From: Sycon ciliatum
Taxonomy: Eukaryota; Porifera; Calcarea; Leucosolenida; Sycettidae
NCBI RefSeq assembly: GCF_964019385.1
Contig: NC_088645.1
Location: forward strand, 45,137,529 to 45,201,528
Direction of reading: 5' to 3'
Length of the DNA: 64,000 nucleotides
In this document: positions 1-64,000 of the stretch, one piece after another
Numbering within the stretch: the first letter of the stretch is position 1
How the letters are laid out: the number at the start of each line of letters is the position of its first letter
Position numbers and translations under genes: made by a program
Notes under the pieces: model-generated
What the model saw: the letters and a program-made list of their open reading frames with translations, nothing else
Told to the model about the DNA's origin: nothing
Database searches by the model: none

Positions 1-1
1 A

Positions 2-433
2 AGAGTCGATAGCACGCGCACGCTAACCTGGCAGCAGATCAGCGTCCAGGCATCATCGGCAGTCGTCCGCTTGCGGGTGACAAAGACAGCCCAGCTGGGT
101 GACGGCGGCCAAATACAGCTGCGCGAGACACGCGGCGACTTCTGCCCTGTGCGTGCCCTGACCGCCTATCTGGACCTTGCGGGTCAGAGAGAGGCGACGG
201 AGCCAGTGTCTGTGTTTGCATCTGGCCGGTTTCTGACCAGGGAGGAACTGACCAAGATTCTGCGGCTAGCCCTGAGGACGAACGAGGTCAGCTCTCACAC
301 CATGCGTATCGGTGGCGCTTCACTCATGGCTCAGCGTGGGGCAAGTGAATGGCAAGTAAAGCGGGCGGGCCGCTGGAGAAGCTCTGCATGCGAACGTTAT
401 GTGCGGCAGGCAGCCGGGATGCCTAGCTTGTAA
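2..433 (+). pseudogene. Tyrosine recombinase C-terminal fragment (Ngaro/DIRS-like), cut by window edge
   Basis: The reading frame is open from base 2 to the stop at 433 and enters from outside the window, so only the C-terminal half is seen. The product would be the DNA-joining enzyme of a tyrosine-recombinase retrotransposon or a Crypton. Visible catalytic-domain signatures are HTMRIGGAS (the H-x-x-R pair), GRWRSSACERYVR (the G-R-W position and the tyrosine nucleophile) and an upstream CPVRALTAYL segment. The first catalytic arginine would lie before the window start. It resembles the recombinase at 35486-36496 (HSFRIGAAT, GRWRSDACLRYIR) but is clearly diverged, so it is a separate element. 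No RT or split repeats are visible on this side, so intactness cannot be judged. Confidence 0.75.
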
Positions 434-654
434 GTTATTGAGCGGCGCTCGCCATGATAACTAGTGTGTGTATGCCTGCACGGGCGCGGTATTAATGTGA
501 GGAATTCGCGGCACCTGCAGCTGTGGTCACAAAGCTAGCTCGTTGTGGGTTGCGGGGAACGGGATGCCATGGTTTCTAGGACTACTATCTTTTTTGGGGC
601 AAACGGGCCTCCTATTATGTCTGTATGTTGTGATGCCTGACGCTAGGCAGTCGT

Positions 655-1085
655 GTGAGCCCTCGGTGGGCGATTGGCTGGCCTCGGTGGCCGTTTGTGT
701 GCCCTCGGCGGACAAGATGATATCGGCCCACGGTGGGCAGTTTGCTTGCCTCGGTGGCAATTTGCGCACCCTCGATGGGTTGTCTGCTGGTTTAGCCCTC
801 GACGGGCGGTTTGCTGGCCGCGGCAGCCATTTGAGCGCCCTCGGTGGGCAGTATACTAGTTTACCCCTCGGCGGGCGGTTTGCTGGCCTCGGCGGCCATG
901 TGTGCGGCCTCGGTGGGCAGTATGCTAGTTTAGCCCTCGGCGGGCGGTTTGCTGGCCTCGGCAGCCATTTGCGCGCCCTCGGTGGGCAGTAGACTAGTTT
1001 AGCCATTTGGGCGCCCTCGGTGGGCAGTATGCTAGTTTAGCCCGCGTCGGGCCTCGGTGGCCATTTGGGCGCCCTTGGCGGGCGG
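655..1085. repeat. GC-rich minisatellite, about 69-bp unit
   Basis: Imperfect tandem units built around CCTCGGNGG and GTATGCTAGTTTAGCCCTCGG repeat with a period near 69 bp (for example at about 836, 905 and 974), with a shorter subrepeat of roughly 20-35 bp inside. Open frames on both strands here are by-products of the repeat and are not called as genes. Confidence 0.8.
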
Positions 1086-1543
1086 ATGCTAGATTCAGGC
1101 ATGCATCTTTACTCAATCAATTATTATCAAAGAGCATATTCTTGAATATTTGAATTGTCCAAAAGAAATCATGGCAACCCCCAACCCAATGTGTCTATTG
1201 TATGTTTGTGCACGCCATAGTGAGCGGTACGTTGTGCGGGTGTCTGCGTGTCAGTGCATGGGTACACCAGTGGCGTGTGCGTGCATGTGTGCGCTTGTGT
1301 CTGGCTGCATGAGTGCACGAGTGCCCAAGCTGGGCGTGCGGGTGCACTTGGAGGTGCTTGCATGTTGACGGGTGCAGGGGTTAAAATAATATTAATAAAA
1401 GTAATAATGAAGAAAAGAAAAAAAAAGTAAATTATCGTATCCGTTCCCGAAGGGAACTCACGACGGCCGCTAACACCCGATAAAAGAAAGAAAGGAAAAG
1501 GAATAATAATAATCAAATAATCTACGTGGAGATAAAAGTTTAA
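1086..1543. other. Gene-free interval with GTGC-rich low complexity
   Basis: Positions about 1205-1375 are a TGTG/CGTG-rich low-complexity stretch. The rest is AT-rich. No splice-bounded exon or recognisable domain was found. Confidence 0.5.
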
Positions 1544-2036
<493 letters not shown>

Positions 2037-2440
2037 TGCTAATGGCTGACACGTACATGAATTATGCATAGTAACATTATCTTAACCAAGCAGTTATCAT
2101 CAGGATTGAAGGGAAACACACATGATGTGGTTTTTTCAATAGGCAGCAGCCTAGCAGGTGTGTATACTTATAAAGTGGTCTTGCATCCAGTAAAAAAAAA
2201 GAGAAAAAAGGAAGGTGTATGAACCCATACGCCAAACAACAATGAAAGCCACAATTAGTGTTGGGTCTGCTGCCAATGGACTGGTTTCCTTGAAAGTGCA
2301 ATATGTTTACACCTTTCAAAAGCGCTGACAACAGACCCAACACTATCTTGCCTATTTGTACCCAAATCAAACTAGATGGCACGCACAACACAAACATACA
2401 GACACATCAGTAGAATGAGAGGAAGCAGAAGATGTGCACA

Positions 2441-2576
2441 TCAAGATTCGGTCTTGAGTGGGTCTTCTTCAAGTTCGGCTGGTTCGTATGGTTCGTCAGG
2501 ATTGCATGATGTCGGAGATTCGGACCGGATGAATTCTATAGCCTCGTCTTCCGTGAGTCTGACTGTAGGAAGTTCC
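2441..2576 (-). CDS. Candidate terminal coding exon: acidic cytoplasmic-tail-like
   Basis: On the minus strand a good acceptor (pyrimidine-rich AATTTGTCTCAG) at 2577-2579 opens a frame of about 45 codons ending in TGA at 2443-2441. The peptide starts ELPTVRLTEDEAIEFIRSES and ends EEDPLKTES. It is rich in Glu, Asp, Pro and Ser and has no hydrophobic segment, as a receptor tail would. It lies downstream, on the same strand, of the CCP exon at 9071-9250 and the candidate membrane exon at 8648-8704, so it could be the last exon of that gene. The family is not recognised. The splice site and the clean stop are seen; linkage to the upstream exons is inference. Confidence 0.45.
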
Positions 2577-2634
2577 CTGAGACAAATTGCATACAGACAG
2601 AATCGTACACATGACCGCGTGTAGGTTGACAAAC

Positions 2635-2712
2635 ACACATGTGCATACACACACATGCAAACACACACATGCATACACACACATGCATACACACACATGC
2701 ATACACACACAT
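2635..2712. repeat. 12-bp minisatellite (ACACACATGCAT)n
   Basis: About six near-perfect units of a 12-bp CA/TG-type repeat lie immediately upstream (gene sense) of the acceptor of the minus-strand tail exon, inside its presumed intron. Confidence 0.9.
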
Positions 2713-3342
2713 GTACATGCAGAAACACAAACAAATAAAAGTGAACATATTAATTAACACCCACAGAATGTATCAAGCAGTTTGCCCCCTCTTTGCCTGT
2801 CTTTATTTCTATACATTTTCCTAATGTAATCTCAGTGTTAAAGAAAGAGAAGAAAACACACGAGAACGAGTTATGCAGCGATAATAGGGCAGAAAATTGA
2901 CAGGCTACTGAGACTGTCAGCGACCGTATAGTTGATATAGCAACAGTAACAGCTCTAGCACATCTTGGATGCGCATTCCAACAGCCTTCTTCGAATGTTG
3001 TAAGTTATCGAAATAACATGGTCCTTTCTTGGTCCTTTTTCTTTACTGTAAATTTATCCTTGTCTCTCCATCCGTGTCCAGCTAAGGACCTTTAAGACTT
3101 CCTCTGAATCATCATGTCCAAAGTTTGTGACAATCACTGGCAGCAGAGACACTGCACACGAGAAAACCTGAAGTGATGGTCACGTCACCCATATCTGTGT
3201 GAGTATGAACAAGAATAGAGTGCTTTCATATCTATCACATGGCTATACGCAGTACGGGTTAGCCATGTTTGTTCCAGCTCCAGTCAACAACTACATCTAT
3301 TGGTCTCATGATGTTGGTCAGCCATTTTGGGACCACACTGCC

Positions 3343-3629
3343 CACATGACATGGTCACTTTCCACACAATGCTAGTCACATGACATGGATACTCTCCACA
3401 CAATGCTAGTCACGTGACATGGTCACTTTCCACACAATGCTAGTCACATGACATGGTCACTTTCCACACAATGCTAGTCACATGACATGGTCCCTTTCCA
3501 CACAATGCTAGTCACATGACATGGTCGCTTTCCACACAATGCTAGTCACATGACATGGTCACTTTCCACACAATGCTAGTCACGTGACATGGTCACTTTC
3601 CAGTTTCCACACAATGCTAGTCACATGAC
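3343..3629. repeat. 34-bp tandem repeat, about eight copies
   Basis: The unit starts CACATGACATGGTCACTTTC and continues CACACAATGCTAGT. Copies are nearly identical, with single-base changes (CACGTGAC in two copies) and one short insertion near 3600. There are no unique spacers between units, so this is a minisatellite and not a CRISPR. Confidence 0.92.
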
Positions 3630-3639
3630 ATATTTATAT

Positions 3640-3960
3640 TTATTCCCGTAGCTATGCAGAAGACGTTACTTCAGTAACGTCTGGCGCTAGCCAGGGTCCA
3701 CACAGCTTTAATTTGGTATTTGTGTGTTTGTTTGTTTGTGTGTTTGTGTCACGCCTGACGCTATCCCGTACCTGTCCCGTACCGTACCGTACCATCAAAC
3801 ACAGCTGGCCACATACAGCTGGCCGCAATATTCAAATAGGGCTTTCAAACGCAAGATCATAACGTAAAGCAACTTGGAAGAATGGGTATGAATGCGAAGT
3901 GTAGGGGGAATGCATGTAGGGCGATAGTGCGGGTTCGAATCCCAGGATATGCCTGAAAAA
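3640..3960 (-). repeat. Dispersed repeat 'R1' (hairpin + CCCGTACC repeats), copy 1
   Basis: This segment matches, in inverse orientation, 17690-18020. Shared landmarks are a perfect hairpin (GACGTTAC/GTAACGTC, about 3672-3691), GCCAGGGTCCACACAGCTTT, a TGTTTGTTTG tract, GTGTCACGCCTGACGCTATC, clustered TACCTGTCCCGTACC words, one or two AGCTGGCCACATAC units and a closing GCAACTTGGAAGAATG block. It has no coding capacity. Near 3925 a GGGTTCGAATCCC motif resembles a Pol III B box, so a tRNA-derived origin is possible. Its CCCGTACC end reappears at about 4045-4075, joined to the broken LINE. Confidence 0.75.
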
Positions 3961-3989
3961 ATAGGAGAATTGAAAAATTCATAACATCC

Positions 3990-5189
3990 CTATGCTTTTT
4001 TTGCCGTCATCAAGGCGGTAGACGGTGTCGTATTACCCTCGATCGTACCTGTCCCGTACCTATCCCGTGCCGTGACGTACTGCGTTCGCCCAGTTAGGTA
4101 AGAAGTCAACCATAGCAGGGGATTGCCGTCTACAGTAAATGATCCACGAAGCTTGGCCAAAAGCCCCCGGTGCCAGACGGTATCGAAGGCCTTGGCAAGA
4201 TCGAAAAAACAGATCCCGACTAGATCTCCAGCATCCCGATGTCGACACACTACTTGCACCAGACGCGTCAGCTGGAGGGTGGTAGAATCGCCTCTGCGAA
4301 ATCCGGACTGAGCTGAACTCAAACGTGACGAGACATGACAGTACAATTGGTCATAGAAAACGCGCTCACAGAGTTTGGAAACACAGGATGGTAGAGATAT
4401 CGGACGGTAGTTTGATGCTTCGTGGCGGGACCCTTTCTTGTAGATCGGTATCACATTAGCTGCTTTCCAAGCAGAGGGAAAACGACCAGCGCGGAATGAT
4501 AGGTTGAAAATCAGACATAAGGGTATGCTATTGAGGGCGCAAGGGATTAGTGATGCCGTCTGGGCCTGGCGCCTTGTCAGACGGGAGCTTTCGAATGTAA
4601 CGTCGGATGGCAGCAGTCGTAGTAAAGACAGATGTGAGGCGGTCAACCTCAACCGACTCCTCGGCAATGGGGGGAATGGGTAGAGAAGGGTCATCAGGCA
4701 CGGCCACTGAGGCGAACTGAGAGTTCAATGCAGTGGCTTTACCTGAAGAGGTAGTAGCCTGCTGCGTAGAACTAATGGTGAGTGTCGGGATGTCACGAGA
4801 TACTTTATGATTGTATAATTTGTTCACGAACTGAAACAATGAGGGGCGGTTTTTGTCCTGCAGCGGAGCTTGTACGGACCGAATGTATCCCCGGTATTTC
4901 GATCGAGTCAGACTCTTCACCAAGTTCCGTTGAGATCGATATACATGCATGTTAAGCTGGGTGGGTATTTCTTACACACACTGTAGAAATCGTGCTTTGC
5001 CTTGGAGGGGGGCATCAACCGAAGGTGGCTGACCCAAACGTCGGCATGAGGGGGAGAGTGGACGCCGGGAGAAGTACCCGAGGTGCTTCTCCATGGCCCT
5101 GCTAAGAATAGAGTGGAAAGACGAAAGTGCGTCATCCACGTGCGAGCTGCGGAGGTGACATTTCCAGTGGACATCAGCAAGTTCAGCAT
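3990..5189 (-). pseudogene. LINE reverse transcriptase fragment, frameshifted and truncated
   Basis: Three consecutive minus-strand frames (5189-4917, 4950-4528, 4694-3990) together encode the linker and first half of a non-LTR retrotransposon RT. Landmarks in order: LPSDKAPGPDGIT, then after a frameshift near 4545 IPIYKKGSRHEASNYRPISL (RT motifs 0-1), AQSGFRRGDSTT and FFDLAKAFDTVWH (motif A with its catalytic Asp). The sequence stops after GRTQYV, before the second catalytic motif (xADD), where it joins CCCGTACC repeat sequence. It is therefore non-functional. The layout fits the CR1/Jockey-type group; the exact clade is not assignable by eye. Confidence 0.85.
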
Positions 5190-8100
5190 TCAGGTCATCC
5201 CATACTTAACATAATAGAGATAGTTTGCAAAGAGAACGTTTGCTTGGATTTCGCGTCTTGGTTTCCAGATATTTCTGCCAAAGTTCTCGCGAACTTTGTA
5301 TTTTGCATGATTTTTGGTCCAAGAAAGGTACTCATGCACTCGTGCTTGTTTGAAAAGCCGCCTTCACGGCAAAGTTTCATCCAACTGAGAATTTATTTGC
5401 TGCGAGTGGCGGTACCCTGCGACGAGAGCTCTTTGGTGACGTTGTCCATGCCTGGAGACCCACAGACAAACGGGTTTATCTGTGCCGTAATACAGCGTAT
5501 CAACACCTGAAATTCGAAAAAAATAGCATCATTGATAGCTGCAGCCGACTCTGCCACAAGATGAGTAGGCAGGCAACTATTGACGGTCCCGGAGATACAG
5601 CAGCAGGGGCTGCCACGTGGGGAAACTAGAAGCAGCGAACCAAGCCAAGAGTAGATCTAGTGAATACTGGATTGTGAAAGATGAAGCACAAAAGATTGCA
5701 TGAGAGTAGTTCACCACTGGTTCGTGATCAGCAAAATTGCTGCGAATGTTTTTTTTTTGCTTTTCATTGAACTCAAAGATGCGAATGGTCGCACACAGTT
5801 TCACTGTCCGGGACCCAAAGGGAAAATTCGCGCTCACATTCGCTCTGCAAAACCTCTCAAATCGTTACAATTAACGTCTGATCCCCCAGTGGCTAGGCTA
5901 CAGTAGAGTCTCAATGTGTTTCGACAAAAGAATAACGTTACCACTAGCTTGCGCCTCAACGTAACGCTCCAAACAATGGACAATCAGTGTGCGGGTGCAA
6001 TGGTTGCTGGCCGTTCACATCACTCACCTTCCATCATAACCAGATCTGTTCTTAACAAAGGGGATTCCCCACTCATACAGCAAGACACTGAGACCCAGTA
6101 CGACTGCTGGCACGAGTAGTGCAATGAACAGTGTCCTGTGCGAGCTTTGCGGTGCGATTGCAACTAGATTTCACATAAAACAGAAGACATACTCAGATGG
6201 TGAGCCAAGGAAAATTTTAAGTGGAAATAAGGGAAATGGTGGAGCACAAGTTGTACATTAGAGTCCACCAACTAAACTAGGTTTTGAACAGTCAGACGTA
6301 CACAAGGTAGTACCAGATTGACAAGGAGTACTGAGACATTCCACGGCAAGGAAGTGAGCTTGAACACTGCTCAATATGGCAAACCAACGGCCTTCCAACT
6401 TGGAAGGTTCATAGATCTTAGTGGTAATTCCAAAGAGGGGAAAGTAACAGCCATGAAGCCGAACACGAGCTAGTTTCCAAGGCACAGTGTAATGCTGGCT
6501 TGGTACAGCATTGGTACGACGTAAGACCATTGGACGCTACCGTCTAGCCACAAATCGACAACGCAAAGCAACAGCCACCCACACTCCACGAAAGCAAGTA
6601 GTATTACTCCTGACAAGTCTTGTTTCGTTCCATAAAGATGACGGGATAAGAAATGAAAGAGAAGCTTTGCTAACTTCAGACAAATTGTAACAAACCGAAT
6701 GCTAATATCCTAGAGTACTGTTCGTGACTACTGACTATCAAGTATGATGGGCAAACTGATAACAATAACATGCATAGTAGTGAACAACGATCGCTTCACC
6801 ATTATGATTCTTGACTGCTCTTCAGGCTTGCAGTAAATTCTACATATCCGAGAGAGTGAGGCAAGGAAAATATAATGGATACAAGGAAAATGATGGGGCA
6901 CAAGTTATGCGTTAGAGTCGACCAACTAAACCTTAAAAACCTTCATACTTCATAACCCGGCCCTAAGGTTGCTCCAGGCAAAAGAAACGTATGAATACAT
7001 GGAAGTCCTTGATCGTGGAGATACGGACCAGTCGGGTATGAAGCCACACACCAAACATGCCAAAGTGATCTCTATACTTGGTCCACGTCAGCAATATTGT
7101 CGATTATCTTTCAGCTTTGTTTTTATGTCGCCAATGCTCACTTGGCAGCCCATTTCATCCCAATTTTCGTTAGTAAGTTAGTTTACTAGTACCTGAAAGG
7201 TCTAGCTAGATTTCGAATGGATTTCGAGAGCGACGGGTGGGTGATTCTGATGGATACAGCGCCACATCAAAATAGATTATCACACTGCGCAGGCAAGAGC
7301 AGCGCGACGCACAAGAAAGTAACCGGCTACTCGGAATCAGTTCCATTTTGCAAAACGGCCAAGATCGCTCACCTCAGGAATCGCTCGCCAATCTGAGATC
7401 GCAGTTCCCTCACCTCCAGCTGAACGCTCGGAGTATCCAGCGCGTCGTGGAGATTTGCAAGTACTGTAGCCATCGTCGTTGTTCAAAATAAATCTTGCAA
7501 AAGAACGGCGACTGATTTGAACCACACAGGCAGTGGTGCTGCCCACGCAAAGTCCTATAGAGAAGGCGACGGTCACGGTCGACTTCCCTTTAGAAAATAG
7601 CCAGGCAGCGGAGAGGAAGAGAGATGAGCTTGCGAAAGCGAGAGTGTCGATCCCGAGCAAAAAGTATTTGTCAGCAGCGCCGAGAGCAGCGATGAGGAGG
7701 TCCAAAAAAAGTATGAACCCTTCCTTGGACAATAAATTCCTCATGGCCAGTTGTCATTCTGTACCTTACCTTCCATCGTACCAAGTTTTATCGTCTCAAG
7801 TGCACGCGTTGATGTCCAAAGTCTCAGTTAAAATTGTCGAAAGGTAAGCGACAATATTGCTGACGAGGACCAAGTACATCCAACTTCCATCATGGAAATT
7901 TTGGTGCCCATCTGAAATGTATATGTGCCATAAATAAGCATACATTGTGCACATGTCACAGAATGGCTGGTATCAATGACACTATTCCAAGACCTTCCCA
8001 AGCTCCAAGAAAACATGGGACACCAAGTGGAGACAAAGCCTCAGGTGTGCAAGCAATACGAGAAGAATGAGCACTTGTGTTCAAATCAGAAGATCCAAGA

Positions 8101-8645
8101 AAGAATATATAACAGATCTACATTTCCTCATGACTCATGTCATTTTATCATTCAATACGAATTTTCTTATCCTTCATCATGATGTTGTGACTATATGTTT
8201 CGCTGGCTTGGGGAACGTCGCATCTTACCAAGACAGTCCATCCTACTCTCTCCAATCACCTATGTCAGGATGAATTAATCCTTTCATGTAGCTCGTAGCG
8301 CTGTGCCAGAGATCTAGCTCCATTGGTGTACTGCCCTCGCACCTATATGTCCAGTAGACTGCACATCGCAAACAAGCGGCACTGGTTCTTTGTCCGTCCT
8401 AGTCCATGTCATTCTCCTTCCTTGCCAAGGATACTGGTAGAAGGCGCCACGGGACAATATACTAGCAGGTAGAGTTAATGCATCGCTTCGTCGTGTAGCA
8501 CTATTTCCTTGAATCGAGGAAATTTTGAAATCCAGTACGCCACGTCATGAACACTAAATTGAAGGTAGCCAAAACAAAGTGAAACATCGCAGCAAGGGCC
8601 AACTCACCAGGCCGCTTGTCAGAATGATAGTCGGAAGGTTCGTAT
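5190..8645. other. 3.5-kb interval without a confident gene
   Basis: Mostly unique AT-balanced sequence, presumably intronic to the minus-strand gene. A short duplicated segment (GAGCACAAGTTGTACATTAG near 6242 and a diverged twin near 6898) and a block at about 6285-6540 resemble the duplicated blocks at 52.6 and 53.9 kb (TTCCAACTTGGAAGGTTCA). A hydrophobic minus-strand open frame at 7337-7744 has no splice or domain support. Confidence 0.4.
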
Positions 8646-8647
8646 AC

Positions 8648-8704
8648 GTCTCCCCATAGCTATACTCGCCGCTCTAGTCGTGGCCACGATAAGAAACACA
8701 GCCA
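8648..8704 (-). CDS. Candidate transmembrane exon
   Basis: A minus-strand acceptor (CACTCATTCATAG) at 8705 opens AVFLIVATTRAASIAMGR, a hydrophobic run followed by basic residues, closed by a possible donor GTATAC at 8647. It follows the CCP exon (9071-9250) and the small exon at 8776-8816, in the order expected for a single-pass receptor. The segment is short for a full membrane span, and the call rests on splice signals and composition only. Confidence 0.3.
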
Positions 8705-8775
8705 CTATGAATGAGTGACTCTTCCTTGTCAAGTAGGTTTGGGCGCACATGGGTACAGAATGTCATCCTGCTCAC

Positions 8776-8816
8776 CTCCACATTCTCTAGAAGCTCCATT
8801 ACGATCTCTGGCAGCG
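8776..8816 (-). CDS. Candidate small exon (41 nt)
   Basis: On the minus strand the acceptor GGATTCCTCAG precedes 41 nt readable as LPEIVMELLENVE, followed by a consensus donor GTGAGC. Both splice signals are strong and the frame is open, but the family is not recognised. It sits between the CCP exon and the candidate membrane exon. Confidence 0.3.
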
Positions 8817-9070
8817 CTGAGGAATCCCCACAACGATGAAAGAGGGAAAAATTGAGAAGTGTTGCTCAAACGTAAAAAGGCTTCTCTCTTCATCCGCTTG
8901 CAAACTAAATAACTTGAAAGCGAATATTTTCGCGATCGCGCTCGAGTAGAATTTCGCCAACTGTGACATTTTGTTGATTTTCTCGATTTGTTGGCAAAAC
9001 ACGAAGCCAATTTTTAGCTTGGCGCGGCTCATATTGCTATTTTTTTAGAAAACGGTAAATGAGTACACAC

Positions 9071-9250
9071 CTTCGCAGATTGGTAACGTGGTCCAATACC
9101 CGTTGGCGAGACACTCCACGTGTTCTACTCCATTCGTTAAGGACGTTGGCGGAGGGCACGTCATGTTGACAACAGCCCCCACATTGCTTGGTGCTGAGAC
9201 ATTAAAGAACAGATCCAAACCCAGGGTGCTAAGGGGCTTGCATCCGGGTG
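9071..9250 (-). CDS. CCP/sushi domain exon (complement control protein module), copy 1
   Basis: A 180-nt minus-strand exon is bounded by the acceptor TTTGTGTGCCCAG and the donor GTGTGT. The encoded module has the four-cysteine CCP pattern: GC (C1), NMTC (C2), GVEHVEC (C3) and LPIC (C4), with the typical NG-W element (CLANGYW) before the last Cys. CCP modules are extracellular protein-interaction units of complement factors, selectins and many invertebrate receptors. The exon has exactly the length and start context (CAG|CACC) of the exon at 27431-27610, so the two are duplicates. Symmetrical single-module exons of this size are usual for sushi domains. The rest of the protein is unknown. Confidence 0.75.
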
Positions 9251-9355
9251 CTGGGCACACAAAGTAGAGAGGCAGTTGTCACAAGAAAATCAATTAGGAA
9301 ACATTCATCTAGATTCACCATAGACTCGGGTGGAGAGCCAAGCATTGGTTTATAG

Positions 9356-9662
9356 TGTTGAATAGGAAAAAGGACGACTGACGACACATTATCCAGACAT
9401 TACAACGGGAACAGGTAGGTTGGTGGAACGACATTTATTAGAGACGGGACAAGAGACCAAGACGAACGAAACGACTACATGGTGATTATTGAAGAGTGAG
9501 AAAAGAGTTCAAGTCTGAACGGCAAGATAAAGGGCCTGGGTAGCTATGGCAATTATGGGCGCGCAAGTAGTTACCCAGGCCAACGGAACAAAAGGAGACG
9601 AAAGGTGAGTACGCAAGTGCATGCAGGCCAGCTAGAAAGGGTACGGGAGGAGGTACCTAACA
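9356..9662 (-). repeat. LTR (3' in element sense) of the TRIM-like element
   Basis: 307 bp, same length as its partner at 10235-10541 with about a dozen substitutions. It contains the palindromic pair GCCTGGGTAGCTA / TAGTTACCCAGGC. Confidence 0.88.
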
Positions 9663-9744
9663 TACCACCCCTCCATGAAAAAAAATCCCGCGTCCTCGCG
9701 GAGAAAAAAAGAGAGAAAAAGATTTTTTTTTAAATGACTGAAGG

Positions 9745-9787
<43 letters not shown>

Positions 9788-10234
9788 ATGCACGCGTGCA
9801 CGGATCTCACAAAAGTGTGTACTAAAAATGCACTACAGATCATTCCTGTACTACTTATAGTGTGTAATAACTATTGGAGTTTGACGAGGAACGTGAATTA
9901 CTAGTATTTTGCATGGCTAATACAGCCTAGTTACACTTTTGCTAAACATCCAAAAATTAGAGCGTGGCTCACCATGATCGGACCCCTAACTTGGTAATGT
10001 TTTATGAACACACCCGCGCACACACACTACCAAAAAATTAACGAAAATAAATTTGACGAAGAAGGAACGCATACAAAAAAAGAAAGAGAGAAAGGTAGCT
10101 GACCTGCATGGCTTGAACGAGACAAGGTTGACATAGACGAGACGAAGTTGGCGTAGGAGAGACGAATGGCGGTTGAGGACGGCTGGCCATGGGATGATCT
10201 CAGGGTCGTGGGTCGATCAATAATCGGGCACCAA

Positions 10235-10541
10235 TGTTGAATACGAAAAAGGATGACTGACGACACATTATCCAGACATTACAACGGGAACAGGTAGTTT
10301 GGTGGAACGACATTTATTAGAGACGGGGCAAGAGACCAAGACGAACGAAGCGACTACATGGTGATTATTGAAGAGTGAGAAAAGAGATCAAGTCTGAAAG
10401 GCAAGATAAAGGGCCTGGGTAGCTATGGCAATTATGGGCGCGCAAGTAGCTACCCAGGCCAACGGAACAAAAGGAGACAAAAGGTGAGTACGCAAGTGCA
10501 TGCAGGCTAGCTAGAAAGGGTACGGGAGGAGGTACCTAACA
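10235..10541 (-). repeat. LTR (5' in element sense) of the TRIM-like element
   Basis: 307 bp, adjacent on the minus strand to the primer-binding-site-like TTGGTGCCCGA. Related to the solo LTR at 57928-58231. Confidence 0.88.
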
Positions 10542-10757
10542 ATAGTGAGAAAAAAAAGAGGAAGAAAAAATACCAAATAACTACAATACGAACTTAGAAG
10601 TTGTGACTTCGGCGGTAAAAGTCATGTCGTTAGTCAGTCAAGTGTCAAGTTCGGCGAGAAGCGTGTGTTCCTAGTTGAAACAATCGACTTTAAAAAACTA
10701 CAAGTTCGAACAACACACAAGACAATTTGAGTGAAACAAAACAAAAAGAATAGTTAA

Positions 10758-10875
10758 AGGGGAACTCCACGAAAAAATGAAACTTTGATAGCCTGTAGAG
10801 TTTCGGGCGCTGAGTCGAATGGTCTTGGTCCGAAGTCTCTACGACGAAGCGTTCTTGAGATATTTCACTTTGAAA
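10758..10875 (+). repeat. Left terminal inverted repeat of TTAA transposon
   Basis: Near-identical reverse complement of 14205-14314, starting AGGGGAACTCCACGAAAAAA. Confidence 0.9.
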
Positions 10876-11008
10876 TTGCAAAAACGGGGGCCGCGCCCTG
10901 ACGTCATGCGGCCATTTGGTTACATCATCACGGGCTGCCTACGTCATTGTGGCAAAGTCGTTTCTCTTCGCCAGTCTACACTAATTTTAGTTGGTATTTC
11001 AAGGGAAG

Positions 11009-12500
11009 ATGGGCGATTCCGAACAATCCTCTGTCCCCAGCAATGAAGGCAGCGATGCTGAGGCCAGTGAGGACGACCAACAGCCCACCGCCGCGTATGG
11101 TTGGGGCAGGGAGCCCAGATACTCTGCTGAGGAGCTGCCATCGCGTGTAACAAATGTGGAGGAAGAAGATGCGTCAGCAGCTGCGTCCGACAGAAGACGA
11201 GTAGCTTGGCCACCAGAATCTCGATTCGTTTGGGACTCCGACTGGTGCGAGCGTGGACAAAAGTGTATAGCCATGCCCAGCCCGCGGGAATGATTTTGCT
11301 GGTAGGATGCTGCCGTCGCTGTCGACAAGACGGCCCAAGGTTTCTTGCGTAGCGGACCTCGCAGATTACGAGATCGTATCCTTGCATTAGGCTGTGCTCA
11401 TCACTGCTCTTCGAGGTTATCTCGACATGCAGAAGCCGCCAATGCCAGTGACAGAAGAGTCTGACATTAGGTAAGCCTCAATTAGTTTGCCTTGACTTGT
11501 CTTGTGAGGATCGCGTATCAGCATGATACACTTATTCTTATTTTTTGGGGGAAATTTATTGTTGTCAGGCGCACTACAGTAGGCGTCGCACAAGAAAGAC
11601 ATTGTACTGGTAGTTATCACAAGTTAGTTTCATGCATGACACAAACAAATTTCTCTTTGCTCCGAGATGTCTTGACTTATCTTGTGAGGATCGATGCGCG
11701 TAATGTTTTGTGTGTAACTAATTATTGTTGTCAGGCATAGCACGAACAACGTTGTTCTGTACTATAGACCGTGCTATCACAAGTTTTCATGCATGACTCA
11801 CATTTGTCTTTGTCATTTTCCCTTGGATTGGTACAAGATCTACAAAGTATGGTAGGTAGTGTTCTGTTGGTGAAGAGAGCACTGCACACAGTTTATGAGC
11901 ACCATGGGTGCATTTGATCACACCCGAACCCATACTTCGTTTCAAGCGATAGACTTTGTCTATAAACTCGTTTTCTAGTATACCATGGCATGCAACGTAC
12001 AAGCGTGGGGTCAAGAAAGCGTACACCAAAATAATGCACAAATTCTGGCAGGAGAGTAAGAAATCTGTACTTTCTGACCAAGACATCTCTGTACTAGTAG
12101 GTAATCGAACGCGTCCTAATCAGTATTCATCCCCCAGATCATTGGAATTCAATTTGAAATCAGCAATTATGGTAAATTCTACATGACCCTCCACACTAAA
12201 TTAGTATGGCACGCGCACTGAAAGTGCAGGTAGGTACCGGTAGGTGCAATACAGCGCATATGTAGAGTAAATGAGTATTTGACTATAATAATTATTACGG
12301 TACAGCAATGTGGTATGTGTACAAGCACTCATCATACACATTCCATATGACATTCTGTGTTTGTGTAGATCTCTACGCTATGCGGCACACAGGCAGTACA
12401 CACTATGTACACGGCAAATTGGGCAAGCACGTTCGTTGTCGTCTTCCAGCCTGCGTTGTGAATACCATCAGGCAAAGATATCCAAATCCTGCACCACCTC
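11009..12500 (+). pseudogene. P2X7-receptor-tail-like cysteine-rich protein gene, decayed
   Basis: An ATG at 11009 opens an acidic N-terminus, then GWGREPRYSAEELP and DSDWCERGQKCIAMPSPRE. This matches the layout G-x-EPY... followed by WC-x-C/G-x-C-x-MPS-x-RE-x-CC known from proteins sharing the cysteine-rich cytoplasmic ballast of P2X7 receptors. A TGA at 11291 falls where the CC pair should be. The frame resumes as VSCVADLADYEIVSL and AVLITALRGYLDMQ (one internal TAG) and ends at a consensus donor (GTAAGC, about 11471). A second exon near 12370-12500 gives YVHGKLGKHVRCRLPACVVN then TIRQRYPNP, with one frameshift before it; this is the family's C-terminal block. Such proteins are frequent in invertebrate genomes. 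Here the gene lies between transposon TIRs. Assignment is from remembered family patterns and needs a profile search. Confidence 0.55.
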
Positions 12501-12586
12501 AGCCTTCTCAGGAGGCTTCCACCTGGAATTTGGCAGGGAAACACGCTTCTCCAAGGCAGGAACATGGAGGTTGCCATTTGCAACCG

Positions 12587-12964
12587 CTACCACCTCACAC
12601 ATGAGCTTGTCAACATACTCATAGCTCTTTCTGTCGTATAATTTTCTATTTGGCCACAGTCTTCTTTATCATGCGGCTTTGAGAACTGGACTTTATACCT
12701 TCCTATCGCGGTCTTTTTGGTTGTGCTGTGGCGACGGTTGACATTGACGTCGTCAAGAGCTGCGAGATGTGCGTGTCCAATCATCCCCAGAATTGAGAAA
12801 CGAATGCGTTTGAGAATGTAGTTTGGCATGACACTGTGATATACCTGCATGGCAAAAAGAATGTGGAGAAAACACACTTGCTTAGACAATATACTGCTGT
12901 ATGAGAAAATGGAAACTTCACCGTACAGGACGACTCTTGTTCTCAATTGCATTGTTCGTTTCAT
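12587..12964 (-). pseudogene. Transposase-like fragment, convergent to the P2X7-tail-like gene
   Basis: The minus-strand frame contains SILGMIGHAHLAALDDVNVN, then STTKKTAIGRYKVQFSK and ENYTTERAMSML. The pattern [LG-x-G-x-A-x-LDHN...QATTK-x-G-x-RYK-x-x-x-SK] is recurrent in large uncharacterised transposase-type proteins of cnidarians, echinoderms and sponges that sit inside TIR elements. The usual catalytic part is not recognised here, and exon limits are unclear. A possible upstream piece is at about 13522-13833 (minus), which contains TSTQTVHICHQLGRKQT. Position between TTAA-flanked inverted repeats supports the transposase reading. Confidence 0.45.
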
Positions 12965-14204
12965 TCCCTGTGTTGCCCATAAGAGACGGGAGCAAAAATG
13001 TTGCAGCAGATGTTTGTTGTCTTCTGGCGTGGAGTGGCGGCGTCATTAGAAGTAGACATAGTCATTTCACTAAGTATACCACTACTACAGCATATGTACT
13101 ATCCTTAGGCTAGCGTGCGTGCGAGTGAGTTTGAGTATGTGGGTGCGTATGTGTGTGTGTTGTTGTGTTTGTGTGTGTGCACGCACACGCACGCGTGCGC
13201 ATGTGGGTGATGGTGTGAGTGCATGTGTATAATATGTGTAGTTCCCACTGTATTCCTTGCACAATAGGTCTTCACTTACTTTTCTTTCGTATACAACCAG
13301 AACCCATTCCTTGTTCGAAATTAGATTTTTTTTGGCCTGGTGATCCCGCAAGCGTGGAACTCGGAGTGTAATATATTTTTGTTTCACTTTACTTGCACTA
13401 TTCCAAGGCTGTCCAGACTTCTAACAACTGCTCTGAGTGATATGGTATTCATGCAACCATGCCTAGAAGTAGGGTAGCTGTTATAAATAGAGACATATCC
13501 ACGCAATCAACTTACACTGGTTCAGTTTGGCAGGATTGGTGAGACAGTTCGTCGTGCATGCTGCCTGCACATCGCAAGCAAACAGTTCTGTAACCTTCGT
13601 ACTTGCTGGGGGTCTGTCTGTTTGCGTCCCAGTTGATGACAGATGTGCACAGTTTGAGTACTGGTATGCGCAAAGTTACTGGGGTAATATCGTTCATCAG
13701 CTAGCTGCAGTCGGAGTTGATGGGGTGATGTACTCTTCTGATCCTGATGGGACGTATCTCGCCCTGCTTTCTCAGTTGCAGCTTGTTGAGTTCGCTTTGC
13801 TGGAGGCTCACGGTTCGGAGGGCACTGGTACACTGATGAGGGCTTTCCTGGACGGCGTACTCGTCAAAACTCAGCTCTCAAGTCCCTCTGGATCATAAAT
13901 GCAGCGAGCAAACATAGCTCGTGCTGCGAAAATAGGCTTGAAATTTTCACGACGCATTGCAACATCTCGGCGCTTTGCCAGGTCTCCATCCTTTGGGAAT
14001 TTGAGAAAACTAACCCCAGGAGGATGATGTGATACTGGCACAATCAACAACACAACAATTTGGCATTGCAGCGGCTCAGGCGACTTGGCAAACTACTTTC
14101 TGAAGTGACTTTCGTCCTGAAGAAAGTGAGATTCAAAATCCAAGTATTTTCGCACATTGCCACAATGACGTCACACATACATTGGTATGGGGCGTGGCTA
14201 AAAT

Positions 14205-14314
14205 TGAAATATCTCAAGAACGCTTTCTCGTAGAGACTTCGGACCAAGACCATTCGACTCAGCGCCCGAAACTCTACAGGCTATCAAATTTTCATTTTTT
14301 CGTGGAGTTCCCCT
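14205..14314 (-). repeat. Right terminal inverted repeat of TTAA transposon
   Basis: Ends CGTGGAGTTCCCCT just before TTAA at 14315-14318; pairs with 10758-10875. Confidence 0.9.
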
Positions 14315-14639
14315 TTAAGAAGCAGAAGTGAGGCTTCCTGCAGCTTCATTCGTAGGAAAAAAGGTTTCAGAGCAGATTCGCTCTCTGGAAAACTCTCTCA
14401 ATCATTTTTTTTTACAATATTTGGGCAAAATTGTCCTCATCAGGTATGCAATGGTGTGCAAGTTTGCAAAGGAGCAGGTATAACTTGCAAATTGTGATGC
14501 TATGATGTGCTACATCGCATCCACCGTGACGTGCCAGAATCTAAAGATAATGATAACTAAAAGAAGTATGATACCAACAACATTTATTCAAAGAAGACAA
14601 TGTGATGATAAATCCCCGAAAAGCTTTCACACAGATACC

Positions 14640-14710
14640 CATGCACACACACACACACGCACACACACACACGAGAACACACACACACACACGAGAACAC
14701 ACACACATGC

Positions 14711-14776
<66 letters not shown>

Positions 14777-14779
14777 CTG

Positions 14780-14813
<34 letters not shown>

Positions 14814-15029
14814 TGCACACACACACACTCCGACAAAATGATAATGCACAGTGCACTGTTGTATGATGTTGTGCAAGTTACACCGGGACACACACACACA
14901 CACGCACGCACACATGCGCACACACACACACGCACACACACGCACACACACTCCGACAAAATGATAATGCACAGTGCACTGGTGTATGATGTTGTGCAAG
15001 TTACACTGGCACACACGCATACACACACG

Positions 15030-15101
<72 letters not shown>

Positions 15102-15125
15102 AACAAAATGATAATGCACAGTTCG
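14640..15125. repeat. Compound CA microsatellite with interspersed 55-bp repeat
   Basis: Long (CA)n and (CACG)n tracts alternate with a unit starting TCCGACAAAATGATAATGCA, seen at about 14829, 14951 and, diverged and shortened, 15099. The long open frames across this stretch are CA-repeat translations and are not genes. Confidence 0.95.
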
Positions 15126-15129
15126 CGGC

Positions 15130-16485
15130 ACCACTTGCATCGCAAATGGTAGATTACATTATTTTGCATACACACTCGCTCAGCTCCAGACTTACAGGTC
15201 AAACCCGGATCTAGTGGACGGCCTCGTCTCCTGCCTTCACTGATGTTGGGCTCTTTGATACATGTGGGTGGAGCCTGCGCAGAGCGATACAGTTGGCGAC
15301 GAAGACTGCCAGAATGTTCGTAAACAACCCTGACCGGTATTTTATACTTACGAATTGCTTTGCTGACATTGTGATGGATCCGATCAGACTTTAACGGAAG
15401 TTTTAAAACACACAGCGTGGATTTCCTCGCCGTTGGTCTTGTAGCTTTTGGGCTGCCTCACGTGCTGCCTAAGATATAATATTCTCGGGGCAATGGTTAG
15501 TGCGTAATTGGCGTTGTATCTTGTTGTCGCTGGGATCTCAAGAATTGTGATTTGGCTACTTGTGTCGCGTCCCCGGCTCAGAGTGACCGGACCCCGAAAT
15601 CACTACGAGCGGCGACTGAATAATATAGACGTGTGGCCTCACGACAAGCCCAACACAACCCATGGGCCAACCAATATAGCTGGCTTGGTCCAAGTTCAAC
15701 GCCACACGATCAACAGACAAAGACTGTTAGTTTTACATTGTGAGTAGTATCAAATCCGAGCTCAAAGTAAACGAAGACAAAGAGCTGAGACCGAGTCTCG
15801 ACTGCTAGACTAGACCAGAGTAGACTAGACTAGACTAAAAACTGAAGTAAAAGAGAGAATGAGAGCTTCTTTTATAGGGTGCTTCAGAGATATATGGCGT
15901 GATCATTGCGAGGTAATTCCAGGAAATAGCAGAACAAGTCAAACCGGAATGTGCGCAGCCAGTCAGCAGAAATGCAGAATATACGTACGGTGATCATTCG
16001 AGAAGAAAGAGAAAGAAAGACATCGAGAGGAGAAAGACCAAATTGGGACGTGGGGAGCCTGCTCACCCAACGTGCCATAGTTCAGCCGCTTCTTATGGTA
16101 AGTTCTGCTGCATTTTTTGGTCTTGCTTGCGTGATACTCTGACGTCTTGCGCGGTGACGGTTTTGGTTCTTGCACACGCCTCCTGTCTTGCACTTAGCTC
16201 TTGTTATACAATGTCATATTAGTCTTGGCTCTTTGCACGAAGCGCCGAGGCATCGTGGAAACCTGTAGAACGTCGTAGTGACGTGGTTTTGCACAAAGCC
16301 TGGAGTCACATTTCCAGGAAGTGAAGCACTTCCAGGAAACGTACAACGCGAGAACCTACCTGACCAGGTTCCGGCCTTGGATCACATGACGTGTCATGCC
16401 AAGAAGGCATGTCACCTACGACTACGTGGGAAAGCGCGTGTCGCTCAACCTACATGCTAAGAACGTGGGACAAGACACTGGCCAA
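15130..16485. other. Interval with possible Ty3/Gypsy leader traces
   Basis: No coding exon is supported. At about 15292 ACAGTTGGCGACGAAGACTG resembles the primer-binding site and leader start common after Gypsy LTRs. At about 15564 TGTCGCGTCCCC resembles an LTR start. Neither is paired with a second copy in the window. Positions 15798-15838 hold a short (TAGAC)n-like repeat. Confidence 0.3.
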
Positions 16486-16499
16486 ACCACGTTGTACTA

Positions 16500-16705
16500 A
16501 AAGGGCGTGACAGCTCAGCACAGAGCTGCTCACTAGGTAGATCCTGCTGTCACAGGACTATCAGGCAGCAGTAGTCACGTTCAGGGACGTGACATTTCCC
16601 CCGCCGTTGAAGTGACAGCTCAGCACAGAGCTGCTCACTATGCAGATCCTGCTGTCACAGGACTATCAGGCAGCAGTTGTCTTATTCTGGGACGTGACAC
16701 TTGCA
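16500..16705 (-). mobile_element. LTR retrotransposon 3'-end fragment with duplicated LTR start
   Basis: Two direct copies (about 16506-16592 and 16611-16699) of a roughly 90-bp block read on the minus strand as TGTCACGTCCC...AGCTGTCAC. Between them, on the minus strand, AACGGCGGGGGAAA directly precedes TGTCACGTCC, exactly as a polypurine tract precedes a 3' LTR. The arrangement looks like a collapsed or rearranged LTR end. No internal coding sequence is attached. Confidence 0.5.
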
Positions 16706-16994
16706 CTGCTATCTTTACATGCTGAGGGGCTACTGACGCACAATCAATCAGCAGCCCACTGTTACAAGGCTTCTGGAAAAGCTTGTAGAACAATTCACCT
16801 GATTGCTGGATAGCGATTGTCACGTTTACGAGAGAGCTTGGAAGCTCAGGGCCCTACGCTATGCTTTTATGCTTTTTTGCCTAGCTCATCGTACATGTTA
16901 TTAGAACTGATGGAAATGTTTTTTCTCCGTTGATTGGCCACATCATTGTATAGGTGGCAATATAGGTAGCTATACTGCTGGCGCTCTTCACGCG

Positions 16995-17819
16995 TCAAAG
17001 AGGACACCATTGCTTGATTTTTTCCTCTACCATAGACCGCACAGTTTCCATGTGCGCAGCTGCAGTAGCATGACGCGAATCATCACGATTAAGCCTCATA
17101 TGCTCATTTCTTGCATTTGTGTCGTCCGACGTTTCCTGGGTCCGACGCTGACTCTGCCGATCACGGGCTTTCTGGACTCGACGGGATGTCTGTCCTGCCG
17201 TTTCCTGTGACCGGCGCTGACTCTGTCGATCACGGGCGTTCTGGAGTCGACGGGATATCTGTCCGGACATTTCCTGTGACCGGCGCTGACTCTGCCGATC
17301 ACGGGCGATCTGGACTTGACGTGATGTCTGTCCTGACGTTTCCTGTGATCGGCGCTGACTCTGCCGATCAAGGGCGTTCTGGAGTCGACGGGATGTCTGT
17401 CTTGACGTTTCCTGTGACCGGCGCTGACTCTGCCGATCACGGGCGTTCTGGAGTCGACGGGATCTCTCTTCCGACGGTTCCTGTGACCGGCGCTGAATCA
17501 CCTGTTCACGCTGATTATGGAGACGACGGGATCTCTCTTCCAAAGTATGTGCTTGCTGACGCCTCCTATCACCTATTCGGCGTCTATTATAATTTAATTT
17601 CCTCCTCGTCTCCCTATTTCTTTCCAAATCTCCGTCTACATCAGGGAGTTGTATACATAATACGATGAGTATTGGTACGGTACGGGACAGATACGGAAGC
17701 CAGCAAATATTGTGGACAGCTGTTATGTACAATCCTGTAGAGTCTTTGTAGTCACAGATACGGGAAAGATATGGGACAGATACGGGATAGCTCCAGGCGT
17801 GACACAAACACGCAAACAA
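16995..17819 (-). CDS. Arg-rich 23-aa repeat ORF (transposon-type N-terminal region?)
   Basis: An open minus-strand frame of 274 codons. Its first ~75 codons run through the R1 repeat and are probably not coding. From about residue 90 it contains six copies of a 23-residue unit (69 bp), such as SRRLQNARDRQSQRRSQET, extremely rich in Arg, Gln and Ser. It ends with MVEEKIKQWCPL. Repeats of this style occur in the N-terminal parts of invertebrate Helitron and other transposon proteins and in unrelated coiled-coil proteins. No helicase, Rep or DDE motif follows in the window. The regular unit length divisible by three and the absence of stops suggest past coding selection or simply a minisatellite; both remain possible. 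Confidence 0.35.
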   Translation of the reverse strand: MFACLCHAWSYPVSVPYLSRICDYKDSTGLYITAVHNICWLPYLSRTVPILIVLCIQLPDVDGDLERNRETRRKLNYNRRRIGDRRRQQAHTLEERSRRLHNQREQVIQRRSQEPSEERSRRLQNARDRQSQRRSQETSRQTSRRLQNALDRQSQRRSQETSGQTSRQVQIARDRQSQRRSQEMSGQISRRLQNARDRQSQRRSQETAGQTSRRVQKARDRQSQRRTQETSDDTNARNEHMRLNRDDSRHATAAAHMETVRSMVEEKIKQWCPL

Positions 17820-18023
17820 ACAAACACCAAATTAAAGCTGTGTGGACCCTGGCTAGCGCCAGACGTTACTGAAGTAACGTCTTCTGCATAGCTACGGGAA
17901 TTAAAGCTGGGTGGACCCTGGCTAGTCGCCCTACATGCATTCCCCCATACACTTCACATTCATACTCATTCTTCCAAGTTGCTTTATGTTATGATCTTGT
18001 GTTTGAAAGTCCTATTTTAATAT

Positions 18024-18172
18024 TGCGGCCAGCTGTATGTGGCCAGCTGTATGTGGCCAGCTGTATGTGGCCAGCTGTATGTGGCCAGCTGTATGTGGCC
18101 AGCTGTATGTGGCCAGCTGTATGTGGCCAGCTGTATGTGGCCAGCTGTATGTGGCCAGCTGTATGTGGCTAG
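18024..18172. repeat. 14-bp tandem array (GGCCAGCTGTATGT)n
   Basis: About 10-11 nearly perfect units. The copy at 3640-3960 has only one or two units, so the array has expanded in this copy. Confidence 0.95.
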
Positions 18173-18247
18173 CTGTGTTTGATGGTATGGTAAGGTACGG
18201 GACAGATACGGGATAGCGCCAGGCGTGACACAAACACACAAACAAAC

Positions 18248-18352
18248 AAGTGATGTAAATCACTTTCCAACTGTTTAACCCACAATCTCACCTTCTCATA
18301 TATTTATCTCTTATTGGCGATGGTGCCATCGTGAGAATAAAGAATTCAAAAA
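18248..18352 (+). mobile_element. Short LINE 3'-tail-like insertion inside R1
   Basis: About 105 bp interrupt the R1 copy and end GCCATCGTGAGAATAAAG then AATTCAAAA. The same 3' signature (hairpin then GTGAGAATAAAG plus an A-rich tail) ends the LINE at 54.7-56.4 kb (about 56405-56445). This is likely a severely 5'-truncated insertion of that or a related LINE. Confidence 0.5.
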
Positions 18353-18429
18353 CACACACCAAATTAAAGCTGTGTGGACCCTGGCTAACGCCAGACGTCA
18401 CTGAATTAACGTCTTCTGCATAGCTACAG

Positions 18430-19032
18430 GAATAAAGTCAATGTAGCCTTTGTCCCAGCTCAGTTCGTAGGTGAATTTGATTCAATCATGCGTCAAGTTG
18501 AACCGCTCTATGAGCTCCATAAGGCGGCGTCTACCATGTGTCCAGAGAACAATGATATCACCTATGGACCGGTTATACATCGGGGTTGGAAATGGCGAAT
18601 CCTGAAGGAGACGCATTTCTACAGAGTGCATGAATAGTGTTGCGAATAGGAAGGGGGGGGGGGGGAGATTATTTCCCATTGCAACGGCCTTAAGTTGATG
18701 ATATATACGTGCTGCCCAAATCGAAAATAGTTATTGCTAAGGACGAATTTTAGTACTTGGTCCGCCAAGTTAAAATTGGCGCTTATGCTTATCTTCGCAC
18801 TTAAGCTTTCGGTGTTCTGCCTGTGCCACATGGCACGGAACCAATGATTCACCATCCTAACATAACCATTGACCAATGCATCCAACGACATGGCAGCACA
18901 AACCATCACAGAAGTTGCGAGCGGTTCGTTTGAGTCCTTTAGACGGAGCTGCCACCGACGAACACTTCCGTCAGCGTAAGAAAATGCTGCAACCTTCACT
19001 CGAGTCCGTAAAATAGGTCGGGATGTTCGCAT
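18430..19032 (-). pseudogene. Penelope-like element reverse transcriptase remnant
   Basis: Two adjoining minus-strand frames (19032-18619 and 18679-18482) plus a short continuation to 18430 give LADQVLKFVLSNNYFRFG, PPFLFATLFMHSVEMRLL, YNRSIGDIIVLWTHGRRRL, then FNLTHD, a stop, and IKFTYELSWDKGYIDFI. This order (L-x-FVL-x-NNYF, AMG...FA-x-LFM-x-x-E, Y-x-DDI-x-x-WTHG, H-x-IKFTYE) is the RT fingers/palm of Penelope-like retroelements. The catalytic YIDDI reads SIGDI here, and a frameshift and stop break the frame, so it is dead. It ends where the R1 repeat begins. Penelope-like elements often carry hammerhead ribozymes, which matters for 28.9-38.5 kb. Confidence 0.7.
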
Positions 19033-20110
19033 TTCAGAGCGATGGAGAATTCAGTTTCTGTCTACTTCCAGCTGTCTGGTGGCAAGGATTGTTTATCGCG
19101 GGGAGGTATAGAAAAGCTGAAAACGCACTTCGGGAACTTGAATTTCAGTGCTGGCACAGTACAGCGCCTAGTGAAGAGTTATCACCAGCAAATCGCTGAC
19201 GAAGAAAATGCGTCTGCCCCATCTTCAAAATTGTGAATATCCCGGAAAAGTCGGCAAACTTCCGAAGCAACAACCGGTTGCGTTCGTTCGGGCTTGCTTG
19301 GTGCAACACATTTCCACTGTCCACCAACTTTGCCAGAGAACATAGTTTCATGAAGGAAGTCCTGCCCGAGTTTTGGAGGTTAATGTACTGTTTTGGGAAT
19401 GGCTCCATAGCCTTTTCTCCACCGTTATCCGCTTGCTCCCTCAAGTCGGATCCTGTATCAGACTAACCAAGAACGGGGCAAGTAGTATTCGCTATTGGTG
19501 AACGAGTATCTATTTTGACCAATCGATCACTCATTTGTGATATCGATCGAGTATCCGATTATTTCGAGTATTTTACTAAAATTCAAAAGAGCTAGATTTG
19601 TGCGTTCTCGACCAATTCGGAAGAAATTATCTGTGAGCATTGAACAAAAGTTGCCAACGTCTTGTACAGAGTGTAAAGTAATGATATTCGCCCATCTTCA
19701 TCTGGAGTAAATAACTATGCGTCTCTGTGTTTGGTCAATTCTAATTCCTAGCCCACAATTATCCAGTCACTCTACTCGCATTCATCCCCAAACTCCTGCC
19801 CAGATTTTTTTCAAAATCAAATGAAATGCTATCGGCAGCGACACTACGCCTGCAGAACAAGGCTTCTGCAAGACCGACCTAAAACCAAAAAAAGTTCCAA
19901 GAATATTATACCTGCGCTGGCACTTCATATCGTTCTATGCTGCAGATGATAGTGGATCACTTTCCAAACTTCGGGTGAACAAATGTGTCTGTTTCGACAG
20001 GTATCCCGATTACTAGTGACGATACTGCCCACATCTACATATGTGAAATATGCATACCGTAGCATTTCCGTATCGACAAATTACATTTGACTTGCAAGTG
20101 CAATGTAATT
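19033..20110. other. Gene-free interval
   Basis: No exon, domain or repeat match inside the window was recognised; about 19500-19570 has ATCGAT-rich short inverted words. Confidence 0.4.
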
Positions 20111-20112
20111 GA

Positions 20113-20985
20113 CTGCCTCTGCCAGCTGTTCGCTCTGCGAAATATTTAGGTCGCCACTTTGATGCGGACATGCGCTGGAACACCATGGTTGACCACGACG
20201 CAAAGGGCGTCGCGTCAAAAGTTGGTGTGCTCAGACGATACGCTACATTCCTGCCTTTTCAATGTCGCATAGCCTATTTTCGTTCTTTCATTTTATCACA
20301 CTTTATGTATGCTGCTTCTGCTTACTTACCATTTCTCACGGCGTATCAAAGTCGACGGTTTAATGGGCTCTTCAAGCGTGCTGTACGCACAGTCTGCAGG
20401 GTACCTCCGGGGACACCCACAAGCAATATTCTTACACTCATGAACATCCAAACATTGACCACATACGCCAACATGCACCTTCTGGTTTTTATCTGGCGTT
20501 GTCTCCATGACTCCTCTAACATCAGTATGTTGTTCGCTAACTTTTTCAGCCGCAGTAATTCCACTCAAACTCGTGGTGGGCACAGCAATTTACTGATTGT
20601 CCCAGCCAGCCCAACTGCATACCTTGCCAAACGTGTTATCTATGCTGGGACCATCTTATGGAACCAGCTCCCCGCTGCGGTCAGGCAAGAAAGAAAACGC
20701 AATCGTTTTAAGTCAATGGCTCTTGCCTTTTTGCTTACCAGATAATTAAGCCTCTTTTAATGCTGTATGCACTGCTCTTTCCGTTATTTTCTTCCTATGT
20801 AAGTCGCAACTCCTGTTTTGAGTTGTTTTTCTTCTCTCTTTTTCTTTCCCTATTAGTTGCTGTTACACTCACTGATCCTTATGCACAGATATACAGCATT
20901 CCCTCACTAGTAGGACCATTGTTATTAGGCTAGGGCCTGTTTTGGACTTCCCACTCTAAATAAAGAATACAAACAAACAAAAACC
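20113..20985 (+). pseudogene. LINE C-terminal ORF fragment with 3' tail
   Basis: An open frame from 20113 to the stop at 20745 encodes the region after the RT of a non-LTR retrotransposon: SAKYLGRHFDADMRWNTMV (the KYLG...W-x-x-H-like landmark after the RT palm), YFRSFILSHFMYAASAYLPF, then AGTILWNQLPAAVRQ and a short basic end. About 200 bp of 3' UTR follow, ending with CTCTAAATAAAG and A-rich CAAACAAACAAAAA at about 20955-20985. The RT core is missing, so this is a 5'-truncated insertion, the usual outcome of target-primed reverse transcription. Confidence 0.8.
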
Positions 20986-20989
20986 ACCT

Positions 20990-22267
20990 TCATGCTCCTA
21001 AACGTATTCTCTTTACGATCTTCACGTGTGTTTCTGAGCCAAATTCACCCTCTTAGTGATGCTTGTAGTATGTGGAGTCATATGATGCCGCGCGGTAATT
21101 CTAGGTAGCACCCCTTGGCATTTCGGAACAGTACTCAAATTTTGAAGATGCAGCCCTCTGCCACTAACAAAATACAAAATAAATAAAAGTCACCTGTGAC
21201 AATATGACAATGTGTGTAGTGTGACGATACAATGTGTGTGTAGACAAACATTACGATTATGTATTTGTTGTGGTGACATCTGTCATCAGTGTGTCATGCC
21301 TCTTACCTCATTGTAGCTTCATCCGTGGTCCGCTTCCATTGTCCTTGTTCTATATTCTATTCTATTTCTTCTAGTGCTAGTCGTTTCACTTCTCATCTTT
21401 CCTTGAAGTAGTATATTTGAATTGTAATTGTTTTCCTGCAACGATCGCTCGTTGTGTTATTTATTTGTGTCTTGACTTCATTATTTATTTCGCCAGCGCC
21501 TGCAAGGCTGCATGCGCATGCTAGATTCTGTGTTCACGCGTGAGTAATGATGTCATCGCTATGCCTTTGCTTGCTGCGCGTAGTCTTGTTGTTTTCTTTG
21601 CTTCGTTCGAGTTGCTGTTGCTCGACTTCGTTTTCTGATCTATTTTCTGCATTCAATGGTGGCCAGGATGGCTGTCGCTGCAATAGCAGCTTCAGCCACG
21701 ACGGGCCTCTATCGGTTGCTCTGCCGCCATGTTGGACGCCATGTTTTAGACGTGTCTTTTCCTGGCCAAAGTGCTGGTGATTTTGTGTTCTTGTTGTTCT
21801 TTTCTAGTTCTCTCTCCTTTTCCTACTTGCATTTTTCGTGATTCATACATTTCCACCAAGAGGCTGCCGTTTGCGCTGGTGTGTTGTGTTGGGTGAAGAG
21901 GCGTGATAGAGAGACTAGATAGCTCCAGTTCTCCCACACACGAAATTTGGGGAAACTCTAACCCCCCATAACACAGCAATCCCATTTTGAAATTCGCAAA
22001 TACATCATGTGATGCCTCTGTTAGTTGCAGAAGCAGGGTCAATTCATACCACAGACACAAGCATAATTATATTTCGGACATGGGGCCCATGCAACACACT
22101 GATGCATAAAGACAGACCAGCAGAATGGGATGTATACATGAATTTTGCCGTTGGGTTTTGCGTGGCAAGTGCGCTGCAATAGCACACACAGTGATACTAG
22201 CTCTACATGAAAGGTCATGAAGTTTGTAAGGTCACACTCATAAAGACACGAGAATAATATGTTGTAC
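20990..22267. other. Gene-free or intronic interval
   Basis: T-rich tracts (about 21300-21640) and no domain-bearing frame. Downstream exons of the minus-strand gene with the membrane exon at 22268-22388 would be expected here, but none is convincing by eye. Confidence 0.35.
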
Positions 22268-22388
22268 CTTCTAAAATAGGGGAACATCCCCCGCGAAAAG
22301 GCGATGGCCATGTTCGATGCATACCCCCCGTTAAGTTCTCTCAGCGATGCAAGCAAACACAGCGAAATGAGGGCAACAACAATGTGAG
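22268..22388 (-). CDS. Transmembrane exon of receptor-like gene
   Basis: A 121-nt minus-strand exon: acceptor TCATCTATCTTTAG, then HIVVALISLCLLASLRELN and a basic, aromatic stretch FSRGMFPYFR, closed by the donor GTACAA after AGAAG. The hydrophobic run of about 15 residues followed by Arg looks like a membrane anchor and cytoplasmic start. It is only about 80 bp downstream (gene sense) of the unidentified extracellular exon 22472-22872, so the two very probably belong to one type I membrane protein. The identity of the tail is unknown. Confidence 0.55.
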
Positions 22389-22471
22389 CTAAAGATAGAT
22401 GAGGACACACGGAAACCCTTACTAAAGCTCCGTTCGAACTCTCACACTAAGTCGAGACAGAGTGTCCTCAC

Positions 22472-22872
22472 CTTGTAGTGTCACTGAGATTGAGGTGGAG
22501 AGATGATGCTTGGCGAATTCAGCTATGGTCTCAGCTCGGTTCACCAGCCAACACTTATCAACTCTCGATGGAGGACAGTTCAACTTGTACTCTGTTGTGC
22601 AATTGATGAGGAATCGAATACCTAGGGGCTGGGCTCGGGTCAATTTTGGTATGTTAATATCATTCCCCATGAACATGAAGATATATTCAGCTGTAACTTT
22701 CTGAGACTGTTCAAAGGCTGTGTTTGTTGTTGACGACTGCATTGAACGTATCGGAAGAGAGGAATAGCAACTGATAACCATGTCATGCATTCCAATGGTT
22801 TCAACTGGGACTGCTTGCGTCTCGTTTGTGTATTCCAATGTCACAGATGTGCTAGAATTGCCAGGGCGAATC
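22472..22872 (-). CDS. Extracellular domain exon, unidentified family, copy 1
   Basis: A 401-nt minus-strand exon between the acceptor CAGACCTTAG and the donor ACAAG|GTGAGG. The peptide begins IRPGNSSTSVTLEYTNET, contains FMFMGNDINIPKL and PLGIRFLINCTTEYKLNC, and ends STSISVTLQ. It carries NSS, NET and NCT glycosylation sequons and several cysteines. The exon at 42116-42484 has the same start context (GACCTTAG), the same end (..VQ or ..LQ|GT-AGG) and aligned internal words (FRGNDNAILSRF; PIGVVFNVSCTVRY), so both encode one recurrent domain of roughly 125-135 residues. I do not recognise it; a beta-sandwich ectodomain is plausible. Confidence 0.6.
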
Positions 22873-22904
22873 CTAAGGTCTGTATGTCGTAGACATATGT
22901 GAAC

Positions 22905-22970
22905 AGATACAAACACACACGCACACATAAGCACACAAACACCCACACATGCACACACACACACACACAT

Positions 22971-23002
<32 letters not shown>

Positions 23003-23007
23003 TCACA

Positions 23008-23060
<53 letters not shown>

Positions 23061-23100
23061 ACCCACATACACACCCACACACATACACGAACAAGCACAA
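22905..23100. repeat. CA-rich microsatellite
   Basis: (CA)n with CATA, CACC and CACG variants, lying upstream (gene sense) of exon 22472-22872, in its intron. Confidence 0.95.
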
Positions 23101-24259
23101 GTTGCTGTAATTGTTTTCTTGACTTTAGCCTGTTGTCACAAGGAGGATGTGGATAGAGACGTGGTGGGCCAAAGGGTCTATATAATCCGATGGCGATTGT
23201 GAACTAAGGCTGAGCAATGTCTGTCGTATCTAAACCAAACTACGGTCAGTTTGATAATTTTTAGAGAACTAATTTATCAGTGCAGCGTAGATTTGAGAGC
23301 TGCTCTCACTTTTCTCGCTGTAACTGATAGGTACACGCACAATCCAATGCCTGAAAGAACCCTGAGGAGGTCGTTCCACCTTTGCCCAGTCTGATTATTC
23401 TGGATTTGTTCCTGGTGATGCTGACGATAGCTGATGTCAGTGTTGCATGTGGTTCAAGTCATGAAATATTTAGTTATTGCTGAATCATAGGCTGTTGGTG
23501 ACGCAGAAAACACAGACGAAGATGATTTGGAGAGCAGGCTAGCAATACCCATTTAGCAAGGCTCCATTGTTCAATTGTGGAAATGCAAAGGACTGGTCTG
23601 AGTGTAATCTCCAAGAATTGGAAAATTCAGGCAACCTTTTTGTGTGATTTGTTTGTTGAGAAACTGTTGCACTGTGGATTTTCTACTGGAGGATTCCATG
23701 TTGAGATGACACAGTAAGTGTTGTAATTGTTCTTGTTGCAATGTTGCTGCATGCCTACACTGACCCTGTGAACCAGTGAATTCCATTGTTTTGGTCACAA
23801 AATTCAGTACGATACGTACTCCTTTTTGTAGTCTTCTTCTCTATGTGTGTATTCCCATACGTTGGTGATGTGGACATCAGTGACCAACAAAATGTATGAA
23901 CCGCTATGGCCGGTCGACACATTGTTAAGCTATAGTCCGTTTCAAAAAGATTTGTAATCCTGGCGATCGCCCACGGAGTTCGGCGTCTTACCTTATGAGC
24001 ACACGAGCGCTGCCTGGAAAAACTCACTGTGAACTCGAAGAAATAATCCGCGCGAAAGCAGGAAAAATGACAACTCACTCACGATCACAATGATACAGTC
24101 ATATACGTCTGGTTTACAATATACGAGTTCTTCCTAGTATCAATGGAATCAGAGAGATCATGTCTAAACGAAAGTGTTGTAAATGTTGACGAGCAGCATG
24201 GGTCCCAATTGGTTCATTGACCAAAATAGTTTCTTTGAGCTGCGATGCAATTTACTCAC

Positions 24260-24414
24260 CGTGTGACGAAAACGACATCGACATGGACTCATTCCCAAGG
24301 CCATGACTTGGCAAAGCTATCTGTGTGACTTCGACAACGTTTGGAGAAAAGCAGACGCTGGTGAACGCTGATGATCGACTGCTAAAATTCAAATAAGTTG
24401 GTGATCTTGAAATA
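24260..24414 (-). CDS. Candidate extracellular exon
   Basis: A 155-nt minus-strand exon between the acceptor GAGATTTATTTTAG and a consensus donor GTGAGT. It reads SRSPTYLNFSSRSSAFTSVC, SPNVVEVTQIALPSHGLG and NESMSMSFSSH. Ser-rich with NFS and NES sequons, consistent with an extracellular linker or the first part of the domain in 22472-22872. No family recognised. It lies between the CCP exon at 27.5 kb and the domain exon at 22.7 kb. Confidence 0.4.
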
Positions 24415-24631
24415 CTAAAATAAATCTCAAAAGCTACAGCACGATGACTTCCATATTCACTCACACCATTTCAGTGTTGTGGGTGTGTTCACAAGGCGTG
24501 AGCCAGTCAAGTGTCAGTCAGTTTGGCAGGAAGCGCGAGCCAGCTCCAACAACAAGTCGTTTGGTGCAGCCATCTTCTTTGTCTTGTACCAGCTTGATCG
24601 CCAAAACAATGAAAAAACGTTTGACTTGAGG

Positions 24632-24705
24632 ATAGGTTGGGATTTGAACTCACAACTTCATGGTCAGCAGCCAGAATTCATAACCACAAGGCCAAAAATG
24701 AAGTG
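24632..24705 (-). repeat. tRNA-like sequence (probable SINE head), degenerate
   Basis: On the minus strand GGCCTTGTGGTTATGAATTC and TTGTGAGTTCAAATCCCAA resemble Pol III A and B boxes at tRNA-like spacing. The stems do not form a full cloverleaf, so a functional tRNA is unlikely. Confidence 0.3.
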
Positions 24706-25089
24706 ATAAATCTTGGGTTTTGATAAAAAATCGATACTAGCTTCCTGGGCAAAGTCGAAACCATTGGAAAAGCCCGGAAACCTGGCCGAAATTGTAACTC
24801 CATAGCGGCTGGTCCAATTGTTCCGAAACCTTCACAGAACAATTTGCCTTGTCCTGACAAGCCATTCTATGTACTTTGTTGTCCAAATTTCCCTTATCTT
24901 CATACTTTTTAAGACCCAAACCTGATTGCATTTCTTTTTGAAAGAGACTGTAGTTTATCAGGCCAATCACCTCGTTGCGGGATGTGCTGTATGTGCTGTA
25001 TTAGCTGTATGTGCTGTATTAGCTGTATGTGCTGTGTGTGACTGTGTTGGTGGAAGAAAGTATACTATCACCTGCTACTACTATACTAT

Positions 25090-25450
25090 CACCTGCGCAC
25101 CAAGCATGAAGTGCAGAGATTGTGGTTGCGAGATTAACGTACACACAACGAAGCGCCACTTCTCCTCCGATTGCCGCAGCCACGATGAACATCATACATT
25201 ACAAACACGGCGGCACTTGCCATGGCTGCTCTTGGTGCAGCCACAATGAACATTATACATTACGAACACGGCGGCACTTGCCATGGCTGCTCTTGGTGCA
25301 GGCATTGGAGTGATGCAAGTCAGTAAACTGTTTGCTGCTCTGAACATCCCACCTGCTAGTGCAAAAGTGGAGAAGCGACGAGAAAGTGAAATTGGCCGCT
25401 GCAGTGGAGAGAGTTCCGAAACGGAGTTTCGTGGAGGTATGTGAGCAGGA
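25090..25450 (+). pseudogene. Possible Mutator-like transposase domain fragment with 62-bp duplication
   Basis: The plus strand encodes MKCRDCGCEINVHTTKRH (a CxxC pair), then, after a duplicated 62-bp block and a frameshift, NTAALAMAALGAGIGVMQVS then KLFAALNIPPASAKVEKRRE. The order C-x-x-C, N-T-x-x-x-x-A-x-x-x-x-G-x-G and a LNIP-x-x block recalls the metazoan Mutator-like transposase domain. The 62-bp direct duplication (about 25190-25313) breaks the frame. The identification is from pattern memory only. Confidence 0.35.
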
Positions 25451-25459
25451 ACATACACT

Positions 25460-26970
25460 CACCTTGAAGTGCGTGGTGTGTTCCAGCCACTCCTTTAGCC
25501 CAGTGCATGAGTATGAAGGGTAAGTTACTTCTGTGTTGCAAAATGCATAGTGACATCTCTTGCATATGCAAATGCGGGCAATATTCCTTATCCACCAAAA
25601 TCAATGCAGAGATGCGAGTAGTCATTACAGCAGCGGTGATAGGACAATGCTTATGTTCTATCCAATGTGGTGTAGTGTCCAGTGTTAACTTTTACTTACA
25701 CCGAGTGCCTATCACATTGGTACTAAGAGAGACTGCCACTATGTCTTGCTTTCACCTCAATATTTGCAACATAAGGCATAATTCACTACAGTCCTCGAAT
25801 TTGAAAATAATTATAAACTGCTTCAAAACACATTAATTGGTCTGGTTCCTTTTGTTGTTCTGTGCTCTACAGGCACCCGGCTACACAATTGGCTAATAAA
25901 ATCGAACCTCCTTCTGCCAGTTATTTTGGTTTTCTGTGGTGTGTGCTGTTTTTTATGTGCCCAAGGTCCGTAGTTTCCACAAAAGTGTATTTTTATAAGT
26001 TTCGGTTCAAGTTGAACCAAATCCTCCCATAAAGGCACCAAGCCATAATTATAGGCATAATTCATTGAAAAAACGGTCAAAACTAACGTAATGCCAACTG
26101 TTGATTTTTGCTAAAAGTTCGCAAATTCGCAACATTTAAAGGGGCTGAAACACCAAGATTTACCCTAAATATCCCCATTGCGAAAACCATTTTTGACCAT
26201 ATACAACCCACACTTCGATTTGAAAGCAAAAAAAACGGCCATTCTTCCGTCAATTTTGAGAGGTTTAAGCTACCTTAATCACAGCAATGTAATTTTGTGT
26301 TGAACACACACAGCCTAATCAAACTGAGCTTTTTTTCAGCCAGTCCTGGGATGCTGTGTGGAGGGTTCATTTGAGTTTCTGCGGCAATTATTCCACTGAC
26401 CTCTCAGTGTTGCAAGCTTAGCGAAATAGTCCAAGGCCGCACTCCGTGTCTGCATTCCTGCTACAAGGTTGGATTCTCCTAGTGCTTGTGATAGCTGGCC
26501 ATTTTATCTAAGACCTTTTGTCGGCACTTGGGAGCATGTTTTAACAGACTTTGGTGGTGGTCTACACCCAATTTTATGATGAAACCTGGTTGCTACTCGT
26601 CAGGAAGATTGCCAAAGTCATGGCCATCATTTTATAGGCTGAACGGATTGGGTTTTTTTCGACGGGCTCAGCAGGTCGCAAGTCAGCTGTGGGATGTCCT
26701 GGTAGGATTTTGAACCCAATGGCCAGGCATGCACACTCTGGGTTGTACATGCAAAAGTATGCGTTCACAAGAAACTGAAACCAATTATTCCTTTGCGGAA
26801 TGACCCAGTCACGTCTTGGTGGAGCATGATTGACTAGAATATTTGGCAGCCGGATCCTCCTACCTCTCCATCTCTAGATTTTACCTTTTTCTGCCTCTTC
26901 TTCCTGTGTGCATCACACCCACAGGAACTCTTTCTGTCGTGTCTCCGTTAGTCTGCCAGATATTGTCAAC
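25460..26970. other. Gene-free interval with a MITE-like block
   Basis: About 26140-26290 (AAAGGGGCTGAAACACCAAG onward) resembles a short non-coding element but has no second copy in the window. About 26535-26630 (ACAGACTTTGGTGGTGGTCT) has a diverged twin at 63602-63690. No exon supported. Confidence 0.35.
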
Positions 26971-26977
26971 CCAACGT

Positions 26978-27402
26978 GTTTGTACATGAAGCCAGCAAAA
27001 CTTGTTAGTTCTTGCTGAGCACTGTGTTTGTACATGAAGCCAGCAATACCTGTTAGTTCTTGCTGAGCACTGTGTTTGTACATGAAGCCAGTTAGTTCTT
27101 GCTGAGCACTGTGTTTGTACATGAAGCCAGCAAAACCTGTTAGTTCTTGCTGAGCACTGTGTTTGTACATGAAGCCAGCAAAACCTATTAGTTCTTGCTG
27201 AGCACTGTGTTTGTACATGAAGCCAGCAAAACTTGTTAGTTCTTGATGAGCACTGTGTTTGTACATGAAGCCAGCAAAACCTGTTAGTTCTTGCTGAGCA
27301 CTGTGTTTGTACATGAAGCCAGCAAAACCTGTTAGTTCTTGATGAGCACTGTGTTTGTACATGAAGCCAGCAAAACCTGTTAGTTCTTGCTGAGCACTGT
27401 AA
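26978..27402. repeat. 48-bp tandem repeat, about nine copies
   Basis: The unit includes TGAGCACTGTGTTTGTACAT followed by GAAGCCAGCAAAACC; one copy is 12 bp shorter (about 27087). Because 48 is divisible by three the minus strand stays open, giving a 16-residue repeat. However, a GTAAGG donor at the end of the CCP exon (27430) places the array in an intron. Confidence 0.9.
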
Positions 27403-27430
27403 CATACACTAACCATCCATCCAACCTTAC

Positions 27431-27610
27431 TTTCACACTCCGGTAGTCCACTCCACAATCCATTAGGAAGACACTCAACATTGTGAAATCCGTTAACTAT
27501 ACTCAGTCCAGATATACACTTCGGTTGAACAATGGCACCTCTCTTATTGCTTGATGAAAATGAGGGCTCCAAGTTCATCACCAGGGTGTGTAATGGCTGA
27601 CATTCAGGTG
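27431..27610 (-). CDS. CCP/sushi domain exon, copy 2
   Basis: A 180-nt minus-strand exon: acceptor TTTTGTACCAG, donor GTAAGG. It encodes PECQPLHTLVMNLEP, IVQPKCISGLSIVNGFHNVE and CLPNGLWSGLPECE: four cysteines in CCP order (EC, PKC, VEC, PEC), with the NG-x-W element. The same exon length, phase and flanking CAG|CACC context as 9071-9250 show duplication from a common exon. In this locus it precedes (gene sense) exons at 24260-24414, 22472-22872 and the membrane exon 22268-22388, suggesting a CCP-bearing single-pass receptor. Ligand and signalling role cannot be inferred. Confidence 0.75.
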
Positions 27611-27711
27611 CTGGTACAAAAGACAGGAAGGCAAGGCATACAGTCTTATGAATGGCTCACAGTATCCAGAGAGCACTTTACTGGTCACTTCAACATCTCT
27701 CCCTATGTCCA

Positions 27712-27783
27712 TCCGTCTGTCTGTCTGTCTCTCCTTCTATCTCTCCCTCTCTCTCTCTCTCCCTCTCTTTCTATCTCTCTCTA

Positions 27784-27820
<37 letters not shown>
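27712..27820. repeat. (CT)n microsatellite
   Basis: TCTC/TCCC tracts of about 105 bp, pyrimidine-rich on the plus strand. Confidence 0.95.
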
Positions 27821-27821
<1 letters not shown>

Positions 27822-28934
27822 GTGATGTGGAATGACCTCTCGTGGAAATCCCTTTTGTACGGTGGTACTGGTAAGGATTTGAACTTTCTTCTCGCGTCAA
27901 CCCTGGACGTTCTACCTTCTCCGACGAGCCTACGACGTTAGGGAAACATGGTAATGGATCCGTAGTGTAGTTTGTGCCGTGCCTGGGCCTGTACCACGCA
28001 TCACATGGGTTGGTGGTTGGTGGGTTGTGTTTATTTGAATTCGCAAACCGAACGGACTGAACATGTCCAATGACAAGGAAGCGAATGAAGTCCAAATAAC
28101 CCAGGAATGGGGACACAGATGAAAAGAAAATATGGGAACAGAAGGCTCTCAGCAAAGGAAGAGGAGAAAGGAAGGAAAGAAAAAGAATAATGGAGAAGAA
28201 GAAGAAAAATCGTGGTCACGGCGAGAAGAAAGCTTTTAGCAAAAAGAGAAAGGAAAGGATGAAGGTGAAAATGGGGAGACACATCGTGGTCACGGCCAAA
28301 GCCGGAGTACCGGCAGGACACAGTAGACATAACAACACCAGGAACAAGCACGCATGAAGCATGGGCCATGCTTGGCGCTTGTCGCAATACCAAAGGACCA
28401 ACTGTTTGCTTCCGCGTTATTGTACCGTCCAAACAGCTCTGCTGGCGATATACTGGGCGAATGGCGCGGGGCCTCCCAGCGCGTCAGCGGCAGTGGGTGA
28501 TGGGCACAATGACATGAGGACAAGGTAGCTTGCGGACAACATTGGTGGGATGAAGCCTAGTAACTGCCAAGATTCTTGGCGCGACGGAGGAGCAGTACAG
28601 TGTCATGCCACAGGGGCTGCTGTGGCTGTCGACATCGGCGGGCCGTGAGTTGCGTTCACAGGCCTTCATGGCGCTCGGACAACTACAATACACAGACTTT
28701 CACTAGCTACACAGTACACTGTACACTGATTCTGGCGCGTTATTTCTGTATTGATAGTCATAATGATTGATTTTTCGAGCCGAATTTCCGACGCTGCATG
28801 CATGTCTAGTGCGCACCAACAGTACTTCACACTTTCCTTTTCCCGCGTTATCACCTCAGCTATGCCAGTTTTGTATGTGGAAACCCCCTATAAAATAGCA
28901 GTTTGGTCTAAATCTTTTTATCATTCAACATCTA

Positions 28935-28978
28935 CCTTCACTGATGAGCTATGTGTTAGCGAAACAGCTGTCTGGAGG
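28935..28978 (+). ncRNA. Type I hammerhead ribozyme, single copy (class C)
   Basis: The core CTGATGAG (28941-28948), a stem II of GCTA/TAGC with loop TGTGT, and CGAAAC (28960-28965) lead to AGCTGTC, with predicted cleavage after C28972 (GTC). Stem I strands CCTTCA (28935-28940) and TGGAGG (28973-28978) pair fully with one G-T wobble. Stem III is the minimal self-complementary ACAGCTGT, as in many animal retrozyme and Penelope-like hammerheads thought to act as dimers. Flanking sequence does not match the two tandem families below, and no second copy is seen in the window. All invariant core bases are present. Confidence 0.75.
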
Positions 28979-29390
28979 AATTATCAATATCGTCTACGGA
29001 ATTGTCCTCGCAATGGTGATGGTTGTGGGCAGGAGGGTCTAGTCGGCTAAACTGCGGAGTGTGATGGTGGAGGTGACTCAACATTTATATATATATATAT
29101 ATATTATTGTAGTTAGAAAAGTTGCCTGACGATTGAAAAACTCAAGAAACTCGGAGTAGCAACGGATTGTGTTTTCTTGGTGAGGACCGCTTCCATTGTA
29201 TATATATTATTGAGTATTTCGCTCCTGCTCTTGTAGCAGTTGAGCACTCTTGCGTGGGGTAGTGCTTTTGCTGTTTGCGTGATGCAGAGCTCACTGACTT
29301 GTCAGTTTGAGCACTCTTGCAAGGTACGTTCGGGCCTGATTGGAAATTTTTATTTCCATTGCTATCAGGTTCGGCCTCATTTCCTCTGTG

Positions 29391-29439
29391 CTGCGCTGAT
29401 GAGTTCAAAAAGAACGAAACCTGAGCACGCTGTCCGCAG
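29391..29439 (+). ncRNA. Hammerhead ribozyme A1
   Basis: CTGCG / CTGATGAG / stem II GTTC-AAAAA-GAAC / CGAAAC / cleavage after GTC at 29434 / CGCAG. Stem I CTGCG-CGCAG is perfect. Stem III is altered by a short insertion (CCTGAGCACGCTG), so this copy may be slower or inactive. Confidence 0.75.
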
Positions 29440-29621
29440 ATTGAGTATTTCGCTCCTGCTCTTGTAGCAGTTGAGCACTCTTGCGTGGGGTAGTGCCTTT
29501 GCTGTTTGCGTGATGCAGAGCTCACTGACTTGTCAGTTTGAGCACTCTGGCAAGGTACGTTCGGGCCTGATTGGAAATTTTTATTTCCATTGCTATCAGG
29601 TTCGGCCTCATTTCCTCTGTG

Positions 29622-29667
29622 CTGCGCTGATGAGTTCAAAAAGAACGAAACAGCACGCTGTCCGCAG
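29622..29667 (+). ncRNA. Hammerhead ribozyme A2, canonical
   Basis: Core CTGATGAG (29627-29634) and CGAAAC, stem II GTTC/GAAC with loop AAAAA, stem III ACAG-CACG-CTGT, cleavage after C29662, stem I CTGCG (29622-29626) with CGCAG (29663-29667). All conserved positions are present. Confidence 0.88.
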
Positions 29668-29849
29668 ATTGAGTATTTCGCTCCTGCTCTTGTAGCAGTT
29701 GAGCACTCTTGCGTGGGGTAGTGCCTTTGCTGTTTGCGTGATGCAGAGCTCACTGACTTGTCAGTTTGAGCACTCTGGCAAGGTACGTTCGGGCCTGATT
29801 GGAAATTTTTATTTCCATTGCTATCAGGTTCGGCCTCATTTCCTCTGTG

Positions 29850-29895
29850 CTGCGCTGATGAGTTCAAAAAGAACGAAACAGCACGCTGTCCGCAG
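29850..29895 (+). ncRNA. Hammerhead ribozyme A3, canonical
   Basis: Same structure as A2; stem I CTGCG (29850-29854) with CGCAG (29891-29895), cleavage after C29890. It closes the array; the following sequence (ATTGAGTATATGGGCC) leaves the repeat after about ten bases. Confidence 0.88.
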
Positions 29896-30061
29896 ATTGA
29901 GTATATGGGCCAGTGCATGCGAAAACGTGTCTTCGGGGGAAACCGATTTCTTTCAGAATTTTGAGAAAATCGCTCGGAAAGAAGAGTTATTTTTTTGTGG
30001 CTCGACCGCGGATCTTGTCTACTCGATCTCAAGACGACAAGAGAAGCGACCGACAAGCGAT

Positions 30062-31311
30062 CATCATGGACGTGGCGGCGCAGGAGGAGTTGGAATTAGC
30101 ACTTGAGGAAGGGCCTCTGAGTAGACACACTCGTGGCAGACGCCGAGCAGCACGCCGGTTGAGCTGTACCGCTCGCGTGATTATCGTCGGCGCGTCCGAA
30201 GAGATCGGCAAGGTTTATTATCGAGGAGGAAGACGACAATTTATTTGGCGAGTCGTGAGTCGGAGCAGTCAGCAACTAGCAGCTGTTCTGCTCACAGTGA
30301 CTCTGACGAAGCCCCAGCTAAGCGTCCGGGAGTGAAAGACTCCTGTGTTGAGGTTGAAGGCGAGTCGAGAGCGGATGAATTAGGCGGAGATTCTGTGGCC
30401 TCTGGAAGCGACGATGTTCAGGACGCGCTTCAGAGCATTGCCGCTGTGGACTGACTGGTTCTTGAAGGCTGTGGCTGCGTTCGGAACTACCATTTCAGCA
30501 GCTTCACGTCGAGCGCAATCCTCCATTACGACGACTAAATCTCGGCGATGAAATCGAAGGACCTCGGCATTTTTTTATATTTGTGCGCTGGCTGCGCTGC
30601 ACGCGTGACGATCCTATCGACTGTCGTGCATCAGTCGACAGCTTCCGCAACGGAAAGGACGCGCATCACGTTTGGATACACTGTGATGGGACACATCGTG
30701 TGTCGAACCGCGTTTATGCAGCTCCATGTGGTTGGCAGAATATGACTGTCTGCAAGTGGACAAGGAGAACATTAGCTGTGACCCTGGTGCACATGGAAAG
30801 CTGGCAATGTGCCTTGGAATAAATTTACTGCAGAATTGGGAGACAGAGCGCAGCAGTTTATTCTGAATAGACTGAACTACAGCTTAGTGTTCGGTCTCCC
30901 TTTGTCTGTTGCACCAAAAGGGAGAGGTGAGGAATCTCCCATGAAACTCACCTACATCCATCGCCTACAAGTTTGTCCTTTCTGAACATGTGGAGCAGTC
31001 TGGTGAAGCGCAAACCCTGGGTTACCATATTTTGTTTGTATCTGTGGACTAAGAAGTGCAAGTCCATCGTGTTCACGACGCAACGGATGGATGTGTTCAA
31101 CAAGTGTGCGCTGCTCCGGGACGATATTTGTTCTCCTCGTGCAGAGGATGAAAAGAAGTCTGCAACGGAACCACTCCGTGACCATGTTGTCTTTGCACAA
31201 AAGGAACGCGAGTTCTTGTTAGGTCAACGCTGCAAGAATTTGCTGGACAATGTTGCCCGGTTTTGTCTGGATAACAAGGCAGCCTTCATTGAATGTCTTG
31301 GCCAATACTAA
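30062..31311 (+). pseudogene. Decayed transposon protein gene (uncharacterised integrase/transposase type)
   Basis: Several plus-strand frames in succession: an acidic, Ser-rich N-terminal region (30245-30451, containing CSAHSDSDEAPAKRP), then RTRITFGYTVMGHIVCRTAF (30548-30745), and later FNKCALLRDDICSPRAEDEK then LRDHVVFAQKEREFLLGQR (30973-31308). The arrangement [R-x-R-x-x-Y-x-x-x-G-x-x-VC-x-x-AF] followed by a [K-C-x-x-x...EK...H-x-x-x-A-x-x-E-R] block is known to me from multi-copy, integrase-like proteins of cnidarians, molluscs and sponges. Frameshifts and missing middle parts show decay. It lies between two hammerhead arrays, but nothing links it to them functionally. Confidence 0.4.
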
Positions 31312-31920
31312 AGGCTTATACGCAAAACTGTTGCTGCTTTCAGCGACGCTGTAGATAATGCATTATACAAGGCATATTCCATGTTGGACAATGCCATAGA
31401 AATCATGGTCTCTATGTACTTTCAAATGTGATATCCAGCTTCATCTTCCACAGAGTTGTTCTCTAGACCCCAGTGATTGATTTTCAAGAAAGAAAAAAAA
31501 TTCCAAAAATTTGCCCTTAGACACGGTATTGCATGCACTGGCCCATATATATATATTATATTATGCGCACAGATTCACACTGGAGGCGCTGTACATTCGC
31601 AGTTTGAGGCCAGAGCTGTGTCGACAAAAGAAGCACATCAAGGTGCTGCGGCTGTTCAAGCTGCAACCGGACTGACAACTTTATCACGTGTTTGTTCTGG
31701 TACTGCATTCCCTTCATGTGTTGTTTCCCGCATTTTTCCACTGCTCCATACATTCTTATGGTAGTGTAGTGTGAACTTGAGGCGCGTAAGAATATTCTTG
31801 CTGATTCTCTACCCCAGTATAAATTCTGGCTTCGTTTTCGTTCTTGCTCATTCCCATGTACCTACTGATGAAAATGGGTGAAAAGCTTTTAGTGTTATGA
31901 AACTTACAACCTTGTTGTTG
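31312..31920. other. Gene-free interval
   Basis: AT-rich, with a TATATATATATTATATTATG tract at 31545-31565. No exon or ribozyme passes inspection; a CTGATGA at about 31866 lacks a stem II. Confidence 0.4.
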
Positions 31921-32395
31921 TGTGTATATTATATAATAATATATAGAGAGAGAGAGAGAGCGAAACAGTTGCTCTCCACAGATTTGAGCATTATTGCTCC
32001 CTAGTAGCCAGCAATGTCGTTAGGTTGAGCACTCTTACCTTAGCGCGAACCCTTGCCGCTCGCCTTGTGCAACGTTCACTGCTCCTGGTGCATTTCAAGT
32101 ACTCTAGGCGGGGTTGGCAGGTCTTTATAAAAATGCTTTGCTTCACGGAACCGTATTTCATTGCGAAGAGCTGCGCTTCGGTCCTCTGAGCTGTGCTGAG
32201 GAGCTCTAACAGAGCGAAACAGTTGCTGCCCACAGATTTGAGTATTATGCTCCCTAGCAGCCAGCAATGTCGTTAGGTTGAGCACTCTTACCTTAGCGCA
32301 AACCCTTACCGCTCGCCATGTGCAACGCTCACTGCTCTTGGAGCATTTCGAGCACTTTTGGCGGGGTTCAGGGCCAGCAATCGAGGACATCTGAG
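31921..32395 (+). mobile_element. Retrozyme-like array, family B (about 254-nt unit)
   Basis: After a TA/GA simple repeat (31921-31960) comes the 3' half of a hammerhead (CGAAACAGTTGCTCTC|CACAG, predicted cleavage after 31976), a full unit (31977-32230, 254 nt) ending in a hammerhead, then a partial second unit (32231 to about 32395). Units share TTTGAGCATTATTGCTCCCT and TGTCGTTAGGTTGAGCACTC. Stem sequences and unit bodies differ from family A, although a GAGCACTCTTGC/CTTACC-type word occurs in both. A further partial copy lies at 38085-38208. Confidence 0.75.
32191..32235 (+). ncRNA. Hammerhead ribozyme B1 (CTGAGGA core variant)
   Basis: CTGTG (32191-32195) and CACAG (32231-32235) form stem I. 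The core is CTGAGGAG, and position 7 of the CUGANGA core is tolerant. Stem II is GCTC-TAACA-GAGC; CGAAAC is intact. Stem III ACAG-TTG-CTGC ends in CC rather than TC, changing the U of the cleavage triplet, so activity is doubtful. Confidence 0.65.
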
Positions 32396-32618
32396 AGTTG
32401 TAATTTTTGTACTCCTCCGAGGTGTGATTTTTGGCGTGCTGGGCCAAGCACAAGGAAGTCATCTGCAAAAAAACTGCAGAAAATGGTTGTTGTTTGATCC
32501 TTTGGTGTAATCTTTGTTTCTAGTCGAAGCTAGTTGCTGTTTGGAGCAGAAACGCTGAAATTGACTATTTTCTGCATGTACTCATACATGTACTCATGTA
32601 CTCAGGCATGCAGTCTCA

Positions 32619-32922
32619 TGATGTATTCATGTAATGAATTCAGTTTAGCGTAGGCGCACATCTCGCAACTACGTATCTGCTGCGCTACAGCGCCCTCTAC
32701 GGTTCTGGCCGCGGCACTTGTTTAGCGCGCCTTGCCGCGACCGGCAAGACCGCCTGCTGTGCATCACATTAATTTATGCGTACGCCATCACAATAATTAA
32801 TTCAGTTTTGATCGGGTCCGAGTCCGCAACGTGGCACATCTCCTTGCCATTCTCAGTTTTGAGTCTTCTCTGCTTTGGCTCATGCCCGACTTGCATCCTG
32901 CTGCCTTTGTCTTTTGCTGACC
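32619..32922 (+). repeat. Ngaro split direct repeat A1
   Basis: 304 bp starting TGATGTATTCATG and ending TTTTGCTGACC; matches A2 at 36917-37220. Acts as the 5' leader and probably carries the promoter. Confidence 0.92.
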
Positions 32923-32941
32923 GAACTGTCATTGCCTAGTC

Positions 32942-33940
32942 ATGTCGGGCACCAGGAAGAGAACCCGTCGCGCAGCACCTAGCCCTGTTCCCGACCCACC
33001 TGTTTCTTCGGCTGCGGACCCCGAGCTGCCGAGTAACGCTGCCTCACCACTCGACGGCGGACAATTCAAGCAATTTATATCTGACGAAGTCCAGAAAGCC
33101 GTCACCGCCGCCCTGGCAGAAACGGTCTCCCCACTGCTTGCCACCATCGGATCCTCGCAGCCTTCCCCCGCCATGGCCGTACCCACCGGAAATGCTGCGC
33201 CAACTGGTCCGGGTGCTGGCTCTCTATCTCATCCACTGAACGTGCCGTCTCACGTGAGAGAGAGGATTTTGCGAGGTGAGTGTGTTGATTTGAATACACT
33301 GTTACCGGAAGCTCTTGGGGCACCAAAGCGTGACACGATTCAGTTGAATTTCAGTGGGTCCAGGACTGTTGAGCTGCTGGATCCCAGCTCTGGCGGGCAT
33401 GTCGAGAAAGTTCGTAGGCATGTTCACGACCTGGTTACATGGCTAGAAGCCTGGTCCAGATATATGTTCGTACTATGCTCGCACGCACCCAGCCGTTTCT
33501 CCGAACTGATGGCATATCAGGCCACCATTGTATCGGCCAACTCCTCATACTATCCGGAGGCCTGGCTCGAATATGACCGGGAGTTCCGTCTGGCAATCTC
33601 TCTTGACCCCAGTAAGCGTTGGGACGCCATTGACGGCAATCTCTGGCAACTGAAAATGACAGGCCGCTCACGCCCGCAGTGTAGCACATGCCGGATCACT
33701 CACCCTCCATCGGGTAGCCAGTGCCCTTTTCGTGCCTCCCGAGTACCAAACCAGCAGTTTGCACCACGGTCTGCCTACACCAAGTCTGGCAAAGAGATCT
33801 GCCGGAATTTCCAGCAAGGTCGATGCTCCAACACCGACTGTAAATTTGCCCACGTCTGCTCCCAATGTGAGGGCGCACATGCCCGCCCCTCCTGCCCGCG
33901 TCGCTTCTCCACTGGCAACCAGCGGCAGAACAAAGCTTAA
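32942..33940 (+). CDS. gag: Ngaro Gag-like protein with CCCH and CCHC zinc fingers (332 aa)
   Basis: The first ATG after A1 opens 332 codons. The N-terminal 100 residues are Pro/Ser/Ala-rich. The middle (about 130-230) holds a helical segment with LVTWLEAWSRYMFVLCSHAP then AYQATIVSANSSYYPEAWL. Near the end CRNFQQGRCSNTDCKFAHVC is a CCCH finger (C-x7-C-x4-C-x3-H) followed by CSQCEGAHARPSC (C-x2-C-x3-H-x4-C). This is the RNA-binding structural protein that packages the element RNA. The last 209 nt overlap the start of the RT ORF in another frame (+1 relative to gag), so RT is made by frameshifting or by internal or re-initiation. No frame damage is seen. Confidence 0.85.
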   Translation: MSGTRKRTRRAAPSPVPDPPVSSAADPELPSNAASPLDGGQFKQFISDEVQKAVTAALAETVSPLLATIGSSQPSPAMAVPTGNAAPTGPGAGSLSHPLNVPSHVRERILRGECVDLNTLLPEALGAPKRDTIQLNFSGSRTVELLDPSSGGHVEKVRRHVHDLVTWLEAWSRYMFVLCSHAPSRFSELMAYQATIVSANSSYYPEAWLEYDREFRLAISLDPSKRWDAIDGNLWQLKMTGRSRPQCSTCRITHPPSGSQCPFRASRVPNQQFAPRSAYTKSGKEICRNFQQGRCSNTDCKFAHVCSQCEGAHARPSCPRRFSTGNQRQNKA

Positions 33941-35552
33941 TGAACTGCATCTCGATAGTAGCATTCTCCGGACACACCCTACATTCTTTCACACTTGCCG
34001 CACACCTATTCACGTTAATCGCCTCCGTTCCTTACTGCGTGCACACCCCGATCAAGCTTTTGTTAAATATGTACTTCATGGCCTTACGTATGGTTTTGAC
34101 ATCGGCTTCAATGGCCCACGCCAAAGCAGCATGTTCTCCCCTAACTTACCTTCTGCGAGGATGCATCCCGATTTTATTACCAAATACCTGCAAGAATGTT
34201 GCTCCCGCTTTGAACTGCTAGGTCCTTTTTCCTCCTCGCTTTTTCCTTTTTTTCATTGCTCCGGTGTTGGCTGCGTTCCGAAAAAGAACGGCCGCTTTCG
34301 TTTAATCCACCATCTCTCTAGCCCAGAGGGTCAAAGTGTTAACGATGGAATTTCACGTGAAGATTTCAGCTTGCATTACATCACTATTGATCACGCGATC
34401 GATGCCATTATGCAGTACGGTCGTTCTGCTTATCTTTTCAAACTTGACATTCGGAGTGCTTTCCGCATTGTACCTGTGCGGCAGGAAGACTGGCCTCTGC
34501 TAGGTATTCACTGGCAAAACCAATATTATTTCGACACTGTGCTCCCCTTTGGCTTACGCTCCAGCCCTGCCATTTTTAACTCTATTGCCGACTGCCTTGA
34601 ATGGATTGCTCGCTATGAGTTTTCTATTACTGACCTGCTCCATTATCTAGATGATTTCCTTTGCATTTCTCCATCGGAGCTGGTGGCGAACCAACGTGCT
34701 TCAATCCTGCTTCGCTGTTTTAACTATGTCCAAGTCCCCTTGGCACCTGACAAAGTGGAAGGTCCAGCTCAAGTGCTGTCGTTCCTGGGCATCGAGCTGG
34801 ACTGTGGCAGACTGGAGGCCCGGCTACCAGACACCAAGTTGCAAGATCTCCGCACCTTGCTCGACCAGTATGTCAACCGTGGCGACATGACCCAACGCGA
34901 ACTCGACTCACTATTGGGAAAACTCTCCTTCGCAGCTCGGGTAATTATACCTGGTCGGACATTCATGCGCCGACTCTGGGATATTTGTCACCGCTACAGT
35001 CAGCCACACTATAAGATCAAACTCTCAGTCGAGGCCCTGGAAGACCTGAAGTGGTGGCAACGCCTCCTCTCGCAATGGAACGGAAAGTCCTTCTTTCATA
35101 TGCCAAATTGGACCCCGTCTCCCGACATCCAATTGTTTACCGATGCCAGCGGTTCGATCGGCTGGGGCGCATGTTATGGCCATCGCTGGATCCAGGGACA
35201 GTGGTTGCCGGAACAAGCCGACTACTCCATCGAGTGGAAGGAGATGTTCGCCATTGCCGCAGCTTGCTCCTCCTGGGGCCTTGAATGGCGCAAGCTCCGC
35301 ATACTCGTGTACTGCGATAACGAAGCCGTAGTGGCATGCCTGTCCAATGGTTGTAGCCGCTCCCCCCCAGTCATGGACCTGATACGACGGCTGTTCTTCA
35401 TGTGCGCTAACTTTGGCTTCATTCTGTCAGCAAAGCATATTCCAGGATGCACTAACAAAGCCGCTGATGCTCTGTCTCGTTTTAACATGCAGGCGTTTCG
35501 CGAGGCGGTTCCGGGAGCTCGGGCGACAGCCGACCTGTTCCAGTCATTCTAA
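33732..35552 (+). CDS. pol: Ngaro reverse transcriptase / RNase H (606 aa)
   Basis: The open frame contains a full RT: KLDIRSAFRIVPV (catalytic Asp at about residue 239), LPFGLRSSPAIF, and YLDDF (305-309, the two catalytic Asps). RNase H follows: FTDASGSIGWGA (Asp about 471), SIEWKEM (Glu about 502), YCDNEAVV (about 529) and NKAADALSRF (about 579). All key residues are present. The first about 70 codons overlap gag and may not be used; the true start is uncertain. The protein copies element RNA into DNA and removes the RNA strand. It overlaps the recombinase frame by about 65 nt at its 3' end. Confidence 0.88.
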   Translation: MPPEYQTSSLHHGLPTPSLAKRSAGISSKVDAPTPTVNLPTSAPNVRAHMPAPPARVASPLATSGRTKLNELHLDSSILRTHPTFFHTCRTPIHVNRLRSLLRAHPDQAFVKYVLHGLTYGFDIGFNGPRQSSMFSPNLPSARMHPDFITKYLQECCSRFELLGPFSSSLFPFFHCSGVGCVPKKNGRFRLIHHLSSPEGQSVNDGISREDFSLHYITIDHAIDAIMQYGRSAYLFKLDIRSAFRIVPVRQEDWPLLGIHWQNQYYFDTVLPFGLRSSPAIFNSIADCLEWIARYEFSITDLLHYLDDFLCISPSELVANQRASILLRCFNYVQVPLAPDKVEGPAQVLSFLGIELDCGRLEARLPDTKLQDLRTLLDQYVNRGDMTQRELDSLLGKLSFAARVIIPGRTFMRRLWDICHRYSQPHYKIKLSVEALEDLKWWQRLLSQWNGKSFFHMPNWTPSPDIQLFTDASGSIGWGACYGHRWIQGQWLPEQADYSIEWKEMFAIAAACSSWGLEWRKLRILVYCDNEAVVACLSNGCSRSPPVMDLIRRLFFMCANFGFILSAKHIPGCTNKAADALSRFNMQAFREAVPGARATADLFQSF

Positions 35553-36496
35553 CTGCCGCGGACGAATTAGCAGCACGATATGCTGCTCACGCTCTATCCG
35601 ACAACACCAGACGAACGTATTCCGCCGGCGAATCTAAGTATCTCAAGTTCTGCCAACTTCAAAGATGGTCCCCGTTTCCCGCTTCAGACCTAATGCTGAG
35701 TAGTTTTGCTGCCTCCCTAACCCAGTCGGTCAGACCAGTGACTATTAAGGTTTACCTCAGTGCTATCAAGAACCTGCACCTGGAGCTCGGTTATGTCGAC
35801 CCGACCGAGGGCGCGCACTTCCTCAAGCGAGTGGTACGCGGTATTTGCCGTTGCCATGGAGTAGCCGCTGTCCGCCCCCGGCTGCCAATCACGTTTCCTA
35901 TTCTCTGCAGTCTGGTTGACACCTGCCTAGCTGCTCCAGCCATGTGCCCTCACGACAAGCGCTGCCTGCATGCCGCTATGCTTGCCGTGTTCTTTGGTTT
36001 CTTCAGATGCGGTGAACTGCTAGAAGCACCTACCACGCGCGGCTGTTTGACATTCGAGTCAGGGATGCTCCATGTGCACCTACCACGCTCGAAGACAGAC
36101 CCGTCCGGGGAAGGTACGACGGTGCTGATCGGGCCAGCGGTGCCGCCATACTGCGCTGTGAGAGCCATGCTCACCTACCTCACTGCAACCGCCTCTGCTC
36201 GTCCAGGCAGTGCTGTGTTCATCCTGGCCAACGGGCAACGCCTCAACCACAGCACTTTTACAGCCCACGTACGCACGCTGCTTAGCACCAGCGGCGTGGC
36301 AAACTGGCAGGACTATGCAGGCCACAGCTTCCGTATCGGGGCCGCTACCACTGCTGCCCTTGCTGGCGTCCCCGACCACCAGATCCGCTCCGCGGGACGG
36401 TGGCGCAGTGATGCATGCCTACGCTACATCCGGACACCACCGTCATCGGCCCGAACGCTGGCCAGCAAACTATCCTCAGTAAGATCATCTCCCTGA
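35486..36496 (+). CDS. Ngaro tyrosine recombinase
   Basis: The frame is open from 35486, and the first ATG is only at 35693. The upstream residues (AADELAARYAAHALSDNTRR then TYSAGESKYLKFC) look like the conserved N-terminal SAM-like core-binding region, so translation most likely begins before that ATG, by -1 frameshift or re-initiation from the RT frame it overlaps. Catalytic-domain landmarks: FFGFFRCGELL (first Arg), SKTDPSGEG (the beta-hairpin Lys), HSFRIGAAT (His and second Arg), GRWRSDACLRYIR (Trp in place of the second His, Tyr nucleophile). The enzyme inserts the circular DNA intermediate without target duplication. Confidence 0.88.
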   Translation, partial: HAGVSRGGSGSSGDSRPVPVILTAADELAARYAAHALSDNTRRTYSAGESKYLKFCQLQRWSPFPASDLMLSSFAASLTQSVRPVTIKVYLSAIKNLHLELGYVDPTEGAHFLKRVVRGICRCHGVAAVRPRLPITFPILCSLVDTCLAAPAMCPHDKRCLHAAMLAVFFGFFRCGELLEAPTTRGCLTFESGMLHVHLPRSKTDPSGEGTTVLIGPAVPPYCAVRAMLTYLTATASARPGSAVFILANGQRLNHSTFTAHVRTLLSTSGVANWQDYAGHSFRIGAATTAALAGVPDHQIRSAGRWRSDACLRYIRTPPSSARTLASKLSSVRSSP

Positions 36497-36588
36497 CACC
36501 GATGTTTCTCAATTCACACAATTCCCTCATAATGAACTATGCTATGCTGCACTGCAATACTGTTGTGTATGGGTATGTACTGGCGGTA

Positions 36589-36916
36589 TGGCGAGTCACT
36601 CATAACTGGTCTGCCTTTCTATTGCGGCATTATGGCCTTATGGTCCTGCCTTTCCATTGCGGCAATCACAGCCTCCGGGCTTCTGCCTTCCTGCGGCAAT
36701 CACAGCCTCCGGGCTTCTGCCTTTCTGCGGCACTCGCAGCCTCACGGGCTCGTGCCTACCTTGCGGCAAAGACCAACCAGTTCCTCGTCACCAGTACTTA
36801 CCCAACACAACCTAGCCTTATTCGTGTGGTGTATGCCTGTCTGCATGCCGTCTGTGTGCGCGGAATGCTAATGATGTATGCCTGCCTGCATGCCGTCTGC
36901 GTGCGCGGAATGCTAA
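36589..36916 (+). repeat. Ngaro split direct repeat B1
   Basis: 328 bp, same as B2 at 37287-37614 by reading. Internally repetitive (two TGCATGCCGTCTG units, three TGCGGCAATCACAGCCTCC-type units). Ends ATGCTAA. Confidence 0.92.
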
Positions 36917-37220
36917 TGATGTATTCATGTAATGAATTCAGTTTAGCGTAGGCGCACATCTCGCAACTACGTATCTGCTGCGCTACAGCGCCCTCTACGG
37001 TTCTGGCCGCGGCACTTGTTTAGCGCGCCTTGCCGCGACCGGCAAGACCGCCTGCTGTGCATCACATTAATTTATGCGTACGCCATCACAATAATTAATT
37101 CAGTTTTGATCGGGTCCGAGTCCGCAACGTGGCACATCTCCTTGCCATTCTCAGTTTTGAGTCTTCTCTGCTTTGGCTCATGCCCGACTTGCATCCTGCT
37201 GCCTTTGTCTTTTGCTGACC
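36917..37220 (+). repeat. Ngaro split direct repeat A2
   Basis: 304 bp, matches A1. Immediately abuts B1. Confidence 0.92.
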
Positions 37221-37286
37221 CACCATCCCACCACTAACCATTAATACTACATTGCATCATTCCTACTTCAAGTACAATAAACCTGG
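37221..37286 (+). terminator. Spacer with polyadenylation-like signal between A2 and B2
   Basis: 66 bp unique to this position, containing ACAATAAACC (about 37275-37284), a possible AATAAA signal for the element transcript. Confidence 0.4.
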
Positions 37287-37614
37287 TGGCGAGTCACTCA
37301 TAACTGGTCTGCCTTTCTATTGCGGCATTATGGCCTTATGGTCCTGCCTTTCCATTGCGGCAATCACAGCCTCCGGGCTTCTGCCTTCCTGCGGCAATCA
37401 CAGCCTCCGGGCTTCTGCCTTTCTGCGGCACTCGCAGCCTCACGGGCTCGTGCCTACCTTGCGGCAAAGACCAACCAGTTCCTCGTCACCAGTACTTACC
37501 CAACACAACCTAGCCTTATTCGTGTGGTGTATGCCTGTCTGCATGCCGTCTGTGTGCGCGGAATGCTAATGATGTATGCCTGCCTGCATGCCGTCTGCGT
37601 GCGCGGAATGCTAA
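37287..37614 (+). repeat. Ngaro split direct repeat B2 (right end)
   Basis: 328 bp, ends ATGCTAA at the element boundary. Confidence 0.92.
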
Positions 37615-38084
37615 CTCGTATTTTACCTCTTTTTCTGGAATGGATGCTGCTCTGCGCCCCTTGGTGAACCTTTCCTGCGCTCGTGGAGCAGCTGAAAAGG
37701 ACCACTGGTATGTCTGGTTCCTGGTTTGAAAGTGGAGAGTCGACTTCTGTGCCTTGAAAAAGGAGTAGAGAGCGATAAAGGTACGTCTGTGGCTTATTTT
37801 TGAGTGCTCCTCGTACATTTTTGATCGTGATAGAAATTCTCAGACCAAAGTCAGACCAAAGTCAGCGCGATGATGGCCGTGCAGTTTTCCTGTGGATTAT
37901 TTAGTTGTTTCATCTCGTATCTATGTCAGTATCGTGATGGTGAAGTGGAGAGGGTGATTTTCTTCCTCTAGGCTTCGTTCGGCCGACATTGCTTCGTCCT
38001 CGTTGAAAAGTGATTTTGAAAAAAAGATCGATTCGCAAAAATTGTGTTGATTTTCAATGTACGTGGTGACATGCGGTTGCTGGC

Positions 38085-38208
38085 TATGTGCAGCTCTTTA
38101 TAAAAATGGTTTGCTTCACGGAAACGTATTTCATTGCGAAGAGCTGCGCTTCGGTCCTCTGATCTGTGCTGAGGAGCTCTAACAGAGCAAAACAGTTGCT
38201 GTCCACAG
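38085..38208 (+). mobile_element. Retrozyme family B partial unit with hammerhead (G12 mutated)
   Basis: The 3' half of a family B unit (CTTTATAAAAATGGTTTGC onward) ends with stem I CTGTG (38164-38168), core CTGAGGAG, stem II GCTC-TAACA-GAGC, then CAAAAC where CGAAAC is required, stem III ACAG-TTG-CTGT, TC and CACAG. The G-to-A change in the invariant GAAA should abolish cleavage although every stem is intact. Confidence 0.7.
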
Positions 38209-38246
38209 ATTTGAGTGTATATATAATATAGAAAGAGAGAGAGAGA

Positions 38247-38493
38247 GTCCTGTCCGCAGATGGAGTATTTTGCTCCTGCTCTTGTAGCAGTTGAGCAATC
38301 TTGCATGGGGTAGTGCCTTTTCTGTTTGCGTTATGCAGAGCTCACTGACTTGTCAGTTTGAGCACTTTGGCAAGGTACGTTGGGGCCTGGTTTAAATCTG
38401 GGGTTGGAAAATTTATTTTTCATTGTTATCAGGTTCGGCCTCATTTCCTCTGTGCTGTGCTGATGAGTCCACAAAGGACGAAACAGTCCGCAG
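38247..38493 (+). mobile_element. Retrozyme family A unit (234 nt) with stem-III-deleted hammerhead
   Basis: Starts in mid-hammerhead (CCTGTC|CGCAGA, cleavage position after 38254) after a GA/TA simple repeat and runs 38255-38488 to a second hammerhead: CTGTG, CTGATGAG, stem II GTCC-ACAAA-GGAC, CGAAAC, then AGTC|CGCAG. About seven bases of stem III are missing. The stem II base changes relative to 29.6 kb are compensatory (GTTC/GAAC became GTCC/GGAC), showing past selection on the fold. Confidence 0.75.
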
Positions 38494-38518
38494 ATTGAGT
38501 ATAATTATATATATATTC

Positions 38519-39680
38519 AGGGTTCTAGCCAAAGGGGGGTAGGGGGGCGCAGCGCCCCCCCCCCCCCCCCTACTCTGTTTGCGCCCCTGTGAAATAGTGC
38601 AGCCCCCCTTGTTGCAACGTTCTCCATTTGTAATGTTTGTCTTCGTGTATTACATGTATAGTACTCAGTATGTCGTAATTGGACACTGCTCGATTATTCT
38701 TACCTTGTGCGTTTCACTATTTGTAACGTGGCTCCTCTGCTTCAGTTTTCGTTTTATCTCTCTGGCAGGGGCAACCACCACCCATCTGGTGGGTGCCAGC
38801 ATCCTCCGGCAGTTGCGCTGGGACTCTACGATGCATTCTTGTTCTTCGATAATTAGAAATCGGCCTTTCTAGTTCTTCGCGGTTGGAATTATTTTTGTTT
38901 GAATTATTATTTATTTGTGTTGTTTCTTGCGGCACTCGCTTTGTGTAGATTTGACCTTTTTTGCATGTCCGCATGAGTACAGATGACATCATGCATTATT
39001 TTCTGTCGCGTGTTTTGCTTTGAGCGTGTCGTTCAAGATGTTTGAACTGCGCCCGCTGGCCAATTTTCTTTGCTTGCTGTTTTCTTTGCCAGTCAAGCGT
39101 GAGGACGCTACGGTGTCGTCCTTCTTGGCTGTGTGTCCGGTACGGGGCCGGGTACGTGCGTCCCCAGCTCTCCGTTCTTTGTTCTTTTTTGAGTTAGATT
39201 CTTCAATGGTGTGTTTGGTAATACAGTCTTCTAAATAGATCGATGCCTCCAATGGTTGTGTCTGATGTCAGTGTGGGTTTGCGAGGGAACCGGTGAACCA
39301 CCCCTACTCATTTTCCGATTTTTTGTGTTTTTTCACGCCATTCAACGAAAATACAGTCGAAAGTCACTACTAGAGGGTTCATAAAGGCACATTTGTGAGG
39401 GTTGAAGTCGGGCGTTCACCCCGTATGTTACATTTTGCATGGCAAGACAATTTTGGACAATGGAAAAAATGGGTCATGGGGTAACTTTTTCCCATTCCCG
39501 CCTGCCCCCTACTATTTTGACCTGACTAGAACACTGATATTTTTTTCTTCAGACTTCGTAACTCACACTCCCTGTGAATCTACACGGGCGGATGGGACGC
39601 AGCCCTCACAGTAACCGACACACTTCACGCACAAACTAGCACACGGGGAGCCCCAAGTCATTTTACGGCCTCTGCTGGGA
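38519..39680. other. Gene-free interval with G/C homopolymer hairpin
   Basis: 38536-38572 holds GGGGGGTAGGGGGGCGCAGC followed by a 17-C run and TACT. The rest is T-rich with no supported exon. Confidence 0.4.
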
Positions 39681-39685
39681 TGACG

Positions 39686-39760
39686 GTTACACCATAGCTC
39701 GGTGGTTAGAGCATCGCTGGTTACAAGCGAAGGTCCCTGGTTCGAGTCCTGGTGGTGACA
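39686..39760 (+). repeat. tRNA-like sequence / SINE head (degenerate)
   Basis: A D-arm (GCTC-GGTGGTTA-GAGC), a perfect 5-bp anticodon stem (TCGCT/AGCGA) and a T-arm with GGTTCGAGTCC (B box) are spaced as in a tRNA. The 3' acceptor GGTGGTGACA pairs with ACACCA only if two extra bases are looped out at the 5' side, and base 33 is not T. More likely a tRNA-derived SINE or pseudogene than a working tRNA. The minus-strand sequence does not improve it. Confidence 0.45.
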
Positions 39761-40005
39761 GTCAATTTCTTCTTCGGACTTTTCCCGTTGGTCTCTTTCC
39801 CTCAAATCAGTTCATATTATATACTTCCTCCGGTAACAAAAACTTCGTGATGGATTTTTATGGATATGAAAACGCTTAGAACAGATCAAGAACAGTTTGT
39901 ATCGACTGCAAATCACTCCGGGACAAACTGGTAGTTCAGCCTATGTACTGTGTCTTTACAAGAGAAACTGTTGGCGGAATGAGCAGAGAGTTCAGTTTGC
40001 GTCGC

Positions 40006-40095
40006 TGTCGCCATCTGCTGCACGCGAGTCGTCATCTGCTGCACGCGAGTCGTCATCTGCTGCACGTGAGTCGTCATCTCTCTCACGAGTCGTTG
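40006..40095. repeat. 21-bp tandem repeat
   Basis: About four copies of TCGTCATCTGCTGCACGCGAG with small changes. Confidence 0.9.
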
Positions 40096-41356
40096 TTAAG
40101 CTCGTTTCAGCCTTGCCTCGGCTTCTTTGATCACACTCCGCTGAACTAACTTGATGTTGCTGTGGTTCAAGTAAGTTGGCTTTCAAGTAAGTTGGCTGAT
40201 CCGCCGCGGTAGCCGCGGATTGCTCGTTTCCAAAACGGAATTGTGAAACTATTTTACGACTCACTGGTTTCATCTCCGCTCACCAGAACTCCACGAAACG
40301 AGGAGTAAAGGCACAGCCAAACGGATTCCATTTTTCTTTGATGGATACTCTTTCCAACACTGAACGGCAGCGGCTAGCAAGTCCAGTCGACTTTCCTTAG
40401 CCACGAGACTCGCGTCGGACTGCAGACTTCTGAAAGTGTGCATGCTCATCAGCATTCGATTCTCGGCTTTAAGCAGTTTGAACAAGAACTTCGATTCAAA
40501 TTTGTTTTCATTGAGCCGTGCGATCGGAGCAGCACTTTGTTCACTCGCTCATTGTGTGGGCTCGCTGCTCCGTTCCATCGCTCTCTATCGCTCTCATACT
40601 CAGTGCTAGAGTAGTAGAGAGGCCAAGCAGCGCATTATCTCTCGGAGAAGTGGTATTTCAGTTTCGCTCGCCATGACTGTCATCACCTGTGTTGCCACAG
40701 CGCAACCATCGATTCCGATCGGCTTGTTGTGAATGGTCGCTTTCCTCGCATCATACCTCTTTCATGGCAAGCCAGGGAAGGCCGAGAAAGTGATCACAAC
40801 TCATTTCACGGTTAGCCCTCGGGCCTACGGCCTTTGGGCTAACCTCTCGGAGCAATAATATGCAATAAGGCCGTCGCAACCATGCGATAACATTCTATAC
40901 TTATCTTTCTCGGTCCAGGCCTGGAAATCTTATCCAATTGCGGTGTCGAATAATGTGTTGTTATCTTTCCAGGCCTGGCCATTATTGGTAATAAGTATTT
41001 GCGGTTTGTGTGAGACTGAGTTTGACTGGGTTTTCCGCATCCGAAGGAACGCCAAACTCACCCTCTGTCTATCAAGGCGCAGATGCAGCTCTCAAAGTAG
41101 TGGAAGGTCAGTAGATCAGACCCACAACCAAATAAATACTCAAAATTCCCTTCGCTGCATCCATTGTAAATTTAGTGTAAACGCTCTGTGCATGACAAGA
41201 GGTTTTAGGTTCAGTGACATAATAGAGATGGATATGCATGCAGATGTATATCCGAGGAATGTATTCCACCGGTTGGAAAGCATTGAAGATCAGGAATGTC
41301 CTGGCTCCTGTCCTGAGATGGTGAAAACTCTGCTCCCATTGTGATGTCGAATAATA

Positions 41357-41764
41357 TTGTCTTTCTTGGTCCAGGCCTGGCCGTCTTTTCCTACTGTGAA
41401 GTCGAATAATGACGAAGAGACAGATGACGACGAGGCGGATAATGACGAGGCGGCCGATGACGACGAGGCAGATGACGATGAGACGGCTGGTGGTGATGGT
41501 GATAAAACGGACGAGGAGGAGTCAGGTTGCAGGGAAGGTGATGGAGCTTATGAGGGTGAAGTTCGTAACAAGTACGCTGTGTACTTGCATTTGTTATCTC
41601 GTCCCGGTTGTTTGAGTGTGTATGAGGATTCCCACTTCTCTGTACTGTGTCGTGCCCGTTATGTCCAGCAGTTGAAGGTCCTTGAAGCTGTTTGTATTCG
41701 TACGCATAAGCACGATTTGTGTAAGCAAGAAGAACATCTTGTAGCACTTAGGTTATTTTCGTGA
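41357..41764 (+). CDS. Acidic ORF fused to a retroelement-like C-terminal block (uncertain)
   Basis: A plus-strand frame of 135 codons. The middle is an Asp/Glu run coded by degenerate GACGAGGCGGATAAT-type repeats (41408-41520). The last 60 residues (PGCLSVYEDSHFSVLCRARY then LKVLEAVCIRTHKHDLCKQE) align with a minus-strand remnant at about 51318-51500 (SPDSCNLYSDSSFTVLCRGR; KVLEAICQRLYTPNLCVQKD). The block S-D-F-x-V-L-C-R-x-R...LEA-x-x-I-x-x-x-K-P-x-LC-x-QK recalls C-terminal ends of retroelement polyproteins, possibly the GIY-YIG-bearing kind, but no catalytic motif is visible. The same sequence in two places on opposite strands supports a dispersed element over a host gene. Confidence 0.35.
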   Translation: MSFLVQAWPSFPTVKSNNDEETDDDEADNDEAADDDEADDDETAGGDGDKTDEEESGCREGDGAYEGEVRNKYAVYLHLLSRPGCLSVYEDSHFSVLCRARYVQQLKVLEAVCIRTHKHDLCKQEEHLVALRLFS

Positions 41765-41862
41765 GTTTTCACCCCGTGTTCATGAGTTGTTTCTGCACTG
41801 TTCATGCCCATTTGATACACTTACTCTTTATCTTAGCCTTCACTTTTTGTAATACTTACGCG

Positions 41863-42062
41863 TCATGTGTCACACTTCTTTGGATTTTTTAACCTTTGTT
41901 TTTTCCCTTGATCACTTTATTTCCGTATTTCCACTGGTGATCAGAGCTTGAAAATCGATACTGGAAACACACAATCTCAAACCTTGAATTAATTGTCATG
42001 TTGCGTGGTGATGTCTGCGGCATTCATACTTTTCATAGCTATTATTAAACTTTTATCTCCAC
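41863..42062 (+). repeat. Single-arm copy of the 1544-1925 foldback family
   Basis: About 90% match to the right arm (GTCATGTGTCACACTTCTTT to CATACTTTTCATAGCTATTA) followed by the terminal AAACTTTTATCTCCACGTAG that the right arm at 1925 has lost. Defines the unit as about 200-215 bp. Lies about 50 bp beyond the donor of exon 42116-42484, in its intron. Confidence 0.85.
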
Positions 42063-42115
42063 GTAGATTATTTGTATACTAACAGCATTGTTTGACATGA
42101 TCAGTATATCCTTAC

Positions 42116-42484
42116 CTTGCACAAGTACTTGAAAGCTCTTTGTAACTGGTCGCGCTTTCTGCCGGCATACATACGGAGGAAATTTTTTGACATTAAAAAT
42201 TGAACGAGTTATTGGTGAGAGATGGAAAAGTGAAGGAACAATTACTGGGTTGCAATTGACGGCAGAGCTGTACCTTACGGTACAAGACACGTTAAAAACC
42301 ACACCAATAGGATTGCCAGAGGAAAACCGACTGAGAATGGCATTGTCATTTCCCCGAAACGTGAAGTAGGTTTTTCCCAGCTTCGCTGTAGTGTTGTACG
42401 CCAGGTTTGCAACACGTGTTGATGAGCTGGTAAGTGAAACATCGGTAGAACACGATCCAATCATTTTCACTGTTCCAAGTGCTT
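42116..42484 (-). CDS. Extracellular domain exon, unidentified family, copy 2
   Basis: A 369-nt minus-strand exon between the acceptor TGTGACCTTAG and the donor GCAAG|GTAAGG. It encodes GTVKMIGSCSTDVSLTSSST, YNTTAKLGKTYFTFRGNDNA, PIGVVFNVSCTVRYSSAVNC and ends SFQVLVQ. NTT and NVS sequons and paired cysteines suggest a secreted or surface domain. It is homologous in splice context and sequence words to the exon at 22472-22872. A foldback element copy lies in the downstream intron. Domain family not recognised. Confidence 0.55.
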
Positions 42485-42984
42485 CTAAGGTCACAGTCCA
42501 CAGTTTGTCAATGCTGTCGAACACATAATGTTTTTGTTGGGTGTGCTTCCAAGTTATGCGTTCTACCAGCAAAAGAACACGACAGAAACAGAGACACAAA
42601 AAAATATTTTACCTGCTCATGGTAGCCAGCGGCTTGGTGATCGAAAATTTGGAGATTGTGTTGCCCCATCCAGTGCTGAGTGCATTACTTCACGTAATAA
42701 ATTACTTAGTGTGCATCGCGCATTGACGAAATGATTTACCAAATAAGCCGTCAGATGACAAAACCGACCTTATCACAAAAGTCATTTTGTGCAAGTGGTG
42801 TTATCTGAATGCCAGGAGCATCAGAAGACGTTTGCAGCAAACTAGAGTTGATTGTGGAGCAGGATAGGTAAATGTATAGCCTCTACAATAGGACACCATT
42901 ATAGATTGCATCTCCAGTACTACCAACAATACCAGCAATTGTTTCACCCACTTTGGAGAATAGTTTCTGTTTTCTTTTGCCTAC

Positions 42985-43079
42985 TTCCACAAACTTGGGC
43001 TTTCTGGAAAGCTCTGGCGGCGAGCAGCCCGCTGCGCCCAAATCCGATAGCCAATAAAGCACAGCACCAGCGCAATAAG
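42985..43079 (-). CDS. Candidate membrane-segment exon
   Basis: The minus-strand acceptor GCGATGTCTCTAG and a possible donor GTAGGC frame LIALVLCFIGYRIWAQRAAR then RQSFPESPSLW, a hydrophobic run with a strongly basic flank. It lies upstream (gene sense) of the domain exon 42116-42484, the reverse of the order at 22 kb. It may belong to a preceding gene copy, or be a chance frame. Confidence 0.3.
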
Positions 43080-45100
43080 CTAGAGACATCGCTTCAGCAC
43101 TGGACTTGCGTCGTCCCACGAAAGCCGCTCGCCATGTCCATCTCCATTATCCCAGGATGCCCAATTCCGTGAGGACGCATTGAGAGCTTCCAAGATATCT
43201 GAGCCTGTTACCGAGATCCTAGATAGCTTGTAAAGGGGAAACCCCAGGTGTGGAGCATTTGATTCAGGCGTAGAAATGCAAAGTGCCATGAAGTATCCTG
43301 CAGGCTTCGTATCTCGTGAACCAAGCATCGTGCCTTGATCTTGCTTAGCAAATCAGGCTGGCTCGGCTCTTATTGAGCTCATGGATATGGTTAGCCAAAA
43401 TCCGGACTTCAATTATCTGTAGCCATCTCTGAAAAGCTAACTTCTCTGTCTCGCTCCGGTCAGCTATGAACGGCCACAGCAACATCACAGCCGTCCACAC
43501 ACTGTACCCCTCGGTGTACGTTAGTTATGATAATATTGGTTTAGTCATTCAGCATTTTTTTATTTCACGGAGAATGCGGACTCGCCGAGCGTACCATCAC
43601 CTGTGGCAGAGAGACGGAGACTAAAGTCTGTTTTCTAACATTAAAACCCTCAGTATATACAGCCAAGTGTGGACCTGGTTTGCAAAGTATTCTTGATGTT
43701 GTTAACATAGAGGGAAGCTGCAGCTGCACCACGATCTTCAGCCAGGCAAGGAGCTAGGGCGGCTTCGCCAGTTCTCTGCCACACAAGGAGGAGGTGAAGA
43801 AACTTCAGATTCTGCTTGCAAAGCAGTGAAAGTGAAAGAAGGATAAATCCTTACAGTAGATACTTGCTTGAATTCTGATCCATTCCTGTATCTCCATGCC
43901 AAGTATGCATGTATCTCCATGCCAAGTATGCATGAAAACACGTACCAGTAAAAAGCCGAGCACTACTCAATGACAATTTTGGGTGACTAAATGGCTTATA
44001 AATAGTTTTCGCTCAACATGTTTCGGAATAACCAAAGCTTTACAAGGTACCTGCAGTTGTCCACCATTGCCAATTAGATGTGTCATGATGTGCACAAGTT
44101 AGCGCCGCGATGACTGCATTGGTACTGATATTCAACAATATAGCTAAAATGCTATTCTGAGTTCGATGTGCCGTTTAGCTTGTTTTTGTGCTTTACGCAA
44201 TGCACTGTTACCATGACTGTGCACATCAGTACTACAGCCGTGATGTACAATGCATGACTATCACATTACCCCCTTCCCTAAAAAATATTATGTTTGAAAG
44301 TGCAAACCTGTTGAGGAAAAAAGAAGAGAAAAAAGAAAAGGAAAGAAGAAAAATGCAGACAAGAAAAGAACAATAAAATCGCAAAGGAATCGAGCAACAG
44401 TCAATTCAATGCAGCAAAGTCGATATCTTCTGACAGGGTCAACTCGCTTTTAAGGTAAATCAAACCTTCAACACCAAACAAAACAAAACAAACTAAACTA
44501 AACCAGCAACTAAAACGCAATTGGCATGGTTATGCAACATGGTCAGTCAAAATGGTGATGTTACATAAATGCCAGCAGTTTTCTCGGTAAGCTTGACAGT
44601 GGGACCAGAACGTGTTACATAGCCCTCGCAACAGAGCGAGCCAGACTGGACATTGAGTCCCGGAAGGCGTGATTGGTCACTGGACTCGGGATGAATCTGA
44701 GCATCAGCCTTTTAATCTCAGATTTCATTCCTGCTTCACACGGAGCAATAGGCTTAGCAGGTGGCACATCTGCATTATCCGCCTGCCGTCAGTAACGCCA
44801 ACTTGTCTGCCATATTGCTTGACCACTTATCACTATAACCGGTATATCACTACAGGCGATTTTCAACTGCACGCTTCATACATACACATTATACACGTGT
44901 GGGTACTCGATCGCGCTAATGTAGCGTACTGATACGTGGTGGATGCTACTGCACCTTCTCCAGTCTAGAGTGAAGAACTTCTTGGCCCAAAGGCATCATC
45001 CAGGAAGCACCAGACCAGAATACCCTATGACAACACACATGTGGCTCCAAGTCGAGACATCAGTGCCTCACACTCGTGTGTTGCTATCACTATAGACGAT
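43080..45100. other. Interval without a supported gene
   Basis: Includes an A/G-rich tract (44310-44385), an AAACAAAACAAAACAAACTA tract (about 44475) and, near 44820-44850, TATCACTATAACCGGTATATC, which resembles the pogo-like terminus described at 45105-45292. No exon recognised. Confidence 0.35.
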
Positions 45101-45104
45101 AATT

Positions 45105-45292
45105 TTTCTGCACAAAGAGGTGTTTTGAATGGTGATTCTGTATCCTTATAGCCGATTTATCGCTATATACGATATATTGGTTATAATGATAGTTTGACTG
45201 GCTTTTTCTGGTTTTGCTTTTGATATTTTCATTTTGTATCAATATAGCCGGTTTATCACTACGTCCGATGACTTTATAACCGATATCCACTG
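45105..45292 (-). mobile_element. pogo/Tigger-like element terminus inserted in BEL 3' LTR
   Basis: Ends ...TATAACCGATATCCACTG at 45292, next to TA (45293-45294). Read on the minus strand it starts CAGTGGATATCGGTTATAAA and contains several subterminal repeats of the type ATAACCGG/ATAGCCG with TATCACTA. TA target choice, a CAGT start and multiple subterminal CGGTTATA motifs are typical of pogo-group mariner relatives. The opposite end and a second TA-LTR junction were not found, so the insertion is incomplete or rearranged. Confidence 0.5.
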
Positions 45293-45364
45293 TACAACAT
45301 TTCAACGAATACAATGCCATAAGCGCGAAGGCCTTTCCCAATTGAGAACTGGTGGTTTGCAACA
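45293..45364 (-). repeat. BEL 3' LTR fragment (72 bp)
   Basis: Exact match to the outer 72 bp of the 5' LTR (50624-50695), preceded in element sense by the polypurine tract. Confidence 0.9.
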
Positions 45365-45412
45365 TTCTCCCCGCCAAAGGGCTTCTCACCGCCGTACAAC
45401 AATGCACACAAG

Positions 45413-48400
45413 TCAAAAACGATCCGGGGCTCTGACTACGCGCCCAGAACGCGTCATCTCCTGCTGCCGTGGTGGTGGTAACGGTGCTGGCGGTTCATAT
45501 GCTGGCTGCTGAGGGACGATAGCAGGTTGAGCGGTATCGGCAAGCCCAGGAGCCACGTCCTGTGACGATACTTCTAATGGCACTAACCTTTGGATCGGCC
45601 TCAACAGGGTACTGGTACTCAACTTAACCTTGGCAACACGACGCTTGCCATCTCGACCAGGGAATAACTCGATGATCCGTCCCAAACGCCAGAACTGTTT
45701 GCGCTTGGTATCATCGAGAACAAAGACAACATCACCCACAGCTAAAGGGCGCGACATGGTCTGTTGGTGCTTGTTCAGCTGACTTAGGTACTCCACCTCC
45801 CAACGATTCCTGACATGCTTCAGTGTCTGACTGAGGTAACGCAATCTCGCTGACATATGCGTAGCGTCCGGGGTACCTGCTGGCTTCGCTGACGACATCC
45901 AAATGTTACCCATCATCATTGCAGGGGTTACTGGTGGCTCATCCAGGCTATCAGACACATAAGTTAGCGGACGACTATTCACCACTGCTTCAACCTCATA
46001 CAAGAGGGTCTCAAGCTCTTGGACCTTCAGAAACGCTGTTCCCATTACCTTTTTCAAGGCACTCTTCACTGTACCAACCATTCGCTCATAGAAGCCTCCA
46101 TGCCATGGTGCAGCTGGAGGATTGAACATCCATGGCACACTCAGTTTGTCAGATGCCGCCTTGAACGTTCTAGCGTTGTCAGACCTGATCCGAGACGGCA
46201 AACTACGTCTCGCGACAAACTTCCGAAATGCCATCAAGAATGACTCGGTACTTAAACTATCGACCACCTCCAAGTGAACTGCTCTGGTGGTGGCACACAC
46301 AAACAATGCTATCCATACCTTCGGAGATGACTCGCCACGGCGCACGTACAACGGACCAGCATAGTCGATGCCGGTAGTTGCGAACGGCCTCTCGTGAACA
46401 ACTCGGTCTTCTGGCAGCGGCGGGCAGACTTCTGAGGCAGCCTTAGCCTTGTAGCGGCGGCATGTAACACATCGCTGAGTAATGTTGCGTAGCGCTCGTC
46501 GACCACCGATAATCCAGAATTTCTGACGGATGAACAACAAGACTCCTTCTACACCTTGGTGCATCCTTTCAACATGCTTTTTCTCCAACAGCAACTCGGT
46601 CAGATGATGTTTGCCTAACAGGACTGGGTGCTTGGCTCCATACGCCAACTCGCTGTGCTCAAGTCGTCCCCCGGCTCTGAGCACTCCATGCTCATCCAGA
46701 AACGGTGCAAGCTGATACACCTTCGACCCGGGCTTCACTGGTTGACCTTGCTTGATCAGCTCAAGATCCTCAGCGAAACATACGGCTTGAACGATGCGGT
46801 ACAATACGCTGTCTGCTGCCAAATAGAGTTCAGCATGAGGCCCAGTGTGCTTCCACTGCAACATCCGAGTCACCATGCCCTGTGCCCTCGACCATTTACT
46901 GAATCGGAGCCACAATTTCTTACCAAATTCTCGACTACAGGTGGTGGCTGACACTCGTACTTCTACACTGGACTCATCTGTAGCTGCGGTTGAGGATGCG
47001 GTGGGCCAGTCATTGGGCTCCGTCATCCAGGTTGGTCCGCCCCTCCAGAACGGACTACGGATCTGCTGTGCACTACTCCCACGCGACGGTAAATCTGCTG
47101 GGTTGTGAAGGCCCGGGCAATGGTTCCATACAATGCCGACCTTCTTCGATATCTCTTGGATTTGACTGACGCGGTTAGCCACAAATGTTTTCCATTTGTA
47201 CGGTGGATTACTGATCCAATGAACGGTAGTGAGACTGTCAGTCCAGCCATAGACTTGCGTGACGGTCACACGCAGCTCCTTCACCACAAACTCAGCGTAG
47301 CGAGCCGCTAGACATACTGCTTGTAACTCAAGGCGGGCTAACGTGGGCGGAGACACAGGTGCCACTTTGGCCTTGGCAAATACCAAGTGCGACTGTCCAT
47401 TGACGACTGCATACAAACAACATCCAAACGCTTTCTCACTGGCATCGGCGAAGGCATGAAGCGCAATCGGCGTGTCAAGATTGCAGCAAATCCAACGTGG
47501 TATGTCAATGCTCACCACTTCGGCCAACTCTCCCCACCATTGCGCGCATGCGGCTGCGATGCCATCAGGCAACTTATCATCCCAGTCGCCTCCGACTTTC
47601 CAGGCTTGCTGTAGCAGTATCTTTCCCGGCACAACTGCCGGTGCTGCTAGACCTAGCGGATCAAACACTGACGCAACACACTTGAGGAGGGATCGCCGGG
47701 TCCAAACAGACGGCCTATCGGACTCGCCTAGCGCTGCTATGCTGAGCAAGTCATCACTGGTTTTCCATTTCAGACCGAGAACTTTATCTCCGGCCTCTGG
47801 ATCGCACGGGATTTCGTTGCCTCGCCACTTGCGTAACTCCATGCCAGCATCCGTAAGCACACGCACGCTGAACTCTTGCATCTCCTTAGCTTCCGAGGCA
47901 TTTGAGACACTAGAGACCAAATCGTCAACGTAGAAACTCGTGAGCAAGAGATCAATACGATCTCGCTCTTTGGGTGCAGACAACGCCCGTAGCTCCTTCA
48001 AGTGATGCTGAATCACCGCAGTAAGCATGTATGGCGAGCAGTTTACGCCAAATGGCAGTTTCGTTAGCCTCCAGGTTAACAGTTCATCGCTGTCGCTTCG
48101 ACCGGGCCACAAGAAACGCAGGTACGGACGGTCTTCGGGATTAACCGCGACCATGAAGAAAGCCTTGCGTATGTCCGCTTGCAGCGCGCTCTTATATTCA
48201 CGGAACCTCAATAGCATACCTGCGAGACTCGGCAATAGCGACGGTCCAGGGTCAACCATGTCGTTCAACGACTTGCCATCTGGAGCCGTCGCCGAGGCAT
48301 TGAACACCACTCTTAACTTCGTGGTTGCAGCGTGCTCGTGGAATACACCATGATGCGGTACATAGTACCCGGCATCGCTCTCACATGGCTCCAGCTCAAT

Positions 48401-50041
48401 GGCTCCAAGCTCGCGGTACTCCCTGATCAGCACATCATCATAGAGCGCACGCTTCCCATTCCTCTTCAGCTTTTCAAGAAGCCGCGTTGCGATCACTCTA
48501 GCTTGAGCATAGTTATCCGTTGGGCGACGCTCATTTCGCCACAAGAGACCCACTTGGTACCCGCTGCCCTGGCGACATAGCGGGAAAGATGGCAGGTGCT
48601 GATGTTGTTCTGGAGGGTCATCCAACTGCCATAGTTTGTCGATGTGGGCTGTGACACATGACACGGTCACCGGCTGACTGTTTCGACTTGGTGCAGACGC
48701 TGGACCAGATAATACATTACCTATCTCTGTGTTCCACACCGTCTCACCATTAACTTCCTTCTTGCTGTGCAGTACCGCGTTGATATAGTCTGCACCAATC
48801 AGCATATGTATTTCGTCTGATGTCCCTTGTTGAGGCTTGTCACTCAGCTCTACTCCCCAACTGTGCCACTGGGCAATGGTCTGCGGACTTGCGCACTTTA
48901 GGTCCATCTCAAGCGTTGGTTTCACGAACGCGCGTACCCAAATGTTAGCGGAGCTACCCTGGATCGTGATGGCATACTTATCCATGCGCTGTTGGGTTGG
49001 TTCCGCGCCGAACGGCTTCACCTCTACATTTTCAACCCCAACGTGTTCTGCATTGATTGCTGACACCAACGCTGCAGTCACGAATGACGCCTCAGCACCC
49101 GAGTCCAGGAACACGCGAACCTTCGCGTTTCGAGTTCTTCCCTCAACTCGTGCCACTCCGGTCATCAGCCGCACACTTGGCGAGTGTAGACAGCACGACC
49201 CAACATTCTTCTCCGTAACTATCTCAGTCGGTTTCTCCCGGCTATAACCTGCTCTATCCAACACCTCATGTATTAGCAGGTGGTGTTTCCTCTGGCATTT
49301 CGTGCATCTCGAGCCTGACCGACATTCTCTGGCCATATGGCCATACTTAAGGCAGTTCCAGCAGAGTCTCTCTCGCTGCAGAAAACCCTTTCTCCCTTCC
49401 AGTGGCAGCGACTTTAGCTGCTTCTCTGCATCTGCGACCGATATCGCCATGCACTGTGCCGACGCCGTGGGCCTTGGCACGGATCGTTCTACTGGCTTCC
49501 TGGCAGTATCACCCTGTCGTCCGTGCGCGACCTGGTAAGACGCGCCGTGCTCCTGTACCTGGCGCAGTGACATCCCGTAGCACTGCCGTTCGACCAGGTA
49601 CGTCTTCATCTCAGGTCCGCATTGCTCCAAGATTACCTGCTTTGCCATTGCTTGCAGCACCGGGGACATTTTTCCTATATCGGCGCTATACTTGGTGTCC
49701 ACCTCGCCATCTTCTGTCATAGCGAGTGTGGCCCACACCTCTACTTCTCGGCAAACACGGACAACGTATTGGTGAAACGACTCATCTGACCGCTGCTTGC
49801 CTGTCAGCAATGTCTTCCACGCTTTATCCGGAGTCTTTCCGAGCGAGGCGAGCAACTCTCGCTTCGCTTCCTCGTAATTATTGCATCCAATACATATCCT
49901 CTCCGCTTTGCTCCCCGCTAGCGCGATGCTCAGTCGCAGCAGCCATTCGCTTTCTTCGAACTCGTTCTTGGAACAGATGTCCTCGAACAGGTCAAGATAA
50001 TGCTCCAATGGCTGCGTTCCATCATATGAGGGGATTTTCAT
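45413..50041 (-). CDS. pol: BEL/Pao polyprotein: Gag region, protease, RT, RNase H, integrase (about 1542 aa)
   Basis: One uninterrupted frame. Order by approximate residue: Gag-like helical region 1-200; zinc knuckle CWNCLKYGHMAREC (228-241) with a second CxxC; aspartic protease VFLDSGAEAS (312-320); RT with QADIRKAFF (about 624) and YVDDL (705-709); RNase H FADASEKAFG (865), ARLELQA (about 906), TDS (about 935) and NPADLPSR; integrase with an H-H-C-C zinc site (about 1157-1195: HVERMHQG, CVTC), catalytic GIDYAG (Asp 1227), RSDNARTF (Asp 1289) and HGGFYERM (Glu 1320); a C-terminal domain with VGDVVFVLDD and FWRLGRIIEL typical of BEL elements. All catalytic residues are present. The ATG at 50041 overlaps the stop of ORF1 (TGATG). 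Frame integrity suggests recent activity. Confidence 0.93.
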   Translation of the reverse strand: MKIPSYDGTQPLEHYLDLFEDICSKNEFEESEWLLRLSIALAGSKAERICIGCNNYEEAKRELLASLGKTPDKAWKTLLTGKQRSDESFHQYVVRVCREVEVWATLAMTEDGEVDTKYSADIGKMSPVLQAMAKQVILEQCGPEMKTYLVERQCYGMSLRQVQEHGASYQVAHGRQGDTARKPVERSVPRPTASAQCMAISVADAEKQLKSLPLEGRKGFLQRERLCWNCLKYGHMARECRSGSRCTKCQRKHHLLIHEVLDRAGYSREKPTEIVTEKNVGSCCLHSPSVRLMTGVARVEGRTRNAKVRVFLDSGAEASFVTAALVSAINAEHVGVENVEVKPFGAEPTQQRMDKYAITIQGSSANIWVRAFVKPTLEMDLKCASPQTIAQWHSWGVELSDKPQQGTSDEIHMLIGADYINAVLHSKKEVNGETVWNTEIGNVLSGPASAPSRNSQPVTVSCVTAHIDKLWQLDDPPEQHQHLPSFPLCRQGSGYQVGLLWRNERRPTDNYAQARVIATRLLEKLKRNGKRALYDDVLIREYRELGAIELEPCESDAGYYVPHHGVFHEHAATTKLRVVFNASATAPDGKSLNDMVDPGPSLLPSLAGMLLRFREYKSALQADIRKAFFMVAVNPEDRPYLRFLWPGRSDSDELLTWRLTKLPFGVNCSPYMLTAVIQHHLKELRALSAPKERDRIDLLLTSFYVDDLVSSVSNASEAKEMQEFSVRVLTDAGMELRKWRGNEIPCDPEAGDKVLGLKWKTSDDLLSIAALGESDRPSVWTRRSLLKCVASVFDPLGLAAPAVVPGKILLQQAWKVGGDWDDKLPDGIAAACAQWWGELAEVVSIDIPRWICCNLDTPIALHAFADASEKAFGCCLYAVVNGQSHLVFAKAKVAPVSPPTLARLELQAVCLAARYAEFVVKELRVTVTQVYGWTDSLTTVHWISNPPYKWKTFVANRVSQIQEISKKVGIVWNHCPGLHNPADLPSRGSSAQQIRSPFWRGGPTWMTEPNDWPTASSTAATDESSVEVRVSATTCSREFGKKLWLRFSKWSRAQGMVTRMLQWKHTGPHAELYLAADSVLYRIVQAVCFAEDLELIKQGQPVKPGSKVYQLAPFLDEHGVLRAGGRLEHSELAYGAKHPVLLGKHHLTELLLEKKHVERMHQGVEGVLLFIRQKFWIIGGRRALRNITQRCVTCRRYKAKAASEVCPPLPEDRVVHERPFATTGIDYAGPLYVRRGESSPKVWIALFVCATTRAVHLEVVDSLSTESFLMAFRKFVARRSLPSRIRSDNARTFKAASDKLSVPWMFNPPAAPWHGGFYERMVGTVKSALKKVMGTAFLKVQELETLLYEVEAVVNSRPLTYVSDSLDEPPVTPAMMMGNIWMSSAKPAGTPDATHMSARLRYLSQTLKHVRNRWEVEYLSQLNKHQQTMSRPLAVGDVVFVLDDTKRKQFWRLGRIIELFPGRDGKRRVAKVKLSTSTLLRPIQRLVPLEVSSQDVAPGLADTAQPAIVPQQPAYEPPAPLPPPRQQEMTRSGRVVRAPDRF

Positions 50042-50325
50042 CAACGGTTGACGCCCCCGCTGTTACTGGGAGCTTCCTCTGTACCTCCCATCGCGGCTTT
50101 ACCATCACCCTCATACGCATTGGCGATGCGCTCGTTAATCTCCTTTAGTGTTTTGTCAAACTCGGTGCGGAGCGCCTCCTCTCGCCGTCTGGCACTGCGC
50201 TCCTCACGCTCTTGGTACTGTTGGAGCCTCTGCTCCACATGTACCTTCAACAACTCGCCTTCTAATCCTAACCGCTCTCCATTGTCGATAAAGCTGGCTT
50301 CCAAATTGTGTAGTTGCTCTGCCAT
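50041..50325 (-). CDS. BEL ORF1: short coiled-coil protein (94 aa)
   Basis: From the ATG at 50325-50323, right after the primer-binding site, 94 codons encode MAEQLHNLEAS followed by a long charged helix (VEQRLQQYQEREERSARRRE then TLKEINERIANAY) and a Gly/Ser tail. Heptad-like spacing suggests a coiled coil, as in N-terminal Gag or assembly segments of BEL elements. Its TGA (50043-50041) overlaps the ATG of the next frame as TGATG, so the two are linked by stop-start coupling or are the products of a single ancestral ORF split by a frameshift. Most BEL elements use one long ORF. Confidence 0.7.
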   Translation of the reverse strand: MAEQLHNLEASFIDNGERLGLEGELLKVHVEQRLQQYQEREERSARRREEALRTEFDKTLKEINERIANAYEGDGKAAMGGTEEAPSNSGGVNR

Positions 50326-50355
50326 GCTCGCCCCTATCCTGGCGTGGTCGCCAAA

Positions 50356-50695
50356 TGTTGTGAACCCTCTAAGATTCTCTAAATTGTCAGGATCGTACGA
50401 CCACACGGCACGAGGACAACTCTTTCCTTTACACAGTATATTTCACTTCATCGAGTAATTAACAATGAACACTAATAACACCAGCTATTTATAGCATGCA
50501 AAAACAGCGTACATGCAAAAACATACGCATATAAAACTGGACATAACAGCGTATACAGCAAAACGCACACAGCGCATATAGCGTATGCCATGCAGCAACA
50601 TCAGCGGTGCGGCGGAGTCGAAATACAACATTTCAACGAATACAATGCCATAAGCGCGAAGGCCTTTCCCAATTGAGAACTGGTGGTTTGCAACA
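50356..50695 (-). repeat. BEL 5' LTR (340 bp)
   Basis: Begins TGTTGCAAACC and ends GGTTCACAACA in element sense, with inverted TGTTG/CAACA ends. Contains TATA-like GCTATAAATAG (about 50490). Followed by the primer-binding site. Confidence 0.85.
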
Positions 50696-51310
50696 GGCCC
50701 GGAGGAGACGCCGTCTCTGGCAGATGATGTGACCCACTCTCATTGTACCTGGCGAAGAGCATGCAGTGCAATAGTATGTAATGTACATGTACATGGCTTC
50801 TAGAGCATTGTATCAGTTGAGATATGGTGAAAAGAAATAGGGGACGAGAACGAAATGCAACTAGAATTCAATAGGACAAGTTGAATCGACATTTGCGTAC
50901 ACCATATTCATGCAATGTAAAACGGTGGAGACACTGTGCAATAAAACGATGAAAATATGAAGAAATAGTGTAGAGAAAAAATGGATTCAAACAAGTTTTC
51001 GTACAACACAGGAATCGTCGTTGTACTAAAGGACGCTGAAACAAAATTGAACTATTATAGAAAATTTAAGTTAGAGAAATAACACTAAGAACAACAGCAG
51101 TGAAATTTACAAGTCTGAATTTTAACAGTGTAAGCGAGAGCAACAACGAATGCGTGTGCTAACAATAAACATGAAATGAAAAAATGAACAAACAAGAGAA
51201 AGAAAAAATCAAGGACAAAGGGATAACACAAAAAACAGCAGTACATTTCACCTGGAACATAAAGGCCAAGCTTGGCCGCACCAAACACAATATGTTTCTT
51301 GAACAATTTC
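50696..51310. other. Gene-free interval
   Basis: AT-rich sequence upstream of the BEL element; no supported feature. Confidence 0.4.
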
Positions 51311-51317
51311 AACCCAA

Positions 51318-51503
51318 TTATACTATCTTTCTGTACACACAAATTAGGCGTATACAGACGCTGACAGATAGCTTCCAAAACTTTAACTGTAGTCCATGAC
51401 CATGACGACCACGGCACAATACAGTGAACGAAGAATCGGAATACAAATTGCAACTATCAGGACTAGCTAGCAGATGATTGCACGAAAACTTGTTTGAATC
51501 CAT
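51318..51503 (-). pseudogene. Remnant matching the C-terminal block at 41.5-41.7 kb
   Basis: The minus strand gives LLASPDSCNLYSDSSFTVLC then, after a frameshift, KVLEAICQRLYTPNLCVQKD. It aligns residue by residue with the end of the frame at 41357-41764. A dispersed, probably retroelement-derived sequence; broken here. Confidence 0.45.
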
Positions 51504-51922
51504 TTTCGGTGTATTCGGTGACCATGGAGATAAATACCAAAACTATAGCAATTGTTTCACAAAAAGTGAAATCCATCATGAACCTCTAACCCAGACTATT
51601 TATTTATCTCGGTTATTGTGTTGTTGAGGAATACATGAAGTTTCAGTGGGATGTGAGGCAGCAAAGTAAAAATATTTTCAAAAATCATACCCCTGGGGTC
51701 CGTTTCGACCCAGCAACCCGGAATGAGGGTTAAGTTACAGAGATGAGGTGAGTGTCTGCATGGTTTGTACTGGTCTTCTAGTAGGTGCAGGGCAGAAACA
51801 AACATGACCCCTTGGGCAACTTGGCTCAGACATGTGACAGACTTCTTGACTGCGTGTTCAAAAGCACGTCGTTATCAATTTGGCTGCATTCAATGGTAGA
51901 CAGTATCAGTACACTCACATAC

Positions 51923-52165
51923 CTATTACATATAGCAGAAACGAATCACCGGTGGAGAATTTTCCCAAATGGCATTTGTATCTCCCCGTGTCCGCAGTCG
52001 TGAAGTATGGATGGTGCCTGTCATCAATGGCTGTCCAAGTGCAATACGCGCCATATTCCAATTTGTGTTTATAAATCATTACAGGTATCTGGTTTCCTTT
52101 CGAGCTCATGAAGATCATACGTGGACACACGGGAGAAGCTGAACATATTTGGCATTTAATCATTT
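51923..52165 (-). CDS. Immunoglobulin-like domain exon
   Basis: A 243-nt minus-strand exon with the acceptor TCTCATTCCCAG and the donor GTATGTG. It encodes IKCQICSASPVCPRMIFMSS, then YGAYCTWTAIDDRHHPYF and TADTGRYKCHLGKFSTGDSF. DTGRYKC is the F-strand hallmark of V/I-set Ig domains (D-x-G/A-x-Y-x-C), with CTW further upstream as the B/C strand region and a closing FLLYVI beta strand. About 80 residues is a normal to slightly short Ig module. The exon lies on the same strand as the lectin exon at 56.6-57.0 kb, so it may be part of the same or a neighbouring surface receptor. Call rests on motif and splice sites. Confidence 0.55.
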
Positions 52166-52274
52166 CTGGGAATGAGAGATACGAAAATCCGGAGAGTTGT
52201 CCCGCACCAAAGGTAAAAGCAAGTCGCCGTCTTTTCAAGACTGTGTGTACAGGAGCTTAACAGACACGTAAATG

Positions 52275-52298
52275 CACACACACACATGCACACACAAT

Positions 52299-52329
<31 letters not shown>

Positions 52330-52415
52330 GCACACACACACACACAATCACACACACGCATACACACACACAAACACACACACACACGCATACACACACG
52401 CAAATGCACACAAAC
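52275..52415. repeat. CA-rich microsatellite
   Basis: (CACACATG)n and (CA)n variants, upstream (gene sense) of the Ig exon. Confidence 0.95.
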
Positions 52416-52544
52416 ACATTTTTATAGATGTTTTATTTCATTACAAGTACAACTTCCAGAGAACTTGTTGCAACATGGGAATGCTTCAAGGAATTGATTC
52501 ATTCCATGCGGTATTCGCTTAAGTCTTTAGGATAGTTATTTTCA

Positions 52545-52800
52545 AATAGAAGAAGAAATCACATGGGAACGAGTTACGAAGCAACTATCCCAGACTGTAA
52601 CAAGATAATAAGCAGTCAGAACGTGTGATAACAGCACACAAAACTGACATGGCTACTGGGACATTCAACGACCTAAGACCTAGCTCAAACACATCTCCAG
52701 CGCGTAAACCAACAGCCTTCCGACATGGAAGGTTCAAGGTTGGGTAGGACCAAAGCGGGGAAGGAGAGCGCAGCGGAAATGGGCACAAGCTAGATCCTAC
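52545..52800 (-). repeat. Low-copy duplicated block, copy 1
   Basis: About 80% identical to 53822-54064, beginning GAAGAAATCACATGGGAACG and including GACTGTAACAAGATAATAAG and AAGGTTCAAGGTTGGGTAGG. Diverged relatives are seen near 2845-3000 and 6285-6540. The minus strand is partly open but the two copies prefer the same frame only loosely. It could be an exon-containing duplication of the receptor family or a dispersed repeat. Confidence 0.55.
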
Positions 52801-52848
52801 TGCAACGAAGAATGCCGACTGTTACAGGACGATGATGGGAGCAGTTAA

Positions 52849-53535
52849 CCATTTGCATGCTGAGCGCCTTTTCACCAATCTACTGTCTTTTCAGCGCACT
52901 GACTCTCTTTGGTGGATTTGCGCTCACAGCTCCGAACAAAATTTGTTTTCATTTCACTCCACCTTGATGGATTTTCATCAGCCTGGGCTCGTTGGAAAGA
53001 TCAAGTCCAAGGGGATCCATCCTGGCAGCTCTCAGTTCCATAGACACATCAGGGCCACTTCCACCTCCTCTCCAAACTACTGCACCGTGCCTCGGAACGG
53101 CGCACCAACTCAATTTCAAATTCCTGTTCGGCGTTTTGTCCAAATTCAACCAGTTTTCATGATTCAAACTGCGCTGCAAAGCTGCGATCCAAGCGCTTCA
53201 TTTGATGTCAATCGCGCATGGGTTTTGCCAAAGGCATATCCCCAGGTACGCTCCAAAAACTGCGAAGTCATGAACAACAAAGTTCGCGGTCGTTCAGTGA
53301 ATCTTTATTCGATCGCGAAGAACTTTATATCCCCGGAAAGATCAGGTCAAGACCTTTCAGTGGTGTATTGATTGTCGCGGGGGGGGGGGGGGGGGGTGTT
53401 TCACAGAGTTACGCATTTTGTACACTGATCTATGCATTGCGATGTGTTGTGCAAATTTATTTGCGAGCTAACTCGAATGTAGTGGATCAGCACACTTCAA
53501 AAGCGCGAGTCAACTCGTACTCAGCACGCAAAGGG
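52849..53535. mobile_element. piggyBac-like MITE (687 bp, TTAA duplications)
   Basis: TTAA at 52845-52848 and 53536-53539 flanks imperfect inverted ends: CCATTTGCATGCTGAG on the left and, as reverse complement, CCCTTTGCGTGCTGAG on the right. CCCTTTG-type ends with TTAA are the piggyBac signature. The interior has no transposase; a 179-codon open frame lacks any recognisable domain. A run of about 19 G lies at 53379-53397. Confidence 0.65.
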
Positions 53536-53721
53536 TTAATAACATGACAATGCAGTCTAACTATAATTCGAAGCAGCACACCACCCAACTTGGGAGGATC
53601 AGCAATATCAGAGATAAAGGAAGGGGAGGGGAAGTTTTGCGAAAACGAATTGTACAAATCCGGACGCCAATATCTAACGGTACTCCTCATGCATGACACT
53701 ATTGCCGATGAGTTGATTACA

Positions 53722-53779
53722 ATAACAAGTAGTTTCACACGACGTACGTTTTGCCGTATTTAGTGACGGCTCATCAGAT
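53722..53779 (-). ncRNA. Decayed hammerhead ribozyme (minus strand)
   Basis: On the minus strand: CACAT / CTGATGA / stem II GCCGT-CACTAAAT-ACGGC / AAAAC (GAAAC expected) / GTACGTC / GTGTG. Stem I CACAT-GTGTG pairs with one wobble, stem II is perfect, and stem III is the self-complementary ACGTACGT seen in animal hammerheads. The invariant G of GAAA is A, so it should not cleave. Fold conservation with one core hit suggests a dead copy. Confidence 0.6.
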
Positions 53780-53821
53780 GTGCAAACTTGAACTCGGATA
53801 ATGAGCCCGTTTAAATATCGA

Positions 53822-54064
53822 ATAGAAGAAGAAAACGCATGGGAACGAGTTATAAAGCAACTATCCCAGACTGTAACAAGATAATAAGCAGTCAGAATGT
53901 GCGATAACAGGGCACAAAGCTGTAATGTTACTGTGACATTCAAGAACCTTATACTCAGCAATAACACATCTCCAGTGCGCAAATCAACAGCCTTCCAACT
54001 TAGAGGTTTCAAGGTTGGGTAGGACCAATGAAGCGAAGGGGAGTGCAGTGGAAATAGTCCATTA
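53822..54064 (-). repeat. Low-copy duplicated block, copy 2
   Basis: Pairs with 52545-52800; begins GAAGAAGAAAACGCATGGGA. The two copies flank the MITE and the decayed hammerhead. Confidence 0.55.
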
Positions 54065-54500
54065 TGTAGGGATTTCAGATGATTTTTACAACTTGGGTTT
54101 TCACAGAATTTTGTTGTGCAATGTGAAAGACCAGGGTGAGAGGAAGCTATACAGAAAATTTGAAGCAATTCGGAGCAGTATAACTGAAGGTATAGGTCAA
54201 GGAATACCCGCAACCAACCTATACAATAGTTGTGTACACACCATACATGGGTAATGGCACAATCCGGAAATCCGGAAGTCCATAGCAACACCCTAGCAAC
54301 AGCCAAACACAGCCAATCCACACCAAACTTGATGGAAAAAGAACTTAGAGGCCACTGATTCCGAAAATTAAATTTCCGTTGCAGATTAAATTTCCCGCCA
54401 AAAATAACAAACATGGCGTCCATGGCAACCACCATAGCAACGGTGCTTATCAGTGAAAAATCACCCCAAATAACCAACAACATACATGTAGTGAACAATA

Positions 54501-54689
54501 GGGCTTGAAAGTGATGACGTCAAAACGGCCAGAGTAGCAAAATCAATCAGTTTCACTGGCAACATCACCTTGCTGTGGGTAAGACCACTTGAAATGTGCT
54601 TGGATCCATACAAAAACTGGATCCAAGTGGATCCAGTTTTTTGAATTTTTGAAATTGTTGCTATGCTGTGAGGTAGCACTTTCAAGCCC
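54501..54689. mobile_element. TA-flanked MITE (189 bp)
   Basis: Inverted ends GGGCTTGAAAGTG / CACTTTCAAGCCC (13 bp perfect) with TA at 54499-54500 and 54690-54691. TA duplication suggests a Tc1/mariner-type origin. The interior holds a TGGATCCA/CTGGATCCA short repeat. No ORF. Confidence 0.7.
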
Positions 54690-54709
54690 TATAGAGCTTC
54701 TTTTATGTA

Positions 54710-56450
54710 AAAACTGTGAAGAGGTAATACAAGAAAGGAAAGCTTTATGTTCTGCTACAATCAGCTTCTTCTTTCATTCTCCCATATCAAAAAAGTTTTC
54801 AATCACTCCTTCACCCCTGGACAAGTCCCGAGAGACTGGCGAGATGCCATGGTGTCTCCAATCTTCAAGAAGGGCAGTCGAGCCTGTCCCACAATCTATC
54901 GCCCTATCTCCCTCCTACCCGTCGTATGAAAACTGCAAGAAAGAATCGCCCACAAAGCTCTCTACAGGCACATCCAACCCCATCTCCCTCCAGAACAGTC
55001 AGGCTTCAGGAAGAACGACAGCACAGAGTACCAAATAAGCCGCCTGCTGCACGAACTTGCTGCGGACCTTGAGGTCAAGAAGTCAGTCCACGTCTGCTTC
55101 TTTGACCTCTCTAAGGCCTTCGACCGCGTGTGGCATCATGGCCTCTTGCACAAGCTTGAACACCATGGCATAATGGGTCCAGCACTCCGCTGGTTTGAGA
55201 GCTACCCCCTGGGCCGGAGAGTGCGGGTCTGAATCGGAAGAACAGCCTCCAACTGGCTTGACATCCCTGCAGGAGTCCCTCAGGGATCGGTACTCGGCCC
55301 GCTGCTATACCTCGTATACACGATGGACTTACCAGCAGCTTGCAACTCCCAAGCCAAACGAAGCAGCCTCTTCGCTGACGCCACCGCCTTAATCGCTAGC
55401 GACCACTCAGCAGCGGCAGCAGAGCGAGCGCTGCAGTCCAGTGTGACTAAAGCCGCTACGTGGCTCGACACCTGGCACCTGACCGTCAACGAAACGAAGA
55501 CGGTCGTGATGACACTGTGCGGTGCTTTCCCACTGGCCATAACGTTGAAAGGCAAAACACTGAACAGAGTCCAGAGCCAGCGACACCTGGGTATCAACGT
55601 TCAGGCCGACCTGAAGTGGAATGCCCACATCCAGCACATCGAGAGCAAAGTTGCGCGCACTCTCCACCTCTTGAGACGGATTCGTGGACGTCTTTCACCC
55701 ACCACCCTGTCAGCACTGTACACCACGCATATACGCCCGTTATCGAATATGGTTCTCTGGCTATGTCAGCTATGAATGTTCAGCAACAAGATGCCCTCGA
55801 ACGTCCCCAACGGCGGCCAGCAAAACTCTGCCTCCGACTCCTCCTCTTCAGTCCTTGCCACCACAGTTCGTTACTCCACCACATCACTTGGCCAACCCTC
55901 TCATCCCGCAGGAAGCTCAAGCAGCTACTCTTTGCACACACCATTGCTGTCAAACGACCCCCCCCCTCCCCCCCACACACATCCAGCTTGCGACCTCAGG
56001 CTACATCACCGAGCCACCAAGCCGAGAATTGAGGTGTCATCGAGTATTTGCCCTCCCCACCACCCACTCCACCCGCCTTCAACGTTCACCCTTGTACTCC
56101 GCATGCACTCAGTACAACCACCTGCCACCACACTGTTACTCACTCCGAGAAATAAATGCATTCAGAAGAGAAGTTACCCCAATCATAGTATCATCAATTT
56201 GCACATGCTCCAACCCCCGCTGTAGCCCAGCCTAGGTATGGTATGTTAATTAAGGTCTATCGCCTACTTGCCTTCGCAATGGGTATACTTCCTTCCTCGT
56301 CTTTACGTAAATGAAGCACCCAAACCACGGCTGCCACTAGCCACTGTTTCTCCCGGTTTATTGCACCCACTCTGATTGATAACACATAGTACTGTCTCTC
56401 TCTTTTCGGCTACGGCCACCGTGAGAATAAAGATAATGAAAAAATATCAC
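54710..56450 (+). pseudogene. LINE with RT domain, frameshifted, catalytic FADA mutation
   Basis: 5'-truncated at about 54710, just past the MITE. Successive plus-strand frames encode VPRDWRDAMVSPIFKKGSR, CPTIYRPISLLPV, QSGFRKNDSTEYQISRLLHE, HVCFFDLSKAFDRVWHHGLL (motif A), PAGVPQGSVLGPLLYLVY (motif B), SSLFADATALIA (motif C, where FADD or YADD is required, so the second catalytic Asp is Ala) and QRHLGINVQADLKWNAHI. Several frameshifts and stops occur (54930, about 55230, about 55770). The 3' end has CGTGAGAATAAAG then an A-rich tail at about 56420-56450. A dead copy of a CR1/Jockey-like LINE. Confidence 0.88.
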
Positions 56451-56580
56451 CTACCAGACGTAGGCACTCTTGGAGAAAAAATGTTGCGGTCAAAACGGGT
56501 CGGCGTCTGTTGGTTGCAGACAAGTTGTGTTAGTATGAGGAGCACTAATACAGACATGTCACTTCAAAGGTATTGCTTAC

Positions 56581-56979
56581 ACAGTGATCGTTGGCATATG
56601 AATCTGTGCGGCTTCTTGCAATCTTCGGAGCCCCAGTGACCCGTTTGGTTAAAGAGCATTACGCCACATCCGTCGTACTTTCTCTCGGCATCAACGTCTG
56701 CCCAGTTTGAATAACTAATTTCATCCTCCGAGTCAACGTACCACCATTGCTTCATGTCAGCGTCCCCTTTGATACCTAGCCAGAAGTTAGTTCCATTCTT
56801 TGTTCCATTCTTTTCGATGATGCTGATGCTGGCCGCCAAGCAGCTGTTTAAGGATTCACGAAGTGGTTGTGCCAACTCCCCATGTTGTTCAAAGCAGAAT
56901 TGTGCGGCAGCTTCATAAGATAGGAAGTGAAGGTTCACGCTGTACTCCATGATAGGCCAGTGCCTGCAATGGATGTAGT
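56581..56979 (-). CDS. C-type lectin-like domain exon
   Basis: A 399-nt minus-strand exon with the acceptor CTATCTCTTCAG and the donor GTAAGC. It encodes a nearly full CTLD: SYEAAAQFCFEQHGELAQPL (helix 1 region with the first core Cys), FWLGIKGD (the WLG motif), WWYVDSEDEISYSNW, YDGCGVMLFNQTGHWGSEDC and KPHRFICQ, i.e. the four conserved disulphide cysteines and the W-x-D/E-C-type end. The EPN/WND calcium-sugar triads are not intact (W-G-S-E-D-C in place of W-N-D), so carbohydrate binding is doubtful. NGT and NQT sequons suggest secretion. A LINE tail lies only about 32 bp before its acceptor. Confidence 0.85.
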
Positions 56980-57011
56980 CTGAAGAGATAGAAGTCAAAA
57001 ACACAGTAGAT

Positions 57012-57499
57012 TATTCTATTTATTATTTATTCTTCTTTTACTAGGGAATTCCCAACAGGCGTCAGCGCCTTTTTACAGGGAACCCTAGGTATAATTTGAT
57101 GGATGAGCGAAATTCAGCTGGTGAACTAGACATGCGGCAAGCCGGTGGAAGTGTATTCCACCTGGCAGCGCCCAAATAAGAAATTGCACTAAAGCCATAT
57201 CGGGTGTTAGCGGGGGGCAGAACAAGAGCAGCAGAGACTTGGCCACGGGTGGTGGCTGCAGTGCGAGCACCATGGGCGCGCAAGGTAAAGCGGTCTCGCA
57301 GAAGAGGACTAGCAAGTCCATTCAGGCAGCAGTAAACAAATGCATAGCTTTTGAAGTTGAGGCGTTTCTCAAGGGCGTGCAAGTTAGTATGATTGTATAG
57401 AAGAGTGGTGGGAGTCATTCTATCCAACGAAAATATTCTCTTTAATGCTACGCGGCTGGCAGTAAGAAGCTTGTCATATAGGGTTTTTGTGATAAGCAA
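57012..57499 (-). pseudogene. LINE C-terminal ORF fragment inserted in lectin-gene intron
   Basis: The minus-strand frame 57499-57062 (145 codons) carries RVALKRIFSLDRMTPTTLLY, ALEKRLNFKSYAFVYCCLNG, LGAARWNTLPPACRM and FRSSIKLYLG, the post-RT region of LINEs (compare the copy at 20113-20745: TILWNQLPAAVRQ). A stop is followed by a short UTR and an AATAAATAATAAATAG tail ending near 57012. The 5' portion including the RT is absent. It sits in the intron just before the C-type lectin exon, in the same orientation. Confidence 0.8.
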
Positions 57500-57699
57500 T
57501 GAATAGTAGATAAAACAGAATAGGGTGGGCGCAAGAACAACAAGACTTGTAGGCAGGTTTGAGAGTTTGTCCTAATTTCAAGACTCTCGCTACATGTAAA
57601 TTCAATCATCATGCGCAATCCTGCATCTGCTATCTCATCTGCACTTCAATCTTCAGCACCGACAACTGTGTGCTATATGTATCACTGTGTATGCCCGCA

Positions 57700-57748
57700 T
57701 GGCGGGGAGGGGGGGGGGGGCACTTGCAATCCCCCCCCCCCCCCCCGC
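57700..57748. repeat. G-run / C-run low complexity
   Basis: GGGGAGGGGGGGGGGGC followed within 12 bp by about 17 C; able to form a hairpin. Sequence accuracy here may be poor. Confidence 0.9.
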
Positions 57749-57927
57749 CCCGGCCTAAGTATTTCAACCTAGGTTCGGATTGCACATAATGACCATGATG
57801 CTAGGCACCAGTCATTCTGAACGTACGACACACCTAGGTAGCGAACGACCATGGATCCCAGTCAGTCTTTGGCGTGCCACTAAGACACATACGGAGCCTC
57901 TACTCAAACAGTCAGATCCATATTATC

Positions 57928-58231
57928 TGTTAGGTGCCTCCTCCCATACCTTTTCTAGCTTGCCTGCATGCACTAGCGTACTCACCTTTTGTCTCCGTTT
58001 ATTCCGTTGGCCTGGGTAGCTACTTGCGCGCCCGTAATTGCCATAGCTACCCAGGCCCTTTATCTTGCTGTTCAGACTTGATCTCTTTCTCACTCTTCAA
58101 TATAGTCGTTTTGTTCATCTTGGTCTCTTGTCTCGTCATCTATAATAAATGTCGTCCCCACTAACTTGTTGCCGTTGTCCGTTGTAATGTCTGGAGAATA
58201 TGTCGTCAGTCGTCCTTTTTTGTACTCAACA
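57928..58231 (+). mobile_element. Solo LTR of the 9.4-10.5 kb TRIM-like family
   Basis: 304 bp, about 80% identical to the reverse complement of the LTRs at 9356-9662 and 10235-10541, starting TGTTAGGTGCC and ending TACTCAACA. A 4-bp target duplication TATC lies on both sides (57924-57927 and 58232-58235). Product of LTR-LTR recombination. Contains the conserved hairpin words GCCTGGGTAGCTA / TAGCTACCCAGGC. Confidence 0.88.
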
Positions 58232-58422
58232 TATCCATACTACCGTTCACATCACTCTTCAACACCACAATTCAAATTCAACATGGCCAGTGATAGAGGA
58301 CATCACGTCAGGCGAAATAGCACGTCATCGTACATTTGAGATCAGCGGGAAGAAGATGACGACGTCCACTAATTTAGTATCTGTGCACACAAATCTGCTG
58401 TGTGCGTGACTCTGTGTGTCAG

Positions 58423-58690
58423 CTATGATATCATCTTCTGTGGTTCCATGCCTAGCATGTACGTCTGAATCATCCTGCAAAGTTTGAATGACGTAGGTTG
58501 AGCGATCGCTCCGCGAAATATACTTTTTGAAATTCTCTTCATAGTATATCTTCCACCATTGAAATTTCGAATTTCTTCAAAAAAAGTGCTGAGAGGGGTG
58601 GCTTGCAACCTCGATATGGCTTGTTCCAGGCATGCTTTGGAGCCATCTTCTGTTGAAGTAGTGGTGGGGATCTGCCCTGCAACTGCTACA
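58423..58690 (-). CDS. Candidate exon (weak)
   Basis: After the acceptor TTTTTTGTTGTAGCAG the minus strand reads AGQIPTTTSTEDGSKACLEQ, AISRLQATPLSTFFEEIRN and on to a stop at 58423. No family recognised; another frame is also partly open. It lies upstream of the lectin exon in gene sense. Confidence 0.22.
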
Positions 58691-58699
58691 ACAAAAAAT

Positions 58700-60925
58700 G
58701 ATTCGATCTGAGAAAGGGTGAGACCGCGAATCTCGGTTGAATATTGAGTATTTCAAGCCTTTTCACGACGAAGATGGAGTTCTTTTTGGAGATGGACGTC
58801 GCGGCAAAGGACATGGTGTCCGACGTCTGGCGTCTGGTGAAGCCAGGGATCATTTGTCCAGTCAGGTCGGCAGCCTAACCGTCGGTAAGCTTGTGTTTGG
58901 ATCCCGTTCTGCTCGATATGGTAGATCACAAACAATTTGATATCGCACAAATTGATCTCAGCATCGTGCGTACGGTATTTTATATTCAGAAAAGCCCAAA
59001 GTGTCTCTGTGTGGCCGTCCTATGCCACGAGAAACTCCAATCAGGCTCCTATGTCCTCTGCCTTCATGATTGAATGTCCACTTCGTTTGAACAACGAACA
59101 CAACAATCGAGGACGGCTTTGCAATGAAAAATACAGCTATACTGGAGCTGAAAAAAGAAGAAAAAAACGTGCTCAGGATGAGTCCCAGTTTTCACTTGTC
59201 ACGTTTTGTTCCATCCAGGGACTTTGAGAGAAATCCAGGGATTCTGCACGTCTTGTCAAGGGATTGAGGTTTTGGTCGTTGGTCAGTATGAGTTTGCAGC
59301 AAGATGTTGAACACCGACCCATGGAAGAAAAGCCAATAGGTTTGCGTGGTTTATCACATCAGGACACAACGGTATAATTATGTCAACACTAACCATTTCC
59401 AAAAGCAGAATATTCTGGATACTTAAGTTGATTCATCATCCAGGGTGTGAGTCCGCTTATTTTGTATCTGCATAGTACCCAGATTGTCGAACCTGCAAGG
59501 AAGTAAAATAATGTAAAATACTAATAATCTTTATACATAGCTGAAAGCTTGGTTAGCTGGGTTAGAGGTCAATATGTAAGCAGAACATCTAAAGCCTTAT
59601 ATGGCAACATGATAGAGTGGAGGAATGCGTAATCAGCATGGACAGAGAGGTGCACATCTGCAAGAAACTTCTTGTGGCCTAAACAGTTAAATCAAAATCA
59701 CTTTTCCGAAGGCAAATAGCGGAATACATTATATATATATGAGGCATCGGCAGCAAGAACCGGAGTCCTGCCGATTATTCAAAATGCCCCGATATTTGCG
59801 AAAAAACTGAACCGATGTCGTTTTGAGTCACCGTGATCAAAGCGGAAAGACTTCTTGCGCTATGACTTTGAAAGTGCCTTGCTCTTGGTGGCTTCAATAA
59901 TTTGTCATCGTCGCAGTAGTAGTTTATCCGTCAAGCACTTGGGACGTCCAGGTAGGCGTTTTCAGCCACCATGGAGGCGTTTGCACTCTGGGTAGCATAT
60001 GCAAATCATGCTCTCAAAAGAGAGCGAAACATAAAATTTCTTGGCCGAACGATCCCGTAACAAATTCTTGATGGAGCACGAGCTACTAGAATTTTGGCAG
60101 TTGGATCTCGAGATATACTCCGCTGCCTGTGATAGTCCCCCGCAAGAAGAATCAGGTGAAAGTGAAGATGTTTCGCTCAGATGACAAGCCATCAGCGGAG
60201 GCAGTGCAGACGATAAGTTCAAGAGCTCCGTGCCACGAAGTGGCGACGCAGACAGCAGCGCTGAGAGTGCCGAACGAGATTCAGTATTCTGTTGTCACTA
60301 TTCGCAGCTGGATAAATTGGTGAGACACGGAGACAGCCCTGAATGAACTTAACCTTACTTGATACAAGATATTTGGTGAATAAAATGGTTGCAAGTATAC
60401 AATCATGCACGCTTGCAGTGCTCATGAAATTTGTCACAGTATAATGCATGTATCTACGAGCTGCTGTGCGTAGGAGAGCAAGACATGCTTGGTGGATGTA
60501 TCTGGCATATCTCGTACTGACTCTGTAGATTCTTCCCAGCCATGTAAAATGTCAGCTGCTTGGCTTCTTTCTGTCTGACAAGTCTGCATCATTCAACACC
60601 TGACCTGCACATGGCAGGGATTGAGTTTTCAAGTAACATTGCAGCCAGTGCAGGCAACAATGTTACAATATTATCAACTAGAGCACTGAGTACTCTGTGC
60701 TTCCCTGAAGACCTATAAATATGCTAAATTATTCTCAACCACTCCATCAGAACCAACTGTAACTGCGTTCCTGCCTTTTTGCTGACCATTTTTCGACCAT
60801 CATCCATCACTTTGCGGCTGTACCGCAAAGATTACTCTTTTCTTTTTTTTCGATTCATGATTTTCCACCTGCAATGCATACCTGAAATCCACGAGTGCCC
60901 AAATGCAACGTCATGATTTTCTACT
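58700..60925. other. Interval without a supported gene
   Basis: Includes a TATATATATATG tract at 59727-59740. Short frames at 59962-60222 (minus) and 60129-60323 (plus) have no splice or domain support. Confidence 0.35.
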
Positions 60926-60932
60926 TGTACGA

Positions 60933-63423
60933 CGGGGCATTGATGACGGGGCATTGATGACGGGGCATTGATGACGGGGCATTGATGACGGGGCATTGAT
61001 GACGGGGCATTGATGACGGGGCATTGATGACGAGGCATTGATGACGGGGCATTGATGACGGGGCATTGATGACGGGGCATTGATGATGGGGCATTGATGA
61101 CGAGGCATTGATGATGGGGCATTGATGACGAGGCATTGATGATGGGGCATTGATGACGGGGCATTGATGACGGAGGCATTGATGACGGGGCATTGATGAC
61201 GGGGCATTGATGACGGGGCATTGATGACGGGGCATTGATGACGGGGCATTGATGACGGGGCATTGATGACGGGGCATTGATGACGGGGCATTGATGACGG
61301 GGCATTGATGACGGGGCATTGATGACGGGGCATTGATGACGGGGCATTGATGACGGGGCATTGATGACGGGGCATTGATGACGGGGCATTGATGACGGGG
61401 CATTGATGACGGGGCATTGATGACGGGGCATTGATGACGAGGCATTGATGACGAGGCATTGATGACGGGGCATTGATGACGGGGCATTGATGACGGGGCA
61501 TTGATGACGGGGCATTGATGACGAGGCATTGATGACGAGGCATTGATGACGGGGCATTGATGACGGGGCATTGATGACGGGGCATTGATGACGGGGCATT
61601 GATGACGGGGCATTGATGACGGGGCATTGATGACGAGGCATTGATGACGAGGCATTGATGACGGGGCATTGATGACGGGGCATTGATGACGGGGCATTGA
61701 TGACGGGGCATTGATGACGGGGCATTGATGACGGGGCATTGATGACGGGGCATTGATGACGGGGCATTGATGACGGGGCATTGATGACGCGGCATTGATG
61801 ACGGGGCATTGATGACGAGGCATTGATGACGGGGCATTGATGACGGGGCATTGATGACGGGGCATTGATGACGGGGCATTGATGACGGGGCATTGATGAC
61901 GGGGCATTGATGACGAGGCATTGATGACGAGGCATTGATGACGGGGCATTGATGACGGGGCATTGATGACGGGGCATTGATGACGGGGCATTGATGACGA
62001 GGCATTGATGACGAGGCATTGATGACGGGGCATTGATGACGGGGCATTGATGACGGGGCATTGATGACGGGGCATTGATGACGGGGCATTGATGACGGGG
62101 CATTGATGACGAGGCATTGATGACGAGGCATTGATGACGGGGCATTGATGACGGGGCATTGATGACGGGGCATTGATGACGGGGCATTGATGACGGGGCA
62201 TTGATGACGGGGCATTGATGACGGGGCATTGATGACGGGGCATTGATGACGGGGCATTGATGACGCGGCATTGATGACGGGGCATTGATGACGAGGCATT
62301 GATGACGAGGCATTGATGACGGGGCATTGATGACGGGGCATTGATGACGAGGCATTGATGACGCGGCATTGATGACGGGGCATTGATGACGGGGCATTGA
62401 TGACGAGGCATTGATGACGAGGCATTGATGACGGGGCATTGATGACGGGGCATTGATGACGGGGCATTGATGACGGGGCATTGATGACGGGGCATTGATG
62501 ACGGGGCATTGATGACGAGGCATTGATGACGAGGCATTGATGACGGGGCATTGATGACGGGGCATTGATGACGAGGCATTGATGACGCGGCATTGATGAC
62601 GGGGCATTGATGACGGGGCATTGATGACGAGGCATTGATGACGAGGCATTGATGACGGGGCATTGATGACGGGGCATTGATGACGGGGCATTGATGACGG
62701 GGCATTGATGACGGGGCATTGATGACGCGGCATTGATGACGGGGCATTGATGACGGGGCATTGATGACGAGGCATTGATGACGAGGCATTGATGACGGGG
62801 CATTGATGACGGGGCATTGATGACGAGGCATTGATGACGCGGCATTGATGACGGGGCATTGATGACGGGGCATTGATGACGAGGCATTGATGACGGGGCA
62901 TTGATGACGGGGCATTGATGACGGGGCATTGATGACGGGGCATTGATGACGGGGCATTGATGACGGGGCATTGATGACGCGGCATTGATGACGGGGCATT
63001 GATGACGGGGCATTGATGACGAGGCATTGATGACGAGGCATTGATGACGGGGCATTGATGACGGGGCATTGATGACGAGGCATTGATGACGCGGCATTGA
63101 TGACGGGGCATTGATGACGGGGCATTGATGACGAGGCATTGATGACGAGGCATTGATGACGGGGCATTGATGACGGGGCATTGATGACGGGGCATTGATG
63201 ACGGGGCATTGATGACGAGGCATTGATGACGAGGCATTGATGACGGGGCATTGATGACGGGGCATTGATGACGAGGCATTGATGACGAGGCATTGATGAC
63301 GGGGCATTGATGACGGGGCATTGATGACGGGGCATTGATGATGGGGCATTGATGACGGGGCATTGATGACGGGGCATTGATGACGAGGCATTGATGACGA
63401 GGCATTGATGACGAGGCATTGAT
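60933..63423. repeat. 2.5-kb satellite of a 14-bp unit, about 178 copies, with higher-order pattern
   Basis: Unit GACGGGGCATTGAT with three common variants: GACGAGG, GACGCGG and GATGGGG at the start of the unit. One 15-bp unit (GACGGAGGCATTGAT, about 61167) shifts phase. The variant pair GACGAGG+GACGCGG recurs at about 62347, 62571, 62823 and 63075, i.e. 16 then 18 then 18 units apart (224, 252, 252 bp). This shows amplification of blocks of about 252 bp. Since 14 is not a multiple of three and the unit lacks stops in any minus frame, all three minus frames stay open for more than 830 codons and read the same 14-residue peptide; this is not evidence for a protein. Confidence 0.95.
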
Positions 63424-64000
63424 ACACACGTGAAACTCATATGCACCATCTGCTCAGTAGAAGGGAACAGGTTGGAACATCTTGCGCTACTGTTGCAGTC
63501 CATCTTGATTTTATGCTATGGAGCTGGTCGAAATTTGAATATTTCCCCAATTTTATTTCTAGTGGATAACTTTATTCCAGACCACTTGTTGGGCATTGGG
63601 GATATGTTGTAGCAGACTATGGTGGTGGTCTACCCCAAATTTCAGGACATAACCTCGCTGCTACTGGCCCTTGAAGATGGCCTTCGGAATGGCCACCATT
63701 GGACCGGCTGAATCGATCGATTCATTCATGGGACTCAGTTAGTTGGAAAGTTGGATGGCGAAACATTACTACAGTCCATTCATTGGAAACTGGCACCCTT
63801 ACTTGTTGGTGTCTCTCTCACATAGTTGTAGATATTGTGAAAACAACAGTACATCCTGCATTGTTTGACCCGACAATTACTCCTTGCCACATTTGAGGCC
63901 AGAAAAGTCCAAGAACAGGGAAATAGAAATTCAGCCACGTTTTTACAAAATTAGGACATGTATGCCATGCCAAAATGTATGGGGAAGCAGATCCAGAACC
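63424..64000. other. Right-end interval
   Basis: No gene recognised. 63602-63690 (GCAGACTATGGTGGTGGTCT) is a diverged twin of about 26535-26630. Confidence 0.4.

Follow-up and report, generated by a model that had tools for sequence, protein, structure and literature searches.

Non-LTR retrozymes of metazoans carry type I hammerhead ribozymes (HHRs) in units of 150–450 bp, with units of about 220–245 bp in Acropora millepora (Cervera and de la Pena 2020, PMC7229834). For the enzyme that mobilises animal retrozymes, and for RNA circles as its template, the published accounts cited here offer proposals only (PMC7229834, PMC7761336). Two Penelope-like elements (PLEs) are also relevant. The purified PLE of Anolis, PAc, cuts AT-rich DNA and starts RT at internal sites past the HHR, the main start site lying at 111–118 of the ORF and the HHR cut at 26 (PMC11167929), and Penelope of Adineta presents inverted pLTRs with a 31-bp tail on one arm (PMC3846280). 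In the open-licence literature, searched by title and abstract opening, we found no report of fixed insertion ends of animal retrozymes and no report of retrozymes in calcareous sponges.

We analysed an array of 228-nt units in the calcareous sponge Sycon ciliatum, located in a stretch of 64,000 nt (C3:45137529-45201528 of a 538-Mb assembly; hereafter, the window). Its family resembles metazoan retrozymes in presenting a type I HHR, short tandem units, no visible LTR, a GC content <50%, and coexisting PLEs (PMC7229834); the host is different, the likeness is one of description rather than of compared sequences, and insertion ends are analysed here. Plant LTR retrozymes are likewise self-cleaving, non-autonomous tandem elements (PMC4918200), self-cleavage being predicted for the focal family, but they carry type III HHRs, LTRs, PBS/PPT, and 4-bp duplications (PMC7229834, PMC7761336), whereas the focal family has type I HHRs and no LTR. 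With HHR-bearing PLEs the focal element has in common a putative internal RT start past the HHR, an AT-rich target, and short target duplications (PMC11167929, PMC3846280); unlike Anolis PAc, it is non-coding, has one end site 10–13 nt past the cut, and rarely forms inverted arms (PMC11167929). We put at roughly two in three the probability that the focal array derives from a non-autonomous animal retrozyme, as a copy inserted by a route of cutting, circularisation, and internal RT, probably by means of a PLE enzyme. The new part, and the one worth following, is the insertion-end signature of the retrozyme copies; ends of this kind, at a fixed site across the ribozyme junction, turn template and enzyme into a question testable in any genome and suggest a concrete in vitro assay.

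The focal array and its hammerhead family

The sequence-only reading had described three tandem type I HHRs in repeats of about 228 nt, and this was borne out, with the span of the array adjusted to 29209–29903 (Table 1); Tandem Repeats Finder gave a period of 228 with 3.0 copies and 98% matches across 29209–29904. The cuts fall after 29434, 29662, and 29890, as that reading had predicted, and the two cut-to-cut units are both 228 nt long and do not differ in sequence. Exact copies of the core, CTGATGAG...CGAAAC, stand at 29396, 29627, and 29855. The stems that it had assigned (I, CTGCG/CGCAG; II, GTTC/GAAC; III, ACAG/CTGT; cleavage triplet GTC) hold in A2 and A3 but not throughout A1, where stem III is interrupted. 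A1 differs from A2 and A3 at two substituted positions and by three extra nucleotides (CTG) in stem III, so that it is not equivalent to them; its ribozyme is probably impaired, in keeping with the sequence-only reading, to which A2 and A3 appeared fully competent. GC content is 46.8% in A1 and 49.1% in A2 and A3. The 0.7 kb of 228-nt units contains no RT or endonuclease ORF; a 317-codon antisense frame is simply the repeat read on the other strand. No LTR-like terminal repeat was seen in the focal element apart from the tandem units.

Table 1. Annotated features of the window (positions count from its first nucleotide).
Feature	Position	Strand	Remarks
Another HHR-bearing repeat, at least in part	28600..29086	+	HHR 28936-28977; 89% identical to L016; ends at (TA)n
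5'-truncated PLE end piece	29110..29198	+	minimal HHR 29121-29163 (by eye); 40-nt tail ending ..CGCTTCCATTG, then (TA)n
Focal retrozyme array	29209..29903	+	5'-truncated A1, full A2 and A3, 13-nt tail beyond last predicted cut site
Unit A1	29209..29434	+	226 nt; stem III with 3-nt insertion
HHR of A1	29391..29439	+	3-nt insertion in stem III
Unit A2	29435..29662	+	228 nt cut-to-cut
HHR of A2	29622..29667	+	intact core positions
Unit A3	29663..29890	+	identical to A2, 228 nt
HHR of A3	29850..29895	+	intact core positions
Tail CGCAGATTGAGTA past cut site	29891..29903	+	family's fixed 3' end, inferred RT start
DNA transposon-like insert	29906..31545	.	1.64 kb; 15-bp inverted ends; TA on both sides; in (TA)n right after the array
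Second PLE type, 3' part (ORF end and downstream)	31565..31929	+	matches L065 1734-2098
HHR of related degenerate family	32191..32235	+	CTGAGGAG core
Second HHR of degenerate CTGAGGAG-core family	38164..38208	+	
Second focal-family copy	38250..38501	+	stem II GTCC/GGAC; stem III lost; 3' end ..CGCAGATTGAGTA, then TA-rich

Five matches to the core pattern were found in the window, as compared to 0 in 100 dinucleotide shuffles. An Rfam covariance-model check, which had been proposed along with the original claim, was only partly favourable: all three motifs were matched by clan models, the best being Hammerhead_HH9 (28.2, 27.9, and 25.4 bits; E 2e-4 to 2e-3). All scores, though, fell under the curated gathering score of 52, and a default Rfam scan of the whole window had no hammerhead among its results. 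Energy folding of the isolated 46-nt motif, tried as support for the ribozyme, was uninformative, showing no unusual stability (z = -0.89). Support for the ribozyme comes from covariation of the stems, not from energy. When the type I structure was imposed on 17 aligned HHRs, picked by eye to span families among the window and loci fetched from the same genome, 97.8% of cells were paired, versus 70.5% in shuffles and 23–47% in slid controls, a percentage flattered by the omission of types with unreadable stems (L013/L036, L015, and the second motif of L038). Changes on both sides of a pair were present in 53 cells of this alignment versus 15.4 in shuffles, and each of the five pairs of stem I shows such a change in some sequence of the set. 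Within the focal family, stem II alternates between GTTC/GAAC and GTCC/GGAC, and 72 of the 80 motif matches counted in fetched DNA carry an outer helix I, CTC/GAG. The stem III loop CACG is common to all three focal units; elsewhere it was seen in 2 fetched units, versus 44 with CATG and 37 with TT. On this comparative evidence, the focal motif is a predicted type I HHR with covarying stems.

Genome-wide, the copy count that the sequence-only reading had called for gave 3,589 focal-subfamily matches versus 0 for the reversed pattern, and the exact HHR-core pattern gave 13,627 matches versus 63 for its reverse; a 32-nt HHR pattern had 0 exact matches in two contig collections, one viral and one prokaryotic. 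The first 100 focal matches on C1 fall in 69 separate arrays, 52 of them with a single matched unit, and 28 of the 31 spacings <400 nt among these listed matches are 226 or 228 nt. Units differ by 0.6% on average within 13 clean multi-unit arrays (L006, L008, and L068, each spanning several insertions, being excluded) and by 3.4% between arrays, a contrast for which 0 of 2,000 permutations were as low. Zero unit differences in six of these 13 arrays support recent activity, as the original description of an active or recently active retrozyme family had proposed, and the identification as a retrozyme stood up on the covarying type I HHR, the 228-nt tandem units, the GC content of 49%, the 3,589 matches, and the end repeats of 8–16 bp (15/31; see below). 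These observations support the focal family as a real, recently active family of animal (non-LTR) retrozymes, and as a probable new member of a known group.

Insertion ends and the template of the copies

We aligned 53 placements to the unit, taken from the window (two), L002, L005–L009, L014, L017, and L039–L078, the last making up 40 of some 68 loci represented among the first 100 focal-subfamily matches; the alignment gave 54 rows, of which the second piece of the L005 array was left out. Four loci (L040, L044, L047, and L074, a copy of L073) duplicate other insertions. The 3′ end lies at CGCAGATTGA(GTA), 10–13 nt beyond the ribozyme cut, in 50 of the 53 placements (46/49 without recognised duplicates); in the focal array, this distance is 13 nt, from the last cut site to 29903. 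Three placements depart from this pattern: L068 is interrupted by another insert, L070 has its end at phase 33, and L041 runs from the cut site to phase 218. The L041 unit (1307-1537), a related one, begins precisely at the ribozyme cut and stops within the ribozyme; its flanks carry a matching repeat, and it may represent a cut, linear monomer that was inserted. At L068 (1781-3073), the insert that splits the retrozyme array has inverted-looking ends, CAGGGGCGTC...

The tail motif CTGTCCGCAGATTGAG continues exactly into a further unit in 1,753 of its 4,422 copies genome-wide, and in fetched DNA continuation past the tail was found in 47/92 cases (51%) versus 57/62, 69/71, and 46/49 (92–97%) at three control places. 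The 5′ ends, on the other hand, are scattered over the unit (KS against uniform, p = 0.26, with six ends at phase 136 included that are alignment breaks at a variant internal segment). Of 45 such ends, a single one (L005) falls no more than 3 nt from the cut, and it is itself an alignment break inside an array.

Exact end repeats of 8–16 bp, exceeding 4 bp as target duplications of animal non-LTR retrozymes do, flank 15 of the 31 placements with non-simple flanks, repeats of ≥8 bp being present in 0.5% of mismatched pairs; they often share a terminal T(A/G) with the element. An 8-bp end repeat is absent from the other 16 of the 31, and 15 further placements lie in simple, mostly AT-rich repeats; the focal copy's own flank, (TA)n, is too simple for end repeats to be judged. 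The counts of end repeats and 5′ ends left out the L049 placements (TA flanks) and scored L070 as fixed, and the end-repeat count includes L074, the copy of L073. Flanks are 76% AT in the first 10 nt, as compared to 56% at 30–40 nt, and are often (TA)n.

Since the copies end beyond TGTC, where a self-cut RNA would stop, the junction of the template RNA must have been intact, in a ligated circle or an uncut molecule; and since the 3′ end past the cut is fixed, RT would have started at a fixed internal site on such junction-intact RNA. From the copy ends we infer cleavage and circular RNA in the focal family. In the cycle that we propose, a transcript of tandem units would be cut by its own type I HHRs, and the 228-nt monomer would be circularised by a host RNA ligase; an RT, most likely that of a resident PLE, would nick an AT-rich target, often a TA repeat, and copying would begin at the fixed internal site 10–13 nt beyond the ribozyme junction. 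The RT would then make less than one, one, or several rounds of the circle and halt at a variable point, so that the product would be a 5′-truncated array flanked by short target duplications.

An uncut linear multimer with an internal start would leave identical ends, and an alternative, which we regard as doubtful, is therefore that the template was an uncut or partly cut linear multimer, read through from an older array, on which RT used the same internal start and copied several neighbouring units. The near-identity of units within an array favours repeated copying of a single unit, and units are far more similar within than between arrays, with zero difference in 6/13, which counts against a multimer. 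The difference between A1 and A2 = A3 in the focal array can be read in favour of a multimer, but the three A1-specific forms are absent from the other fetched loci and so look post-insertional. A multimer is favoured by L005, which mixes two stem III subtypes in one array, so that not every array can come from one circle; this locus argues that some of the templates were multimers, or that there was later recombination. A multimer is also favoured by Anolis, in which HHR-dead RNA was inserted like wild type and unprocessed RNA was the main template in vitro (PMC11167929). That the units are ordinary satellite DNA, arising by unequal crossing-over or by rolling-circle DNA amplification with the HHR as a passenger, is highly improbable: tandem structure and near-identical neighbouring units would fit, but the first 100 C1 matches are spread over 69 separate arrays (52 with one matched unit), the 3′ end is fixed while the 5′ ends vary, end repeats occur in 15/31, and the ribozyme stems covary.

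Penelope-like elements and the mobilising enzyme

The PLE end piece in the window sits 10 nt before the retrozyme array. Its HHR motif has 95 copies in the genome, and the end piece presents 98–100% identity among the 45 matches listed. We examined 25 ends of this PLE (L079–L098, two each in L065 and L008, plus the window). Twenty-one have their end at ..CCATTG, 40 nt beyond the cut, and are followed by TA-initial sequence in 20 cases and by TG in one (L095). In the remaining four, the end lies ~67 nt farther on, at ..CCCCCT(G), and TA- or AT-repeat sequence follows. A run-on into the ORF was considered for these longer ends and rejected, as they stop at a second fixed site instead; the two fixed sites, ~67 nt apart, are illustrated by L096 and L098 along with L106, L065, and L008. 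Also rejected was an end at the PLE's own GGATTG, corresponding to the retrozyme end, since 83 of the 95 copies continue past it and the remaining 12 include tandem variants. On C4 (42049491-42051734), five PLE HHR motifs stand at an exact spacing of 556 nt, a retrozyme-like tandem of the PLE terminal region.

A full PLE copy at L106 has one end of each kind, outward-facing, on inverted arms of 1.8 kb that are 99.9% identical, and a 714-codon open frame overlaps one arm. Of the 7,999 scored, 2,111 are homologues of this frame, including P0141, which has a precomputed GIY-YIG domain. Two PLE relatives, P0016 (60% identity, 66% of the query covered) and P0229 (51% identity, 82% covered), carry identifiers (scpid/scgid) in a style used for Sycon ciliatum. 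The L106 frame matches the ORF at L002 (54%) and not those at L065, and the assignment of the L065 ORFs to the PLE with the tail at 29110–29198 was accordingly rejected; the L065 ORFs are identified as PLE-derived through the homologues P0063 and P0112. Pfam and PDB searches (PDB with the L065 RT) gave no GIY-YIG and no curated-level RT family in the L065 ORFs, Pfam gave no family in the L002 or L106 ORFs, and PDB gave none for L106; because of these results, PLE identity rests on the homologues.

The focal element shares with the PLE insertion ends at a fixed internal site past the HHR and an AT-rich target, and the tails of the two face each other over one (TA)n at L065, L008, and L093; the tails themselves have only short motifs in common. 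This PLE therefore appears, by analogy, to be the best candidate mobiliser of the focal retrozyme. By its sequence, the focal element behaves like a PLE product and is not a member of the PLEs, as it has no RT/GIY-YIG ORF. The rarity of outward inverted arms in the focal family counts against the PLE as mobiliser. The PLE family is outward-facing and inverted in 22 of 29 close pairs, and in the twin PLE copies with both ends seen (L106, L065, and L008) each fixed site is used by one arm (3/3); among 33 focal close pairs from the first 100 C1 matches, 31 are on the same strand, mainly as units of one array, two face inward, and none faces outward. A clean head-to-head focal twin, with both ends at the usual site, is present at L105, while an outward focal pair at L104 gives the impression of two separate insertions into a TATG repeat.

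This one-sidedness (0 outward among the 33 close pairs), together with the 8–16 bp end repeats, is what would be expected if LINE-type machinery rather than a PLE had copied an RNA with a natural 3′ end at ..GATTGAG from that end; if the natural 3′ end of the RNA lay exactly at ..GATTGAGTA, ordinary 3′-end priming would suffice. We consider such an origin unlikely, as it requires a 3′ end 10–13 nt beyond a ribozyme that would cut it off, and as internal initiation is described as unique to PLEs in the Anolis report (PMC11167929).

Twin arrays of other hammerhead families and neighbouring elements

Three HHR families, with units of 591, 352, and 480 nt, occur as twin tandem arrays that face outward, at L026–L031 (C1:844030-848687), L099, L101–L103, L010, L020, L025, and L037. 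In 10/10 clear twins, one arm ends near a site A and the other near a site B, at phases of about 514/545, 241/279, and 143/187 in the 591-, 352-, and 480-nt families, respectively; an eleventh twin (L100) is ambiguous, and diverged single-arm copies (L024, L033, and L038) end at phases 96–109, off both sites. The offset of 31–45 nt between A and B recalls the 31-bp tail of Adineta Penelope (PMC3846280). End repeats are informative at the twins L037, L099, and L025; five of the 11 twins lie in low-complexity flanks, and L010, L020, and L100 are without end repeats.

A wider reading, to which we give even odds, is that animal retrozymes are rolling-circle, target-primed RT products of PLE machinery. 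In the focal family, the start would be fixed at the base of the extended helix I (CTC/GAG), 10–13 nt downstream of the ligation scar, and the rule of a fixed internal start would be common to several HHR families of one genome; in the 352-, 480-, and 591-nt families and in the resident PLE, both target strands would be primed, giving outward twins whose two arms start at different sites, A and B.

RT fragments with a YADD motif lie beside the 480- and 591-nt families (L021 3-476, minus strand; L037 1567-2070, plus strand) and are 39% alike; 19 of 29 candidates are homologues of the L021 fragment, and the C-terminus looks LINE-like by eye. Elsewhere in the window, a tyrosine-recombinase retrotransposon with RT and phage-integrase domains occupies 32615–37614 and has split direct repeats (32615-32922/36913-37220 and 36589-36916/37287-37614). 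A tRNA-like sequence at 39690–39757, over the Rfam score, is possibly a tRNA gene or the head of a SINE, and a 14-bp satellite, GACGGGGCATTGAT, is present at 60931–63423 in 178 copies with 97% matches.
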